The notes beneath the pieces were generated by a model that made no database searches, was not told the DNA's origin, and saw only the letters and a list, made by a program, of their open reading frames with translations. Of a stretch of DNA of 64,000 nucleotides, positions 1 to 64,000 are shown one piece after another. The translations under genes were made by a program, and so were the position numbers. This DNA is from Shewanella sp. UCD-KL21 (GTDB lineage: Bacteria; Pseudomonadota; Gammaproteobacteria; Enterobacterales; Shewanellaceae): contig NZ_MPHK01000002.1 of assembly GCF_001957135.1 (NCBI RefSeq), forward strand, positions 18,124-82,123. Direction: 5' to 3'. Position 1 is the first letter of the stretch. The number at the start of each line of letters is the position of its first letter.

Positions 1-10
1 TTCAGAAAAG

Positions 11-86
11 TGGTGGGTCGTGAAGGATTCGAACCTTCGACCAATTGGTTAAAAGCCAACTGCTCTACCAACTGAGCTAACGACCC
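11..86 (-). tRNA. tRNA-Lys (anticodon TTT), copy 1
   Basis: The reverse strand gives a 76-nt cloverleaf with a 7-bp acceptor stem (GGGTCGT pairing with ACGACCC), encoded CCA, a GGTTCGAATCC T-arm and an anticodon loop CTTTTAA that places TTT as the anticodon. This is the last copy of the array in transcription order inside the window. More copies may lie beyond the left edge. It follows the tol-pal-cpoB operon, the same order as the lysT cluster of E. coli. Confidence 0.97.
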
Positions 87-155
87 ATCTAGTTTTACGT
101 AACGATTCATTACGTCTGAATTAAAGCCAAACTGGCAATCTCACCTTCAGAAAAG

Positions 156-231
156 TGGTGGGTCGTGAAGGATTCGAACCTTCGACCAATTGGTTAAAAG
201 CCAACTGCTCTACCAACTGAGCTAACGACCC
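156..231 (-). tRNA. tRNA-Lys (anticodon TTT), copy 2
   Basis: This copy is identical over 76 nt to the other three tRNA-Lys genes, including the encoded CCA. It lies 145 bp from copy 1, and the spacer between them is nearly the same as the other tRNA spacers, so the array grew by tandem duplication of a tRNA-plus-spacer unit. Confidence 0.97.
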
Positions 232-299
232 ATCTAGTTTTACGTAACGATTCATTACGTCTGAATTAAAGCCAAACTGGCAATCTCACCTTCAGAAAG

Positions 300-375
300 T
301 GGTGGGTCGTGAAGGATTCGAACCTTCGACCAATTGGTTAAAAGCCAACTGCTCTACCAACTGAGCTAACGACCC
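300..375 (-). tRNA. tRNA-Lys (anticodon TTT), copy 3
   Basis: This copy has the same 76-nt sequence as the others. It is preceded in transcription order by a partial tRNA-Lys copy (413-457) and a short spacer. Confidence 0.97.
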
Positions 376-412
376 ATCTTGGTTTTATCAACACTAATGT
401 CTTGATTGGAAC

Positions 413-457
413 AAAAGCCAACTGTCTGTTTTGAACAAGCAACTGAGCTAACGACCC
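413..457 (-). pseudogene. Partial tRNA-Lys copy A
   Basis: On the minus strand the first 18 nt match the 5' end of the tRNA-Lys genes (acceptor 5' strand and start of the D-arm). An unrelated 15-nt segment follows, and then 12 nt match the anticodon arm (CAGTTGGCTTTT). The rest of the D-arm, the T-arm and the 3' acceptor strand are missing, so it cannot fold as a tRNA. The same sequence recurs at 640-684. Confidence 0.8.
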
Positions 458-526
458 ATCTAGTTTTACGTAACGATTGATTACGTCTGAATTAAAGCCA
501 AACCGGCAATCTCACTTTCAGAAAAG

Positions 527-602
527 TGGTGGGTCGTGAAGGATTCGAACCTTCGACCAATTGGTTAAAAGCCAACTGCTCTACCAACTGAGCTAACGAC
601 CC
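527..602 (-). tRNA. tRNA-Lys (anticodon TTT), copy 4
   Basis: This is the first complete tRNA-Lys gene in transcription order and is identical to copies 1-3. It lies downstream of partial copy B. Confidence 0.97.
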
Positions 603-639
603 ATCTTGGTTTTATCAACACTAAAGTCTTGATTGGAAC

Positions 640-684
640 AAAAGCCAACTGTCTGTTTTGAACAAGCAACTGAGCTAACGACCC
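640..684 (-). pseudogene. Partial tRNA-Lys copy B
   Basis: It matches the partial copy at 413-457: 5' acceptor strand, a foreign 15-nt middle, then half an anticodon arm. It is the promoter-proximal element of the array, so it should be transcribed ahead of all four intact tRNAs. The 227-bp distance between the two partial copies equals the spacing between intact copies 3 and 4, showing that the remnant-plus-tRNA unit was duplicated as a block. Confidence 0.8.
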
Positions 685-772
685 ATCTTAAAGCTTTCAG
701 AATAATTGAAGTCTATAAATAGTATTCAATCAATCTGTCATCAAAATAAGTTAATCTAACTCATTCAAATGA

Positions 773-798
773 CCCCAGAACGTCGCTCCGTTCTGAGG
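773..798 (-). other. Leader hairpin of the tRNA-Lys transcript
   Basis: A 10-bp stem with a 6-nt loop (783-788) starts almost exactly at the expected transcription start of the tRNA promoter. No T-run follows, so it is not a terminator. It would be the 5' end of the precursor RNA. Confidence 0.55.
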
Positions 799-804
799 GC
801 GCCT

Positions 805-832
805 ATAATACCTTTTTCATTTGCTCATGCAA
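805..832 (-). promoter_or_regulatory. Sigma-70 type promoter for the tRNA-Lys array
   Basis: On the minus strand there is a -35 box TTGCAT (827-832), a 16-bp spacer and a -10 box TATTAT (805-810). The discriminator that follows is GC-rich (AGGCGCCC), which is typical of stable-RNA promoters under stringent control; that regulation is an inference. The promoter lies between cpoB and the array, so the tRNAs need not depend on tol operon read-through. Confidence 0.6.
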
Positions 833-903
833 GCGCAATTTAGCGTTTTTTTGCCGTTTGCACTAAAAACAAACTAAGAGGCTGTTTTTAGGTTAAATTA
901 GGG

Positions 904-1629
904 TTACAACGCAGACAATTGTTGCTGTGCTAAACGTGCCGACGCACTATTTGTGTATTCTTTAAGCACTCGATTGTAAAAAGTAGTTGCGGTAGCTTTA
1001 TCACCTTCTTTTTCAGCAATCATGCCTAACTTAACTAAACTATCACCACGCTTATTAGAATTAGGATATTTAGTGACCACAGCATCAAAAGCTTGCTTCG
1101 CTTCAGTAAAGGTACCTTTATTAAACAACAGTTGCCCTAACCAATAATTTGCATTTGCTGCATAAGTGGAATCAGGGTATTGCTTAATAAAATTACTAAA
1201 GGCAGGAATAGCCTCATCGTACTTACGTTCTTTAAGCACTAAATTCACCGCTTGCTCGTAACTTGCAGTTTCACCTAAGCTAGATGGGCCTGCTGAAGCG
1301 GCATTATTTTCAGCAACGGTAACCGTAGTCGCCGCTGCACTAGCTGATAAATTAGCAATTTCTTCATACAACTGACGTTGACGCTGTAACATTTGACTAA
1401 TTTGATAGTCTTGCTGCTCAGTAATGCCTCGCAAATCTAATACTTCACGTTGCAAAGTATCTAAACGCTGCTGCGCTTCAAATTCCGTTTGTTGTTTTGC
1501 TTTAATGATACGCTCGAGACGAGATATACGATCGTCATTTGAACCACCAGCAAGATCTTGCACCGGTGCTGGCGCAGCAGTGGCACCAGCAGCAAAAAAC
1601 ATTGCAGCAAATAAAACAGCATGTTTCAT
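904..1629 (-). CDS. cpoB: Cell division coordinator CpoB (YbgF)
   Basis: This periplasmic protein coordinates peptidoglycan synthesis with outer-membrane constriction by contacting TolA and PBP1B. It is the last gene of the Tol-Pal operon. The 241-residue product has a signal peptide (residues 1-18, ending ATA), a trimeric coiled coil at about 28-80 and a C-terminal TPR region (about 120-240) with three repeat units. The ATG at 1629 is chosen because a GGAG lies 7 nt upstream; a TTG one codon earlier is too close to it. The family is normally 240-270 residues, so the gene looks complete. The identification is secure from position and domain order. Confidence 0.95.
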   Translation of the reverse strand: MKHAVLFAAMFFAAGATAAPAPVQDLAGGSNDDRISRLERIIKAKQQTEFEAQQRLDTLQREVLDLRGITEQQDYQISQMLQRQRQLYEEIANLSASAAATTVTVAENNAASAGPSSLGETASYEQAVNLVLKERKYDEAIPAFSNFIKQYPDSTYAANANYWLGQLLFNKGTFTEAKQAFDAVVTKYPNSNKRGDSLVKLGMIAEKEGDKATATTFYNRVLKEYTNSASARLAQQQLSAL

Positions 1630-1693
1630 CAATAAACTCCTAAACTGGCCAGCAAGTGCTGGCCTTCCTATTACGTCAGCTCAACCGCGATGA

Positions 1694-2242
1694 TTAGTAA
1701 ACTAAAACACCACGACGGTTTTTAGCAAAGCCACTCTCGCTACGAGAGAAATCTAATGGCTTTTCTTCACCATAACTAACAACACTCATTTGACTTGGCT
1801 GTACACCCATACCTTGAAGGTATTTCGCAATGGCTTTTGCACGTCTTTCACCTAAAGCAATGTTGTATTCAGGTGTACCACGCTCATCGGCATGACCTTC
1901 GATTAATACGCGAACATTTGGATGCTCAACTAAGTAATTGCCATGAGCTTGAATAATGGCAGCGTTTTCGCTTTGTACTTCACTGCGGTCAAAATCAAAA
2001 TAAATGATATTTTGAGCGCGTAATTCTTCTTGCTCTACGCGTTGTTGCTCTTCAGGCGTTAAGATTGGTGCAACGCCTCCTGTTTCAACACCACCAGAAC
2101 CGTATTCACCGCCAGTAGTTGTGGTTGAGCCACTTGTAGAACCACTTGCATCGGTTTCAGATTCTGAAGTTGTGCTACATGCACCTAATGCCATAACAGG
2201 TACAACAACTAACATAGCTTTAAACAACTTATTCAGATTCAT
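1694..2242 (-). CDS. pal: Peptidoglycan-associated lipoprotein Pal
   Basis: This outer-membrane lipoprotein binds peptidoglycan and is redistributed to the septum by TolQRA/TolB. The 182-residue product has a lipobox LGAC with the lipidated cysteine at residue 22, a Ser/Thr/Gly-rich linker to about residue 60, and an OmpA-like domain. That domain carries the GHADERG and GERRA segments that bind meso-diaminopimelate. It lies 18 bp downstream of tolB and 64 bp upstream of cpoB in one operon. The linker is long and of low complexity, but otherwise the protein is standard. Confidence 0.97.
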   Translation of the reverse strand: MNLNKLFKAMLVVVPVMALGACSTTSESETDASGSTSGSTTTTGGEYGSGGVETGGVAPILTPEEQQRVEQEELRAQNIIYFDFDRSEVQSENAAIIQAHGNYLVEHPNVRVLIEGHADERGTPEYNIALGERRAKAIAKYLQGMGVQPSQMSVVSYGEEKPLDFSRSESGFAKNRRGVLVY

Positions 2243-2260
2243 TGGAAATCCTTATTAATA

Positions 2261-3589
2261 TTATAAAAATGGTGACCAGGCTGGTGATTTAACTTCACCT
2301 TGACCTGCGGGTAATCTTGCTTTAAATCGTCCATCCATAGACACCGCAGCGAGCACTTGCTTGCCTTGGTGTGTAGTACCATAGATAACCATGGTGCCAT
2401 TTGGTGCAATACTTGGCGACTCATCAAGGGTCGTTGATGTCAGCACTTGCATAAAACGGGTTTGCAAGTCCATTCGTGCAATATTGTATTTCCCGTTAGT
2501 ACGGTTTACAAAAATCATACTGCGACCATCTGGAGTGATCGTGCCACCTAAGTTCCACTCGCCTTCAAAGGTCATACGTGAAATTTTACCTGTGCTGAGT
2601 TTCACTTGGTAAATTTGCGGTTTTCCGCCGCGCTCAGAGGTAAAAATAAGTGATTCTCCATCTGGCATCCACGATGCTTCAGTATCGATAGCATAATGAT
2701 TAGTAATACGCTTTATCGCTTTACTGGCAATATCGATTACGTAAATTTCAGGCTGCCCATCTTTAGATAGGGTCACAGCAAGCTTTTTACCATCTGGAGA
2801 GAAACTCGGTGCGCCATTAATCCCCTGATGAGAACTGACTTTAGTACGCTCTTGGGTATAAATATCTTGCACAAAGATTTCCGCTTTACGGTTTTCAAAG
2901 CTCACATAAGCTAAACGTCTGCCATCAGGTGACCAACTTGGTGACATTAATGGCTCAGGCGAGCGAAGTAACATTTGCTCGTTATAACCATCATAGTCGG
3001 CAATCATCAAATGGTAAGGAGATTTTTCACCTTGTTTAACTACAACATAAGCGACTCGACTTAAAAATGCCCCGCGAATACCGGTTAATTTTTCATAAAC
3101 AATGTCACTAATGCGGTGACCATATTGTCTAAACTGTGCTTCACTGATAACAGTTTCACGGCTCTCAAGCAGAAGCTCACTGTTTTTCATTGGGCCTTTA
3201 TCAGTTTGTAGCTGGGCTTTGACTAAATCAATCAGATCAAAACTCACCAAATATTGATTGGTGCCATAAGGCTTAATTGAGCCCACTAATAACGCTTCAG
3301 ATGCCGTTGAATTCCACACTTGAGAGGTAAACTCTTTCACAGTGCTGATATTTGCTTGCGGTAAACTGCGCGCATCAAGCGGACTAAATGTGCCACTGCG
3401 AGCTAAGTCACTGGTCACCACATCGCTGATACGCTCAGGTGCAGGCCCAGTGCCTTGCCATACAAACGGCATAACCGCGATAGGTCTTGCAGCATCAACA
3501 CCTTCAGTAATAACGATATCTAATGCAGCATTCGCACTGCTACTTACAAGTACTACAAATAGTGTTAACCATTTTGCCAAAATCTTCAT
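2261..3589 (-). CDS. tolB: Tol-Pal system translocation protein TolB
   Basis: TolB is the periplasmic partner that shuttles between Pal and TolA. The 442-residue product has a signal peptide (residues 1-21, ending ANA) and an N-terminal alpha/beta domain. A six-bladed propeller follows, recognisable from recurring S/T-P-D-G motifs (SPDGRRL, SPDGKKL, MPDGESL, TPDGRSM, APNGTM). Its length matches the family (about 430-450). Only 9 bp separate it from tolA, consistent with translational coupling within the operon. Confidence 0.97.
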
Positions 3590-3598
3590 GTGACCCCT

Positions 3599-4531
3599 TT
3601 AATTAAATTCCGGTGATACGGTTAAATTAATTTCTTTCATTTTGTTATACACATCAGCTTCAGAAGAAACTGGTAACCGCCCTGCTTTATTTATCGCAGC
3701 TTTCGCTGCACGACAAACAACTTGATCGCCACTTAATGTTTGACTCGCGGTAACAAAGCCATCTGGCGCTAATCGAATTAACACACGGCAACTTTTACCA
3801 CGCATTGACTCATCAACAACCAAATTACGTTGGATGGTTGATTTAATCATCGCGGTATACTTGTTTACCTCAGATACAACCTGCTTATTACGGGTTGCAG
3901 ATAAGGCAACTTGCTCAGCAGCCATCGCATCGGCCATTTCTTTTTCCTGGCGAGCTCGTTCAGCTTCTTCGGCTTTACGCTTACGTTCTGCTTCTTCTTT
4001 ACGTTTTCTGTCTTCTTCACGCTTTTTAGCCGCTGCCGCTTCTTCACGCTGACGCTTTTCTTCAGCTTTTTTCTCTGCAGCTATACGCTCAGCTTCTTGC
4101 TGTTTACGAAGTTCGGCGGCCTTTTCTGCTTTGGCTTTTTCTGCAGCTTCTTTTTGCTGCGCAGCCTTAGCGGCATTATTGGCTTTTATGGTTTCTTGCT
4201 CTTTTTGCTTACGTTGAATTTCAAGCTGCTTAATACGCTCTTGTTCTTTTCGCACTTCTTCTCTAGCTTTGCGCGCTTGTCTATCAATTTCAGCTTGACG
4301 TTGTTTTTCTTTTCGCTCGGCATCGCTTCGTTGTTGTTTAAGTTTTTCAGCATGGTCATTAATGCGCTGCTGTTCAACCACAACGGCCTGCACAATGGGT
4401 TCGGATTGGGTTTGTGGTAAATGTTTAGGTTTATCTTCAAAACTAATGCCTAAAGCAAGCACCACGATAACACCAATATGAATGCCGGCAGAAATAACAA
4501 CGGGTAAAGTTAATTCAGATTTAACAGCCAC
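3599..4531 (-). CDS. tolA: Cell envelope integrity protein TolA
   Basis: TolA links the inner-membrane TolQR motor to Pal and TolB. The 310-residue product has one transmembrane segment near residues 12-31. A long Lys/Glu/Ala/Gln-rich helix (about 45-210) spans the periplasm. The C-terminal globular domain (about 215-310) carries two cysteines (in the KSCRV and VVCRA segments), the usual disulfide of this domain. It is shorter than E. coli TolA (421 residues), mostly in the helical region, which varies between species. It lies 4 bp after tolR. Confidence 0.95.
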   Translation of the reverse strand: MAVKSELTLPVVISAGIHIGVIVVLALGISFEDKPKHLPQTQSEPIVQAVVVEQQRINDHAEKLKQQRSDAERKEKQRQAEIDRQARKAREEVRKEQERIKQLEIQRKQKEQETIKANNAAKAAQQKEAAEKAKAEKAAELRKQQEAERIAAEKKAEEKRQREEAAAAKKREEDRKRKEEAERKRKAEEAERARQEKEMADAMAAEQVALSATRNKQVVSEVNKYTAMIKSTIQRNLVVDESMRGKSCRVLIRLAPDGFVTASQTLSGDQVVCRAAKAAINKAGRLPVSSEADVYNKMKEINLTVSPEFN

Positions 4532-4535
4532 TAAA

Positions 4536-4961
4536 CTACTCCTCTGGCGAATCAGTCATTAAGCCCACCGCAGGTACACCAGCACCTTGTAAACTGACCA
4601 TGAGTTGAATCACGTTTTCATATGCAATGCGACGGTCAGCTTTTACTACAACTGGTCTTTCTGGCTCAAGCTGGATCATTGCGCCCACTTGCACTGAAAT
4701 TTCATCCAAGGAGAGTGGATCGTTATTTGATCCGCTACCCACATTAAGAAAATATTCACCAAACTCATCAATAGAGGCAACAATAGGCGGTTTGCTTTCT
4801 GCCGATAATGGTTCAGCTTTGCCTTGAGGTAGTTCCACCTTTACGCCTTGTGAAACAATTGGCGCTGTCACCATAAAAATAATAAGCAGCACCAACATTA
4901 CGTCGATATAAGGTACAACATTAATTTCGGCAACTGGACGGCGGCGCTTACGTTGATACAT
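4536..4961 (-). CDS. tolR: Biopolymer transport protein TolR
   Basis: TolR is the stator-like inner-membrane component that uses the proton-motive force together with TolQ. The 141-residue product has a basic N-terminus (RKRRR) and one transmembrane helix (about 15-38). That helix contains the proton-carrying aspartate D20 in the PYIDVML motif, followed by a periplasmic domain. The start overlaps the stop of tolQ by one base, indicating coupled translation. It belongs to the ExbD/TolR family; the tol operon context rules out ExbD. Confidence 0.97.
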   Translation of the reverse strand: MYQRKRRRPVAEINVVPYIDVMLVLLIIFMVTAPIVSQGVKVELPQGKAEPLSAESKPPIVASIDEFGEYFLNVGSGSNNDPLSLDEISVQVGAMIQLEPERPVVVKADRRIAYENVIQLMVSLQGAGVPAVGLMTDSPEE

Positions 4962-5650
4962 TACACCGATTCCTTCTCGCTGTAGGCTTGGCGTTGTAAT
5001 ATGTTAGAAAATTCTTCCATAAAGTTAACGTGGGCCATTTCAAGTTTTTCTACTTGTGTCGAGAAACGGTTATAGGCAATAACAGCTGGAATCGCAGCAA
5101 ATAACCCCATAGCGGTCGCGATCAAAGCTTCAGCAATACCCGGTGCTACCATAGTTAAAGTGGCATTTTCTACTGTGCCCAATGCAATAAATGAATTCAT
5201 AATGCCCCATACTGTACCGAACAGGCCGATATAAGGACTGGTTGAACCGATTGTGGCTAATAAAGGTAAATGAGTATCAAGTTTTTCAACTTCACGGGAT
5301 AAACTGACTCGCATCGCCCTAGATGTGCCGTCCATAACCGCTTCAGGAGACTTACTGTTTGCTGAGCTTAAGCGTGAGTACTCTTTAAAGCCTGCGACAA
5401 ATAATGCTTCAAGGCCAGTCAATGATTCGCCGCGAATTGACAACTCTTTGTAAAGTTTATTCAAATCCACACCAGACCAAAAAGTATCTTCAAATTTTAT
5501 TGATTTAGCGCGGGCTGAGTTGAGCAATTTACGGCGCTGAATGATTACCGCCCACGAGGCAATAGATAAACATAATAAGGTTAGCATCACTAACTTAACG
5601 AGAAGACTTGCCTCTAGAAAAAGACCGATAAAAGAAATTTCAGCTTGCAC
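4961..5650 (-). CDS. tolQ: Tol-Pal system proton channel protein TolQ
   Basis: TolQ forms the pentameric proton channel around TolR. The start chosen is a GTG at 5650, giving a product that begins MQAEISF: a GGAG lies 7 nt upstream, and 229 residues match the family (230 in E. coli). Upstream in-frame codons would add residues with no homology. Three transmembrane regions are visible (about 12-34, 128-160 and 166-190 by hydrophobicity), including the conserved [10 protein letters not shown] segment. It overlaps the end of ybgC by 11 bp, so it is the second gene of the operon. Confidence 0.96.
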
Positions 5651-6038
5651 GATTAAACTCCTGCACAATATTGGATGGAATAGCCCTAGGTCTCATTCGA
5701 GATAAAGCAATACAAGCGACAACAATAGTGGCTTCACAATAGCTAACACCATTATCATCTAGCAATCGCTGTTTAAATATCAGCGAGGCTTTTTTTAATT
5801 CTGTGAGCTCAGATTCAACAATTAAGTTCTGCTCGAATCTTGCAGCAACTTTAAAGTCTAGCTCAGCATGTTTCACCACAAAAGCAATGTCATCAGCTAA
5901 CAATTCAGTTTGCTTTATTCCCATAGCTTTTAACCACTCAGTGCGAGCACGTTCGAAAAAGTTTAAATAATTCGAATGATAAACAACACCACCAGCATCG
6001 GTGTCTTCATAATAAATAGAAATAGGCCATGTAAACAT
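5640..6038 (-). CDS. ybgC: Acyl-CoA thioesterase YbgC of the Tol-Pal operon
   Basis: This hotdog-fold thioesterase of the 4-hydroxybenzoyl-CoA thioesterase family is the usual first gene of the tol operon. The signature [13 protein letters not shown] near the N-terminus contains the catalytic aspartate. It is followed by [14 protein letters not shown]. The ATG at 6038 gives 132 residues ([12 protein letters not shown]), close to the family's 130-140. A longer reading frame to a TTG at 6122 exists but adds unconserved sequence. No strong ribosome binding site is visible at either start. Its cellular substrate is uncertain; short-chain and phospholipid-derived acyl-CoA have been proposed for the family. 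Confidence 0.93.
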
Positions 6039-6245
6039 AATTAGCGATTGTGAATTTTGCGTAATAAAAGATGGCTTACTATACCGAGTACCACCACGCT
6101 TGTGAACAAAGCGACCTAGCAAAACGGTGATTATTTTAGGGTTTAAGACTTAATTTGGCATTAAAATATGGCTTTTGCAGAGATATTGGCGGCAAATGAA
6201 TAAAGTTTAATGTTAGCACCTTTTGCAGTTACATTTAGGTAACAT

Positions 6246-6308
6246 AAAAATTGAGATTAACATCATGAATAAGCTGTAAATCTAGGCCTTTCAAGATATT
6301 AATCTCAA
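6246..6308 (-). terminator. Rho-independent terminator with a large loop
   Basis: On the minus strand a perfect 10-bp stem (TTGAGATTAA with TTAATCTCAA) closes a 38-nt loop and is followed by TTTTTA. It starts 12 bp after the prolyl oligopeptidase stop codon. The long loop contains a further small palindrome (AGGCCT). Confidence 0.6.
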
Positions 6309-6320
6309 CATAAATTATCA

Positions 6321-8495
6321 CTAATGAATTTTGGCCGGAATAGCTAAACCAAAACTGTGCCACAAGAAACTGTATATATCCGCAGCTTCATCAATTTTCA
6401 TGGCAGTAGGTTTACCAGAGCCATGACCAGCATTGGATTCAATACGCATAATCACCGGCTTGTCTGCTTGTTGATGTTTTTGCATCATCGCAGCAAATTT
6501 AAAGCTATGCAGTGGCACAACGCGGTCATCATGATCTGCTGTCATCACCATAGTGGCAGGATAATCTCCTGGTTTGACATTATGATACGGAGAGTATGCT
6601 AATAATGCAGGGAATTGCTCAGCCACATCGGCGCTGCCATATTCACTGACCCAGGCCCAACCTATGGTAAACTTCTGAAAACGCAGCATATCGAGCACAC
6701 CGACCGCTGGCAGTACTGCGGCAAATAAATCAGGTCGCTGTGTTAATACCGCGCCCATCAATAAACCACCATTACTGCGACCATAAGCACCTAACTTTGA
6801 TTTGTTGGTGTAACCATTATCAATCAGGTATTCCGCAGCAGCGTAATAGTCATCAAACACATTCTGCTTTTTATCGAACATGCCTGCTTGATGCCAACTT
6901 TCGCCATATTCTGCCCCGCCGCGGATATTGGGAACGGCATATATTCCGCCCATATCAAGCCAGGCAATATTTGCAGGGCTAAAACGTGGTGTCATCGAAA
7001 TCGAAAAGCCACCATAGGCATAGAGCAGTGTTGGGTTGTCGCCATTAAGGCTTACCCCTTTTTTATAAGACACCATCATTGGAATACGGGTGCCATCTTT
7101 ACTGGAATAAAACACTTGCTCAGAAACGTAGTCATCGGGATTAAACGAAACTTTAGGCTGATTATATAAACTGGTTTCACCGCTTCTAAAATCAAACTTA
7201 TAAATCGTTTGCGGTTGCACATAGCTATTGAAGGCAAAATAAAAATAATCTTTACTGCGTTTTCCGTATGGGCCTAAAACACGCCCTTTACCTGGAAGCG
7301 CAACATCTTGCCTTTTGGTGCCATTTAAACCGTATATCGATACTTTACCTAATACATCATGTAGGTAACTCACTACAAAGTTATCATGGACAATCGCAAT
7401 ATCGTTAATGGGATCGCTAGACTCAGGGATAATGGTTTGCCAATGGGCTTTTTCTGGGCGATTAATATTTATCTCAATGACTTTTCCATTTGGCGCATCT
7501 AAATCTGTCTTAAAATAGAAGTGCTCTTCATCATTACCAAGGAAAACATATTGAGCTTCTAAATCGGTGATTAACTCAACCACTTTAGCATCAGCAGATT
7601 GCAGTGACTTATAGAAGAACCGATTGCGGCTATCAGTGCCTTGAGTGACAGTTAATAATAAGTAGTCACCCTTTTCGGTTATTTCAGCTCCAAAGCCCCA
7701 ATCTTTGTTTTGTGGTCGCTCATAAATAAGTATATCTTCAGCTTGCTGGGTACCAATTTTGTGGTAATACACTTTTTGATTAAAATTGACATCAGCCAGT
7801 GCATCGCCACCGACTGGTGCATCATAGCGAGAATAATAAACACCTTGGTTATTGGCGTCCCACGTGGCGGTTGAAAACTTAATCCACTCCAATTTATCGA
7901 CCAGCGCTGCGCCAGAGGCAATATCAATGAACTGCCATTGCTGCCAGTCAGATCCAGATTTTGAAACGCCGTAGGCCAGTGTTTTACCGTCATTACTGAC
8001 AGAAACACCAGATAGCGCAACGGTACCGTTTTCAGAAAGTGTATTGGGGTTAAGTAATTCTTTGGAATTGCCATCTTTGTCAGTTACATACAACACAGAC
8101 TGTGACTGCAAGCCGTCATTTTGATAGAAAAAAGTATTTGAGCCATGTTCAAATGGCGCTGACACTTTCTCAAAATTCCATAACGCTGTTATGCGATCAA
8201 CCACAGCTTGCTTATTGTTAATGTTATTTAAATACTGACTACCAAAATCTTGTTGTTGTTTAACCCACTGTTCAGTTTCTGGCGTATTTTGCTCTAAATG
8301 TCTGAAAGGATCGGCAACACTCACACCGTGTAGTGTTTCAACTAAATCTTGTTCGACTATATTTGGATAAGAATATTTAGTGGTACTTGTGACTTGTTCT
8401 ACCGTGGAGTCTGGTGCGTGTTGACAACCAGCAAGTACAGTTCCAAGGACAATGGAGAGTAGTGAACCCTGTAATAAGGGCATTTTTATTATCAT
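6321..8495 (-). CDS. Prolyl oligopeptidase family serine peptidase (S9A), lipoprotein
   Basis: This peptidase cleaves short peptides after proline. The 724-residue product has an N-terminal signal with a lipobox-like VLAGC near residue 23, so it may be a membrane-anchored periplasmic lipoprotein. A seven-bladed propeller domain (roughly 90-440) precedes the alpha/beta hydrolase domain. The catalytic triad is visible: Ser574 in GRSNGG, an Asp near 657 in DHDDRVVP, and a His near 691 in NAGHGSG. The ATG at 8495 has AGAAGG upstream. Length fits the family (680-730). The gene is monocistronic, with its own terminator. The propeller guards access to the active site, so the substrate is expected to be a peptide of up to about 30 residues. 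Confidence 0.93.
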   Translation of the reverse strand: MIIKMPLLQGSLLSIVLGTVLAGCQHAPDSTVEQVTSTTKYSYPNIVEQDLVETLHGVSVADPFRHLEQNTPETEQWVKQQQDFGSQYLNNINNKQAVVDRITALWNFEKVSAPFEHGSNTFFYQNDGLQSQSVLYVTDKDGNSKELLNPNTLSENGTVALSGVSVSNDGKTLAYGVSKSGSDWQQWQFIDIASGAALVDKLEWIKFSTATWDANNQGVYYSRYDAPVGGDALADVNFNQKVYYHKIGTQQAEDILIYERPQNKDWGFGAEITEKGDYLLLTVTQGTDSRNRFFYKSLQSADAKVVELITDLEAQYVFLGNDEEHFYFKTDLDAPNGKVIEININRPEKAHWQTIIPESSDPINDIAIVHDNFVVSYLHDVLGKVSIYGLNGTKRQDVALPGKGRVLGPYGKRSKDYFYFAFNSYVQPQTIYKFDFRSGETSLYNQPKVSFNPDDYVSEQVFYSSKDGTRIPMMVSYKKGVSLNGDNPTLLYAYGGFSISMTPRFSPANIAWLDMGGIYAVPNIRGGAEYGESWHQAGMFDKKQNVFDDYYAAAEYLIDNGYTNKSKLGAYGRSNGGLLMGAVLTQRPDLFAAVLPAVGVLDMLRFQKFTIGWAWVSEYGSADVAEQFPALLAYSPYHNVKPGDYPATMVMTADHDDRVVPLHSFKFAAMMQKHQQADKPVIMRIESNAGHGSGKPTAMKIDEAADIYSFLWHSFGLAIPAKIH

Positions 8496-8832
8496 TTTTA
8501 AGCAACCTTCTTTTGCATTGTGGCTTCATGCCTGAAAGTAATATACCTCAAAATATAATTATTGCGACAATCTGTATTTATTTAGTGATTACAAGACTAT
8601 TTCATAGGCTTATCACAAGATTATTTATAATAAAAATAAGTAGCCAGATACTTTAATTGAATAACTTAACAATTGATTATCATCAAATCTTGGGCGTTTA
8701 CGACTAAATATGCACACTAGATGATTATTAATTTACTTATTGCGCTTTTAGTTCATAAATGGGTGCTTAAGCGCTAAAGTCCAATCAAAAGTAGCATTAG
8801 TTTTTTTAATGCGAAGATGGAATTTTTCTAGT
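8496..8832. other. Non-coding interval upstream of the candidate small RNA
   Basis: This AT-rich interval separates the oligopeptidase start from the small-RNA promoter. Short open frames here have no ribosome binding site or protein-like composition. I see no feature beyond the oligopeptidase leader. Confidence 0.5.
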
Positions 8833-8861
8833 TTGTCAGCTTAGAGCAAAGTCTCTAATAT
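8833..8861 (+). promoter_or_regulatory. Sigma-70 promoter of the candidate small RNA
   Basis: A -35 box TTGTCA (8833-8838) and a -10 box TAATAT (8856-8861) are separated by exactly 17 bp. Transcription would start near 8868. No open reading frame follows before the terminator at 9015-9042, so this promoter has no other obvious purpose. Confidence 0.6.
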
Positions 8862-8867
8862 ATGCCT

Positions 8868-9042
8868 TGTTTTCAGGACATAGCTTATTAAGTTGACATA
8901 GCTTACTGAGTTATAGAAAACCAAGAACTTCTAGTTGATGTATCCCAATACCTCAACTTATCCCTGGTTCTTATGCTTGACTTCCTTCCTTGAATTTGTG
9001 AATACAAATTTTTTGCCCACTTTATTAAGTGGGCTTTTTTTT
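8868..9042 (+). ncRNA. Candidate trans-acting small RNA, about 175 nt
   Basis: Between a well-spaced promoter and a strong terminator there is a structured transcript without a plausible ORF. Visible elements, in order, are two 18-bp direct repeats (8877-8912) and a hairpin at 8933-8958 (10 of 11 pairs, loop CCCA), which may be closed further by AAGAAC (8923-8928) and GTTCTT (8967-8972). An unpaired pyrimidine stretch CTTCCTTCCTT follows (8981-8991), then a perfect 7-bp hairpin at 8993-9010 and a terminator hairpin with eight T. The pyrimidine stretch is complementary to Shine-Dalgarno-like purines and the U-tail is suitable for Hfq, as in many trans-acting sRNAs. I do not recognise the family. 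It could instead be a riboregulator without a downstream gene or an untranslated relic. Confidence 0.55.
9015..9042 (+). terminator. Rho-independent terminator of the candidate small RNA
   Basis: A perfect 8-bp stem (GCCCACTT with AAGTGGGC) with loop TATT is followed by eight T. It is one of the strongest terminators in the window although no coding gene precedes it on this strand. Confidence 0.9.
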
Positions 9043-9079
9043 GCCTGTTTTTCGAGAATAAGACACAAATAGTAGAGAC

Positions 9080-9107
9080 AAAAAAGGCCTAATCACCTGA
9101 CTAAGCC
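9080..9107 (-). terminator. Rho-independent terminator after motY
   Basis: On the minus strand a 9-bp stem with G-T wobbles (9086-9107, loop AGGT) is followed by a run of T. It begins 26 bp after the motY stop. Confidence 0.7.
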
Positions 9108-9132
9108 AATTAGACAATTTATCATCTGTAGC

Positions 9133-10002
9133 TTAAATCGTTTTAGAAATTTTAATCACGACTCGACGGTTGCGATCTCTTTCTTCTGAAAGTTGATTCG
9201 ATGCCACATGGCGTCTTTCACCATGACCGGTTTTATGAATTCTGCTTTGCTCAATACCACTGGCAACTAATAAATCGGCCACAGAATCGGCACGTCTATC
9301 CGATACCCTTTGGTTAACCGAACGCCCACCATAACTATCGGTATAAGCGTCAACAAACACTAGCTCAACATCAGGGTCATAAGATAAGTATTCCTGCACT
9401 CGGTTTAATTGATGCTTAGAGAAGCGGGTTAATGCCGTGCCGCCTGCTTCATAATTAAGTACAGTAAATGCGATATCGTCAAAACTATAAGGTAATAGCG
9501 TGGACAAACAAGAGCGGAATTGACGATATTCGCCACCAAAATTAGCTGCTGATAACCCTACCTCGACTTTATCGGTACGGTTGTACCAATCAGCATAATA
9601 AAATGTCGGCTGCATGCCTTTACTTAATTCTGTCAGCATCGACCAAGCGGCTTTACGCGGCACTTCACCGTTAAACTGCTTATGGTAGGTTAAGGTGGTG
9701 ATCTCTTTTGCATTAACGCCAGGTCGCCATTGGGGCGCTTTACTGATCAGCTGCGCCTCGGTGATTTGATCGGGTTTATTCCACATATCAAGACTAAAAT
9801 TCAAATTTAAGTCTTTACCTGCACGACTCGTGAAAATAGCTTTGCCGTATGCAGGGATGTCATGTTCAAGCCGGCACTCTATCGGGCTACTTTCGCTTAG
9901 ACGCCACATCGAGTCATCAAGAGACGCAACATATTGTTGTAAATCAGCTTGTGCTGAAGATACAAAACAAAAACTGCTTACTAAAAGTAATTTACGCCAC
10001 AT
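9133..10002 (-). CDS. motY: Sodium-type flagellar T-ring protein MotY
   Basis: MotY forms the T ring that docks the stator of sodium-driven polar flagella. The ATG at 10002 gives 289 residues beginning MWRKLLLV, with a signal peptide ending SSAQA; a longer start at 10026 lacks a ribosome binding site. The N-terminal half is the MotY-specific stator-interaction domain. The C-terminal half (about 180-289) is an OmpA-like peptidoglycan-binding domain with DAYTDSYGGR and the SDRRADSV helix. It is divergently placed from rnt, an arrangement common in Vibrio and Shewanella. A generic OmpA-family protein is the main alternative, but the N-terminal domain favours MotY. Confidence 0.9.
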   Translation of the reverse strand: MWRKLLLVSSFCFVSSAQADLQQYVASLDDSMWRLSESSPIECRLEHDIPAYGKAIFTSRAGKDLNLNFSLDMWNKPDQITEAQLISKAPQWRPGVNAKEITTLTYHKQFNGEVPRKAAWSMLTELSKGMQPTFYYADWYNRTDKVEVGLSAANFGGEYRQFRSCLSTLLPYSFDDIAFTVLNYEAGGTALTRFSKHQLNRVQEYLSYDPDVELVFVDAYTDSYGGRSVNQRVSDRRADSVADLLVASGIEQSRIHKTGHGERRHVASNQLSEERDRNRRVVIKISKTI

Positions 10003-10141
10003 AAAAACATCCCGATTGCTGGTCACATAATTTTTATCGGCAGTATTTAATTTTTCTTTAGCAGAATTATTCGCCGATCAAACATGACACCGAGGCGCAG
10101 TTTTAGCATAATAGCCGCCAGAATGAAGAATGAGGTTTTTA

Positions 10142-10846
10142 ATGAGCGATATCTGCGACGCAAACAAATTCAAACACCGCTTTAGAGGTTACTTCCCTGT
10201 AGTTATCGATGTCGAGACTGCGGGATTTAATGCTGCAACTGATGCGTTGCTAGAAATAGCTGTCACCACCCTTAAAATGAATGATGATGGTGTGATTGAA
10301 TTGGATAAAACCATTCACTTTCATATCGAGCCTTTTGAAGGTGCCAATCTTGAACCTGAAGCCTTAGCCTTTAATGGGATTGATCCAACCAATCCATTAC
10401 GTGGTGCTATTGACGAAAAACAAGCATTTCTAGAAATCTTCAAAATGGTTAAAAAAGCGCAAAAAGCGGCTGACTGTCATCGCTGTATTATCGTTGCCCA
10501 TAATGCGGCATTTGATATTGGCTTTGTAAATAAAGCCATTGAGCGCAATGATTTAAAACGTTCACCATTCCACCCTTTTGCGACCTTTGACACCGCAACC
10601 CTTGCAGGTCTTGCTATTGGTCATACGGTATTAGCCAAAGCCTGTAAAATGGCCGGCATTGATTTTGATAACAAAGAAGCACATTCCGCCTTATATGATA
10701 CTGAACGTACTGCAGAACTTTTTTGTTATATCGTCAATAGATGGAAAGCGTTAGGTGGCTGGCCTATGCCAGTTGCAGAAGACACTGAAGACGCTTCAGC
10801 AGGGCCTGAGACAAATGCAGCCGTTGTGACAAACTCTGAAACTTAA
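10142..10846 (+). CDS. rnt: Ribonuclease T
   Basis: RNase T is a 3'-5' exoribonuclease of the DEDD family that trims tRNA and 5S/23S rRNA 3' ends. The start at 10142 is preferred because GAGG lies 6 nt upstream; the ATG four codons earlier has no usable spacing. The 234-residue product shows exonuclease motif I (VIDVETAGF), motif II (HNAAFDIGF) and motif III with the DEDDh histidine ([16 protein letters not shown]). The C-terminal ~20 residues are acidic and of low complexity. It shares a 139-bp divergent control region with motY. Confidence 0.96.
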
Positions 10847-10925
10847 TGAAGATTCAATTGAGCCGTTATCACAACTATAGCGGCTTAAATAAAGACAACA
10901 TCTTGGGTTAACACACCCTAAAAAC

Positions 10926-10952
10926 AAAAAAGCTGCCATTGGCAGCTTTTTT
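10926..10952. terminator. Bidirectional terminator between rnt and the peroxiredoxin
   Basis: A 12-bp stem (A6-GCTGCC with GGCAGC-T6, loop ATT) has A-rich and T-rich flanks on both sides. It sits between convergent genes and serves both strands. Confidence 0.9.
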
Positions 10953-10971
10953 AATCTAATTCGCTAAAAAC

Positions 10972-11577
10972 TTAAAGCTGCTCAGAATTATCTTTTAAGT
11001 AAGAAGCAACACCTTCAGTAGTTGCAGTCATACCCTTGTCGCCTTTTTCCCAGCCAGCAGGACAAACTTCACCGTGCTCTTCGTGGAATTGTAATGCATC
11101 GATCATACGTAGCATTTCATCAACGTTACGACCTAGTGGTAGATCGTTAACAACTTGATGGCGTACTTGACCTTCTTTGTCGATTAAGAAAGACGCACGG
11201 AAAGCAACACCAGCTTCTGGATGCTCAACATCGTAAGCTTTACAGATTTCGTGTTTAACGTCAGCAACTAGCGTGTAGTTAACTTCACCAATACCGCCTT
11301 TATCTACTGAAGTATTTCTCCAAGCGTTGTGTGAGAACTGAGAGTCAATTGAAACACCAATAACTTCAACACCGCGTTTAGTGAATTCTTCAATACGGTG
11401 ATCAAATGCGATCAACTCAGAAGGACACACGAAAGTGAAATCAAGTGGGTAAAAGAAAACAACAGCTTGCTTACCTTTGATAGCAGTCGCTAGGTTGAAG
11501 CTATCAACGATTTCACCAGTACCAAGAACCGCAGCGGCAGTAAAATCTGGGGCCGGACGGCCTACTAATACGCTCAT
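10972..11577 (-). CDS. Typical 2-Cys peroxiredoxin (Prx1/AhpC group)
   Basis: This enzyme reduces hydrogen peroxide and organic peroxides using thioredoxin or a similar reductant. The ATG at 11577 (product MSVLVGRPAPDF) has GGAG 7 nt upstream; the frame extends further but without homology. The 201-residue product has the peroxidatic cysteine C51 in DFTFVCPSE and the resolving cysteine C172 in GEVCPAGW, so it is a typical dimeric 2-Cys enzyme. No AhpF lies next to it, which favours a thioredoxin-dependent role. A palindrome and a -10 box (TATAAT, 11638-11643) lie upstream. Confidence 0.94.
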   Translation of the reverse strand: MSVLVGRPAPDFTAAAVLGTGEIVDSFNLATAIKGKQAVVFFYPLDFTFVCPSELIAFDHRIEEFTKRGVEVIGVSIDSQFSHNAWRNTSVDKGGIGEVNYTLVADVKHEICKAYDVEHPEAGVAFRASFLIDKEGQVRHQVVNDLPLGRNVDEMLRMIDALQFHEEHGEVCPAGWEKGDKGMTATTEGVASYLKDNSEQL

Positions 11578-11987
11578 TTTATATCTCCATCTATGGATTG
11601 AAAAAAATTTAAAACAATGCCTGTTAATCTGGATGGCATTATACCCGAACTGCAGCAATATGCGAGATAGCTCGCATTAATGCATACCTAAATAGATATA
11701 TTGTTCTCATATTTGAGCTATACCTTACCCGTTATTGATAAAAGAGATAAGCCCTTTATGCTGAAAAGTATTTCAGCTGCTGATAAATGCTCCATATTAA
11801 AAAGATTCTGTGACATAAAGAATAAAAATAACATCCTTACAAGCCTTGTTACAAGAATCATAAACCCCAATCACAAGCAGGCAAAACATTTAAACTCGTT
11901 AGAGATAAACTGGACATGTATACCTATACAGATAAGAATAAGATCAGAATAATTATCTAAAACACAACTCAATAAGAATTAATTAAT
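11578..11987. promoter_or_regulatory. Divergent intergenic region with peroxiredoxin promoter and palindrome
   Basis: On the minus strand a consensus -10 box TATAAT (11638-11643) has no good -35 box, as expected for an activator-dependent promoter. An inverted repeat TGCGAG-ATAG-CTCGCA (11661-11676) lies upstream of it. ATAG-type tetramers at roughly 7-nt spacing suggest a possible OxyR site, but the match is weak. An 83-codon open frame at 11701-11952 looks non-coding. Confidence 0.4.
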
Positions 11988-13307
11988 ATGAATGCCGTCG
12001 TAATTGCTGTCACCTTAATGCTTGCATTAAGTCTTATGCGTGTGAATGTTGTCATCGCGCTCACCATTAGTGCCCTCGCGGCTGGCCTATTTGGTGGATT
12101 AGACATACATCAAACCATCACCGCTTTTAATAATGGTCTCGGTGGCGGAGCGCAAATTGCGTTAAGTTATGCACTTTTAGGTGCCTTTGCTGCTGCACTG
12201 TCACACTCAGGGTTAACCACGCTCATTTCCCACAACATCATTAGAAAAGTGGGAAAAGAACCAAACAGCACCAATACCTTAGTCGTTCGTTGGTTGATCT
12301 TAGCGTCAATATTAATCATGGCCATTAGCTCGCAAAATATTTTGCCTATTCATATCGCCTTTATTCCGATTCTAATTCCGCCACTATTACATGTATTAAG
12401 TAAGCTCAACATTGATCGCCGCTTAGTGGCTTGTATCATCACTTTTGGCTTAGTAACCACCTACATGATTTTACCCATTGGTTTTGGTGGCATTTTCTTA
12501 AATGACATCTTGTTAGCTAATTTGAACAATAATGGCCTTGGCGCAGTTAAAGAGCAAATTCCAATGGCAATGATGCTACCCGCTCTGGGGATGATCACTG
12601 GCTTATTAATAGCGGTATTTATCACTTACCGTAAACCACGTCAGTATGAAATTAAAGATGTCGAGTCCACTGAAAAAGCAGTGAGTATCAACAAGAAAAC
12701 TATCGTTATTTCTTTGTTCGCCATTTTTGCAACCTTAGTGGTGCAGCTACAAACCGATTCAATGATTTTTGGCGCCTTGACGGGTTTCCTCATTTTCCGC
12801 TTCTCTGGCATCATCAAAGCGGATGTGAGACAAGATATGTTTAACCAAGGCGTGCTAATGATGGCCAATATTGGTTTTATCATGATTGCAGCTGCAGGTT
12901 TCGCTGCTGTAGTAAAATCGACTGGTGAAGTCAGCACCTTAGTAACCTCACTAGGCGATATCATTGGTGATAATAAAGCATTAGCGGCATTATTAATGCT
13001 AGTGGTAGGCTTACTTATCACTATGGGGATTGGCTCTTCTTTCTCGACGATTCCTATTATTGCTACGATTTATGTGCCATTAGCAATGACTTTTGGCTTT
13101 TCAGTGGCGGCTACAATCGCCTTGGTAGGCACAGCTGCGGCATTAGGTGATGCGGGCTCTCCTGCATCTGACTCAACCTTAGGCCCAACTGCAGGCTTAA
13201 ATGCTGATGGCCAGCACGATCATATTCGTGACAGTGTTATCCCAACCTTTATTCATTACAACATTCCGTTAATTGCATTTGGTTGGATTGCAGCGATGGT
13301 TTTGTAG
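11988..13307 (+). CDS. Na+/H+ antiporter family membrane protein (NhaC/YuiF-like)
   Basis: The 439-residue product is very hydrophobic, with about 11-12 predicted transmembrane helices. It begins [20 protein letters not shown], a pattern typical of the Na_H_antiport_2 plus NhaC-type domains in the ion-transporter superfamily. A conserved-looking C-terminal segment has [17 protein letters not shown]. The ribosome binding site is weak (AAGAA). Members of this group are annotated as sodium/proton antiporters but some may move amino acids or other substrates, so the substrate is not settled. The gene is monocistronic, ending in a shared terminator with upp. Confidence 0.8.
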
Positions 13308-13324
13308 TTCATAAAAAAAGCAGT

Positions 13325-13352
13325 AAAAAGGGAGCCAATTGGCTCCCTTTTT
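13325..13352. terminator. Bidirectional terminator between the antiporter gene and upp
   Basis: A 12-bp perfect stem (A5-GGGAGCC with GGCTCCC-T5) with loop AATT has symmetric A and T flanks. Confidence 0.92.
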
Positions 13353-13381
13353 ATTGCTTAACACTGCTATTAACTTAGGTT

Positions 13382-13440
13382 AGTGACTAATGCTAGTAAC
13401 TCATGCGAGTAACTAATGTCAGTAACTGAGGTTAATTACT
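13382..13440. repeat. 13-bp tandem repeat at the 3' end of upp
   Basis: Four units follow the pattern AGTRACTNATGNN (13382-13394, 13395-13407, 13408-13420, 13421-13433). A fifth partial unit runs into the upp stop codon. Units differ at several positions, so it is an old repeat. Confidence 0.7.
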
Positions 13441-14062
13441 TAGTACCAAATATCTTGTCACCAGCATCACCTAAACCAGGTAAAATATAACCTTGCTCAT
13501 TTAGGCAGTCATCAATAGCGGCGGTATATAATTCAATATCTGGATGGGCAGCTTCTAGTGCCTTAATGCCTTCAGGGGCAGCCACAAGCACTAATGCTTT
13601 AATGGACACACAGCCACGGCTTTTTAGTAAATCGATAGTGGCGATCATTGAGCCGCCAGTAGCAAGCATTGGATCAACCACAATGGCAACGCGCTCATCA
13701 ACATTACTGACTAACTTGTCAAAATATGGCACTGGCTCAAGTGTTTCTTCATCACGGTAAATACCCACAACTGAAATTTTAGCGCTTGGCATATGCTCTA
13801 AAACACCGTCCATCATGCCAAGGCCTGCACGTAGAATAGGTACCACTGTCACCTTCTTGCCTTTTATCTGCTCAATTTCAACAGGGCCGTTCCAACCAGG
13901 GATGGTCACTTTTTCAGTTTCAAAATCAGAAGTGGCTTCATAAGTTAATAAACTACCGACTTCAGTAGCAAGCTCACGAAATCTTTTAGTACTAATATCA
14001 GCTTCGCGCATTAAACCCACTTTATGGCGGATTAACGGGTGTTTAACTTCAACGACTTTCAT
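13436..14062 (-). CDS. upp: Uracil phosphoribosyltransferase
   Basis: Upp converts uracil and PRPP to UMP in pyrimidine salvage. The 208-residue product has the PRPP-binding loop [10 protein letters not shown] and the C-terminal uracil-binding region ([13 protein letters not shown]), and matches the family length exactly. The ATG has AGGAG at 7 nt. It is divergent from purM, so salvage and de novo synthesis genes share one control region of 241 bp. No uraA follows it here, unlike in E. coli. Confidence 0.97.
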
Positions 14063-14187
14063 TTTTGCACTCCTATTGATGAGATATTTTTCGCAAATTC
14101 TTCAAATCTTAGTTTATTTATCCTCATTAGAAAACATAAAGTTTCATATTTGCAGGCAATCTCACGCTAAAACAATAAAACTATTAC

Positions 14188-14203
14188 AGAAAACTGTTTT
14201 CAT
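14188..14203 (+). promoter_or_regulatory. Operator-like inverted repeat upstream of purM (possible PurR box)
   Basis: GAAAAC-T-GTTTTC (14189-14201) is a perfect inverted repeat about 100 bp upstream of purM. It agrees with the PurR box pattern at about 9 of 12 informative positions, lacking the central CG partner and the GC pair. Regulation by PurR is an inference. Confidence 0.35.
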
Positions 14204-14303
14204 GGGCGCATAAATCCAAATGATGGCTTTCGACGACGATCACAAGCTGTTAGAATATCGCCGCATAAAATCCCATAAAACGATGTACCCTAGAGGATCC
14301 TCC

Positions 14304-15341
14304 GTGACTACTCCTACACCACTTAGTTACAAAGACGCTGGCGTTGATATCGATGCTGGTAATGCATTAGTAGATAACATTAAAACTGCAGTAAAACGCA
14401 CTCATCGTCCTGAAGTTATGGGCAATTTAGGTGGTTTTGGCGCGCTATGCGAGCTACCAACTAAATATAAACACCCTGTATTAGTTTCTGGTACTGACGG
14501 TGTTGGTACAAAACTGCGTTTAGCCATTGATTACCAAAAGCATGACACTGTCGGTGTTGATTTAGTTGCTATGTGTGTTAATGACCTAATCGTATCTGGT
14601 GCAGAGCCTTTATTCTTCCTTGATTACTACGCAACAGGCAAGCTTGATGTCGAAACAGCAACTTCAGTTGTTAATGGCATTGCAGAAGGCTGTTTTCAGT
14701 CTGGTTGTGCCTTAATTGGCGGCGAAACCGCTGAAATGCCTGGCATGTACGAAGGTGAAGATTACGATTTAGCAGGCTTTTGTGTAGGTGTTGCTGAAAA
14801 AGAAAACCTTATCGATGGTACTAAAGTAAAATCTGGCGATGCGTTAATTGCTCTGGGTTCTACAGGTCCTCATTCAAATGGTTATTCTTTAATTCGTAAA
14901 GTACTTGAAGTAAGCAAAGCTGATCCTAAGCAAGATTTAGCCGGTAAGCCGCTTATCGATCATCTGTTAGAACCAACAAGAATTTATGTTAAGCCGCTTT
15001 TAAAGCTGCTTGAACAAACAGAAGTGCATGCCATGGCTCACATCACTGGCGGCGGCTTCTGGGAAAATATTCCTCGTGTACTGCCTAATGATTGCAAAGC
15101 CGTTGTCAAAGGTGATTCTTGGCAGTGGCCTGTAGTTTTCGATTGGTTAATGGAAAACGGCAACATTGAACAATTTGAAATGTACCGCACCTTTAACTGC
15201 GGTGTAGGCATGATCATCGCCTTACCAGCAGAGCAAGTTGATGCGGCTTTAACCTTGCTACAAGCTGAAGGTGAAAACGCTTGGTTAATCGGTGAAATTG
15301 CTACTCGCCAAGGCGACGAAGAGCAAGTGGAGATTAACTAG
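14304..15341 (+). CDS. purM: Phosphoribosylformylglycinamidine cyclo-ligase PurM
   Basis: This enzyme catalyses the fifth step of de novo purine synthesis (FGAM to AIR, ATP-dependent). The GTG at 14304 is chosen because AGAGG lies 7 nt upstream and the resulting 345 residues equal the E. coli length; the open frame extends 28 codons further upstream without homology. Recognisable motifs are [14 protein letters not shown], the ATP-binding [11 protein letters not shown] and [14 protein letters not shown]. The stop codon abuts the purN start with no gap, giving a coupled purMN operon. Confidence 0.97.
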
Positions 15342-15986
15342 ATGACTGATTGCTGTCGTGTTCTAGTACTCATCTCTGGTAATGGTAGTAATTTACAAGC
15401 CATTATTGATGGTTGCGATGACAATGTCAGTGCTGAGGTGGTCGGCGTAATTAGTAATAAGCCTGATGCCTACGGATTAATCCGTGCGCATCAGAGTGAA
15501 ATTGATACTAGCTGCATTATTGCACGCAAAGATGAAACTCGTGTCCAATATGATCAACGCCTGAAGCAAGCCATCGAGAAATATCAACCTGATTTAATTG
15601 TACTTGCTGGCTTTATGCGTATTTTATCTGATGAATTTGTTAGCCAATATCTAGGAAAGATGATCAACATCCATCCTTCTTTATTGCCTAAATACACTGG
15701 ATTAAATACCCATCAAAGAGCCATAGAAGCCAAAGATGCTGAACATGGCGCCAGTGTGCACTTTGTTATTCCGCAGCTTGATGCAGGGCCTGTGATTTTG
15801 CAAGCTAAAGTACCGGTTTATGAAGAAGATGATATTGATACGCTTGCTTCACGTGTACATGAACAAGAGCATGCTATTTACCCACTGGTCGTTAAATGGT
15901 TCAGCTTACAGCGTTTAAAAATGGTGAATAACATCGCCTATTTAGATGATAAAGCGATTGGCGTTCATGGTTACGCACCTGACTAA
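15342..15986 (+). CDS. purN: Phosphoribosylglycinamide formyltransferase PurN
   Basis: PurN transfers a formyl group from 10-formyltetrahydrofolate to GAR, the third purine step. The 214-residue product has the N-terminal nucleotide motif SGNGSNLQA and the catalytic residues N109, H111 (INIHPSLLPKY) and D147 (QLDAGPVI), equivalent to N106/H108/D144 of E. coli. It starts directly after the purM stop. A strong terminator follows at 16016. Confidence 0.97.
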   Translation: MTDCCRVLVLISGNGSNLQAIIDGCDDNVSAEVVGVISNKPDAYGLIRAHQSEIDTSCIIARKDETRVQYDQRLKQAIEKYQPDLIVLAGFMRILSDEFVSQYLGKMINIHPSLLPKYTGLNTHQRAIEAKDAEHGASVHFVIPQLDAGPVILQAKVPVYEEDDIDTLASRVHEQEHAIYPLVVKWFSLQRLKMVNNIAYLDDKAIGVHGYAPD

Positions 15987-16015
15987 ATCACGTTAAGTTG
16001 CTAACAGCTTAAAAT

Positions 16016-16043
16016 AAAAAATCTCGCATTGGCGAGATTTTTT
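16016..16043. terminator. Bidirectional terminator between purN and cysB
   Basis: A 12-bp stem (A6-TCTCGC with GCGAGA-T6) with loop ATTG is flanked by A and T runs, between convergent genes. Confidence 0.92.
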
Positions 16044-16068
16044 GTTTAAGCACCCTTCAAGTTCAACA

Positions 16069-17073
<1,005 letters not shown>

Positions 17074-17244
17074 TTATTTTAACCTTATAGCTAAATGTTA
17101 TAGAACATCTAAAATATTAATGCAAACAGTAATAACAACATTGAGAATTTTGCATGCAATTGGTCTGTAATGCTAATCTTGACCACTGTGTCACTATTTC
17201 CACAATTTTTCGTCAGAATGTAAGACTTTTTTACGACACACACT

Positions 17245-17273
17245 TTGTCATAAGCTAGAATACCAGCTTAGAT
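17245..17273 (+). promoter_or_regulatory. Sigma-70 type promoter of the membrane-anchored protein gene
   Basis: A -35 box TTGTCA (17245-17250) lies 17 bp from a -10 box TTAGAT (17268-17273), giving a start near 17280. The spacer contains an AAGCT/AGCTT inverted pair. Confidence 0.5.
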
Positions 17274-17282
17274 ATTTATAAA

Positions 17283-17300
17283 AGTGGCAGTTAAGCCACT
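17283..17300 (+). other. 5'-terminal mRNA hairpin
   Basis: A 6-bp stem AGTGGC/GCCACT with a 6-nt loop starts within a few bases of the predicted transcription start. It may protect the mRNA 5' end. No T-run follows. Confidence 0.45.
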
Positions 17301-17329
17301 GTCCAATTTTATTATTGAATGGAAACCAC

Positions 17330-18115
17330 ATGACCTTTACTTTGGTACTGATCCTTATAGGTGCACTTTTTCTCCTCATCATTGGTATCAGTCTGATACA
17401 ACAACAAAAAGAGCGTGCTGAAGCCGAACGCCGAATGGAATTAAAACGTCAGCGAGCCATCATTGATGAAACTGAGTCAGTACTATCCAGCACTGGCTTA
17501 GCCTCCTTTCCTAGCAGTATTATTTTGGCGTTATATAAACGCATCAATGAAGCCCTAGAGGTGTCGATTTCCTATCTAGTAAATCAGCCTCAGCAGGCGG
17601 ATTACCAACGTAGACAAATTGACATTCAAGCGCAAATAACCAATTTAAATAACAATGCAATGCAAGCCTTAGCCATAGAAAACTTTCGTTTGCCTGACAA
17701 TGACAAGCAAATTCTAGAATTAGTACAAATGCTTAAAAAATTGAAAGCCATTGTTCGGGCTGAAAATAATAAAGGTAAAATAGAGCCGCAGGTGTTTGCT
17801 GAAGCAGAAAGTCGAATCGACAGTTATCAGTTACGCATCAATGTTGAATCCATGCTTTCAAGAGCAAGAGCGTCTAATTCGCTAAAACAATTTGGCTCTT
17901 CTAAGCAAATGGTGTCTAAGGCGCTAGCCACACTGCAAGCCATTAAGGCGAAAACCCCGGATGACCCATTTATCACCCGCAAAGTTGACGAAGCCAAAGA
18001 ATTACTCAGTGAGATAAATTCACAGCAAAAACAAGTGATCCCAGATGCGGTGAAGCCGAATAAAAATGAAGGTGATGATATTGATATGCTGTTCCAACCT
18101 AAAAAGAAGTGGTGA
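17330..18115 (+). CDS. Conserved hypothetical membrane-anchored coiled-coil protein
   Basis: I do not recognise a function. The ATG at 17330 gives 261 residues beginning MTFTLVLILIGALFLL. One transmembrane helix (about 4-22) is followed by a charged helical region (QQQKERAEAERRMELKRQRA) and a largely helical cytoplasmic-type domain, with a basic C-terminus (FQPKKKW). A TTG five codons upstream is possible, but a GGA lies in better position for the ATG. It sits between cysB and topA, so a link to topoisomerase or DNA metabolism is only positional. Relatives are sometimes labelled DNA-repair ATPases, but no Walker motif is visible here. Confidence 0.75.
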   Translation: MTFTLVLILIGALFLLIIGISLIQQQKERAEAERRMELKRQRAIIDETESVLSSTGLASFPSSIILALYKRINEALEVSISYLVNQPQQADYQRRQIDIQAQITNLNNNAMQALAIENFRLPDNDKQILELVQMLKKLKAIVRAENNKGKIEPQVFAEAESRIDSYQLRINVESMLSRARASNSLKQFGSSKQMVSKALATLQAIKAKTPDDPFITRKVDEAKELLSEINSQQKQVIPDAVKPNKNEGDDIDMLFQPKKKW

Positions 18116-18144
18116 TCACTTAACCCATTAGCTTGAAACTTTTT

Positions 18145-18167
18145 AAAGCCTCTTCGGAGGCTTTTTT
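18145..18167 (+). terminator. Rho-independent terminator with TTCG tetraloop
   Basis: The stem AAAGCCTC/GAGGCTTT with the stable loop TTCG is followed by T. It ends the gene at 17330-18115. Confidence 0.9.
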
Positions 18168-18274
18168 ATTAGCCGAAATATAATGTTGCCCCAATAGCCA
18201 AAACTCATAACTTAGATGCTCATTATCCGATCGCGAGTTATATCGATAATTCAAAAACCTAAAAATAGAGCAAT

Positions 18275-18302
18275 AAAAATGGGACCCTATGGTCCCATTT
18301 TT
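18275..18302 (-). terminator. Terminator after topA
   Basis: A 12-bp stem (A5-TGGGACC with GGTCCCA-T5, loop CTAT) lies 28 bp past the topA stop on the minus strand. It is symmetric, so it may work in both directions. Confidence 0.88.
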
Positions 18303-18330
18303 CAGTCACTAATTTGTTAGAAAAAGAAGA

Positions 18331-21024
18331 TTAATCGTCCTTCTTCTTTACTGCTTTTTTCGCTGCAGGCTTTTTGGCCGCCGCTTTCTTAGCTGGCTTT
18401 TTCTTAGTCGATTCACTCACCCATTTGCCACCAATGAATTTTGATGACCAACCAGTGGCTTTTCCGTCAACTTCAGTAGCAACATATTGCTCTTTGGTTT
18501 TTCGACTAAATTTAACCGCGGCTTTATTACCATCATCATCAGTCACTGGCGCATCGGCAAGGTACTGATATTTTGGCCATAGTTGCTCACGATAATGAAC
18601 CAGCTCTTCAACCAAAGGCGCACGTGTTTCACGAGATTTAGGGAACGTACTTGCTGCAAGGAAAATACCTGCCGCGCCGTCACGCAATACAAAATGCGCA
18701 TCTGACTTAGTACATTTTAAATCCGGTAAGAAGATAGGATCTTCTTTAGGTGGCGCCGCTTCGCCGCTTTTTAGCAACTTGCGGGTATTTTTACATTCGG
18801 TGTTAGTACAACCAAAGTATTTACCAAAGCGGCCATTTTTAAGTTCCATATCATTGCCGCACTTATCGCATTCAATGATTGGCCCTTCATAACCTTTAAT
18901 CTTAAATTGACCGGCTTCGATTTCGTAACCTTCACAGGTTGGATTATTACCACAAACATGCAATTTACGTTCTTCATCGATGAGGTAACTGTCCATCGCT
19001 GTGCCGCATTTGCCACAACGATGTTTAGCACGCAGCGCATCTGTTTCAGCATCTTCATTGTCGCTGACCGCTTCTTCACCAGGTGTTAAGTTCATGGTGG
19101 TTTTACAGCGCTCTTTTGGCGGCAATGCATAGCCAGAACAGCCCAAGAACACACCGGTAGTGCCGGTACGAATACCCATTGGGCGACCACAGGTTGGACA
19201 CTTAATGTCTTCCGCTAGCACCATCTCATTAAGACGCATGCCGCCTTCTTCCGGGTCTAACTCGGCATGTTTAAGCTGCTTAGTTAAATCGCCATAGAAA
19301 CCATCAAGGACTTTTTTCCACTCAAGTTTACCTTGAGCGACATCATCGAGGGTTTGCTCCATGCTAGCTGTAAAGTCAAAGTTCATAATGTCACTGAAGC
19401 TTTCAACTAAACGGTCACTAACAATTTCACCCATTTTTTCAGCGAAGAATCGACGGTTTTCTACTTTTACATAACCGCGGTCTTGAATGGTCGAAATAAT
19501 CGTTGCATAGGTTGATGGACGACCAATACCGCGTTTTTCAAGTTCTTTCACTAATGACGCTTCACTAAAACGCGCAGGCGGCTTAGTAAAGTGCTGCTTA
19601 GGTAACAATTCATTCAGATCTAACACATCGCCTTTATTAACCACTGGCAAGGTCTTGTCTTCTTCGTTTTTCTTACCCATTGGCGGTTGCACTTTAGTCC
19701 AACCGTCAAAGCGCAGTGTACGACCACTGGCTTTAAGTTCGTAATCACCCGCAGTCACAGTCAAACGAGTCGCATCATATTTAGCTGGATTCATTTGACA
19801 TGCAACGAATTGGCGCCAAATAAGCTCATAAAGGCGCTGAGCGTCTCTTTCCATGTCAGTCATTGTAGCTGATAGGATTTTAACGTTAGACGGTCTGATA
19901 GCCTCATGCGCCTCTTGAGCGCCCTCTTTACTACCATATCGAATTGGGTTTTCTGGTAAATAGTCGTTGCCGTACTCAGAAGCGATCATTTCCCGTACGC
20001 CATCTACCGCTTCTTGACTTAAATTAGTCGAGTCAGTACGCATATAGGTAATATGGCCCGCTTCATAAAGACGCTGCGCCATCATCATGGTCTTTTTAAC
20101 ACCAAAACCAAGACGAGTACTCGCTGCTTGTTGTAATGTTGAGGTGATATATGGCGCTGATGGTTTACTTGATGTCGCTTTATCATCACGACCGGTAACC
20201 ACAAACTTTGAATCTTTTAACGCATCTAATGCTACTTGAGCTTGGGCTTCATTAATCGGGCTAAAGGCAGCCGACTGATATTTTGCCACTTGCATTTTTA
20301 GCTTTTGAGCTTGCGAGGTTGCTAAATCAGCGTGCACATCCCAAAATTCTTCAGGGACAAACGCCTTAATCTCACCTTCACGCTCAACTACCAGTCTAAC
20401 GGCTACCGATTGAACACGGCCTGCAGATAAACCGCGAGCTACTTTTTTCCAAAGTAATGGTGACACCATGAAACCCACAACTCGGTCTAAGAAGCGACGC
20501 GCTTGTTGTGCGTTAACCATGTTGGTATCAAGTACCGACGGTTTGCTAAATGCATCTTGAATGGCTGTTTTGGTAATTTCGTTGAACACAACGCGTTGAT
20601 AACGGGATTCGTCACCACCAATAATTTCCTGTAAATGCCATGCAATTGCCTCACCCTCTCTATCCAAATCGGTTGCGAGATAGATGTGGTCAGCAGTTTC
20701 AGCTAATGCTTGCAGCTCTTTAACGACTTTTTCTTTACCCGGTAGGATTTGATACTTAGCCGCCCAGCCTTTTTCTGGGTTAATCCCCATGCGGGCAACT
20801 AAAGCACGTTTATCCCGCGCAAGTTTGTATTTAGCTTTTTCTTCAGGCGCCATTTTTCTAACTTCAGCCGGCGTTTTAGTCGCAACCGTGCTGTCTGGCG
20901 ATGATGATGTAGGCAAATCACGGATGTGACCTACACTCGATTTAACGATGAATTCTTTACCAAGGTACTTATTAATAGTCTTGGCTTTGGCCGGCGATTC
21001 GACAATAACTAGTGATTTACCCAT
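18331..21024 (-). CDS. topA: DNA topoisomerase I
   Basis: This type IA topoisomerase relaxes negative supercoils. The 897-residue product opens with the TOPRIM segment ([19 protein letters not shown]) and the acidic motif [10 protein letters not shown]. The catalytic tyrosine is Y327 in [10 protein letters not shown]. Three four-cysteine zinc ribbons follow near the C-terminus ([16 protein letters not shown] and CDKCGNDM groups). The tail is extremely basic ([16 protein letters not shown]), a likely DNA- or RNA-polymerase-binding extension. The length is slightly above that of E. coli (865). A good promoter lies upstream at 21072-21100. Confidence 0.98.
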
Positions 21025-21071
21025 AGTTTAATTTGCGCCAAAAAGTCTCTAACAGATATAAATTGGTTCCA

Positions 21072-21100
21072 TATATAGAGTGTTGAGACGAATGTTTCAA
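21072..21100 (-). promoter_or_regulatory. topA: Sigma-70 promoter of topA
   Basis: On the minus strand a -35 box TTGAAA (21095-21100), a 17-bp spacer and a -10 box TATATA (21072-21077) lie about 50 bp upstream of the topA start. topA promoters in other bacteria respond to supercoiling, but nothing visible here proves that. Confidence 0.6.
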
Positions 21101-21268
21101 GTAAATACCTCTAATATGTGTCCAGCGAGCCATTTTTTAATCAATTATAAAAAAGGAGAAAAAATAATATTGCGTTAATAAAAAGTAATATTTCATTATT
21201 TAGGGTCTAGCAAGTAAAACTTGTGCATGTTTAGTCACTTTTTCAATATTTGCGACCCGAGTCACCGC

Positions 21269-21296
21269 TTGTTAACCCTTATATCATCAGTATACT
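21269..21296 (+). promoter_or_regulatory. astB: Candidate promoter of astB
   Basis: A -35 box TTGTTA (21269-21274) and a -10 box TATACT (21291-21296) are separated by 16 bp, about 75 bp upstream of the astB ATG. Confidence 0.45.
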
Positions 21297-21370
21297 GACG
21301 GTAATTTCACAAATTTAAATCGTAAAAAACCTATTTAAATAACAATAATAATGACTTTTAAGGAAAATAA

Positions 21371-22705
21371 ATGAAGCACTTCGAAGCAAACTTCGATGGT
21401 CTAGTCGGGCCAACGCACAACTATGCAGGGCTATCTTTCGGAAACGTTGCTTCATACAGTAACGCGGCCCAAGCATCAAACCCAAAGGCTGCCGCTAAGC
21501 AAGGGCTTCAAAAAGCAAAAGCACTTGCCGATCTCGGCATGGTTCAAGGTGTATTAGCTCCGCAAGAGCGACCAGACCTTTATTCGCTGCGTCGTATGGG
21601 TTTTGCTGGCTCTGACGCTGAAGTGTTAGCACAAGCTGCGAAACAAGCTCCTGCATTACTTAATGCCTGCTGTAGTGCTTCATCTATGTGGACAGCTAAT
21701 GCGGCTACTGTTTCTCCAAGTGCTGACAGCCGAGATGGCAAGGTTCATTTTACGCCAGCAAATCTGGTAGATAAGTTACATCGTAGTATAGAACCTATAA
21801 CTACGGCGAATATTTTAAAGGCAACATTTAAAGATGAACGTTTTTTTAAACATCATCAACATTTACCAGAACATGCAAGCTTTGGTGATGAAGGCGCAGC
21901 CAATCACACCCGTTTGTGTGGTGATTATGGTCATGCTGGGGTTGAGTTATTTGTCTACGGTCAAGAAGCGACTAATCCAAATGCAGTTAAACCGACTAAA
22001 TACCCTGCAAGGCAAACATTAGAAGCATCACAAGCGGTCGCCCGATTACATCAACTCGATGACGAAAGCTGCGTTTTCATGCAGCAAAACCCTGATGTGA
22101 TTGATCAAGGGGTTTTCCACAATGATGTTATTTCTGTCGGCAACCAAAATGTGCTGTTTTATCATGAGCAAGCATTTTTAAATACCGATGCAAAATTTGC
22201 TGAAATACGCAGTAAGATGAATGCAGAAATGCACTTTATCAAAGTAGCAACTGAGCAAGTATCAATAAATGATGCGGTTAAAAGCTATTTATTTAATACC
22301 CAAATTATTACATTACCAAATGGTGAGATGGCCATCATAGCGCCAACAAATTGCCAAGAAAACCCAGCGGTCCATGCTTATTTAAATGAACTGGTGACCT
22401 TAGGTACGCCGATAAAACAAGTTAAATACTTTGATGTCAAACAAAGCATGCAAAATGGCGGCGGCCCTGCTTGTTTGCGTTTACGTGTAGCAATGAGTGA
22501 GCTGGAGATTTCAGCGGTTAATCAACACACCTTAATGAATGATGCATTATTTAATCGCCTTAATACTTGGGTTGATAAGCATTACCGCGACAGTTTAGCT
22601 GTGGCAGACTTAGCCGACCCGCAGTTAATTATTGAATCGCGTACCGCATTGGATGAGTTAACTCAGATATTAAAACTTGGCAGTGTTTATCAATTTCAGA
22701 AGTAG
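21371..22705 (+). CDS. astB: N-succinylarginine dihydrolase AstB
   Basis: AstB hydrolyses N2-succinylarginine to N2-succinylornithine, CO2 and two ammonia in the arginine succinyltransferase pathway. The 444-residue product matches the E. coli family (447) and keeps the catalytic triad: E174 in [10 protein letters not shown]250 in GVFHNDV and C368 in [15 protein letters not shown] lies 6 nt before the ATG. Other ast genes (astA, astC, astD) are not in the window, so the pathway is split on this chromosome. Confidence 0.96.
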
Positions 22706-22726
22706 CTTTTAAATAGTAATAAACAC

Positions 22727-22752
22727 AAAAAGGGCGCCTAAGCGCCCTTTTT
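22727..22752. terminator. Bidirectional terminator between astB and the lipoprotein gene
   Basis: An 11-bp stem (A5-GGGCGC with GCGCCC-T5) with loop CTAA has symmetric flanks. Confidence 0.92.
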
Positions 22753-22768
22753 CAATTATTAACTCTAT

Positions 22769-25666
22769 TTATAGAATGCTAATTGGGATAGTAATAACTT
22801 CAGTAACTGTTCCACCCGGAGTTTCTACTTTAACAGAGAACACTCCATTATTAGGCTCATCTTCACCTTTTAATGACACAGCAAAAGAGCGACCACCATT
22901 ATGATTAGAACTTGGCCAAATATATTGGGATGTACTAGTTACTGACCCCGCAGATGCCGCGAATGTCACAATACTCCCAGCAGGTAGCTGTTGGTTATGC
23001 AAATCAGAAAGCGTGAAATAGACTGCTGCAGAGCCTTTGCCAATAATTTGAATTGGGAAACTAACTAAATCCCCAGTTAAATCATAATAAGCAGCAAAAT
23101 GTCTTCTGACTAAAACTGCAGGGTCACCCGCATCATCAACACCAATCACTTCATCATCAACAACAATCTCAGTAGGTAGTGTTGCCACTGCAGTGCTACC
23201 CGACATCACCATTACAATACTACGGCGGACAAATAATGATTTTTCGTCAGTGATACCGTCAGCACAACCATCATGAGCCGGTTCAGAACAAAGTACGCCA
23301 TTGTATAAGCCATCAGCTTTGTCAAAAACAGTATTAACATTGAAGTCGATTAACTCTTCAAGAGAGCCACCATCAAGGCCTTTTAAAGCATCCTCTGCTT
23401 GAGGGTTAAAAACAGTATCCTCATTGTAGTCATTAAAGGCATCGTCTAAGTCAAACTTTTGACCTGTGACATCTTTGCCATTTAAAAACTCATTGTATTC
23501 ATCTGCATCAAAACGACCATTACCATTTAAGTCTGGGAAAGATTCTTCACCAATTGCCGTTGCTGTAATTGTTGCTCGCCCACCATATGGCTGACCATAA
23601 AAGTTGCCGTAAACGATGTTTGCTTCTGAACAGGTAAGGTCTTCTGTTTTATCGGCCAAGCTATAGCACTTAAGAGAGGCTTGTGGACTGATAGTTTGAT
23701 TCCCTAAAGCATCGGTAAATGTCTTACCTTCTGGTCTAGGAAGTTGAGAGGTCCATATTACTGAACAAGCACCATTCAATGTTTGACATGCATCTTCAAT
23801 CACACCACCTTCAGTGGTGAAAGATACTGTTGTGCCATCAGGGACTGGGTTATTAAATGCATCTGCCATACGTGCAGTGACAACAACCTCCGTACCTTCT
23901 TCATCCCAACCTTCAGCGTTATATACTTCAGCTGATAGTGAGAAACTATCTTGATCAGGAATACCCGTAGATACGATAAGCTGACTTGACTGGCTTGAAA
24001 TTACAGGGCTAGATCCTTGCACTGTACCTGTCACACGCACAGAAGTTGCAACAGTACCTGTTGTGACAACAGTTTGAACAATACCATCGTTGTTAGTCGT
24101 TGCAGTAATCGGATCTATTGAAATACCACCCGCTATGGTATTCAATGAAAAATCTACTGCTTGGTTAGCAACAACATTACTGTTTTTATCTAACACGCGA
24201 AATTTGACCACTGACGATTCAATCCCGCCGGTACCTAAAATACCAATATTTTCAGGTTGTGCTTCTACAAATACAATACTACCGATATCTGCTTGTAGAA
24301 TGTTTAAAGTTGCCACTGCAGATAAGCTAATGCCACCCGCGTTTGCAGTGACATTAATTTGATCTTCACCCACACAACCTTGAGCAAGATAGGTTGATGT
24401 CGCGACCCCATTTGACGAGGACACTGGTGAGCTAAGTTCGGCTTGAGCAGGAGATTTTGTCGCACAGGTTGAAGAGAAGTTAACATCTATAGGTTGGGTA
24501 AATGGATTACCTTCTTCATCTTGAATAAGCACAGTTACTGTTGCCGTGCCACCTGCAGTTAATTCTGCAGTACTCACTTGTGCAACACCTTTTTCAAAAG
24601 GTGAACCGCTACCCATTTCAACATTGGTTGCACCAACCACAACGATGGTTTCACCTTTTTCACCACTTGATAATGAAGCCGTCACTAATCCAGCACCCAA
24701 AGAGCTGCCGGCATAAATATCAACAGATGCTTTACCCTCATCGTCAGTTACTGCCGATGTAATCGGTAAATCACCAATATCAGAGGCAAAAGAAACGATT
24801 GTGGCGTTATTAATACCTGTCACAGTTGCAACTAATACACCCGGAGATAAAGTACTTATAGTATCAACAGCTTCACCTGCAGAATCAAATAATTGTAAGG
24901 TTACCTGAGCACCACCACCTGCCTCGCCACCATCACCAAGCATAGTAAAGGCTTTAGTGTCTATTTCACCTGACTCTATTGATGCAGACACTGAACCCGA
25001 GCCGGCTATCTCAGCTGAATAAAGTGTTATGGTTGCAATACCATCTGAATCTGTCACTGCTGATGCAGTCGCGTTATCAAACGTACCTAAATTTGAATCA
25101 TTTAGTGCAAAAGTAACCAATTCACCAGCAAGTACACCATCAATTGAATTTGAAACTAACGCTGTAAGAGTTGAGCCATCAATTGCCGATATAACTTGGT
25201 TCGATAAAGCTAACTCTACAGTGGTAATATTAACTCCGCCGCCGCCGTTGCCATCACCGACCATAGTAAAAGCAACAGAATTACTTTCACCACTATCAAT
25301 AGATGCTGTCACAGTACCAGAACCGGCGATATCAGCAGAAAAAAGCGTTATTGTTGCCACACCTTCAGAATTAGTCACTGCTGTTGCGGTTTCGTTATTA
25401 AAAGTTCCTAGCTCGGCATTATTTAATGCAAAAGTAACCAAAGTCCCTGAAACGGCACCAGTAGACGAGTTAATCACAGTTGCTGTTAATTCAGCACCGA
25501 CAGTTGCATCTACATCTTGTGTGGAAATAGTTAATCCGACATCAATTGTGACAGGAACTGGATCCGTTCCTCCACTACCATCATCGGAAATGCTTCCTCC
25601 ACCACTACAAGCAAATAGAAATATTGAACTTAAAAGCGCTAAAAATAGTCTTTGTGCTGACCTCAT
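22769..25666 (-). CDS. Ig-like repeat (invasin-type) surface lipoprotein
   Basis: The 965-residue product starts with a lipoprotein signal whose lipobox FAC places the lipidated cysteine at residue 20. A Ser/Gly/Asp-rich linker follows, then several bacterial Ig-like domains of the Big_1 (invasin/intimin) type. The first two (about 40-139 and 148-247) are near copies of each other, each with LVTFALN, LGTF, VATITL and GSGxVxASI segments. Further degenerate Ig-like units follow. A calcium-binding-like loop DLNGNGRFDADE lies near residue 712, in a region with another Asp/Asn-rich stretch. The likely role is adhesion or surface structure, but no ligand can be inferred. GGAG lies 7 nt before the ATG. 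Confidence 0.85.
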   Translation of the reverse strand: MRSAQRLFLALLSSIFLFACSGGGSISDDGSGGTDPVPVTIDVGLTISTQDVDATVGAELTATVINSSTGAVSGTLVTFALNNAELGTFNNETATAVTNSEGVATITLFSADIAGSGTVTASIDSGESNSVAFTMVGDGNGGGGVNITTVELALSNQVISAIDGSTLTALVSNSIDGVLAGELVTFALNDSNLGTFDNATASAVTDSDGIATITLYSAEIAGSGSVSASIESGEIDTKAFTMLGDGGEAGGGAQVTLQLFDSAGEAVDTISTLSPGVLVATVTGINNATIVSFASDIGDLPITSAVTDDEGKASVDIYAGSSLGAGLVTASLSSGEKGETIVVVGATNVEMGSGSPFEKGVAQVSTAELTAGGTATVTVLIQDEEGNPFTQPIDVNFSSTCATKSPAQAELSSPVSSSNGVATSTYLAQGCVGEDQINVTANAGGISLSAVATLNILQADIGSIVFVEAQPENIGILGTGGIESSVVKFRVLDKNSNVVANQAVDFSLNTIAGGISIDPITATTNNDGIVQTVVTTGTVATSVRVTGTVQGSSPVISSQSSQLIVSTGIPDQDSFSLSAEVYNAEGWDEEGTEVVVTARMADAFNNPVPDGTTVSFTTEGGVIEDACQTLNGACSVIWTSQLPRPEGKTFTDALGNQTISPQASLKCYSLADKTEDLTCSEANIVYGNFYGQPYGGRATITATAIGEESFPDLNGNGRFDADEYNEFLNGKDVTGQKFDLDDAFNDYNEDTVFNPQAEDALKGLDGGSLEELIDFNVNTVFDKADGLYNGVLCSEPAHDGCADGITDEKSLFVRRSIVMVMSGSTAVATLPTEIVVDDEVIGVDDAGDPAVLVRRHFAAYYDLTGDLVSFPIQIIGKGSAAVYFTLSDLHNQQLPAGSIVTFAASAGSVTSTSQYIWPSSNHNGGRSFAVSLKGEDEPNNGVFSVKVETPGGTVTEVITIPISIL
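24926..25549 (-). repeat. Duplicated Ig-domain coding unit
   Basis: Two adjacent segments of about 300 bp (roughly 25250-25549 and 24926-25225) encode the first two Ig-like domains of the lipoprotein. They are similar at both protein and DNA level, showing a duplication inside the gene. Confidence 0.75.
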
Positions 25667-25890
25667 TGTCAGTCTCCCTGTTACATTAAACTCGTACTTA
25701 TGAATTATAATAGTTACTTAGTAGGCGATATTAAACAAAATATTGCAACTTTCTCTTTACTCTACTGTTTTTTTCCACATTTATCCTCAAAAACTTTAAC
25801 TTTTACACCATTTCATAAGATTTAGTTTCCTGCTAGGCTTTAAAATGTAAAAAATAAAATACTTATAAAAATGATGGGAAGGATGTAGTT

Positions 25891-27201
25891 TTGATTAATA
25901 AAAGTAAGCTTGGTTTAACAAGCAAAATACTAATAGGTATGGCAGCGGGTATTATTCTTGGATTAATTCTAAGAAATGTGTTTCCCGAAAGCTTATTCGT
26001 AAAAGATTATATTACTGAAGGTATCTTGCACGTTGTTGGAACCATCTTCATTTCAAGTTTAAAAATGTTAGTGGTTCCGCTAGTGTTCGTATCACTGGTG
26101 TGCGGTACCTGTTCGTTGAGTGACCCGTCCAAATTAGGCCGCCTTGGCGGTAAAACTATTGCGTTTTACATGTTCACCACTGCCATTGCTTTAACAGTAG
26201 CAATTTCAATGGCCATTCTGGTTCACCCAGGTAACGCATCACTGGCAACCTCTGCGATGGAATTCAGCGCTAAAGATGCCCCGAGCCTTGCTGAAGTCGT
26301 GATTAATATCGTACCAACAAACCCAATTGAAGCCATGAGCCAAGGCAACATGCTGCAAATCATTATTTTTGCAGTCATCTTTGGTTTTGCAATTTCACAC
26401 ATTGGCGAGCGCGGCGCACGTGTATCGGCATTATTTAATGATTTAAATGAAGTCATCATGCGCGTGGTTACTTTAATCATGCAACTTGCGCCTTATGGTG
26501 TATTTGCGCTGATGGCAAAACTAAGCTTAACCTTAGGTTTAGAAACCTTCGGTAGTGTTGTTCAATACTTCTTCTTGGTAATTTTTGTCTTACTACTGCA
26601 AGCATTAGTTGTTTATCCTACGTTACTCAAAGCATTCTCAGGTTTAAGCCCGTTAATGTTCTTACGTAAAATCCGTGATGTGCAATTATTTGCTTTCAGT
26701 ACTGCAAGTTCAAATGCCACCTTACCTGTTACCATCGAGACGTGTGAACACCGTTTAGGTGCTGACAATAAAGTCGCCTCATTCACCTTACCTCTAGGCG
26801 CTACCATCAATATGGATGGCACCGCAATTATGCAAGGTGTGGCAACGGTATTTATTGCCCAAGTATTTGGTATTGAACTAAGCCTAATGGATTATGTAAC
26901 AGTGGTTGTGACTGCGACATTGGCATCCATTGGTACTGCTGGCGTTCCTGGCGTTGGCTTAATCATGCTTGCCATGGTACTGAACCAAGTTGGCCTTCCT
27001 GTTGAAGGTATTGCATTGATTATCGGTGTCGATCGTCTGCTTGATATGATCCGTACCGCGGTTAACGTAACGGGTGACTCAGTCGCCACTATCGTCATTG
27101 CTAAATCTGAAGGTGAGTTCAATGAAGCTGTATTCAATGATTCACAAGCGGGTAAAGTAAGTGCAAGCTTTGAAGATCAAGTTAAGAACGTCAAAGCGTA
27201 A
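25891..27201 (+). CDS. Dicarboxylate/amino acid:cation symporter (DAACS family)
   Basis: This inner-membrane transporter takes up glutamate/aspartate or C4-dicarboxylates with Na+ or H+. The 436-residue product has the N-terminal scaffold helices, two re-entrant hairpins (STASSNATLP is the serine-rich first hairpin) and the ion/substrate motif NMDGT. Length fits GltP/DctA (about 420-440). The start is a TTG at 25891 with AAGGA 7 nt upstream; an upstream in-frame stop rules out the nearby ATGs. Substrate choice cannot be decided from sequence reading. A clear terminator follows. Confidence 0.9.
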   Translation: MINKSKLGLTSKILIGMAAGIILGLILRNVFPESLFVKDYITEGILHVVGTIFISSLKMLVVPLVFVSLVCGTCSLSDPSKLGRLGGKTIAFYMFTTAIALTVAISMAILVHPGNASLATSAMEFSAKDAPSLAEVVINIVPTNPIEAMSQGNMLQIIIFAVIFGFAISHIGERGARVSALFNDLNEVIMRVVTLIMQLAPYGVFALMAKLSLTLGLETFGSVVQYFFLVIFVLLLQALVVYPTLLKAFSGLSPLMFLRKIRDVQLFAFSTASSNATLPVTIETCEHRLGADNKVASFTLPLGATINMDGTAIMQGVATVFIAQVFGIELSLMDYVTVVVTATLASIGTAGVPGVGLIMLAMVLNQVGLPVEGIALIIGVDRLLDMIRTAVNVTGDSVATIVIAKSEGEFNEAVFNDSQAGKVSASFEDQVKNVKA

Positions 27202-27223
27202 AATACATTGGTATTGAATATTT

Positions 27224-27249
27224 AGGCGCCATGTTATGGCGCCTTTTTT
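27224..27249 (+). terminator. Rho-independent terminator after the symporter
   Basis: The stem AGGCGCCAT/ATGGCGCCT with loop GTT is followed by a T-run. Confidence 0.9.
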
Positions 27250-27297
27250 ATTTGTGTTATAACCTAACTAATCAGATGCTTAACTCATGAGATTAAA

Positions 27298-27972
27298 ATG
27301 GATTTTACCCTGCTTTCAACCCTTGCGGTTATTCACTCTTTAGCATTAATTAGCCCAGGGCCTGATTTCGCTATTATAGTAAAAACAGCCACACAACAAA
27401 CTCGCAGCACTGCAATCATGTGCGCGGTAGGAATAAGCGTCGCTATATTAGTGCACAGTCTGTTATCGCTTTTAGGTATCAGCATCATGATCCAGCAATC
27501 TGCAATGGCTTACATAGTGGTGCAAATTATTGGGGTGAGTTACTTGGCATGGATGGGTTATGGCGCTTTAGCGGCCTCATACCGGGCATATACACAAACT
27601 CAAGCATCATCGGAGGAAACTGAACTCAATGCCAGTATCCCTCACCAAGGCACTATGTCTGCTTTAAAAGGCTTTCAAATTGGCCTTTATACTAATTTGC
27701 TAAACCCTAAAGCGTTAATATTCTTTATTACCATTTTTACCGTACTGGTGACACCACAGGTCACTATAGAAACGAAATTTGCTTCAGCTAGCTTATTATT
27801 TAGCTTATCTATCATTTGGTTTTGCTTTCTCGCCATCATATTAACCAACCCAAAAATTCAACACAAAATGGCTAAAGGCAATAATATGATTAATATCATT
27901 ACCGGTATTATTTTCCTTGGCGTCGCTATTACCATTGCAATGTCATTAATATCCGAGCACCTATTGAGCTAG
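27298..27972 (+). CDS. LysE/RhtB family amino acid exporter
   Basis: This inner-membrane exporter is of the LysE/RhtB superfamily, whose members export homoserine, threonine, lysine or similar compounds. The 224-residue product has six predicted transmembrane helices and the family signature SPGPDFAIIVKTA near residues 19-31, plus NLLNPKALIFF near the middle. Length is slightly above the usual 205-215. The ribosome binding site is weak (GAG at about 7 nt). It is not obviously co-transcribed with its neighbours. The substrate is unknown. Confidence 0.88.
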   Translation: MDFTLLSTLAVIHSLALISPGPDFAIIVKTATQQTRSTAIMCAVGISVAILVHSLLSLLGISIMIQQSAMAYIVVQIIGVSYLAWMGYGALAASYRAYTQTQASSEETELNASIPHQGTMSALKGFQIGLYTNLLNPKALIFFITIFTVLVTPQVTIETKFASASLLFSLSIIWFCFLAIILTNPKIQHKMAKGNNMINIITGIIFLGVAITIAMSLISEHLLS

Positions 27973-28062
27973 GGGCGATTGAAAGTTAAATGCCTCTGTG
28001 TCAGCTACAGTTAAGTATTTGGCTGCTAATATCTAACGATTAACAACGTAAGAGTATTTCCT

Positions 28063-28737
28063 ATGAGAATTTTGGTAATCGAAGACGATCCGATTTTATC
28101 GCACCATCTAAATGTGCAGTTGTCTGAATTAGGCAATCAAGTCCAAGTGGCTTTGACGGCTAAAGAAGGATTTTATCAAGCAACCAACTATCCTATTGAT
28201 ATTGCCATCGTTGACCTTGGCCTACCCGATAAAGATGGCATGACATTGATTTCTGACATTCGAAATGCTGGCGTCAAAGCCCCTATTCTCATCTTAACCG
28301 CCAGAGTTAACTGGCAAGATAAAGTAGAAGGCCTGAATGCCGGTGCTGATGATTACTTGGTAAAACCATTTCAAAAAGAAGAGTTAGTCGCTCGTCTTGA
28401 CGCTCTAGTGCGCCGCAGTGCAGGCTTTGTTAAATCGACCATCAGCTCAGGTGCACTGCAGCTTGATTTAGCCGCCAAACAAGTCTCACTGAATGATGCG
28501 CCAATGGAAGTCACCGCCTTTGAATATTTAATTTTGGAATACTTAATGCGCCACTGCCATGAGGTCGTTGCCAAGCAACGCTTACTTGATGTGATTTATG
28601 GTGATAAAGAAGGTGACCCTAATACTATCGAGGTAATGGTGAGCCGTATCAGAAAAAAATTGACTAAAGGCGCTATTGAAAACCCCATCGCAACAATACG
28701 CGGTCAAGGATATAAATTTAACTTACCATGCAGCTAA
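28063..28737 (+). CDS. OmpR/PhoP-type response regulator
   Basis: This DNA-binding response regulator partners the histidine kinase that overlaps its 3' end by 10 bp. The 224-residue product has a receiver domain (1-118) with acidic residues E7/D8/D9, phospho-acceptor D51, T79 and K101. A winged-helix domain follows (about 130-222) with the NTIEVMVSRIRKKL recognition helix and the RGQGYKF wing. It is closest in style to PhoP/QseB. The pairing with a kinase that has a short periplasmic domain and an HSLKT H-box supports a PhoP-like assignment, but the signal is unknown. Confidence 0.9.
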   Translation: MRILVIEDDPILSHHLNVQLSELGNQVQVALTAKEGFYQATNYPIDIAIVDLGLPDKDGMTLISDIRNAGVKAPILILTARVNWQDKVEGLNAGADDYLVKPFQKEELVARLDALVRRSAGFVKSTISSGALQLDLAAKQVSLNDAPMEVTAFEYLILEYLMRHCHEVVAKQRLLDVIYGDKEGDPNTIEVMVSRIRKKLTKGAIENPIATIRGQGYKFNLPCS

Positions 28738-30080
28738 GATTTAAACCTAAAAAGCGTCTACTCACGAGGATGTTAATCACATCCTTAGCGATTATTGCAC
28801 TTGTTGGCTTTGGCCTAGCTTGGTCATTGACCATTTTACACGCCCAAAATAGTTACAATGTCGAAACCTCGCAATTAATCGCTGAAATGCCTCAAATTGC
28901 AGCCGAATTAAGAGAGCACGACTTAATTCCGAAAAATAACAATTGGCTGCAAGAAAACAACAAACAAAAACGCTATCTCATGGCCAGTTGTGGTGACAAT
29001 TATCGCCAAATTTGGACCTCTACACTGGCAAAAGAAAACGGCATTAATGACATTTGCAGCCGCTTTAAAACTGTTGCCGATACATCCCCGCCCTATTATC
29101 TCACCATGGCAAATAATAAGTCCTATTTTGCCTATCAATTACCGGTTGAGTTGAATCAACAGCAATACAATATGATTGTGCTTAAAGATGCAAAAACCGT
29201 TGAAAGAGACTTCAAACGCTTTAAACGCTTAACCTATCTGCGACTGGCAGTGGTGTTGGGTTTAGCCTTTATATTACTGATAAGTGCCGCCTATTGGGGC
29301 ATGCACCCAATGATTACCCTTAAACAAGAGTTGCAAGCAATAACCAAGGGCAAAAAGCAAACTCTATCAAGTGATTACCCACAAGAGCTAAAGGGTGTCA
29401 CCCAAGCATTAAACCAATTGTTAGTGCAATCTAGCGAGCAACAAACCCGCTATCAAAATGCCATGAATGATTTAGCCCATAGCTTAAAAACACGATTAGC
29501 TGCGGTTCACGCGATCACTGACGACAATCAGCTCAGTAAAGCCGATGCAAGTGAAAAAATCATGCAGCAAATAGGACAAATGGATCAACTCGTTAAATAC
29601 CAACTCAAAAGAGCCTTGGTCGGCCGACAAGGGTTAGTACATGAACAAACGCCCGTATTACCCATGGTTGAGCAGTTAACACAAATGTTGTTGAAGATTT
29701 ATCATGAAAAGTCAGTGCTGTTTAGCTGTGATATTGACCCCGATATAAGCTTTCCTGTCAACAAAGGTGATTTGATGGAGCTATGCGGCAATTTAATGGA
29801 AAATGCCTTTAGATTGTGTATCAGCCAAGTCAAGGTGACAGCCTGTTTTGATAACGATGGCACTGCGGTGTTAATTGTTGAAGATGATGGCCCTGGAGTT
29901 GAAAACTCGCTTATAGAGCGCATTATTCAGCGTGGCGTGCGCGCTGATACCCAATCCCCCGGTCAAGGTATTGGACTTGCTGTTTGTAATGAAATTGTCA
30001 GCAGTTATCACGGCATCTTGTCGATTACAGAAAGTCAGTTACAAGGTGCAAAATTTACCATTAAACTCCCAAATCAATAA
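28728..30080 (+). CDS. PhoQ-like sensor histidine kinase
   Basis: This membrane kinase phosphorylates the response regulator encoded just upstream. The 450-residue product has transmembrane segments at about 12-36 and 169-190 flanking a ~130-residue periplasmic sensor domain. A dimerisation helix carries the phospho-acceptor H251 in DLAHSLKTRLAAV, and the ATPase domain has the N box (GNLMENA), G1 (DDGPGV) and G2 (GQGIGLAV). PhoQ proteins have the same DLxHSLKT signature, but here the usual proline after the Thr is Arg. The periplasmic domain has two cysteines (C88, C110). The stop is 3 bp from the convergent oxygenase gene. Confidence 0.88.
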   Translation: MQLRFKPKKRLLTRMLITSLAIIALVGFGLAWSLTILHAQNSYNVETSQLIAEMPQIAAELREHDLIPKNNNWLQENNKQKRYLMASCGDNYRQIWTSTLAKENGINDICSRFKTVADTSPPYYLTMANNKSYFAYQLPVELNQQQYNMIVLKDAKTVERDFKRFKRLTYLRLAVVLGLAFILLISAAYWGMHPMITLKQELQAITKGKKQTLSSDYPQELKGVTQALNQLLVQSSEQQTRYQNAMNDLAHSLKTRLAAVHAITDDNQLSKADASEKIMQQIGQMDQLVKYQLKRALVGRQGLVHEQTPVLPMVEQLTQMLLKIYHEKSVLFSCDIDPDISFPVNKGDLMELCGNLMENAFRLCISQVKVTACFDNDGTAVLIVEDDGPGVENSLIERIIQRGVRADTQSPGQGIGLAVCNEIVSSYHGILSITESQLQGAKFTIKLPNQ

Positions 30081-30083
30081 GCA

Positions 30084-30782
30084 TTACTTTGCTTTGGTAG
30101 CATAGAGTTGCTCAGCGCGATTAAACATTATCCATGAAGTGGCAATATATTTATCATCGCTGATAGGGATATTGCCCCTATGAGTGTGTGTAAAGCCTGC
30201 GGGAGCAATAACCATAGTGCCTTTTGTTGGCTTAATGGCTTTATTTTGATAGTAAAACTCAGTTTCACCGCCTTGCTCAACATCATTAAGGTAATACATA
30301 TACAGTAATACCCTATGCAAAGCTTCATCAGAACCAGACTGCGGAAAATGTTCAGAATGCCAATGGGGGTAACCGCCTACATTTTGCTGATACTTTTGCA
30401 CATTTACCGTACCGCTGCGGTATAAATATTGCGTTATTGCTTTGGCTTTATTTGCCCCTAGATCAGCAAAGTTATCAGGACTTAACGTAACTGCGTCACC
30501 TTTATCATTAGCTACAGTGACAGCGACCGCGCCCATCAGTGCCATAGGGTATTGGCTGAAGTAGTTTGCCGCATGAGTTAATGTTAACTGTAATAACTCA
30601 TTTTTAAGCGGGGTTAAGTTATTGTGCAAGTCCAAGGTTAAATCTAAACTGCGCTTTTTTTGCCTATCGACACCCTGTCCGGTCTTTCCTTCAGTCACTC
30701 CTGAGTGATTATCGAATGCATTTCGTAACCTGTCGCACAAATCAGTACTAATCGCATTGGGTATAACGTCAATAAAATCCAT
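30084..30782 (-). CDS. 2OG-Fe(II) oxygenase family protein (prolyl 4-hydroxylase type)
   Basis: The 232-residue product resembles prolyl 4-hydroxylase-like dioxygenases that use Fe(II) and 2-oxoglutarate. The core has a proximal metal motif in GGYPHWHSEHFP (H142 and E144 as a possible HxE variant of HxD). A GGETEFYY strand follows, then a distal histidine in FTHTHRGNIP (H199 or H201), with K211 as a possible 2-oxoglutarate ligand. The target is unknown. It is convergent with, and nearly touches, the sensor kinase gene. Confidence 0.75.
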   Translation of the reverse strand: MDFIDVIPNAISTDLCDRLRNAFDNHSGVTEGKTGQGVDRQKKRSLDLTLDLHNNLTPLKNELLQLTLTHAANYFSQYPMALMGAVAVTVANDKGDAVTLSPDNFADLGANKAKAITQYLYRSGTVNVQKYQQNVGGYPHWHSEHFPQSGSDEALHRVLLYMYYLNDVEQGGETEFYYQNKAIKPTKGTMVIAPAGFTHTHRGNIPISDDKYIATSWIMFNRAEQLYATKAK

Positions 30783-30905
30783 AATCTATAGGCACTTTTT
30801 AATATTGTAATGATATTATGCTGCCACGGAATGTTTTGAACTGCAAAGTGCATACACATAACCACTATAAATAAAACAATAAACCAGGTGATATTCTTTT
30901 AATCT

Positions 30906-32168
30906 ATGAACAAAAACATCAAAATTTCAATCAATCAACTTCAGGTAGGCCATTTCATTCGACTACCTATTTCATGGAAAGATCACCCATTTTTATTTAG
31001 TAATTTCAAACTAAAATCCCAGTCACAAATTGAATTAATTAAAAGCCTCAATATTAATGATATTTATTATGACGCCGAGCGCAGTGATTTAGGATTAATA
31101 GACTTAAAAAACTCAGCGAATAAAAACGCCAGTACAGTGGTTGATCCTGAGGAGCTAAAACAGATTAAAGCGAAAATGGAGTCTTACAAACAGATCCAAA
31201 TAGAAGCCCAAAAAAAGTTACGCCGTAATTTAAAAAAAACCGAACAGCAATTTGAGCGCTCTATCGCCATGATGCGCTCAAGCGTATCAAAGCTTGGCAG
31301 TCGCCCTTTAAATTCGGTCAGCGATGCAAAAGAAATGATCACAGACATGACCAATATGCTATTGAGTTCTGATGATTTGGTGCTGCATTTAATGACTGAT
31401 GCCAAGCCCAATGATGTCATTTTCCATCATTCACTCAATGTGTCGACAATGTGTATGATGCTGGCTAAAAACTTAAACTGGTCTCGTGATGAAATTGAAC
31501 TTATAGGTCTTGGCGCGTTATTTCATGATCTGGGGAAACTAAAAATCCCCAGTAATATTATGAATAAACAAGTGCCACTAACGACACCGGAAAAGAACTT
31601 ATTAAAACAGCATTCTTTGATGAGCCTCAACTTTTTAAAATTAGCTGACAGCTTTCCTGAGCAGGCTAAACCCATGATTGCTAATCATCATGAGTACCTT
31701 GACGGCTCTGGTTACCCCAAAGGCCTAAAAGGCGATCAGTTAGACAAATATTCACAACTAATAAGTGTTATTAATGAATACGATAACTTGTGTAACGGTA
31801 CTAAGTTAGCAAAAGCTAAAACCCCTTATGCTTCTTTGGGGCTACTTTACAAAAATTATCAAAATAAACTTAACCCTGAGTACGTTGGTAAACTCATCAA
31901 AACCATCGGTGTTTATCCACCGGGCAGCCTGATCGAGCTTTCAAGTGGCCAATTTGGCATGGTGATGTCAGTAAATCTGAACAAGATATTATTTCCGCAA
32001 ATTATGCTCTACGATCCTATCGTTCCAAAAGAGCAAGCGCCAATTATTGATTTAGAAAAAGAAGACATCAGCATTGTGCGCTGTTTGCCAGCGTCGGCAT
32101 TACCCGAAAAAATCTTCAAGTATCTAAGCCCAAGAGAAAACATAAGTTATGCCATTGGCAATGCATAA
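30906..32168 (+). CDS. HD-GYP domain cyclic di-GMP phosphodiesterase
   Basis: HD-GYP proteins hydrolyse cyclic di-GMP. The 420-residue product has an N-terminal DUF3391 region (about 1-130, beginning with KISINQLQVGHFIRLP) and a helical linker (about 85-120). The HD-GYP domain has H207/D208 in FHDLGKLKIP and the intact GYP signature (residues 269-271) in HHEYLDGSGYPKGLKG. All metal-binding motifs seen are complete, so activity is likely. No GGDEF domain or response-regulator domain is fused. The ribosome binding site is weak. Confidence 0.93.
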   Translation: MNKNIKISINQLQVGHFIRLPISWKDHPFLFSNFKLKSQSQIELIKSLNINDIYYDAERSDLGLIDLKNSANKNASTVVDPEELKQIKAKMESYKQIQIEAQKKLRRNLKKTEQQFERSIAMMRSSVSKLGSRPLNSVSDAKEMITDMTNMLLSSDDLVLHLMTDAKPNDVIFHHSLNVSTMCMMLAKNLNWSRDEIELIGLGALFHDLGKLKIPSNIMNKQVPLTTPEKNLLKQHSLMSLNFLKLADSFPEQAKPMIANHHEYLDGSGYPKGLKGDQLDKYSQLISVINEYDNLCNGTKLAKAKTPYASLGLLYKNYQNKLNPEYVGKLIKTIGVYPPGSLIELSSGQFGMVMSVNLNKILFPQIMLYDPIVPKEQAPIIDLEKEDISIVRCLPASALPEKIFKYLSPRENISYAIGNA

Positions 32169-32210
32169 TCGAATAGCTGAGTTTGCGTTTTAACATCAGC
32201 ATCGGCCAAC

Positions 32211-32243
32211 AAAAAAGCCATTAACGGTTACGTTAATGGCTTT
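32211..32243 (-). terminator. Terminator after corA
   Basis: A 13-bp stem (AAAGCCATTAACG with CGTTAATGGCTTT, loop GTTA) is followed on the minus strand by TTTTTTG. It also lies just past the HD-GYP gene on the other strand. Confidence 0.88.
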
Positions 32244-32267
32244 AAAGTCATCAGCTTTATAAAAGCG

Positions 32268-33215
32268 CTATAGCCAGCCTTTACGTTTAAAGAAGAAATA
32301 CGTACCGGCAGCGCTGGCAAGCATCATTCCTATGGCCATGGGATAGCCAAAACGCCAATCTAGCTCAGGCATATTGGTAAAGTTCATTCCATAACTACTG
32401 GCAATTACCGTTGGCGGTAAAAACACCACTGCGGCAACTGAGAAAATTTTAATGATTTTAGTCTGTTGTATACCACTAAAGCCCATCGCTGCATCCAGCA
32501 AAAAGTTTAACTTATCGAAAATAAATTGGCTGTGGGGCATCAATGATTCAATATCAGACAGCATTTCACGCAAGTCTTTAATATTTTCTTCTGATAAATG
32601 CTCGCGGTAATAACGTTGGATATAACGTAAAGAGCGCTGAGTATCGAGCAAACTTAAGCGGATTTTACCGTTGGAATCTTCTTGTAAGGTAATGAGCTTA
32701 AACACATCATCTAATTCTTGATCTTCAAACACTTGCTCACCGACACTTTCAAGCACTGAGTAAACATCTTCAATTAAATCAGACAGGTAATCGACTTTAA
32801 GGGTAAAAAGTTCCAGCATTAATCCCTGAGGAGAGGTAACATCTAAGCGACCCAAGCGTAAGTAGTTACGCAGTAAGCGAATTAGGCCGATATCCTCTTC
32901 ACGGATCGTCAGCAAAAAGTCCTTACGTAAATTGAAAGAAACGTTAATGCCTCTAACATCTGATCCTACACGCTGAGGGAATAATGAATTGATGTGTAAG
33001 CCATCTTTACTTTGGAAAAAACGAGCAGAGGCTTCAATCTCATTGATGTCTTCTTCTTCGGGTACTTCTTCTACCGAAAACCGACTTAGCCATTCCCTTT
33101 CATCATCATTGGGTTTAAACATATCTAACCACAATGTTCGATCGGGAATACTGTCTCGAACATTTAATTCGTGAACAGTTAACTTGCGATTTTCATAAAC
33201 ATAGGCAGTAATCAT
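32268..33215 (-). CDS. corA: Magnesium/cobalt transporter CorA
   Basis: CorA is a pentameric Mg2+/Co2+ channel of the inner membrane. The 315-residue product has a large cytoplasmic alpha/beta domain and a long stalk helix. Two C-terminal transmembrane segments carry the universal GMN motif at the end of the first (YGMNF, about residues 274-278), and the C-terminus is basic (FFFKRKGWL). Length equals the E. coli protein (316). It converges on the HD-GYP gene. Confidence 0.96.
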   Translation of the reverse strand: MITAYVYENRKLTVHELNVRDSIPDRTLWLDMFKPNDDEREWLSRFSVEEVPEEEDINEIEASARFFQSKDGLHINSLFPQRVGSDVRGINVSFNLRKDFLLTIREEDIGLIRLLRNYLRLGRLDVTSPQGLMLELFTLKVDYLSDLIEDVYSVLESVGEQVFEDQELDDVFKLITLQEDSNGKIRLSLLDTQRSLRYIQRYYREHLSEENIKDLREMLSDIESLMPHSQFIFDKLNFLLDAAMGFSGIQQTKIIKIFSVAAVVFLPPTVIASSYGMNFTNMPELDWRFGYPMAIGMMLASAAGTYFFFKRKGWL

Positions 33216-33370
33216 GTATCCCCCAATGTGGTCGATTTCTCGTCCACTGACAATAGGTTAAATTTGCTGGCTAGTGTACTAAAAAGAACACACATTGCCA
33301 TGATAAAAATGTAAAAACAGCCAAATTCCCTAATTAATGTGCTGAAATCGTTAAATCTTTAAATTAACTT

Positions 33371-33398
33371 CAAAAAAAAGTGCCCATTTGGACACTTT
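33371..33398 (-). terminator. Terminator after yejK
   Basis: On the minus strand AAAGTG/CACTTT with an inner CC/GG pair and a short AT-rich loop is followed by a run of eight T, 18 bp after the yejK stop. Confidence 0.85.
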
Positions 33399-33415
33399 AA
33401 TTGTAAATCGTTGCT

Positions 33416-34444
33416 TTATTCACCTTTTAGGCGACGGTCTAATTGATCTTTTAAGTTTGCAGGCACGCCCTTAATCAAAAGCGTGTCAGAAATAGGATCG
33501 TAGATAACTCGCTCACCTAAATGGCCGCCATCAAAACTTAATGTTACCCCGCCACCGGTACCTGAAAACTTCTTCAAGGTGCGTAAACTGGCCTTATCCG
33601 CTGGAAACTCTTCATCAAGTTCATAAGAGCCACCGCAGGCAAAGTCATAAAACGAATCCATACCCGAGTCGGCAAGTTCATCCGCTAAATCTTTGACTTC
33701 AATATCAGCGCCTTCATCTGCTCTTTCTGAACAATACTCGAATACCTTGTCGCGGCACTGCTGACGCTCATCTTTGGTTAATTCACTACTTGCTACAAAA
33801 TCTTCAACTGCATGCATTAGAGTTTTATTTTGCGCTTTCGTATTTACCCCTTCAACACAGCCCATAAAATCAAGGAAGAAGTCTGCCACTTTACGGCCCG
33901 CGCGGCCTCTAACAAATGAAATATATTTACGTGAAGCTTTGTCTGCTTGCCATTCGGTTAAATCGATTCTGGCGGCAAGTTGGACATTGGTTAAATCCAG
34001 ATGATTATTTTGCGACAACTCCATATCATCAAGTACCGTCATTGAAGGCTTGGCATTAAGCAAGGCAACAAACAAATAATCGCTGGTCATGTTGGTATAG
34101 CAAGACATTAATAAAAAACCGCCTTGGCTAAAATCATATTTAGCGAGTTCTTCTTGTAAAAGCTTACTGGCAGCACTGCTAAACTCAACAAAGCCTAATT
34201 CACCACTGCGGTATTCGCTTAATGCATCAGAAAAAGCGGGATTTGCTTCGCCATCTTCGCCGTGGGTTCCAAAAAAGCCAAACCCTTTACCCGCTTTACC
34301 GGTATAGGTTTGGTGTAATTCTTCTAACATTGCTTCTACGGCGCTGCTATTTAATAGTGGCTGAGGTCTTAAACGACAACTTAGTTGCCCCTGACTATCT
34401 TGAGAAATTTCATGGATAATTGCTTGTTCGATATTAATGCTCAT
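33416..34444 (-). CDS. yejK: Nucleoid-associated protein YejK (NdpA)
   Basis: YejK is an abundant nucleoid-associated protein that interacts with topoisomerase IV in E. coli. The 342-residue product begins [19 protein letters not shown], the typical start of the family, and matches its length (335-345). It is divergent from yejL and yejM, keeping the E. coli gene order. Its precise role is still poorly defined. Confidence 0.94.
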
Positions 34445-34709
34445 AAGCCCTAACTGATCTTTGTGATGGAAGCGAAATAGCGGTAGATATCATAACAGAC
34501 CATGTTCAAAAATCTAAAAATAAAACCGTCAAATTACGTCAAATGCCTCTCCAGAGATCCAACGGTTAAACAGATGGTCAGTCCGCTTTAGAAAACACCA
34601 GCTCGAAACCCCATAATCGCTAACGCCCTGCAACAGAAACTTGCAGCGTATCAGCATTAAATCCGATATAATCACGTGCTAATTCATTACTTTTTGAACG
34701 ATTTCGAAT

Positions 34710-34928
34710 ATGGCTATCCAATCTAAATACACCAACACCCAAGTTGAAGCATTAATTTCTGAGCTATTAGCAGTGCTGAATAAGCATCAAGCACCTACAG
34801 ACTTAAGCTTAATGGTGCTAGGTAACTGCGTTTCTCACTTATTGGAAAACAAGGTACCCAGTGAGTCTCGTCAAGCAGTAGCTGAGCAATTCGCTAAAGC
34901 CTTGGCTCAATCTGTAAAAACCAGTTAA
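34710..34928 (+). CDS. yejL: DUF1414 family protein YejL
   Basis: This small helical cytoplasmic protein (72 residues, beginning MAIQSKYTNTQVEALISELL) belongs to the YejL/DUF1414 family, function unknown. It lies 76 bp upstream of yejM, in the same order as in E. coli. A -10-like TATAAT at 34667-34672 lies upstream but its -35 match is poor. The ribosome binding site is weak. Confidence 0.92.
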   Translation: MAIQSKYTNTQVEALISELLAVLNKHQAPTDLSLMVLGNCVSHLLENKVPSESRQAVAEQFAKALAQSVKTS

Positions 34929-35004
34929 GTATCATTAAAAGGCATTTAAATTAATCAATTATCCTGTTATTTTTGATTAATACGGATTAGGAAAACGATA
35001 CCGC

Positions 35005-36795
35005 ATGGTTGAGCGCAAAAAACAAATGACCCGTGACAAAGTGTCACGTCTTGTTAACTGGGGCCACTGGTTTGCCTTCTTTAATGGCTTATTAGCTATT
35101 ATTGTGGGAACACGGTATCTCAGTAGTGTGGGTTACCCTGAAACCTTTATTGGATGGGGTTACTTAGCCATTAGCAGTATTGGTCATTTTAGCTTTTTGG
35201 CTTTTATTGTTTACGTCGTTTTTCTCTTCCCTGCCACATTATTACTGCCTTATTCAAAAATACTGCGGGGTTATGCAGCCTTAATTGCAACCCTTGGCTT
35301 ATGTATTTTACTCTATGACACCGTGATATTTGATGATTATGGTATTCACTTAAGTCCATTCGCGTTTGACTTAGCTTGGTCAGATCTCAATGCCCTATTA
35401 GGTAACACCTCTTATATTGCAACGCCTATCGGCATAATTTTAATTGAGCTCACAGCAGCGAATTTTCTGTGGAAACGAATTGAAAAAATAGAGAAAAAGC
35501 AGCTAGGTAATAAAGTCCTTGCTTTTATCGGTATTTGTTTTGTCAGTAGTCATGTTATCCATATTTGGGCAGATGCTAATGATGTTACCCAAATTACCCG
35601 TTTTGATGACACCATGCCATTGTCTTATCCGGCAACGGCACGCTCATTTATGGAAAACCACGGTATTGAAGGCACCACTGCGCCAGATAAGACCTATCAA
35701 ACAAAATCAAAACAACTGAATTACCCAATAGCTGCGCTGCAATGCAAAGCGCAAAAACAACAAAATATCCTCATCGTCTCGGTTGACGGTTTAAGAGCTG
35801 ATATGGTGAACTCGGCAACAATGCCGTTTTTCAGCCAGTATCAGCTGCAGAATAAACAATTTACTGAACACTTTAGTGGTGGCAACCAATTTAAAACCGG
35901 GATGTTTGCCTTACTTTATGGCTTACAAGGCAGCTATAGTGATAAAAAAGCGTTTGAGCATACTGCGCCAGTATTGACCCAAGTATTGTCAGAGCAAGGC
36001 TATCATCAAGCGGTATTTATGCCCCAAGACAATGCCGACGAATTTGCCAACCATGCCATTTTTGACGGCATGGATATGCACCTAAGCCATAGTGATATTG
36101 GTAGCGCCCAAACCGACATCAAAAATACTGAGCTATTTATTCAATGGCAAGCTCAGCAAGCCACGCCTTGGTTTTCATTGGTAAACTTATCTGCTACTAA
36201 GCACTATGACACCCCAATTGGCTTTTTAGGCATTGAAACCGTTAAACCCCATCTAAGCTTAAAACCTGCTGAAAAAGTGTTATATAACCAATATAGACAG
36301 TCGCTATTCTTTATCGATCAGCAAATACAACAACTGCTTACAAACCTTGATGAGCAAACCTTAGTCATTGTCACCGGTACCCACGGACAAATTTTCAGTA
36401 GTAATCCTCGTGAAGTTAATCAGGATCTTTCGCCTGCTAATGTCAAAGTGCCCTTTGTTATGCATTGGCCTAAAACAAGCTCTGATACCGTAAATTATCG
36501 AACTAGCCACTATGGCGTAGTGCCGACAATCATGGGGCAAGCACTGCACTGTAATAACCCAATCACCGATTACAGCTCTGGTTATAACCTATTACAACCT
36601 AGCGAGCAGAGCTGGGTTTATATCGGTGACAGCAGTACATTTGCAATTTATCAACGAGATGAAATTACGGTTCTAGGCCGACACGGAAAATATCGAATTT
36701 ATGATATCGACTACAAAAAACGTCTTAAGCGAAAACTCAGTGCTCCTGAGCTAATTCAGGTCATGCGAGAAGGTCGAAGGCTTTACAATAAATAA
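35005..36795 (+). CDS. yejM: Inner-membrane sulfatase-like protein YejM (PbgA/LapC)
   Basis: YejM controls lipopolysaccharide synthesis by relaying LPS levels to LapB/FtsH and so to LpxC stability. The 596-residue product has five N-terminal transmembrane helices (DUF3413, about 15-190). A basic linker follows, then a periplasmic alkaline-phosphatase-superfamily domain (from about residue 250, NILIVSVDGLRADM). The start MVERKKQMTRDKVSRLV matches E. coli in position; AGGA is 12 nt upstream, which is rather far, and an internal ATG at codon 8 is an alternative. The GNQFKTGMFALLYG segment is where sulfatases carry their nucleophile. Confidence 0.95.
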   Translation: MVERKKQMTRDKVSRLVNWGHWFAFFNGLLAIIVGTRYLSSVGYPETFIGWGYLAISSIGHFSFLAFIVYVVFLFPATLLLPYSKILRGYAALIATLGLCILLYDTVIFDDYGIHLSPFAFDLAWSDLNALLGNTSYIATPIGIILIELTAANFLWKRIEKIEKKQLGNKVLAFIGICFVSSHVIHIWADANDVTQITRFDDTMPLSYPATARSFMENHGIEGTTAPDKTYQTKSKQLNYPIAALQCKAQKQQNILIVSVDGLRADMVNSATMPFFSQYQLQNKQFTEHFSGGNQFKTGMFALLYGLQGSYSDKKAFEHTAPVLTQVLSEQGYHQAVFMPQDNADEFANHAIFDGMDMHLSHSDIGSAQTDIKNTELFIQWQAQQATPWFSLVNLSATKHYDTPIGFLGIETVKPHLSLKPAEKVLYNQYRQSLFFIDQQIQQLLTNLDEQTLVIVTGTHGQIFSSNPREVNQDLSPANVKVPFVMHWPKTSSDTVNYRTSHYGVVPTIMGQALHCNNPITDYSSGYNLLQPSEQSWVYIGDSSTFAIYQRDEITVLGRHGKYRIYDIDYKKRLKRKLSAPELIQVMREGRRLYNK

Positions 36796-36994
36796 CCATT
36801 AAACCGTGGTTGTGACTATTTAACTCAATCGCGGTTTAGTCGTCAGAAAATATTGACTATTATCCAAGCGAAAGATAACTAAAGATGTAAAAGCTACAGA
36901 GCAAATGCCTGTTTATTAATCATTTAAATTCAATTTTGCATTTTATTGTTGCGGCGCAAATACCTTCTAGGTAATCTAGCTAAAGAATGACGTT

Positions 36995-37071
36995 CGGGAT
37001 ATGGCCTAGTCCGGTAAGGCGCTTGTCTGGGGGACAAGAGATCACAGGTTCAAATCCTGTTATCCCGACCA
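36995..37071 (+). tRNA. tRNA-Pro (anticodon GGG)
   Basis: A 77-nt cloverleaf has acceptor stem CGGGATA/TATCCCG, discriminator A and an encoded CCA. The anticodon stem CTTGT/ACAAG encloses loop CTGGGGG, giving anticodon GGG. The T-arm has GGTTCAAATCC. It is a lone gene between yejM and a small membrane protein. No clear terminator follows. Confidence 0.97.
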
Positions 37072-37458
37072 ATTCTTCTGCTTTAGTGTTACCTCCCTTC
37101 TTTAAGTTTTCGTTTGCCTAAATAACACATAAAATCAATACACATTAATTAAGCTCTGCGGCTTAAATTAGCTTAATAACTTCATCTGTCGTTGCCGCAC
37201 AAGTAAAATATCACCACATAAGCCCAAGCCGAGTTTTAATCCTCAAATCTCAGTTTCAGCGCTTTCATCTATCTTTGTCACCTAAAGAACTATTCTCTAT
37301 TAAATATGTGATAGAGGTTAGAAATTAGCATGACGAAATCGGTTATATTGCGCCAAGATTTTACCTCTTGATTAAAATATTCTGACTCAAGACACTCTGT
37401 TCAAGACGGCCTTACTCAGAACATCATCAAACTATTGTCAAATTGTCGGAGAATTCCT
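37072..37458. other. Non-coding interval downstream of tRNA-Pro
   Basis: This AT-rich interval of about 390 bp has no coding frame of note, no strong hairpin and no convincing promoter beyond the ribosome binding site of the next gene. tRNA ends are common integration sites, but I see no direct copy of the tRNA 3' end here. Confidence 0.5.
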
Positions 37459-37806
37459 ATGTGGTGGCGCGTACTATTAATCACCTTTGCGTACATGTTA
37501 CTTGGCGCACACTTTTTGCGATACGCTCAAATGCCATTAGCCATAATTTGTGCGGTTTTGCCGTTACTTTTGGCTTTTAAAAGTAACTTTTTAAACCGAG
37601 TAATCCAAATCGGCTTGGTATTAGGTACCATCGCGGTATGGGGCGTAAGCACGGTTCAATATATTGATTTACGAATTGCCATGGAGCAACCTTGGCAGCG
37701 CCTTGCTGGGATTATGACAGGGGTAATGCTATTTAGTCTATTTGCCAGTTACTCGGTCAATGGTTTAGTGAAACAAGCTAGAAGCAAACAAAGCTTATTT
37801 AGATAA
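37459..37806 (+). CDS. Small hypothetical membrane protein
   Basis: The ATG at 37459 has GGAG 7 nt upstream and gives 115 residues with about four predicted transmembrane helices (roughly 4-20, 25-42, 50-68 and 85-103). The start is MWWRVLLITFAYMLLG and the C-terminal tail is basic (KQARSKQSLFR). I do not recognise a family. A terminator follows directly, so it is a single-gene unit. The good ribosome binding site and coherent topology argue that it is real. Confidence 0.75.
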   Translation: MWWRVLLITFAYMLLGAHFLRYAQMPLAIICAVLPLLLAFKSNFLNRVIQIGLVLGTIAVWGVSTVQYIDLRIAMEQPWQRLAGIMTGVMLFSLFASYSVNGLVKQARSKQSLFR

Positions 37807-37857
37807 ATGATGTAGATAACAGCTGTTATGAAAGCCGTTTAATCACCTTTAAATAAC

Positions 37858-37884
37858 AATACCGACAATATGTCGGTATTTTTC
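37858..37884 (+). terminator. Terminator after the small membrane protein gene
   Basis: The stem AATACCGACA/TGTCGGTATT with loop ATA is followed by TTTC. It could also serve msrQ from the opposite side, with a poorer T-run. Confidence 0.8.
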
Positions 37885-37935
37885 TGTCATCGCCTAAGGC
37901 TTATGCCTGCAAGCTAAAACATTCAGGTTTGCCAT

Positions 37936-38565
37936 TTAGCTTTTCGAATTAGCTTTGGGCTTCGATTTCGGCATCAGCCAATGACTAATTTGGCGTCTTC
38001 TTAGCCATAGCAAACACGCTATCACAGCAATATAAATACTCGGTTCGATAATCTCAGATTTGACCGACCAGTAAAAATGAATCGGCGCCAATATCGCTAA
38101 CACATAAATCCAATTATGTAATGATTGCCAGCGTCTACCCATACTGCGCCTTAATGCTTTAAAAGACGTCACCGCGAGCAATAGTGCAATAATAAAGCCG
38201 CTAAACCCGACTAAAATGTAAGGCCGTTTAATGACTTCTTCAATTAAAAAGCCCCATGCAAACAGCAAATCTAAACTGATAAAGGCGCTAATGTGTAAAC
38301 AAGCATAGGCAAATACATATAAACCCACTAGCCGCCTTGTTTGCAATAACAAGCCTTGTTTAGTCAGCTTAGCCAGTGGTGAGATCATTAAGGTCACCAC
38401 CAAAGCATTTATCGCCCCCATACCGGTAAAATGAATAATATATTGCACCGGATCGCCACCAGCATTATCGGTTACTACCAACATAATTAAATAAACAAAT
38501 GGTAAGATAAAACCAAGATGTAAAAGCCCTTTTAACCACAATAAACCACCCGGGGTTAAGCGCAT
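37936..38565 (-). CDS. msrQ: Heme-binding membrane subunit MsrQ (YedZ)
   Basis: MsrQ passes electrons from the respiratory chain to MsrP for repair of oxidised methionine in periplasmic proteins. The 209-residue product has six predicted transmembrane helices of the ferric-reductase-like type. Histidines that could bind heme b lie in the helices (for example YACLHISAF and SLHNWIY). Its start codon shares a base with the msrP stop (TAATG), so translation is coupled. Confidence 0.93.
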   Translation of the reverse strand: MRLTPGGLLWLKGLLHLGFILPFVYLIMLVVTDNAGGDPVQYIIHFTGMGAINALVVTLMISPLAKLTKQGLLLQTRRLVGLYVFAYACLHISAFISLDLLFAWGFLIEEVIKRPYILVGFSGFIIALLLAVTSFKALRRSMGRRWQSLHNWIYVLAILAPIHFYWSVKSEIIEPSIYIAVIACLLWLRRRQISHWLMPKSKPKANSKS

Positions 38566-39599
38566 TAATAATACTTCCTCAAATCAAGATTGTTATATAA
38601 ACCAGCCACAGACTCACCATAACCATTAAACATTTGCGTTGGGATACGTTTGGCTGAAAACAAACCTCCTTCACCAATACTGCGCTCAGAGGCCTGCGAC
38701 CAACGAGGATGATCAACCTGCGGATTCACATTGGCATAAAAACCATATTCACTGGGCGCTAATTGGTTCCAACTGGTAGGCGGCTGTTTATCGGTAACGC
38801 GGATTTTAACGATGGACTTAATACTCTTAAAACCATACTTCCAAGGTAAAACTAATCTCACTGGGGCACCATTTTGCGGCGGCAAGGTTTTACCATATAA
38901 ACCTACAGCAAGAAATGGCAATTCATTCATGGCTTCAGCAATGGTTACCCCTTCCACATAAGGGTAATGTATTCCGCCGCCCATTAAACGATTTCGCTGC
39001 CCCGGCATTTGGTCAGGGTCAAACAAGGTCTCAAAGGCCACATGAGTCGCTTTGTTAGATACCCCTGCCATTTTCAATAACTCAGCCAGTGAAAACCCTA
39101 CCCAAGGCACCACCATTGACCACGCCTCTACACATCTTAGGCGGTAAATACGTTCTTCAAGGGCGAACTTAGTGGTTAAGTCGTTCAAATCTAGAGTTAA
39201 CGGTTTATCCACTAAACCTTCAATTTTAAGCTCCCAAGGGTTCACTTGAAATGATTGTGCGTTTTCAAACGGGTCTTGTTTGTTAGTGCCAAATTCATAG
39301 AAATTATTGTGACGGGTAATTTTGTCTTCTGGAGTTAACTTATCATCACTTTGAAAGCGGCTGGGCTTAGTATAATCAAGACCTTGCACTGCAAACGCGG
39401 GTTTATCGTCACTGCCAAACAAATCGAATAAACCCGCCTGCACTTGCCCCGGCAAGCTAGCCCCAAGCGAGCCTAGCCCCAAGGCTTTTACGATATTTCG
39501 CCTATCTTTAAACACCGCTTCAGGGGTGACTTGATTGTCTTTTAATGCCCATGATGGTGGGTTGGCAATGCCTTTGAAAAAACCTTTCTTTGACACCAT
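38565..39599 (-). CDS. msrP: Periplasmic methionine sulfoxide reductase MsrP (YedY)
   Basis: MsrP is a molybdopterin enzyme that reduces methionine sulfoxide in the periplasm. The 344-residue product has a twin-arginine-type leader (RR at 33-34, [12 protein letters not shown], then a hydrophobic stretch ending VQA). C156 in [11 protein letters not shown] is the expected molybdenum ligand. The [11 protein letters not shown] segment is typical of the fold. It is the first gene of the msrPQ operon. Length is close to E. coli YedY (334). Confidence 0.95.
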
Positions 39600-39794
39600 A
39601 GGTCACCTCATTCAATTATTATCATTTGATATAAACAGTAGACAGTCTAATACGCGTTTAAATTTCAAAAAGTTTACAATTTTGCTGTTTTGAGTTTAAT
39701 AATTAAGCGCTTAAGTATTAAATAGCCCCTTTGCAGCTTGCAGTGTACTGCCCTGCATGAGAATCTTAAGCATCATTTTTTGCAGGTTTTTTGC

Positions 39795-41276
39795 ATGACA
39801 TTTCCTACAAGTTTAACTATCCCCGAAATTATCGTTTTAGCCGCCGTCGCTTTTTTATCGCTTCTTATTGGCGCATTACTTAATCAGCGGTTAACCCGTC
39901 AGCGCTGGGAGCAACACAGGCAGCGCATTGCTGAAGAAATGAGCCAATTAACTGCTGAATTTGAAATTAAACAGCAAACACTTACAGAGCAAATTGATGA
40001 CAAACAAGATGCGTTAATGCTCACTCAAAATAAGCTCGAGTCATTGATTGGTCAATTAGCTAAAATGGAAGCCTTTGCCGAAAGAGTGCCATTACTAGAA
40101 CAACAGTTAAACGATGGCCAGCGTAAGTTCATGGAAACCCAGCTAGCACTGTCTAAATCTAATGCGATTCAACAAAGCATTCAAGCCCAGGCTAACATCG
40201 AAAAAACCGCCTTAAATGACAAAATCGCCTTACTAGAATCAGCCGAAGAAAGGCTAAAACTGCAATTTGAAAACCTGGCCAACCGTATTTTCGAGGAGAA
40301 GTCAGAAAACTTTAAGAAGCAAAATGTCAGCCAAATGGATGGCGTGCTTGGGCCCTTAAAACAGCAGCTAGAAGGCTTTAGACAACAAGTTAGAGAATCC
40401 TATAGCCAGGAGCAAACTGAGCGCAGCGCCCTTAAACATCAACTTGATGCACTCAAAGAGTTAAATTTGAGAATGAGTCAAGATGCAGTCAATCTGACCA
40501 AAGCGCTTAAAGGCGATAACAAGCAACAAGGTAATTGGGGTGAAGTGATCCTTGAACGAGTCCTACAAGAAAGTGGTCTGCGTGAAGGCCATGAGTACGA
40601 TACCCAGCAAGATTTAAAAGACGATCAAGGTAAACGCTTTAAACCTGATGTCATCGTTCACCTACCTGAACAAAAAGATGTGGTGATTGATGCCAAAATG
40701 TCATTAATTGCCTACGAGCGCTTTTTTAATAGTGAAGACGAGCTAGTGCAGCAACAGGCGATAAAAGAGCTGGCTTTATCTATTCGTCAACACATTAAAG
40801 GCCTAAGCCATAAGGACTATCACAAGCTACATGGCCTCAAAAGTCTCGACTATGTATTAATGTTTATTCCAATAGAGCCTGCATTTTTACTGGCACTGGA
40901 GTCAGATCCTAGCTTGGTCAATTTTGCTCTCGATCATAATATTATGTTAGTCAGCCCAACGAACTTATTAGTGGCACTGCGCACCATTAACAATATTTGG
41001 CGCTATGAGTACCAAAACCAAAATGCCCAAAGTATCGCAGCCCAAGCTGGTAAAATTTACGATAAATTATGCAGCTATGTTGACGACATGGATAAACTGG
41101 GCCGCGCTTTAGACACTGCCGATAAAGCCTACCAGCAAGCAATGAATAAACTGTCCCAAGGTAAAGGTAATTTAATAAGGCAAGCCCATGTTATGCAAAA
41201 ATTGGGTGTTGAAACCAGTAAAAACCTTGATCCTCAATTAATAAATAAAGCCTTAGATGACTCTAAAGAGTCATAA
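39795..41276 (+). CDS. rmuC: DNA recombination protein RmuC
   Basis: RmuC limits inversions at short inverted repeats in E. coli and has a PD-(D/E)XK-like nuclease core. The ATG at 39795 gives 493 residues (MTFPTSLTIPEIIVLAA), with an AGG about 8 nt upstream; upstream in-frame codons are not conserved. An N-terminal transmembrane segment (about 10-30) is followed by a long coiled coil (about 35-210). The C-terminal domain contains GNWGEVILERVL, KPDVIVHLP and VIDAKMSL, the putative nuclease motif. Confidence 0.94.
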   Translation: MTFPTSLTIPEIIVLAAVAFLSLLIGALLNQRLTRQRWEQHRQRIAEEMSQLTAEFEIKQQTLTEQIDDKQDALMLTQNKLESLIGQLAKMEAFAERVPLLEQQLNDGQRKFMETQLALSKSNAIQQSIQAQANIEKTALNDKIALLESAEERLKLQFENLANRIFEEKSENFKKQNVSQMDGVLGPLKQQLEGFRQQVRESYSQEQTERSALKHQLDALKELNLRMSQDAVNLTKALKGDNKQQGNWGEVILERVLQESGLREGHEYDTQQDLKDDQGKRFKPDVIVHLPEQKDVVIDAKMSLIAYERFFNSEDELVQQQAIKELALSIRQHIKGLSHKDYHKLHGLKSLDYVLMFIPIEPAFLLALESDPSLVNFALDHNIMLVSPTNLLVALRTINNIWRYEYQNQNAQSIAAQAGKIYDKLCSYVDDMDKLGRALDTADKAYQQAMNKLSQGKGNLIRQAHVMQKLGVETSKNLDPQLINKALDDSKES

Positions 41277-41342
41277 GCGGTTTTAATTTAGTTTTTATAA
41301 GCAATTTTTATGAGCAATTATAGCTAATTGCACTATTCTTTG

Positions 41343-41366
41343 GCTTGAGGTGGCAACACCTTAAGC
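41343..41366 (+). other. Strong intergenic hairpin with GCAA tetraloop
   Basis: A 10-bp stem (GCTTGAGGTG with CACCTTAAGC, one G-T wobble) is capped by a GNRA-type GCAA loop. It lies between rmuC and slt. No T-run follows on either strand, so it is probably an RNA structure or processing element rather than a terminator. Confidence 0.55.
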
Positions 41367-41482
41367 AAAAATAGACACTTGGCTAATATTGATAATGCCG
41401 CTTAATAGATACTATTCATTAATTAGATTCAAACAGATTGGTTCGCAAAAGATGTCGTACTGAGGCGGAGATTCTCATTATT

Positions 41483-43417
41483 ATGCGCAACATATTGGTT
41501 AATTTTGTAGTTTTTCTAGGGTTACTGTGGCTGTCAGCTAGCATTAATCTCGCCCATGCTGAAAAATCAAGTTTAAGCCCCCAACAGCAATTGTATCTTG
41601 ATGCCAGAGAGGCGTTAGACAAACAACAGCTCAACCAATACCAAAAGCTACGTAAGCAGTTGGGTGATTACCCATTAACTGTTTATCTTGATTATCATGA
41701 GCAAATCGCCAAGATTTTAAAAATGAGTGGAGCTCAAGCCCATAAAGCTATCGAGCAATTTAATACCACTCCACTTTATAACGGCTTACGCTATCGCTAT
41801 TTGAAAAATGCTGGCGAGAAAAAGCAGTGGCAAAACTTTTTAGCCATCTCACCTAACGCCCCTAATGATGTCACCTTGCAGTGTTACTATTACCGCGCTC
41901 AATTATCTCAAGGCAATAACAACATCGCTTATGAAGGCGCTGAAAAACTGTGGCTTTATGGTCGCTCACGCCCCAAGGCTTGTGATGTGTTATTTAGTCA
42001 ATGGACCAAAGCAGGTAAAAGAACCCAAGCATTAATTTGGTCAAGAATGTTACTTAGTTTTAATGAAAACCAATATGGCTTAACCCAATACCTATCAAGA
42101 AAAATCACCAAAAATAAAGCTGAAGCGGATTTACTCATTTCAGTTTATCGCGATCCCAACAGTCTACGTAATACCAAAAAGTTTTCGTCTAAAACGCCCA
42201 TTGTAGCGGATATTGTTAATGTTGGGCTCAGAAAACTTGCCAGAAAAGACTTAAAACAAGCAGTCAAATTATATAAGAAATATGATAAGGCTAATCGTTT
42301 TAGTGCTATCAAAGGCCAACAACTTAATCGTTATATTGTCCGCAGGGCATTAATCAGAAAAGAAGCTGATTTACTGGAACACATTGATGCAAGCTTACCG
42401 ATTTTAGACTCTGATGACTTATTTCAAATTCGTTTGCGCTGGGCAATCGCAGAGCAAGATACAAAAGCAATTAAACACTATCTCACATTACTCAGTGATG
42501 ATGTGATTGATGACTCTCGCTGGCAGTATTGGAGCGCACGCATAAGTCAAACCACCGACAAAACCCAAGCAGACAAGATAACGAAGCAACTTAGCCAAGC
42601 ACGCAATTTTTATGGCTTTTACGCCGCCCAATCCATAAAGGCCCCGCTGGCGTTAAATGATGACAAGTTACAGTCATCGCCACAGCTTGCTAAAAAACTG
42701 CATGATGACCCCGGCCTTGCCAGAATTATCGAATTAATTGCCATCGATAAAACCCGCGATGCTCGCAGTGAATGGGTTCATTTGCTGCGCCGCCATGATA
42801 CCGCGATGAAGGCCGAATATGGCCTACTCGCCCTTAAAAATGCTTGGTTTGATTACAGCGTCGAAGCCAGCATACAAGCCAGAAAATGGAATAGTTTGCA
42901 ACTACGCTTTCCTAACGCCGCCCAAAACGAATTTGAACAAGCAAGTAAAAAATATCAGGTTGAGATAGATGAAATACGCGCAATCGCCCGCCGCGAAAGT
43001 GCGTTTTACCCTTATGCCACCTCTGGTGTGGGCGCGCGCGGATTAATGCAACTCATGCCCGCAACCGCAAAAGAAACTGCCCGTAAAAATAAGCTCAAAT
43101 TTAACAATAAAAATGACCTATATAAGGTGAATTATAATGTCCAACTTGGCAGTGCTTATTACGGCCAATTGCTCAAACAGTTTGATCAAAATCGCGTCCT
43201 CGCCACAGCAGCGTATAATGCCGGCCCCCACAGGGTCACCCGTTGGTTAAAAGAGTCTGACGGAAAACTGGACGTCATGAGCTTTATCGAAACCATTCCC
43301 TTTAAGGAAACCCGGGAATATGTGCAAGCCGTACTCAGCTATAGAATGATCTATCAGCAGCAAGAGGGTCGCGATGCCCCTATGTTTAGCGATGCCGAAC
43401 GCAAGTTTGCTTACTAA
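41483..43417 (+). CDS. slt: Soluble lytic murein transglycosylase Slt
   Basis: Slt cleaves the glycan strands of peptidoglycan from chain ends. The ATG at 41483 gives 644 residues with a signal peptide ending in AHA at residue 26. A superhelical U/L domain (about 30-480) follows. The C-terminal lysozyme-like SLT domain has catalytic Glu505 in ARRESAFYP, GARGLMQLMPATA, and AAYNAGPHRV. Its ribosome binding site is far (GGAG, 12 nt). Length is like E. coli Slt70 (645). A strong terminator follows. Confidence 0.94.
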   Translation: MRNILVNFVVFLGLLWLSASINLAHAEKSSLSPQQQLYLDAREALDKQQLNQYQKLRKQLGDYPLTVYLDYHEQIAKILKMSGAQAHKAIEQFNTTPLYNGLRYRYLKNAGEKKQWQNFLAISPNAPNDVTLQCYYYRAQLSQGNNNIAYEGAEKLWLYGRSRPKACDVLFSQWTKAGKRTQALIWSRMLLSFNENQYGLTQYLSRKITKNKAEADLLISVYRDPNSLRNTKKFSSKTPIVADIVNVGLRKLARKDLKQAVKLYKKYDKANRFSAIKGQQLNRYIVRRALIRKEADLLEHIDASLPILDSDDLFQIRLRWAIAEQDTKAIKHYLTLLSDDVIDDSRWQYWSARISQTTDKTQADKITKQLSQARNFYGFYAAQSIKAPLALNDDKLQSSPQLAKKLHDDPGLARIIELIAIDKTRDARSEWVHLLRRHDTAMKAEYGLLALKNAWFDYSVEASIQARKWNSLQLRFPNAAQNEFEQASKKYQVEIDEIRAIARRESAFYPYATSGVGARGLMQLMPATAKETARKNKLKFNNKNDLYKVNYNVQLGSAYYGQLLKQFDQNRVLATAAYNAGPHRVTRWLKESDGKLDVMSFIETIPFKETREYVQAVLSYRMIYQQQEGRDAPMFSDAERKFAY

Positions 43418-43518
43418 TACATTTGTCATAAGTCATTAGCCTTAAGCCACTTTAATGCCCGTTTAAGGCTTACTCAGGCTGTCGTGAGCAGTGCTCTAAA
43501 CCGATAACTCACTGCCAC

Positions 43519-43558
43519 GATAGCTAAACTCATCACAGAGTTTAGCTATCATTTTTTA
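43519..43558 (+). terminator. Terminator after slt
   Basis: A 13-bp perfect stem (GATAGCTAAACTC with GAGTTTAGCTATC, loop ATCACA) is followed by ATTTTTTAT, about 100 bp after the slt stop. Confidence 0.88.
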
Positions 43559-43668
43559 TCACTGAATATCTTCCTTTATTATCTTTGGCAGGTTAACGTA
43601 AGCCATTCGATGTACTTGTTAGCAAAATAGCTTAATTAGGCCGTATTTGTTAACTAACGGAGTATTTA

Positions 43669-44580
43669 GTGTCAGCAACAAAACTACAATCGCTGTTAAG
43701 CCAATTAGAAACGGTATTATTAGGTAAACCTGAGCAAATCAAACTGGCGCTAGCCTGTATTCTCGCTAAAGGTCATTTACTGATCGAAGACTTACCTGGC
43801 ATGGGTAAAACCAGTCTGTCTCAAGCATTAGCCACCTCGCTAGGCATGAGCTATCAACGCATTCAATTTACCAGTGACATGTTACCTGCCGATATTTTAG
43901 GGGTATCCATTTACCAGCAGCAAAATCAAGTATTTGAGTTTCACCCTGGCCCAATTTTTAATCAAATGCTGTTAGCCGATGAAATCAACCGCGCCAGTCC
44001 TAAAACCCAAAGTGCCTTACTTGAAGCCATGGCAGAAAGACAAATCACCATTGATGGTGAAACACACACATTGCCACAACCATTTTTTGTTATCGCTACC
44101 CAAAACCCCATTGAGCAATCGGGGACTTTCCCCCTGCCTGAATCGCAACTTGACCGCTTTATGATGCGCATTTCTATTGGCTACCCTGATGAACATGCTG
44201 AGTTAGCCATGCTAAAGGGGCTACATCAGCGCAGCGATGCCCCGCCGCTTACACAATGCTTAAGCCCAACCGAGCTAATGAGTTTGCAACATCAGGTACA
44301 AAAAGTCAGTGCTTCTGATGCAGTGCTTAAATATTTAATCAACCTTGCCCAATACTCTCGCCAGCAAATCGATGGCAATGGGCTATCGCCTCGGGCCAGT
44401 ATTGCACTGCTGGACTCAGCTAAAGCTTGGGCGCTATTAAATCATCGCAATTATGTGGTACCTGAAGATATTCAGGCCGTATTTCACTGCGTAGCAGAGC
44501 ACCGCATAAGAACCAATAGCCAACTGCAGGGGCAAGCGTTGTCAGATCAAATTCTCGCAAGCGTTAACCCAATTAGCTAA
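43669..44580 (+). CDS. MoxR family AAA+ ATPase
   Basis: MoxR ATPases act as chaperones in assembling or activating membrane and metal proteins. The 303-residue product starts at a GTG with GGAG 6 nt upstream. It has Walker A LPGMGKTS (about 42-49), Walker B LLADEINR (D104/E105), a sensor-1 region (ATQNPIEQSG) and the sensor-2/lid domain (LSPRASIALLDSAKAW). It heads a three-gene unit with a DUF58 protein and a transglutaminase-like membrane protein, a very common partnership. Confidence 0.92.
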   Translation: MSATKLQSLLSQLETVLLGKPEQIKLALACILAKGHLLIEDLPGMGKTSLSQALATSLGMSYQRIQFTSDMLPADILGVSIYQQQNQVFEFHPGPIFNQMLLADEINRASPKTQSALLEAMAERQITIDGETHTLPQPFFVIATQNPIEQSGTFPLPESQLDRFMMRISIGYPDEHAELAMLKGLHQRSDAPPLTQCLSPTELMSLQHQVQKVSASDAVLKYLINLAQYSRQQIDGNGLSPRASIALLDSAKAWALLNHRNYVVPEDIQAVFHCVAEHRIRTNSQLQGQALSDQILASVNPIS

Positions 44581-44597
44581 GCAGAAATTAATTGCAG

Positions 44598-45716
44598 ATG
44601 AATAACTCCAAGGCGACAAAGAAATGGTATTCACGCTTGATCCCAGCCGCGATTAAGCAGCGCTGGTCACAGTGGTTAGATAAGCGAATACCCGCGAACA
44701 AACAAATCACCTTAAGCCATAAAAGTATTTTTATTTTACCCAGTGGCTTTGGGGTCGCTTGGTTTTTGCTGATTGTGGTGCTGTATTTATTTGGCACCAA
44801 CTATCAAAACAACTTGGTGATCGGCTTAAGTTTATTACTGGCCAGTGTGTTCCATAGCTGCATTATTTACAGCTATAAAAATCTTGCAGGTTTAACCTTA
44901 ACCGCATTAACCCCACCTGAGACTTATGCCAACCAAAGCTTGGCCTTTCCGGTTGTGTTATCCAGTAAAATCAACAAAGACAACAGCCAAACCAGTCACC
45001 AGCAAATTTGCTTGAATCTACCTAATGAGCGCCATAGCCGCATTACCGATGTCGCTGAAGGCATCGACACCAGCGTCAGCAGCTCTGCGCAATCCAGAGG
45101 TCTAGTTAACCCCGGTAGAATTCGCGTCTCATCCAGTTTCCCACTGGGGCTATTTAACACTTGGTCCTATGTGGATTTAAATATCCAGCATATTATTTAT
45201 GCCGCGCCGCTGGCCACCCATGTATCGTTAACCAGTTTAGATAATGACAATCAAACCGAATTTGAACACGGTAAATTGCAACCTGGGGTTGATGACTATA
45301 AAGGCCTTAAAACCTTTGTTGAAGGTGAGTCACTTAAACAAGTGGCATGGAAGCAATGGGCACAAGGGCGCGGTATGCTAACAAAAGAATTTGCCCAACC
45401 TGAAGGCAAACCTGTGTGGCTCAGTTTAGACGACACCCGTGGTGATAGTCTTGAACAAAAACTCAGTAAACTGGCGTGGCAAGTCAACGCCTTATCTCAA
45501 TCACAGCAAGTTTTTGGCTTGGCATTAAACCAGCAAATTATCGAACAAGACAGCGGCGAGTCACATCGAAAACAATGTCAGCAAATGATTGCGCTTTATG
45601 GCTCAGCAGCTCAGCCAACTGTTACACCTAAACCAACAAATACACCAGAGTCAACAATTACACCTGAGTCAACATCGGCATTTACTGATAAACGCCCAGT
45701 GGAGAGCAGAAAATGA
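44598..45716 (+). CDS. DUF58 domain protein
   Basis: The ATG at 44598 gives 372 residues; a TTG two codons upstream is an alternative. Two N-terminal transmembrane helices (roughly 45-65 and 70-90) precede a beta-rich region and the DUF58 motif (DYKGLKTFVEGESLKQVAWK followed by KEFAQPEG). It is partnered with the MoxR ATPase upstream and overlaps the transglutaminase gene by 4 bp (ATGA). The last ~30 residues are a Thr/Pro/Glu-rich repeat tail (TPKPTNTPESTITPEST) unusual for the family. Function is not established. Confidence 0.88.
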   Translation: MNNSKATKKWYSRLIPAAIKQRWSQWLDKRIPANKQITLSHKSIFILPSGFGVAWFLLIVVLYLFGTNYQNNLVIGLSLLLASVFHSCIIYSYKNLAGLTLTALTPPETYANQSLAFPVVLSSKINKDNSQTSHQQICLNLPNERHSRITDVAEGIDTSVSSSAQSRGLVNPGRIRVSSSFPLGLFNTWSYVDLNIQHIIYAAPLATHVSLTSLDNDNQTEFEHGKLQPGVDDYKGLKTFVEGESLKQVAWKQWAQGRGMLTKEFAQPEGKPVWLSLDDTRGDSLEQKLSKLAWQVNALSQSQQVFGLALNQQIIEQDSGESHRKQCQQMIALYGSAAQPTVTPKPTNTPESTITPESTSAFTDKRPVESRK

Positions 45717-47791
45717 CCCAAGGCTCAAAGGCGTTAAAACATCAGTTAAATGACCCATTTAATGAGAACATTGGTCGCAATACCCTCTTTTGGTTATTAA
45801 TTACCAATGTATTGGTGCTATCGCCGTTATACCAGCATGCCACCTTATGGAGCATCGGCATTTGCGCCATTTGCTTTGTGTGGCGGGTGGGGATTTACCT
45901 TGGCAAGGTGGCGGCGCCGCCTAAAGTATTAGTCACAGGGCTAGCCATTGGCGCCGCTGTCACCTTGGCTTTAGTGTCACAGGAAATTGGATTACTAAAT
46001 GCATTAGTCAATTTGCTACTGCTCGGCTATGCCCTTAAATACATCGAAATGCGCCAAGTACGCGATGTTAAAGTCGTGGTATTGGTGGGCTTTTTCTTAA
46101 TCGGTTTTGCACTATTAGATCGTCAATCCATACTCGACACCCTGCAACTGAGCTTTGTCGCCATCATTAATACCTGTGTGTTAATCAGTATTTATCAGCA
46201 TTCAAGTCGGAAGGTAAACTTTCGCTTCGGGGTAAAATTATTCGCCCAAAGCTTGCCTTTAGCCATACTGCTTTTTGTGGTATTTCCAAGGCTGCCACCA
46301 TTGTGGTTAGCCCCCAGCATGAAAAACGCTACTACCGGCCTGTCAGATGAAATCGCATTAGGGGATATCAGTAAGTTAACCCGCTCGCCGGATTTGGCAT
46401 TTAGAGTGGGTTTTGAAAATGAACTCAACAACACCGATAAGCAGCAACTGATTAGCAATGAGCAACTGTATTGGCGCACACAGGTCATGGAAAACTACGA
46501 TGGTCAGCGCTGGAGTCAGTCGCCTTATCGTAAAAATGAACAGCGTAGCGCCTATGGCAATAAACCTAAGCGCGCTAAGCCCAATGCAGCAGGTCTTGCG
46601 GCGCCATTAAATTATCAAGTGATCACTGAGCCGACTTATCAAAAATGGTTGTTTGGTTTAGATCAGGCTTTTAGTCAATCTGAGCACATTGTCGAGTTAT
46701 CCGACTTTAGGCTATTCTCACTGCGCAACATTGATCAACGTTTAAGTTACCAAGTGAGCTCTTATCCCAATAGCGCACTTGATGACAAACTCGCGCCAGA
46801 TATCAGCAAGATAAATTTGGCCATTCCTAATAATAGCAATCCACTAACTCGCCAGTTGGCAGCCCAATTTGCTAAGGATTACCCACAGCCAGCAGCGCGC
46901 ATCAATGCCATGATGGGTTACTTCGCCGAGCAAGCTTTTTACTACACCTTAAGCCCGCCAAAGCTTGGCCAGCAGCAAGTAGATGACTTCTTATTTACTA
47001 ACCAAGCAGGCTTTTGCTCCCACTACGCTTCAGCTCTGGTGTTTCTCGCCCGTTCAAGTGGCATACCTGCCAGATTGGTCACAGGTTACCAAGGCGGCGA
47101 ATATAACCCCAAAGCCGGTTATTACAGCATTTATCAATACATGGCCCATGCATGGACCGAAGTTTGGCTAGAAGGCCAAGGTTGGGTAAGGTTTGACCCC
47201 ACCGCCATGATTGCCCCAGAGCGTGTATTAGACGGCTTTGATGCTACGTTTACAGGCCAAGATAGCTACTTACAAGACAGCCTATTTACCAGTTTACAGG
47301 TCAAAAATATTCCGTGGTTGAACAATATTCGCCTGCAACTGGCTAGCATCGATTTCTACTGGAGTGTGTGGGTACTGGGTTTTGATGAACAGCGACAGCA
47401 ACAAGTATTAGCCAAACTACTTGGCAATGTCACTAGCAGTAAAGTGGCCATAATGATGATCATCAGCTTTATCATTATTGCCCTTATAATCGCCTATTTT
47501 GCTGGCGTGTTTAAACTGCAACCCAAGCAAGATCCATGTATTAAACGTTATAACCTTATTTGTGAAAAGTTAGCACACAAAGGCTTTCAACGTGATGCGA
47601 TGCCTCCACAAGCTTATGCCCAGTTTATTCATCAAGCATTTAGTGAGCAGCAACCACAACTGGTGGCTCATTTTGACAAAATGACTGAACACTTTATTGC
47701 GCTGCAATATCAACCATTGACGGCGAAACAAGTTGTTTTGCACCAAAGATTGTTTAAGCGCTATTTTAGGAAGGTAAAAAGGAATTTGTAG
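45713..47791 (+). CDS. TgpA-like transglutaminase-fold membrane protein (DUF3488)
   Basis: The 692-residue product has about six N-terminal transmembrane helices (DUF3488, roughly 30-205). A periplasmic transglutaminase-like domain follows, with the complete triad C435 (QAGFCSHYASA), H479 (MAHAWTEVW) and D495 (VRFDPTAM). A further transmembrane helix (about 580-602) precedes a C-terminal cytoplasmic DUF4129-like region. Pseudomonas TgpA is essential, but its substrate is unknown. Its start overlaps the DUF58 gene, so the three genes are one operon. Confidence 0.9.
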   Translation: MTQGSKALKHQLNDPFNENIGRNTLFWLLITNVLVLSPLYQHATLWSIGICAICFVWRVGIYLGKVAAPPKVLVTGLAIGAAVTLALVSQEIGLLNALVNLLLLGYALKYIEMRQVRDVKVVVLVGFFLIGFALLDRQSILDTLQLSFVAIINTCVLISIYQHSSRKVNFRFGVKLFAQSLPLAILLFVVFPRLPPLWLAPSMKNATTGLSDEIALGDISKLTRSPDLAFRVGFENELNNTDKQQLISNEQLYWRTQVMENYDGQRWSQSPYRKNEQRSAYGNKPKRAKPNAAGLAAPLNYQVITEPTYQKWLFGLDQAFSQSEHIVELSDFRLFSLRNIDQRLSYQVSSYPNSALDDKLAPDISKINLAIPNNSNPLTRQLAAQFAKDYPQPAARINAMMGYFAEQAFYYTLSPPKLGQQQVDDFLFTNQAGFCSHYASALVFLARSSGIPARLVTGYQGGEYNPKAGYYSIYQYMAHAWTEVWLEGQGWVRFDPTAMIAPERVLDGFDATFTGQDSYLQDSLFTSLQVKNIPWLNNIRLQLASIDFYWSVWVLGFDEQRQQQVLAKLLGNVTSSKVAIMMIISFIIIALIIAYFAGVFKLQPKQDPCIKRYNLICEKLAHKGFQRDAMPPQAYAQFIHQAFSEQQPQLVAHFDKMTEHFIALQYQPLTAKQVVLHQRLFKRYFRKVKRNL

Positions 47792-47871
47792 GCTGATTTG
47801 TGTATTTCTAAAAGTTGTTGAGTTCATTTATTAGATCAAAGTCGTGGTGCTAAAGAGATAAAAGCAACATC

Positions 47872-48108
47872 GCAGGATTCCATCCTGCACCGGCCAAAAG
47901 GGTATCAACAGCAATACCCTCTATACTCCTTGTTAAAGAATTAGGCCCTGCCGCCCCTAACGAAAAATGCTGAAAAGCGCATAATTTCCGATGGGGATTA
48001 ATCCAGCTTTTAACTTCGTTTATTGCTAACTTCAGACTTATTCGAAAATGCTAACGCTTCCGATGGTGCATCCATGCACCGCGAAAGCTAAACTCACATC
48101 CATGTGAG
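47872..48108. repeat. Cluster of palindromes, most with TCCA-type loops
   Basis: Three stem-loops share a TCC(A) loop but have different stems. They are GCAGGAT/ATCCTGC (47872-47888), GGTGCA/TGCACC (48065-48080) and CTCACA/TGTGAG (48093-48108). A fourth stem AGGGTAT/ATACCCT with a longer loop lies at 47899-47920. No T-runs follow. The element at 48093 has extra outer pairing (GCG with CGC, AAG with CTT). Confidence 0.7.
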
Positions 48109-48130
48109 CTTCACGCTATTTTCTCTGCGT

Positions 48131-48431
48131 CCTCAATTCAAATTGAACATGCCTATCTTTAAACTTCGTTACTAATGAAGTTAAATCGAAGAGATAAAAA
48201 TTCCAGTGTAAGCGCGGCTGTGACCGTCCATGACATGGACGTCATGGCCGAGCTTTCAGGGACCTTTTGATTTATATAAAGAATGCAGCGTGTCGCAGTC
48301 GTGCTTGCACAAAGGCCTGCAGCAGGCAATTGATTAACTTGAAGCTATGGTTCTCCATAACCTAACCAATACAACTATGGCAACTTGCCTATGGCTTAAA
48401 GCTGATAATTGAAAAATTATTTATGGGTGTC
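48131..48431. repeat. Duplicated ~300-bp element, copy A
   Basis: It has an 80-bp conserved left arm (48131-48210), a variable centre (48211-48305) and a ~126-bp conserved right arm (48306-48431). The centre holds a 15-bp palindrome with arms GTCCATG/CATGGAC. The left arm holds a TATCT/AGATA-closed stem, and the right arm a CCTGC-GCAGG palindrome. No transposase gene is present. Confidence 0.8.
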
Positions 48432-48442
48432 ACAAATAATTT

Positions 48443-48726
48443 CCTCAATTCAAATTGAACATGCCTATCTTTAAACTTCGTTACTAATGAAGTTAAATCG
48501 AAGAGATAATAATTCCGGTGTAGATGCGTTCAAGACCTTCGAAAACATGGATGTTTTCGTAGAGCCCACAGGGATGTGTTCACGGCGTGTCTTGGATGCA
48601 TCTGCACATAAGCCTGCGGCAGGCAATTGATTAACTTGAAGCTATGGTGTTCCATAACCTAACCAATACAATTATGGTAACTTGCCTATGCCCAAAGCTG
48701 ATAATTGAAAATTAATTATGGGTGTC
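48443..48726. repeat. Duplicated ~300-bp element, copy B
   Basis: Left arm 48443-48522 and right arm 48603-48726 are nearly identical to copy A, at a 312-bp period on the left. The centre (48523-48602) differs in sequence but keeps a palindrome in the same place (CGAAAACA/TGTTTTCG, loop TGGA) with similar flanks (GACC before it, CAGGGA after). Confidence 0.8.
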
Positions 48727-48770
48727 TCAGTTATTTTTTTATTAACTAAATGGTCAAATAAAAAACAATT

Positions 48771-48811
48771 GACATAATATGTCTCAAAAGCTAACTTAGA
48801 CATAATATGTC
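48771..48811 (+). promoter_or_regulatory. Two identical operator-like palindromes upstream of the YidC-like gene
   Basis: GACATA-A-TATGTC occurs at 48771-48783 and again at 48799-48811, 28 bp apart and so close to the same face of the helix. The first overlaps a TTGACA -35-like box (48770-48775). The second ends 17 bp before the ATG. This arrangement suggests a dedicated repressor or activator, which is not encoded in the window as far as I can tell. Confidence 0.6.
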
Positions 48812-48827
48812 AAGCAAGGAAGTGTAA

Positions 48828-49478
48828 ATGGATATTTGGAATTTTTTCACCAGTTTTATTGTGCAAACTATTGGTTTTTTCACTAACGAAGTTGGTGTGA
48901 CTGAGGCCGTAGCAATCATATTGTTTACTCTGATTGGACGCTTAGTCTTAATGCCTATGAACGTTCTGGCTATGACAAATATGTATAGAAATAAAAAAGC
49001 AATATCTGCAATAAAACCTGAGTTAGAAGAAATAAAAACAATATATAAAGACAAACCAAATGAAATAGCTAAATGTACAATGGCGCTATATAAAAAACAC
49101 AATATTAAAATTCTGGATAAAAATAGTGCAGTGAATATTGTCAGTCAGGGTGTTTTTGGTTTAGGCATGTTCCAAGCCCTTCAACAGATAGTGTTTAATA
49201 GTAAATTTGCTTGGATTGCTAACATTGCAAAACCTGATGTTGCACTGGCATTGCTTGTTGGCGTTATCACATACTTTTCTATGACTATGATGCCAGGTAG
49301 CGCGGAGCACACCAGTACTTTGTTGCTTATAATCCCCTCTATTATTTGTGTTGTTACCTTAATAAGCTTTCCATCCGCTATCGGTTTATATTGGGCTACA
49401 TCTAGCGTGACTAGTTTATTTCAATCCTTGGTGGTTAATAAATTTTTGCATCAACAAGACACATATAAAGCTATTTAA
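48828..49478 (+). CDS. Short divergent YidC/Oxa1-like membrane protein insertase
   Basis: The 216-residue product aligns with the insertase core of YidC, without the large periplasmic P1 domain of proteobacterial YidC. R38 in FTLIGRLVLMP corresponds to the groove arginine of the first core helix. FPSAIGLYWATSSVTSLFQ corresponds to the last core helices. The usual NPLGGCFP segment is replaced by ILDKNSAV, so it is a diverged paralogue, not the housekeeping copy. Codon use is more AT-rich than in neighbouring recC, suggesting acquisition. It has a strong ribosome binding site (AAGGA, 7 nt) and its own terminator. Which proteins it inserts is unknown. Confidence 0.8.
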   Translation: MDIWNFFTSFIVQTIGFFTNEVGVTEAVAIILFTLIGRLVLMPMNVLAMTNMYRNKKAISAIKPELEEIKTIYKDKPNEIAKCTMALYKKHNIKILDKNSAVNIVSQGVFGLGMFQALQQIVFNSKFAWIANIAKPDVALALLVGVITYFSMTMMPGSAEHTSTLLLIIPSIICVVTLISFPSAIGLYWATSSVTSLFQSLVVNKFLHQQDTYKAI

Positions 49479-49489
49479 TTTGAATAGAT

Positions 49490-49522
49490 AAAAGGTCAGA
49501 ATGAACTTTATTCTGACCTTTT
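49490..49522 (+). terminator. Terminator after the YidC-like gene
   Basis: A 13-bp perfect stem AAAAGGTCAGAAT/ATTCTGACCTTTT with a 7-nt loop carries its T-run in the 3' arm. Confidence 0.88.
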
Positions 49523-49726
49523 ATAACTCTTCACTCTCTAAAAATTAATGCCCAAAATCTGCTTCCACAAGTAAAGCCTACTAAATGAAATACGCTATAC
49601 CCCCTAACCAATACACATCGAATTTGGTTGCTTATTTAGCGCTTAAACCCTCGATGTGATAAAAGCCTTTCAAACCTAATAACAACCTCTTAGAATGGTT
49701 TTCATCATCATTTGTAGAGTCGATTA

Positions 49727-52700
49727 ATGCTTAGATTAATTCAATCAAATCAGATGGAAGTTCTGTCTGAACAACTGTCTAAAATGCTCGCTATCCCCCT
49801 TGATAACGCTAATTTACTCGCAAATGAACATATCTTGGTGCAAAGCCCGGGGATGTCGACTTGGCTGCGCTTAGAAGTGGCCAAATATAATGGCATTGCC
49901 GCTGCCCTGTCCTTTCCGCTGCCTTCAAGCTTTACTTGGCAGTTATGCCATGAGCTGTTGCCTGATGTGCCTAAAGATAATGCTTTTACTAAAGCGGCGA
50001 TGACGTGGAAGTTAATGGATTTACTGCCGCCATTACTTGATGACCCAGATTTTGCGCCGCTGCAAGCCTATTTAGCCCCAGTAGAAACTCAGCACGCTAG
50101 TAACAGCGATGAAACACTGCCCTATGTGCAAGCTGGCAGTTTTGATGCTATTAAGCTGTATCAATTGTGTGGCCGTATTGCTGATATTTTTGACCAATAT
50201 CTTGTTTATCGCCCTGATTGGATTTTAGCTTGGGAGCAAAATGAGCATCCGCTTAAATTGGAAGAAAACCAGCTTTGGCAGCCTAAACTGTGGCGGGCAC
50301 TGATTGAATATAACCAGCATCAACTTAATGCCAGCACTTATCATCGCGCTAACTTGCATCAACACTTAATTGCCGCATTGCAAAACTCTGATACTGTGAT
50401 TAAGTCGCTACCAGAGCGGTTATTTGTGTTTGGTATTTCTTCAATGCCGCCGCAAACCTTGCAAGTGCTGTATCACTTGGCTGAACGCATTGAAGTGATC
50501 ATGTTTTCCTTAAGCCCGTGTCAGCATTACTGGGGCGATATTATTGACCCTAAAGCTCGCGCAAGAATGGCGCTGCAATACGCTGATAAAAAACAGTTAG
50601 GCGAGCAATGGGAAGAAAAGCTTGAAGTGGGTAATCCGATTCTGGCTAACAATGGCAAAATGGGCCGTGAATTATTGGATTTAATGCTCGAATTACCGCC
50701 TGAACACACTGATTTTAGTTACGACTGCTATATCGAGCCCGATCAATCCCCTGACAGTTTAAATCTACTGCAAGGGGGGCAATACGATATTCTGCAAATG
50801 GAAACCTTAGGCCAAGCCCTTGGACCTGATGCAGCGCTTTATCAAAATGTCGCCAATAGACGCTCGTTAAGCCAGCAAGACCAATCTATTACCCTGCGCA
50901 GTTGCCATAGCCCGCTACGTGAAGTCGAAACCCTGCACGATCATTTACTTGAGTTGCTGTCAACCAATGCGAATGACAACGGTAAAGAATCACTAAAACC
51001 CAAAGATATAGTGGTGATGATGCCAGATGTAGCAGCTTATGCGCCTTATATTGATGCGGTATTTGGCACTAGCAATAGCGGTTTACATCGAAGTAATCAA
51101 GACTCAGGCAAAACAGCTAATTACTATATTCCCTATGCCATTGCCGATAGAGGCGCAGCTCAAGAGTCACCGCTAATTAACAGCTTTTTGAATTTACTCA
51201 ATATTAATCAAAGCCGTTTTGGCCTCACTGACATTATCAGTATTCTCGAAGTCCCAGCAATTTTACGAAAATTTCAGCTCGATGATGATGCTCTGCAGCT
51301 TGTTAGACGTTGGTTAGATGATGCCAACGTGCGTTGGGGCCGTGATGAAAAAACCCGATTGCAACAAGGAGTGCCAGCCTTTAAGCAAAACTCTTGGGCA
51401 TTTGGTATTAGCCGCTTAATTCAAGGTTATGCTTTTAATGACGAGTCAGCGCTTTATAACGATTCATTGCTCGTACAAGGTGTTGAAGGCCAGTCTGCGC
51501 AAATTCTTGGCTATTTACTCAATTTCTTAGAGGCCATTGACGAATACCAACTGCAACTGGCTAGCCAATGTCCAACCCTTGAACGTATCGCGCAGCTACA
51601 AGGCTTATTAGAGGTTTTCTTTGATGCTGATGATGACGAGCGCGAGCAAGTTCAAACCATTCGCGAAGCCTTAGTCACCTTAAGCACCGAGCTTGAAGAT
51701 GCGGGTCACCAAGGAGAGTTAGATGTTGAAGTGCTCAAGCAATGGTTTAATCAAAACCTTAATGAATCTCGAGTTGGTCAGCGCTACCTTGCGGGGAGTG
51801 TGAACTTTTGTACCTTGATGCCGATGCGCTCAATTCCCTTCAAAGTGGTATGTTTACTGGGTATGAATGATGGCGTTTACCCGCGAGTACAACACCCTGT
51901 TGGATTTGACTTAATGGCCCACAATGGCGCCATTAAAGGTGACCGTTCCCGCCGATTAGACGATCGTTACCTGTTTTTAGAAGCCTTATTGTCTGCCAGA
52001 GAGCAATTTTATATTAGCTATATTGGCCACTCTGAGCGTGATAACGCTGAACGAATTCCCTCAATGTTGGTGTCAGAGCTAACCGAGTATTGCCAGCTGT
52101 GTTATTTTGCTGACTATTATTTCACTACAAATAATGAGCCACAACTGGAAACCGGCCAAGGGTTACGTGAAAGCTTACGTGAAAGCGTTGAAGTAAATAA
52201 TGCCGATAAAGCAATATTAAGCCATTTAATCCAGCAGCAACCGCTGCAACCCTTTGATGCCAAATTGTTTACTGCAACTCAGCAAACTAAATTGCAGCAA
52301 AGTTATAATCATCAGTGGTGCCCGCCAAGTATCGCTGATGCGAACCACTTACTTAATAATGCCCGCTTCTTTAACCGCCTTAAGCCGTTAGATTTAGCCA
52401 ACGATGACAACCCATTTGATGCTGTTGCCGACGATGGCAGCGCAATTGTACAACTTGAATTGTCGGCATTATTACGATTTTTCAGAAGCCCGGCGCAATT
52501 CTTTTTTAATCGCAGTTTAAAAATTGATTTTAATTTACGTATTCAAGCTGACGATAACGACGAGCCATTTAACTTAGATGCATTAGAGCGCTATAAATTA
52601 CAATCAGCAATGATTGACAGTGCAGTGCATCACCAACTTGAACACGCTGACATTGAGTTTATCAACCAGCTAAAAGCCAGTGGCAGTTTACCCATGGCGC

Positions 52701-53416
52701 CCTTTGATGACGTGCTGCTTAATCGCTACCAAAACGACATTAAATACGTCATTGGCAGGGTGCTCTATCTTACTGGCGATAAGAGCCACAGTCAGGAAGT
52801 AGATATTGATTTACAGTTTGAAGGGCTAACGCCGCTAGACAGCACTCAATCAAACATTAACGTTAACCTTATTGGCCGCATCGATGATATTTACGCTAAA
52901 GGGCAAATAAATTATCGCCCTGGTACTGCCCATGGCCGTGATTTTGTCAGGGTGTATCTACGTCATTTATGTCTTAATGCCGCAGGAGTTGAGAAAAACA
53001 GTTACCTGCTGGATATTGGTCATTTTCATGCCTTTAGTGCAATTACGCCAGAGTCCGCTCAGCAATTATTACAGCAATTTATTCAAGCTTATCTCAATGG
53101 CCAAGCCCAGCCGTTATGCTTTATGCCGCGCACCGCATTAGCCTATGTTGAAGCCGATGGTGATCATATGGAAAAACTGCAAGCAGCCGAGCCATTATGG
53201 CTTGATGAACAATCAGGCTTTGGTGAAGGGAACGATCCCCATAATCGGCGTTTATTTAGTTTTCCTGAAGACTTTACTGAAGCTGAATTTGGCAAAACAG
53301 CCACCATGTTACTGCAACCTATGTTGAGTATTTATCACAAAGGCACCCTCGCCGAGCTTGACGAATATGCGACCCAACCACCTAAGCTCTCAGTGATAAA
53401 AGGGGGCAAAGCCTAA
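49727..53416 (+). CDS. recC: Exodeoxyribonuclease V subunit gamma RecC
   Basis: RecC splits DNA strands and recognises Chi in the RecBCD complex. The 1229-residue product is slightly longer than that of E. coli (1122). It keeps the family signature SVNFCTLMPMRSIPFKVVCL followed by LGMNDGVYPR. RecC is an inactivated helicase, so the lack of a canonical Walker A is expected. The stop codon overlaps the recB start (TAATG). The order recC-recB-recD without ptrA between recC and recB is common outside the enterics. Confidence 0.95.
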   Translation: MLRLIQSNQMEVLSEQLSKMLAIPLDNANLLANEHILVQSPGMSTWLRLEVAKYNGIAAALSFPLPSSFTWQLCHELLPDVPKDNAFTKAAMTWKLMDLLPPLLDDPDFAPLQAYLAPVETQHASNSDETLPYVQAGSFDAIKLYQLCGRIADIFDQYLVYRPDWILAWEQNEHPLKLEENQLWQPKLWRALIEYNQHQLNASTYHRANLHQHLIAALQNSDTVIKSLPERLFVFGISSMPPQTLQVLYHLAERIEVIMFSLSPCQHYWGDIIDPKARARMALQYADKKQLGEQWEEKLEVGNPILANNGKMGRELLDLMLELPPEHTDFSYDCYIEPDQSPDSLNLLQGGQYDILQMETLGQALGPDAALYQNVANRRSLSQQDQSITLRSCHSPLREVETLHDHLLELLSTNANDNGKESLKPKDIVVMMPDVAAYAPYIDAVFGTSNSGLHRSNQDSGKTANYYIPYAIADRGAAQESPLINSFLNLLNINQSRFGLTDIISILEVPAILRKFQLDDDALQLVRRWLDDANVRWGRDEKTRLQQGVPAFKQNSWAFGISRLIQGYAFNDESALYNDSLLVQGVEGQSAQILGYLLNFLEAIDEYQLQLASQCPTLERIAQLQGLLEVFFDADDDEREQVQTIREALVTLSTELEDAGHQGELDVEVLKQWFNQNLNESRVGQRYLAGSVNFCTLMPMRSIPFKVVCLLGMNDGVYPRVQHPVGFDLMAHNGAIKGDRSRRLDDRYLFLEALLSAREQFYISYIGHSERDNAERIPSMLVSELTEYCQLCYFADYYFTTNNEPQLETGQGLRESLRESVEVNNADKAILSHLIQQQPLQPFDAKLFTATQQTKLQQSYNHQWCPPSIADANHLLNNARFFNRLKPLDLANDDNPFDAVADDGSAIVQLELSALLRFFRSPAQFFFNRSLKIDFNLRIQADDNDEPFNLDALERYKLQSAMIDSAVHHQLEHADIEFINQLKASGSLPMAPFDDVLLNRYQNDIKYVIGRVLYLTGDKSHSQEVDIDLQFEGLTPLDSTQSNINVNLIGRIDDIYAKGQINYRPGTAHGRDFVRVYLRHLCLNAAGVEKNSYLLDIGHFHAFSAITPESAQQLLQQFIQAYLNGQAQPLCFMPRTALAYVEADGDHMEKLQAAEPLWLDEQSGFGEGNDPHNRRLFSFPEDFTEAEFGKTATMLLQPMLSIYHKGTLAELDEYATQPPKLSVIKGGKA

Positions 53417-56400
53417 TGACTCATATTATTGACAATGCTAGCAAGTTAGAGGCCGCTAACACAGAAATGACTGACTCTGAAATCGCTCATGGCAAAGAAA
53501 CTCACTCCCAAGTCAGCAAGCTTAATCCGCTAACACTGCCTTTTGCAGGTTCAAGCTTAATTGAAGCCAGTGCTGGCACCGGTAAAACCTACACTATTTC
53601 AGGGCTGTATTTACGGCTATTACTGGGCGATAAAGATAAAGCGCCGCTCAGCTGTGAACAGATTTTAGTGGTGACCTTTACTAATGCCGCTACCGAAGAG
53701 TTGCGGGATCGAATTCGTAAACGTATTCAAGTGGCCTTTAAGTGCTTTATTGGCTTAGACACCGATGATGAATTTGTAGAGGCGCTGTACCAACAAGTAC
53801 CAGAGCCTGAGCGGGCAATTGCCCTAAGACGCTTAGATTTAGCGCTAAAGTCACTGGATGAAGCGGCTATTTTTACCATTCACGGTTTTTGTCAGCGCAT
53901 TTTATCTGACATGGCGTTTGAGTCATCGCTATTATTTGAGTCAGAATTTACTCTCGATGACAGTGAATTTTTACATCATGCTGTACGTGATTTTTGGCGT
54001 GAGACCTGTTATCCGCTACCACAAGTATTAGCCCAAGTGATTGATAACGAGTTTGGCGACCCTGATAGTTTGGCTTGGCAACTTAAACCGTTACTCGGCG
54101 CGAGCCAAGCCAATATCCCGTTTGTGGCGAAAGAGTTTAACCAGTTAGCTGATGAATTAGTTCAAAGGCTTGCTCGCTTTAAAAAGCGCTGGCCAACAGA
54201 CAGTGAAAAAGAACTGGAACTACTACACAGCTTACCGCTCAATGGCGCGAGATTCGGCAAAAAAGCCGATGATTATCCGAAGCTTGCCGCCATGTATGAT
54301 CGCTTAACCAATTGGGTTACCTTCGGCAATGGCCTGCCGCCAATTAAAGATTTAGAAATGCTGGCGCTATCTGAGCTAAAACTCAATAAAGGTGGCACTA
54401 TCCCCAGCGCAAATGATGCGCCACTGCTCGATCATATCGAGCGATTATTTGCACTTATCCAGCAAATAAAGCCATCATTTTTAATTCGCGCCCGTGACGG
54501 TATTCGCCTGCGATTTATGCTGCAAAAAGCCCAGCGCAACTTGATGACCCCAGATGATCTCTTGATCACCTTGGCTGATGCCTTATCAACGGCGACTGAA
54601 ACTACTGCTACTGAATCAACTGCTACTGATTCAACTGCCATTGAATCAACTGCTATTGAATCAACTAAGAATGAACCAAGCGCGCAGCATTTAGCCAAAG
54701 CCATTGCGACGCGCTTTCCGGTGGCATTAATTGATGAATTCCAAGATACCGATCCGCTGCAATTTACGATTTTCTCTACCATTTATCAGCAGCAAACTCA
54801 GCTTGATAGTTTAAGTTTATTAATGATTGGCGATCCCAAACAAGCCATTTATGCCTTTCGCGGCGCCGATATTCATACCTATATTCATGCCCGTAAGCAA
54901 ACTAAAGCGCACTATAACCTCGAAACCAATTACCGCTCATCTACTGCACTGGTTAATGGGGTTAACCAGCTCTTTAGCCAACATCAGGATCCATTTATCA
55001 GTGATGCGATCCCTTATGATGTGGTTGATACCCCAGCCAGCGCTGACAATAAAAAGCTCACTGAAGCCACAGAAGACAAATCAGCGCTGCGAATTAAACT
55101 ACTTAGCGAAGGTGAAAGCGGCTTAAATAAAACCACTGCCCGTCATCTACTGGCGAATGATGCTGCCAGTGAAATAAAACGTTTATTAACTGAAGCGCAA
55201 ACTAATCAAGACCAGATAGATGGTCAAAAACAAACTAAACAATGCCATATGAATGGCACAGCGCTCATCGCCAAAGATATTGCCGTGTTAGTGCGCGATA
55301 AAAACGAAGCCTCGGTGATGAAGCAAGCCTTAAGCGAGCGTAATATTGGCGCAGTATTTTTAAGCCGAGATAGCGTGTTTAACACCCAAGAGGCCTTTGA
55401 ACTGGCGATCATTTTACGGGCTATTGCTAACCCGAAAGATGAGCGCTGCCTTCGCGCAGCACTTGCCACCGAGCTTATGGGTTACAGCGCCCAGCAAATT
55501 CATCTGTTTAATCAAGATGAAGAGCAGCGACAAAGCTTACTGGATCAATTTGCTGATTGGCATCAAACCTGGCTTAAGCGCGGCATCATGCCTGCGCTGT
55601 TAAGTTTGGCTAACCAAACCCAGCTGATTAAGCGCTATTTAAGTAAACAACTTAGCCCAAGCGTCGACAGCAACTCAAATAGCATGGCTGATAGTAGTAT
55701 TGATAGTAGTGCTAATAGTAATGCTGAAAGTGGCGAGCGCCGCCTCACCGATTTCCGTCATTTGTGCGAACTACTGCAGCAAAAAGCCACCGAACTTGAT
55801 GGTAGCAGCGCGATAATGAATTGGTTTGACCAGCAACTGATTGATGCTCAAGGCAATGATGAGCAGCAATTGCGCCTTGAAAGCGAACAAAATCTGGTGC
55901 AAATCGTTACCATTCATAAAAGTAAGGGGCTTGAATATCCCGTTTGTATGGTGCCATTTATCAGTCTCGCGCGGGATAATCGTAAAAAGCCTGCACCTAT
56001 GCTTTACCATAAAAATGACCAATTAGTTTGGGATGTTGAGGGTAGCAAAGAAGGCTGGGAGCAATACAAACAAGAAAACCTCGCTGAAGATTTACGTCTG
56101 TTATACGTGGCGCTCACCCGCCCGGTTTATGTGTGTTACTTATACATTGCCAACCATAGCCGCATGCTTAAAGCAGGGGTAAGTAGTCACTTATACGAAA
56201 CCGCCATTGGTTATTTATTGGGGATCACCACTAAAGATTGTGATTTTGAGTTGTTATCACAACAAGCACAGGCCATAAAAACCAGCGCGCCAATCCCCGA
56301 TGCCATTAGCGTGGTTCAGCTAGAGGCGATTGATGACTCAGTACTCACTGAACTTAATAGCCAGTCGCAACAGTTAGCGGCAAAAACCTTGCAGCGTGAT

Positions 56401-57333
56401 TACCACACCCCATGGCGAGTGGGCAGTTACTCAGGTTTGGTGAAACACCTTGCCCATGAAAAAGTCTCTCCGGGTGCCGACGATGAAGACTTTAGTCAAG
56501 AAACCCTGCCGCAATTTGAATCCGCCGCTGACATCAACCCTTTTGACACAGATGTTGAAGACAACGCCATTAACCGCTTTACCTTCGAGCGCGGCGCCAA
56601 TGCCGGTAGCTTCATGCATTTGGTGTTAGAGCTATTTGATTTCACCAATGCTGAGGTTGAATTGCCACAAGCCTTACCCAAAGCCATGGAGCAATATGGT
56701 TTTGACCAAGAGATATGGACAGATACCTTAATCGAATGGTATCAGCAAATCCTTAATAGCCCGCTCATTACCAATAATGCAGCGCAAGATAGTCAACTAT
56801 TAAATGACCATGGTTTGCCACTGACATTAGCCCAGTTAGCCCCAGAGCAAAAATTAGTTGAGATGGAGTTTTATCTGCCCATTAGCCAATTAAAATCTCA
56901 GCAGTTAAATCAGTTATTACAACAATATGGTTATGATGCAGGGCTTGAATTTGACGAGCTACAAGGCATGTTAAAAGGCTTTATCGATTTAACCTTTGAG
57001 TATAAAGGCCAGTATTTTATTGCCGATTATAAATCTAACCATTTGGGTGACGATTTAACATGTTATGACCATAATGCTATGGCGACAGCCATTAGTAGCC
57101 ACCGTTATAATTTGCAATATATTCTTTATACCTTGGCACTGCATCGTTACTTATCTTTGCGAATGCCAAGTTATGATTACCAGCGTCATATAGGCGGCAG
57201 TTTTTACCTTTTCTTACGTGGTATGAGCCCAGAAGCTTTAGGCGCTGGAATATTTTTCGATAGACCGCCACAGGCCTTAATCACTGATTTAGATGCACTA
57301 TTTACTAACAACAATGCATTGGAGCAAAAATAA
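53416..57333 (+). CDS. recB: Exodeoxyribonuclease V subunit beta RecB
   Basis: RecB is the 3'-5' helicase and nuclease of RecBCD. The 1305-residue product has Walker A ASAGTGKT (51-58), motif II LIDEFQDTD (D440/E441), motif VI in LLYVALTRPVYVCYL, and a C-terminal RecB nuclease domain with GFIDLTF and IADYKSNH (D1204, K1206). Two low-complexity insertions unusual for RecB are present: a Thr/Ser/Glu/Ala repeat at about 394-418 just before motif II, and a Ser/Asn/Asp-rich run near 750-775. Both appear to be in exposed linkers and all motifs are intact, so activity is probably kept. Length exceeds E. coli (1180). Confidence 0.96.
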   Translation: MTHIIDNASKLEAANTEMTDSEIAHGKETHSQVSKLNPLTLPFAGSSLIEASAGTGKTYTISGLYLRLLLGDKDKAPLSCEQILVVTFTNAATEELRDRIRKRIQVAFKCFIGLDTDDEFVEALYQQVPEPERAIALRRLDLALKSLDEAAIFTIHGFCQRILSDMAFESSLLFESEFTLDDSEFLHHAVRDFWRETCYPLPQVLAQVIDNEFGDPDSLAWQLKPLLGASQANIPFVAKEFNQLADELVQRLARFKKRWPTDSEKELELLHSLPLNGARFGKKADDYPKLAAMYDRLTNWVTFGNGLPPIKDLEMLALSELKLNKGGTIPSANDAPLLDHIERLFALIQQIKPSFLIRARDGIRLRFMLQKAQRNLMTPDDLLITLADALSTATETTATESTATDSTAIESTAIESTKNEPSAQHLAKAIATRFPVALIDEFQDTDPLQFTIFSTIYQQQTQLDSLSLLMIGDPKQAIYAFRGADIHTYIHARKQTKAHYNLETNYRSSTALVNGVNQLFSQHQDPFISDAIPYDVVDTPASADNKKLTEATEDKSALRIKLLSEGESGLNKTTARHLLANDAASEIKRLLTEAQTNQDQIDGQKQTKQCHMNGTALIAKDIAVLVRDKNEASVMKQALSERNIGAVFLSRDSVFNTQEAFELAIILRAIANPKDERCLRAALATELMGYSAQQIHLFNQDEEQRQSLLDQFADWHQTWLKRGIMPALLSLANQTQLIKRYLSKQLSPSVDSNSNSMADSSIDSSANSNAESGERRLTDFRHLCELLQQKATELDGSSAIMNWFDQQLIDAQGNDEQQLRLESEQNLVQIVTIHKSKGLEYPVCMVPFISLARDNRKKPAPMLYHKNDQLVWDVEGSKEGWEQYKQENLAEDLRLLYVALTRPVYVCYLYIANHSRMLKAGVSSHLYETAIGYLLGITTKDCDFELLSQQAQAIKTSAPIPDAISVVQLEAIDDSVLTELNSQSQQLAAKTLQRDYHTPWRVGSYSGLVKHLAHEKVSPGADDEDFSQETLPQFESAADINPFDTDVEDNAINRFTFERGANAGSFMHLVLELFDFTNAEVELPQALPKAMEQYGFDQEIWTDTLIEWYQQILNSPLITNNAAQDSQLLNDHGLPLTLAQLAPEQKLVEMEFYLPISQLKSQQLNQLLQQYGYDAGLEFDELQGMLKGFIDLTFEYKGQYFIADYKSNHLGDDLTCYDHNAMATAISSHRYNLQYILYTLALHRYLSLRMPSYDYQRHIGGSFYLFLRGMSPEALGAGIFFDRPPQALITDLDALFTNNNALEQK
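54598..54672 (+). repeat. 15-bp coding minisatellite in recB
   Basis: Five in-frame 15-bp units of the type GAATCAACTGCTATT encode E-S-T-A-T/I repeats. Because the unit is a multiple of three, copy changes keep the frame. Confidence 0.85.
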
Positions 57334-59330
57334 TGATTACCCTAAGCGCCCCAATGACTCAGTTACTTAAAAATTGGCAACTACAAGGGTTAATTACCCC
57401 ACTAGATCGTCACTTCGCCCTTGAAATGGCTAACTCTCAGCTCGCTCAAGTTGATGCCAAAGATGACGCTGATAATGAGTTTTTATTATTAATCTGTGCG
57501 CTATTAAGCCAGCAATTATCAAGTCAGCACAGCTGCTTAGTTATCAATAATATCGATCTTGATAATCCGTTTTGCGAGCAAGAGTCCCATTGCAAGTTAA
57601 CAATGACCCACCAGCAACTCAGCGACGCTATCGAAGCATTAACCTGTGTCGGGTCACCTTCTGAAAACCAGCCATTAATTGTTGAACATAACCGGTTGTA
57701 CTTAAATAAGTATTATCACTTTGAAACCCAAGTGGCTGCCCGATTCAACCAGTTGGCACAAGTTAACTTAACTGTTGATACCGCAACGCTAGCGCAATAT
57801 TTGAATGACTTATTCGATGAAAAAACTGATGTAAATAGCACTAGCATCAACTGGCAAAAAGTGGCCACTGCAACGGCGCTAACTAAAGCCTTAGCGGTGA
57901 TTACTGGCGGCCCCGGCACAGGTAAAACCACCACGGTCACCAAGTTATTATTACTGCTGTTAACCCAATCAGCATTAACCATTCGACTGGTGGCACCTAC
58001 GGGTAAAGCCGCAGCGCGATTAAGTGAGTCCATTAAAGCCTCTAAAGCGCGGCTAGTAAATCAAGTTGAGCAAACCGCTAAGCCAGAGCTAATTGATGCG
58101 CTAAGCAAAATTCCTGAAGAGGCCGCTACCCTGCACCGTTTGTTGGGAGTGATCCCTAACTCACACTTATTTAGACACCATAAAGATAACCCTCTTAGGT
58201 TAGATTTATTGGTGGTCGATGAAGCATCAATGGTTGATTTGCCCATGATGCATAAGCTGTTAAGCGCGCTACCTAAAAATGCACGGCTGATATTATTGGG
58301 CGATCAAGACCAGCTGGCATCCGTTGAAGCAGGCGCAGTATTGGCTGATATTTGTGCCGGTTTGAAAGTGACTGCCGATCTTAGTGCTAATGCATCACCA
58401 TGGCAAATGCGCTATTCAGAACAGCAAGCCAACTTATTGCAGCAGTTAACTCAGCAAAATACCAGTCAGTTTATTCATCCTAAACCTATGCTCGGCGACA
58501 ATTTATGTATGCTGATGCACAGCCACCGCTTTAAAGGTGATGGCGGCATTGGCTTGCTGGCCAATGCGGTTAACTATGTCAACATCAACGGCATTCGCCG
58601 TGAGTGGCAGTGCGGCCATCAAGAGTTAACTTGGATAGAGCATCAGCCCGACGCCCAAAGTCTGCCGTTATTGCAATCGGCAGTAGCAGCTTATGCTGAG
58701 TACTTACAAAAAGTGCTCGATAATCAGCATGCTTACTCGCAGCAATTAAGCAGGGTTTATGGCGCAGAAGAGATTATTGATACCTTCAATAAATTCCGCA
58801 TTCTATGTGCCATGCGCTCAGGTGAATTTGGCGTTGATGGCATGAACCTCGCCATCACTAATGTACTTAAACAAAACCATTGGATAAAACCCACTCAAGA
58901 ATTTTACCTTGGCAGACCGATTATCATTCAAAGCAATGATTACAATTTAGGCTTGTTTAACGGTGATATTGGTTTGATATTGCAAGATGAGCAAAAGCCT
59001 GAAAAATTAATGGCCTACTTCGTTAAAGCCGATGGCAGCTTGTTAAAAGTACAACCTGCAAGGCTACCCAATCACGACAGTTGCTTTGCGATGACCGTAC
59101 ATAAAAGCCAAGGCAGCGAGTTTGAAAAAGTCGCCTTTGTGTTACCACAAAAACCCAGTAACGCCCAATGGCAGCTGCTGACTAAAGAGTTGGTTTATAC
59201 CGCTATCACCCGCGCTAAAGAGCATTTTATTTGCTTAGGCACACCTTATGTATTTGAGCGTGCCAGCAAACAGGTAACCTCACGCGCATCAGGCTTAGCG
59301 CTGAGGTTATGGGAAGAGGATAACGAGTAG
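57333..59330 (+). CDS. recD: Exodeoxyribonuclease V subunit alpha RecD
   Basis: RecD is the fast 5'-3' helicase of RecBCD and regulates Chi response. The 665-residue product has Walker A ITGGPGTGKTTT (about 189-200), motif II LLVVDEASMVD, and C-terminal motifs MTVHKSQGSEFEKV and VYTAITRAKEHF. Its start overlaps the recB stop by one base. Length is somewhat above E. coli (608). Confidence 0.96.
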   Translation: MITLSAPMTQLLKNWQLQGLITPLDRHFALEMANSQLAQVDAKDDADNEFLLLICALLSQQLSSQHSCLVINNIDLDNPFCEQESHCKLTMTHQQLSDAIEALTCVGSPSENQPLIVEHNRLYLNKYYHFETQVAARFNQLAQVNLTVDTATLAQYLNDLFDEKTDVNSTSINWQKVATATALTKALAVITGGPGTGKTTTVTKLLLLLLTQSALTIRLVAPTGKAAARLSESIKASKARLVNQVEQTAKPELIDALSKIPEEAATLHRLLGVIPNSHLFRHHKDNPLRLDLLVVDEASMVDLPMMHKLLSALPKNARLILLGDQDQLASVEAGAVLADICAGLKVTADLSANASPWQMRYSEQQANLLQQLTQQNTSQFIHPKPMLGDNLCMLMHSHRFKGDGGIGLLANAVNYVNINGIRREWQCGHQELTWIEHQPDAQSLPLLQSAVAAYAEYLQKVLDNQHAYSQQLSRVYGAEEIIDTFNKFRILCAMRSGEFGVDGMNLAITNVLKQNHWIKPTQEFYLGRPIIIQSNDYNLGLFNGDIGLILQDEQKPEKLMAYFVKADGSLLKVQPARLPNHDSCFAMTVHKSQGSEFEKVAFVLPQKPSNAQWQLLTKELVYTAITRAKEHFICLGTPYVFERASKQVTSRASGLALRLWEEDNE

Positions 59331-59468
59331 TTGGTATTTTAAACTACGGGGGCTGCCGCCAAGCAATTGGTCAAATTGAGAGAGCTAGAAATGTAACTTT
59401 TTTGATGTTTTTCCATAAAGCAGCTAAGTTAGTTTCTATCAGTTAATTCATAGAAACAAGGAAGTATA

Positions 59469-59846
59469 ATGGATCTAGAAAATAGTTTAGACCAAGCAGA
59501 TAAGGCAATAAATGACCCCAACCCGCCTAGATGGCAAAAGATAGGTAAAGAAAACTATAACCTAGTTCTCAATCGATTCAGTCCAGGGCATGAATTTAAA
59601 ATTGCGCCGCTACATAAGGAAGACTTTGACAACGCTGCATTTATTGTAACCCATATCACTAATGATAAAATATCCACTGTGATTGATTATAACGGCGAAC
59701 TTATAAGTGTTTCAGTCGCGTTCAATGATCTGGCTTGTGACTCACAAACGACTCCCTCAACGGGCAAAACCTCTAAGCCTGTTTTAAGTTCTTCAGCTGG
59801 AAAGGATAGGTTTGAATGCGTCGTATTTTTAAAGCGAACAGGCTAG
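59469..59846 (+). CDS. Hypothetical protein downstream of recBCD
   Basis: The 125-residue product (MDLENSLDQADKAINDPNPP) is soluble-looking, with no signal peptide or transmembrane segment and no motif that I recognise. The middle part (about 35-90) has beta-like alternation and the tail is Ser/Thr-rich before a final FECVVFLKRTG. AAGGA lies 6 nt before the ATG, a good ribosome binding site, so it is likely to be real. Its leader resembles that of the YidC-like gene (CAAGGAAGT, then ATGGAT). It lies 138 bp after recD, so it is not clearly part of that operon. Confidence 0.65.
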   Translation: MDLENSLDQADKAINDPNPPRWQKIGKENYNLVLNRFSPGHEFKIAPLHKEDFDNAAFIVTHITNDKISTVIDYNGELISVSVAFNDLACDSQTTPSTGKTSKPVLSSSAGKDRFECVVFLKRTG

Positions 59847-59880
59847 TATCATCGAACCGATAATCTTTAAAAACTTAAAC

Positions 59881-59909
59881 TGGCAGTTATCCCGTTAAGA
59901 TAACTGCCA
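59881..59909 (-). terminator. Terminator-like hairpin after prpF
   Basis: An 11-bp perfect stem TGGCAGTTATC/GATAACTGCCA with a 7-nt loop lies 20 bp past the prpF stop on the minus strand. It is followed there by GTTTAAGTTTTT, a broken T-run. It may also end the hypothetical gene on the plus strand. Confidence 0.6.
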
Positions 59910-59929
59910 AATCAACCCCTAAAAACAAC

Positions 59930-61123
59930 CTAAAAACTATCCCCAGGTATTCTTACCCAACCTTCCATAAGCACTCTAGCGCTGCGGCTCATGCTGGCTT
60001 TATTCACCTGCCAGCTACCATTGGATAATGTCGCTTCTGCGCCCACTTTTAGAGTACCTGATGGATGACCAAACACCACTGAAGTACGTGCTTGTCCACC
60101 AGTGGCAAGATTGACTAGCGAGCCTTCAACGGCAGCAGCCGTGCCTATTGCTACCGCAGCGGTACCCATCATGGCATGGTGCAGTTTACCCATTGATAAT
60201 GCCCGCACTTGTAAGTCAATATCAGTGGCCGATATCGCTTTACCACTTGATGAGTTGTATGCACTTGGCGGCGACACAAAGGCAATCTTGGGCGTGTGTT
60301 GGCGCGCTGCGGCTTCATCAATATGTTTAATTAACCCCATTTGCACTGCGCCATGGGCACGTAAGCTTTCGAAAAATGCTAATGCGCTATCATCATTGTT
60401 TATGTCATCTTGAAGCTCATTTCCCACATAACCAATGTCGGCAGCATTAACAAATATCGTTGGAATACCTGCATTAATCATAGTGGCCTTAATAGATGGG
60501 ATCCCTTTTGCGGTGAGCTCTGGCACAACTAAATCATCCACTACATTGCCAGTTGGGAACATAGCAGCATCAGCGTCAGCTGGAGCCAAAAACTCTACCA
60601 GCACTTCGGCTGCAGGAAAGGTCACCCCGTCTAATTCAAAATCACCGGTCTCTTGCACTGCGCCGTTAGCCATTGGCACGTGCGCAATTATGGTTTTACG
60701 GATATTGGCCTGCCATATACGCACTACCGCAATACCATTTTCAGGTACGCGGCTACTGTCAACTAAGCCATTGGATATGGCAAATGAACCCACAGCCGCC
60801 GTTAAATTACCGCAATTACCACTCCAATCAACAAAGGGTTTATCAATGGCCACTTGGCCAAAAAGGTAATCCACATCGTGATCGGCTTGGGTGCTTTTAG
60901 ACAGTATTACCGTTTTGCTGGTACTAGAAGTCGCGCCGCCCATACCATCATTTTGCTTACCATAAGGATCAGGACTGCCAATGACTCTAAGCAGCATGGC
61001 ATCGCGGGCATCACCAGCCACTTGAGCGGATTTAGGTAAATCAGTTAGATTGAAAAACACCCCTTTACTGGTGCCACCACGCATATAGGTTGCTGGAATT
61101 TTTATTTGTGGAATATGAGACAT
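59930..61123 (-). CDS. prpF: 2-methylaconitate isomerase PrpF
   Basis: PrpF isomerises 2-methyl-trans-aconitate, made by AcnD, to the cis isomer so that aconitase can complete the 2-methylcitrate cycle for propionate. The ATG at 61123 gives 397 residues (MSHIPQIKIPATYMRGGTSKG), with AGGA 6 nt upstream; the codon before it is also ATG but too close. The N-terminal MRGGTSKGVFF motif is diagnostic. It follows acnD on the same strand with a hairpin between them. Confidence 0.97.
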   Translation of the reverse strand: MSHIPQIKIPATYMRGGTSKGVFFNLTDLPKSAQVAGDARDAMLLRVIGSPDPYGKQNDGMGGATSSTSKTVILSKSTQADHDVDYLFGQVAIDKPFVDWSGNCGNLTAAVGSFAISNGLVDSSRVPENGIAVVRIWQANIRKTIIAHVPMANGAVQETGDFELDGVTFPAAEVLVEFLAPADADAAMFPTGNVVDDLVVPELTAKGIPSIKATMINAGIPTIFVNAADIGYVGNELQDDINNDDSALAFFESLRAHGAVQMGLIKHIDEAAARQHTPKIAFVSPPSAYNSSSGKAISATDIDLQVRALSMGKLHHAMMGTAAVAIGTAAAVEGSLVNLATGGQARTSVVFGHPSGTLKVGAEATLSNGSWQVNKASMSRSARVLMEGWVRIPGDSF

Positions 61124-61140
61124 CATGTTTCCTAAAATCA

Positions 61141-61177
61141 ATCAGCACAATGAGTGAGAGGCGCTCATTGTGCTGAT
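61141..61177 (-). other. Strong hairpin between acnD and prpF
   Basis: A 14-bp perfect stem (ATCAGCACAATGAG with CTCATTGTGCTGAT) with a 9-nt loop ends 8 nt before the prpF ribosome binding site. No T-run follows, so it is more likely an mRNA processing or stability element than a terminator. Confidence 0.65.
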
Positions 61178-61212
61178 GTTTGTTAAATTTAACGCAGCTA
61201 TAATTACTTATG

Positions 61213-61257
61213 ACTAATCGCTAGTCACTAATCATCACTAATCACTAAAAACTAATG
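61213..61257. repeat. 7-bp repeat at the 3' end of acnD
   Basis: ACTAATC-type heptamers occur about six times (ACTAATC, GCTAGTC, ACTAATC, ACTAATC, ACTAAAA, ACTAATG), one interrupted by ATC. The last overlaps the acnD stop codon. Confidence 0.6.
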
Positions 61258-63867
61258 GCTGGCCTCTAAAAAGTCTTGTGCAAAGCGCTGTAAAATACCG
61301 CCCGCTTCATAGATAGACACTTCTTCAGCCGTATCTAATCGACACTTAACAGGGACAGTTATTTGTTCACCATTATGACGCGTGATGATAACCGTGAGTG
61401 CAGCGCCTGGAGTACGTTCACCAATCACATCATAGGTTTCTGTACCGTCAATTTGATAGGTATGACGATTATCGCCATTGGTAAATTCAAGCGGTAAAAC
61501 GCCCATGCCAACAAGGTTAGTACGATGAATACGCTCAAAGCCTTCAGCAACAATGACTTCAACACCTGCTAAACGCACGCCTTTGGCAGCCCAGTCACGA
61601 CTTGAACCTTGACCATAATCAGCACCTGCAATAATGATAAGCGGCTGTTTACGTTCCATGTAGGTTTCAATCGCTTCCCACATGCGCGACTCTTGCCCTT
61701 CTGGCTCTATTCGAGCATAAGAACCTTGCTTAATCATTGGCTTGCCGTCTTTACCTAAGGTGGTCACCATTTCATTAAACAGTTTAGGGTTAGCAAATGT
61801 GGCGCGCTGGGCGGTTAAATGATCGCCGCGATGGGTGGCATATGAGTTGAAGTCAACTTCAGGCAAGCCCATTTTATCAAGATAAGCACCTGCAGCACTA
61901 TCAAGCATAATCGCGTTTGATGGTGATAAATGATCGGTAGTGATGTTGTCACCTAATACCGCTAATGGACGCATGCCTTTCATCTTACGCTCACCCGCTA
62001 ATGCACCTTCCCAATAAGGAGGTCGACGGATATAGGTACTCTGAGGACGCCAATCATACTGTGGATCAATCTTTGCTGAAGAGCCGCTGCCGTATTCCAC
62101 TTTGACATCAAACATTGGCTCATACACTTTACGGAACTGCTCAGGCTTAACGCTAGCAGCGATAACCGCATCAATTTCAGCATCTGATGGCCAGATATCT
62201 TTAAGTCTGATGTCATTACCTTGTTGATCCTTGCCTAAGATATCTTTTTCAATATCAAAACGAATGGTGCCAGCAATAGCGTAAGCAACCACCAGTGGCG
62301 GCGATGCTAAAAACGCTTGTTTAGCGTAAGGATGAATACGACCATCAAAGTTACGGTTACCCGATAACACTGCGGTGGTGTAAAGGTCGCGATCAATCAC
62401 TTCTTTTTGAATAACAGGGTCAAGTGCGCCACTCATACCATTACAGGTGGTACAGGCAAAACCGACAATACCAAAGCCTAACGCTTCAAGTTCGGTTAAT
62501 AAATTGGCATCTTCAAGATACAGTTGCACTGCTTTTGAACCTGGGGCTAATGAAGTTTTAACCCAAGGTTTACGTGTCAGCTCCTTGGCATTGGCATTAC
62601 GAGCGATTAAGCCTGCGGCAATCACATTGCGTGGGTTAGACGTGTTAGTACAACTGGTAATAGCGGCAATAATACAAGCGCCATCAGGCATTAAGCCCTC
62701 TTCATTCTCAACAATACCGCTAATGCCTTTAACGGCTAAATCACTAGTCGATACGCGGCGATGTGGGTTTGAAGGACCTGCAATGTTACGTCCAACACTG
62801 GATAAGTCAAAACGCAGCACGCGTTCATATTCTGCATTAACTAAGGTGTCAGCCCATAAACCGTTTTGTTTGGCGTAAGTCTCAACTAACTCAACTTGTT
62901 TATCGTCACGGCCAGTCAGTTTTAAGTAATCAATGGTTTTATCATCGATATAAAACATCGCTGCTGTAGCGCCAAATTCTGGCGTCATATTCGAAATAGT
63001 AGCGCGATCGCCCAAGGTCAGATTAGCCGCACCTTCACCATAAAACTCAAGGTAAGTTGATACCACTTTTTGTTCGCGTAAAAACTCGGTAATCGCCAAC
63101 ACAATATCTGTTGCAGTAATGCCTGATTGACGCTCGCCGACCAGCTCAACACCGACAATATCAGGCAGACGCATATAAGACGGACGACCTAGCATCACGC
63201 TTTCAGCTTCGAGTCCACCAACACCAATAGCGATAACGCCTAAAGCATCAACATGGGGCGTATGACTATCCGTGCCCACTAAGGTATCAGGAAATGCCAC
63301 GCCTTCACGGGCTTGCACTACTGGCGACATTTTCTCTAAATTAATTTGATGCATGATGCCGTTGCCGGGCTGGATCACATCAATATTTTTAAAGGCTGTT
63401 TTAGTCCAGTTAATAAAATGAAATCTGTCTTCATTACGTCGGTCTTCAATGGCGCGGTTTTTTTCAAAGGCATCTTTTTCAAAACCTGCATGTTCGACAG
63501 CCAGTGAATGATCGACAATCAACTGCGTTGGCACTACTGGATTCACTTTTGATGGGTCGCCGCCTTTTTCAGCGATAGCATCACGCAAACCCGCTAAATC
63601 AACTAATGCAGTTTGACCAAGAATGTCGTGACAAACAACGCGGGCTGGAAACCAAGGAAAATCGAGATCTCGCTTACGTTCAATAATTTGTTTTAAGCAA
63701 TCTGTTAGCGTCTCAGGTGGGCAACGACGCACAAGGTTCTCGGCATAGACGCGAGAGCTATATGGCAGTTTGTCGAATGCGCCAGCTTGGATATCATCAA
63801 CAGCAGCTTTGGTATCAAAGTAATCAAGCTCTGTACCTGGTAACGGTTTTCTATAATTTGAATTCAT
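61252..63867 (-). CDS. acnD: Fe/S-dependent 2-methylcitrate dehydratase AcnD
   Basis: AcnD dehydrates 2-methylcitrate to 2-methyl-trans-aconitate and needs PrpF to continue the pathway. The start at 63867 (MNSNYRKPLPGTELDYFD) gives 871 residues; an earlier ATG 5 codons upstream is possible, and neither has a strong ribosome binding site (GGA at 7 nt for the chosen one). The 4Fe-4S ligands are C406 in TSCTNTSNP and C472/C475 in ACTTCNGMSG. Catalytic aconitase segments such as GSSRDWAAKG are present. prpC, prpB and the regulator presumably lie beyond the right edge. Confidence 0.97.
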   Translation of the reverse strand: MNSNYRKPLPGTELDYFDTKAAVDDIQAGAFDKLPYSSRVYAENLVRRCPPETLTDCLKQIIERKRDLDFPWFPARVVCHDILGQTALVDLAGLRDAIAEKGGDPSKVNPVVPTQLIVDHSLAVEHAGFEKDAFEKNRAIEDRRNEDRFHFINWTKTAFKNIDVIQPGNGIMHQINLEKMSPVVQAREGVAFPDTLVGTDSHTPHVDALGVIAIGVGGLEAESVMLGRPSYMRLPDIVGVELVGERQSGITATDIVLAITEFLREQKVVSTYLEFYGEGAANLTLGDRATISNMTPEFGATAAMFYIDDKTIDYLKLTGRDDKQVELVETYAKQNGLWADTLVNAEYERVLRFDLSSVGRNIAGPSNPHRRVSTSDLAVKGISGIVENEEGLMPDGACIIAAITSCTNTSNPRNVIAAGLIARNANAKELTRKPWVKTSLAPGSKAVQLYLEDANLLTELEALGFGIVGFACTTCNGMSGALDPVIQKEVIDRDLYTTAVLSGNRNFDGRIHPYAKQAFLASPPLVVAYAIAGTIRFDIEKDILGKDQQGNDIRLKDIWPSDAEIDAVIAASVKPEQFRKVYEPMFDVKVEYGSGSSAKIDPQYDWRPQSTYIRRPPYWEGALAGERKMKGMRPLAVLGDNITTDHLSPSNAIMLDSAAGAYLDKMGLPEVDFNSYATHRGDHLTAQRATFANPKLFNEMVTTLGKDGKPMIKQGSYARIEPEGQESRMWEAIETYMERKQPLIIIAGADYGQGSSRDWAAKGVRLAGVEVIVAEGFERIHRTNLVGMGVLPLEFTNGDNRHTYQIDGTETYDVIGERTPGAALTVIITRHNGEQITVPVKCRLDTAEEVSIYEAGGILQRFAQDFLEASH

Positions 63868-63930
63868 AACCCAATCCATCAAGTTTGGTAATTGTTAGCT
63901 AGTTTGCAATTTGCATGTTCAATAAGGTCT

Positions 63931-63964
63931 GAAAAACAAAAGGCTGACCCATTGGCCAGCCTTT
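63931..63964 (-). terminator. Terminator of the gene upstream of acnD (outside the window)
   Basis: On the minus strand CAGCCTTT/AAAGGCTG, read from the other side, forms an 8-bp stem with an inner CC/GG pair and loop CATT-type bases, followed by TTTTGTTTTTC. It would end or attenuate transcription arriving from a gene to the right, probably prpC. Confidence 0.65.
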
Positions 63965-64000
63965 GACTGTTTATCTTTGGCTAATTGGCGTTACTGTGCG

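Follow-up and report, generated by a model that had tools for sequence, protein, structure and literature searches.

What is encoded between the prolyl oligopeptidase gene and motY in Shewanella sp. UCD-KL21, and to which regulatory circuit might it belong? At positions 8833-9042 (forward strand) of the window, by which we mean the whole stretch of 64,000 nucleotides that was analysed, a sequence-only reading had proposed an unrecognised small RNA. Comparison with related genomes confirms the prediction of a compact small-RNA gene at this position that is composed of a promoter, hairpins, the stretch CUUCCUUCCUU and an eight-T terminator. The functional unit probably starts further upstream, at a GcvA-type box at 8796-8810. 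We favour, with a probability of about two thirds, the reading that the locus encodes a GcvA-activated base-pairing small RNA that stands in for GcvB. The earlier interpretation is supported as regards the small RNA, and it missed both the GcvA-type control region and the link to GcvB.

The predicted promoter has its −35 element TTGTCA at 8833-8838 and its −10 element TAATAT at 8856-8861, with the 17 bp spacing described before and a match to 9 of 12 consensus positions. Such a match alone proves nothing, because promoter-type sites between 8500 and 9400 are about as frequent as in shuffled sequence (four against a mean of 3.0, sd 1.7). The promoter scan was dropped as evidence for this reason, and it is the conservation of the promoter in the alignment that counts. 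The RNA that would start here has a predicted minimum free energy of −44.9 kcal/mol, compared to a mean of −27.7 for shuffled sequences (z −4.85; none of 200 shuffles as good), in line with the three hairpins and the eight-T terminator that had been proposed to frame about 175 nt. Within hairpin 2 the inner stem shows two-sided changes in seven of its eight pairs. Terminator-like sites number two between 8500 and 9400 where 0.3 are expected; the one that ends the RNA has its stem at 9015-9034 and eight T at 9035-9042, and the eight counted pairs of this stem are formed in 56 of 56 distinct rows of the alignment. The earlier statement that no plausible ORF is present holds as well, since no reading frame is conserved over the 60 aligned rows, in which the longest closed ORF varies from 9 to 48 codons. 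The coordinates of all features are collected in Table 1.

Table 1. Features of the small RNA locus, its control region and its neighbours, in positions of the window.
Feature	Position	Strand	Basis or remark
Prolyl oligopeptidase family gene, divergent neighbour	6321..8495	-	Peptidase_S9_N and Peptidase_S9 domains
GcvA-type box ATTAG-N5-TTAAT	8796..8810	.	one mismatch to ATTAG-N5-CTAAT; centre 8803
Putative second, weaker GcvA-type element, right half CTAGT	8818..8832	.	centre 8825; AATTTTTCTaGTTTGT conserved
Sigma-70 type promoter TTGTCA-17-TAATAT	8833..8861	+	sequence; kept in the alignment and in distant family members
Small RNA, about 175 nt	~8868-9042	+	start inferred from promoter; fold z, family presence, covariation
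Hairpin 1, outer stem GUUUUC/GAAAAC	8869..8921	+	predicted fold; outer stem 97.3% of cells paired
Hairpin 2, outer stem AAGAAC/GUUCUU, inner stem strongly covarying	8923..8972	+	predicted fold
Conserved core GGUUCUUAUGCUUGACUUCCUUCCUU	8966..8991	+	ACTTCCTTCCTT in 59/60 rows
Hairpin 3	8992..9011	+	perfect stem in the window's clade; UUUGUUGAUUGC instead in 55/60 rows
Intrinsic terminator, 8-bp stem and eight T	9015..9042	+	terminator scan
Terminator-like site for motY	9107-9086	-	terminator scan of the gap
motY, convergent neighbour	9133..10026	-	MotY_N domain; NCBIfam MotY model below its cutoff

The gene is conserved well beyond the window. A sequence search of 99 related genomes gave a match in all 60 that belong to the same genus, a count that includes the genome of the window, and among the 39 others in one, there by a short terminator match only. 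A covariance model of the small RNA (R1), built from 60 loci, found the RNA in 144 of the 146 genomes of Shewanella's family, with one copy each (genome-wide searches of more than 40 genomes were run with stricter filters, under which weak matches are lost). Matches of R1 outside the family came from three of 394 genomes drawn from the order (L156-L158; 37-39 bits), and these were rejected because they lack the core pattern and have no oligopeptidase, motY or rnt gene adjoining. A search of public genome contigs with the core pattern returned 71 stretches, all of them titled Shewanella. The neighbourhood is largely kept: motY lies inside the fetched flank at 55 of the 60 aligned loci, the other five being one contig end and four short flanks, and oligopeptidase, motY or rnt adjoins 19 of 24 further loci; three of these 24 belong to the same genus. 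In S. oneidensis, motY carries the locus name SO2754 (PMC3120886).

The stems of the RNA covary. In the alignment 144 cells are changed on both sides of a pair, compared to 44.9 in shuffles and with none of 500 shuffles as high, a comparison that has to be read with the caveat that related sequences can exceed shuffles. When the partner was slid, 6-39 two-sided cells were obtained; this control leans in favour of the structure, because part of the structure derives from an RNAalifold consensus built on that very alignment and part from single folds. Overall, 95.8% of the stem cells are paired and 14 of 28 pairs show two-sided changes, and the hairpins, on whose conservation in other Shewanella the sequence-only reading had staked its claim, are kept. 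The most constant sequence of the RNA is GGTTCTTATGCTTGACTTCCTTCCTT, followed by TTTGTTGATTGC, which is present in 55 of 60 rows and missing from the window's clade (four rows) and from one more row. Among the 24 further, mostly distant loci, ACTTCC occurs in 22, GTTGATT in 21 and ACTTCCTTC in 14. In the window's clade (L001-L004) a perfect hairpin at 8992-9011 replaces the near-constant UUUGUUGAUUGC, a sign that some of the targets may have been lost in this lineage. By its own promoter, a structured non-coding predicted transcript, a terminator and covarying conservation the locus has the general features of a trans-acting small RNA. On this comparative evidence it is a real, unnamed and family-wide small RNA gene.

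Known families did not provide a name. The whole-window Rfam scan returned tRNAs only; four consecutive tRNA-Lys genes with the anticodon TTT are located at 11-602 on the reverse strand. In a permissive Rfam scan of 8500-9400 the best match was anti-hemB, also called Burkholderia RNA 7 (RF02837), with 30.3 bits against a threshold of 49.5; when six relatives were scanned over their full length it reached 22-25 bits in four of them, and it was rejected as below threshold. The weak local matches to RprA, frnS, RyhB and DapZ, all far under threshold, were rejected too, and so was a phage origin, as there was no match in the phage collection. The proposal that the small RNA is unrecognised is thereby borne out: no Rfam family reaches its threshold, and the expected covariation across Shewanella is present. 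We found no report of this RNA in the open-access literature that was searched, although the small RNAs predicted for S. piezotolerans WP3 (PMC5471319) could include it.

Upstream of the promoter lies a GcvA-type control region. A phylogenetic footprinting study gives the GcvA box as ATTAG-n5-CTAAT and places two such boxes at gcvB, with centres at −65 and −43, of which the latter is less conserved; it also states that the pattern ATTA-n7-TAAT agrees with the RegPrecise GcvA site (PMC5002191). Another paper describes the GcvA site as T-N11-A with CTAAT (PMC3658693). The box at the small RNA fits ATTA-n7-TAAT, and its centre (8803) is 65 bp upstream of the inferred start at 8868. In all 60 rows of the same genus the best ATTAG-N5-CTAAT box lies 64-65 bp upstream of the inferred start; as the inferred start is the second aligned base, the box centre is 63-64 bases away from the first one. 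Perfect boxes are found in 41 rows, boxes with one mismatch in 14 and boxes with two or three in five; at most one mismatch is thus seen in 55 of 60 rows, compared to 0.75% of letter-shuffled upstream regions. In the further loci a box with at most one mismatch is present in 19 of 24, where the 5' end given by the model is uncertain in several. The centre of the weaker element (8825) is 43 bp upstream of the inferred start, and we infer that 8818-8832 may be a second GcvA box. In 15 of 60 rows (e.g. L018, L022, L048) the box is preceded, at a distance of 9-10 bp, by a CRP-like GTGA-N6-TCAC sequence, which the window lacks.

The genome of the window encodes GcvA (NF008352, 480.6 bits against a cutoff of 288), and perfect boxes are located 23 bp before the gcvA start and 124 bp upstream of gcvT. 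These two boxes are telling because the whole genome contains only ten perfect ones; boxes with at most one mismatch show no enrichment over the genome, with 314 found and 328 in the backward control. At the 30 Shewanella gcvA loci closest to the query, taken from 144 genomes, the exact box is present in 28. GcvA is found in 144 of 146 family genomes (E 1e-90), and the two without it (G437 and G440) are the two without the small RNA. This joint absence lends weak support, because both genomes are small (1.3 Mb and 2.3 Mb) and the 1.3 Mb genome is 62% complete. In one genome gcvA appears as two overlapping pieces (G035:C1:3240498-3241405, reverse strand), due to a frameshift or a sequencing error, and the small RNA is kept. 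Taken from sequence, control of the small RNA by GcvA is likely.

In E. coli, which served as the positive control, the RNA driven by GcvA is GcvB. The GcvB model (RF00022) exceeded its 42-bit threshold in none of the 146 family genomes and did so in 7 of 24 genomes of other families, each time with a GcvA-like gene adjoining, as judged by eye. Scores below threshold within the family (up to 33.9 bits) were inspected at seven loci and rejected, none of them being at gcvA; several low-score loci overlap a gene that we take to be rplI-like, or other open frames. Permissive scans gave no RF00022 match at 8500-9400 nor at L013, L023, L046, L168, L153 and L163. A report on Vibrio alginolyticus places gcvB between thiI and gcvA (PMC9409037). 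In Shewanella this adjacency is kept, with thiI in the fetched flank at 29 of 30 gcvA loci, and in the 700 bases before gcvA the GcvB core was found at none of the 30. Most of the Shewanella thiI-gcvA gaps that were read contain a divergent ORF of about 75-80 codons where Vibrio has gcvB (L207:2624-2857, reverse strand, and most of L214-L243). It begins with MFNLKS, a signal-peptide-like start, and lies behind a GcvA-type box; the one example searched belongs to no Pfam or NCBIfam family. The small RNA is not divergent from gcvA, which in the genome of the window is on another contig (G000:C78).

Three other explanations have to be weighed against a GcvA-driven RNA in the place of GcvB. LysR-type boxes resemble one another and such genomes hold many LysR proteins, which we counted in favour of a conserved trans-acting small RNA under a different LysR-type regulator, with a regulon other than that of GcvB (e.g. 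motility, respiration or general nutrient status). The CRP-like sites upstream of the box indicate that other inputs exist, and one paper calls the GcvA motif of Shewanella completely different from that of E. coli (PMC3223726). However, the very same box precedes gcvA and gcvT, and at the small RNA it is found at the published gcvB distance, so that we consider another regulator unlikely. A highly diverged but true GcvB that has moved from the thiI-gcvA gap to the oligopeptidase-motY gap would fit the similar promoter layout, and by eye the GcvB core AUGUUGUGUUUGCA resembles UUUGUUGAUUGCA of the RNA, ACUUCC being common to both. We nevertheless hold such a transposition to be quite improbable. 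Local alignment of four of the RNAs to seven GcvB genes, summed, gave p values of 0.27, 0.04, 0.055 and 0.17 against shuffles, uncorrected, the permissive scans are without a GcvB match, and the order of the elements differs. The R1 core of GcvB, AUGUUGUGUUUGCA, is absent from the alignment of the small RNA, in which 55 of 60 rows have UUUGUUGAUUGC in its place. These comparisons give no support for sequence homology to GcvB.

An action in cis, either on the convergent motY, as an antisense RNA or by blocking transcription, or as a decoy for an RNA-binding protein, might be suspected from the arrangement, since the RNA is oriented towards motY and only 90 bp separate the ends of the two. Yet there is a terminator-like site in both directions and the RNA stops short of motY, it is kept where motY is not found in the fetched flank (e.g. 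L153-L155), and conservation is concentrated in the RNA core and the promoter rather than in the motY-proximal end. We regard a cis element as very improbable.

The preferred reading is therefore that of a GcvA-activated small RNA acting by base pairing in place of GcvB. In such a model the small RNA gene would be a stand-alone unit that the LysR-type glycine sensor GcvA activates via the −65 box and the weaker box around −43; gcvB of E. coli is activated by GcvA through the same layout. By analogy with GcvB, plentiful glycine would lead GcvA to switch on transcription of the small RNA. The RNA of about 175 nt would probably be held by Hfq at its U-rich terminator and would pair through CUUGACUUCCUUCC, in most species also through UUUGUUGAUUGC, with mRNAs that serve the uptake or use of amino acids and peptides; by binding at their 5' ends it would block translation. 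In Shewanella and its family, where GcvB is not recognisable, the small RNA would take its place. A GcvB-like role is plausible from these sequence features. Tentatively, one may go a step further and envisage that an unrelated RNA at another locus has refilled the small-RNA post of the glycine regulon, with GcvB being lost beside gcvA and its promoter logic and job being taken over, so that a core regulatory RNA would have undergone non-orthologous replacement.

The pairing region is likely CUUCCUUCCUU (8981-8991), inside the core GGUUCUUAUGCUUGACUUCCUUCCUU. In the predicted fold of the window's species CTTCCTTCCTT at 8981-8991 is unpaired, and to this extent the earlier description of an exposed pyrimidine stretch stands. 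The stretch is not always exposed, because 31 of 60 rows, the window's species not among them, carry a GGAAGT near the 5' end of the RNA (first 25 nt) that can pair with the ACUUCC core of the same molecule. This pairing is seen in the folds of L020, L035, L046 and partly L013, and not in those of L001 and L060. It can form an alternative fold that would hide the pairing region. Translation control via the pyrimidine stretch, as proposed from the sequence before, remains a hypothesis.

The target matches obtained so far are leads, with an alanine/glycine symporter and two peptidases as possible targets in some clades only. The sequence GGAAGGAAGTCA, a perfect 12-nt match, immediately precedes an M61 peptidase gene, in its Shine-Dalgarno region, in four genomes that look closely related (M61 domain shown in one). 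Outside the small RNA there are ten GGAAGGAAGTCA sites in total, the four at the M61 start and six that by eye are not at a gene start; in G012 and G041 the match is lacking even in the small RNA. The leader of an S46 peptidase gene has a perfect 12-nt match to the second motif of the RNA in two genomes (domain shown in one). Leaders of agcS, a gene of the sodium:alanine symporter family (TIGR00835), match the second motif as well. This gene was chosen after a match had been seen and was read in 50 of the 52 genomes that have it. Its leader matches the RNA core of the same genome over at least 10 nt in 6 of 50 genomes, where dinucleotide shuffles lead one to expect 0.23 and none of 100 rounds gave more than 2; a match of 8 nt is seen in seven more. 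By eye and without a tree, these matches span at least three separate lineages, while in 32 of the 50 leaders the match is no longer than 6 nt and in the agcS of the window genome itself it is only 7 nt.

Across 60 genomes GCAATCAACAAA is more frequent than its backward-read control, and these 12-mer counts were set aside because the backward control is unmatched for dinucleotides or codons. From a longer list of GCAATCAACAAA sites we read 30 loci, one per genome, and 12 more. Seven of the 30 are the small RNA itself, three are agcS or S46 leaders and 20 lie inside frames or off starts; five of the 12 are near a possible start, three of those inside a longer frame. One site precedes a gene that is presumably fadE-like, and in G058, G003 and G010 (L368, L458, L459) the site falls within an open frame that has an internal ATG 20 nt further on. 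In an unbiased count over 1.2 Mb of one genome, 16 matches of at least 9 nt lay near starts against 9.5 (sd 4.2), which is not a clear excess, and this ranking was not used. A ranking of targets in a single genome by duplex energy, again without clear excess, was set aside, and trpD was rejected as a target since its 11-nt match, the best in G012, is missing from the 29 other loci that were read. The agcS, M61 and S46 genes fit amino-acid and peptide use, but the matches are clade-limited and the unbiased count gave no clear excess, hence we treat them as leads only.

In enteric bacteria and Vibrio the master small RNA for the supply of amino acids is GcvB, which represses mRNAs for the transport or biosynthesis of amino acids and peptides. 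No GcvB can be recognised in Shewanella, a genus that serves as a model for metal respiration and for life in the deep sea, and the small RNA described here offers a specific and testable answer to what the role of GcvA at the RNA level may be in this genus. If the answer is true, the promoter logic of a regulator can persist even though a different RNA has come under its control.

The likeness to known RNAs differs in kind. With anti-hemB (RF02837) the small RNA has in common a pyrimidine-rich stretch that is followed by a hairpin and a terminator, and the two probably share terminator and composition only. The likeness to RprA, frnS, RyhB and DapZ consists in a terminator and a U/C-rich composition. 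The comparison with GcvB (RF00022) reaches further and includes GcvA-type boxes around −65 and, weaker, −43, a sigma-70 promoter, a similar length, an intrinsic terminator, ACUUCC and a U/G-rich element, as well as the presence of the small RNA in the same 144 family genomes as GcvA. In contrast to GcvB, the small RNA is without a match to the covariance model and without convincing similarity, it is not located beside gcvA, it lacks the core AUGUUGUGUUUGCA, and its elements come in a different order. We do not file it under the GcvB family, but it is like GcvB in its predicted control and probably also in its role.
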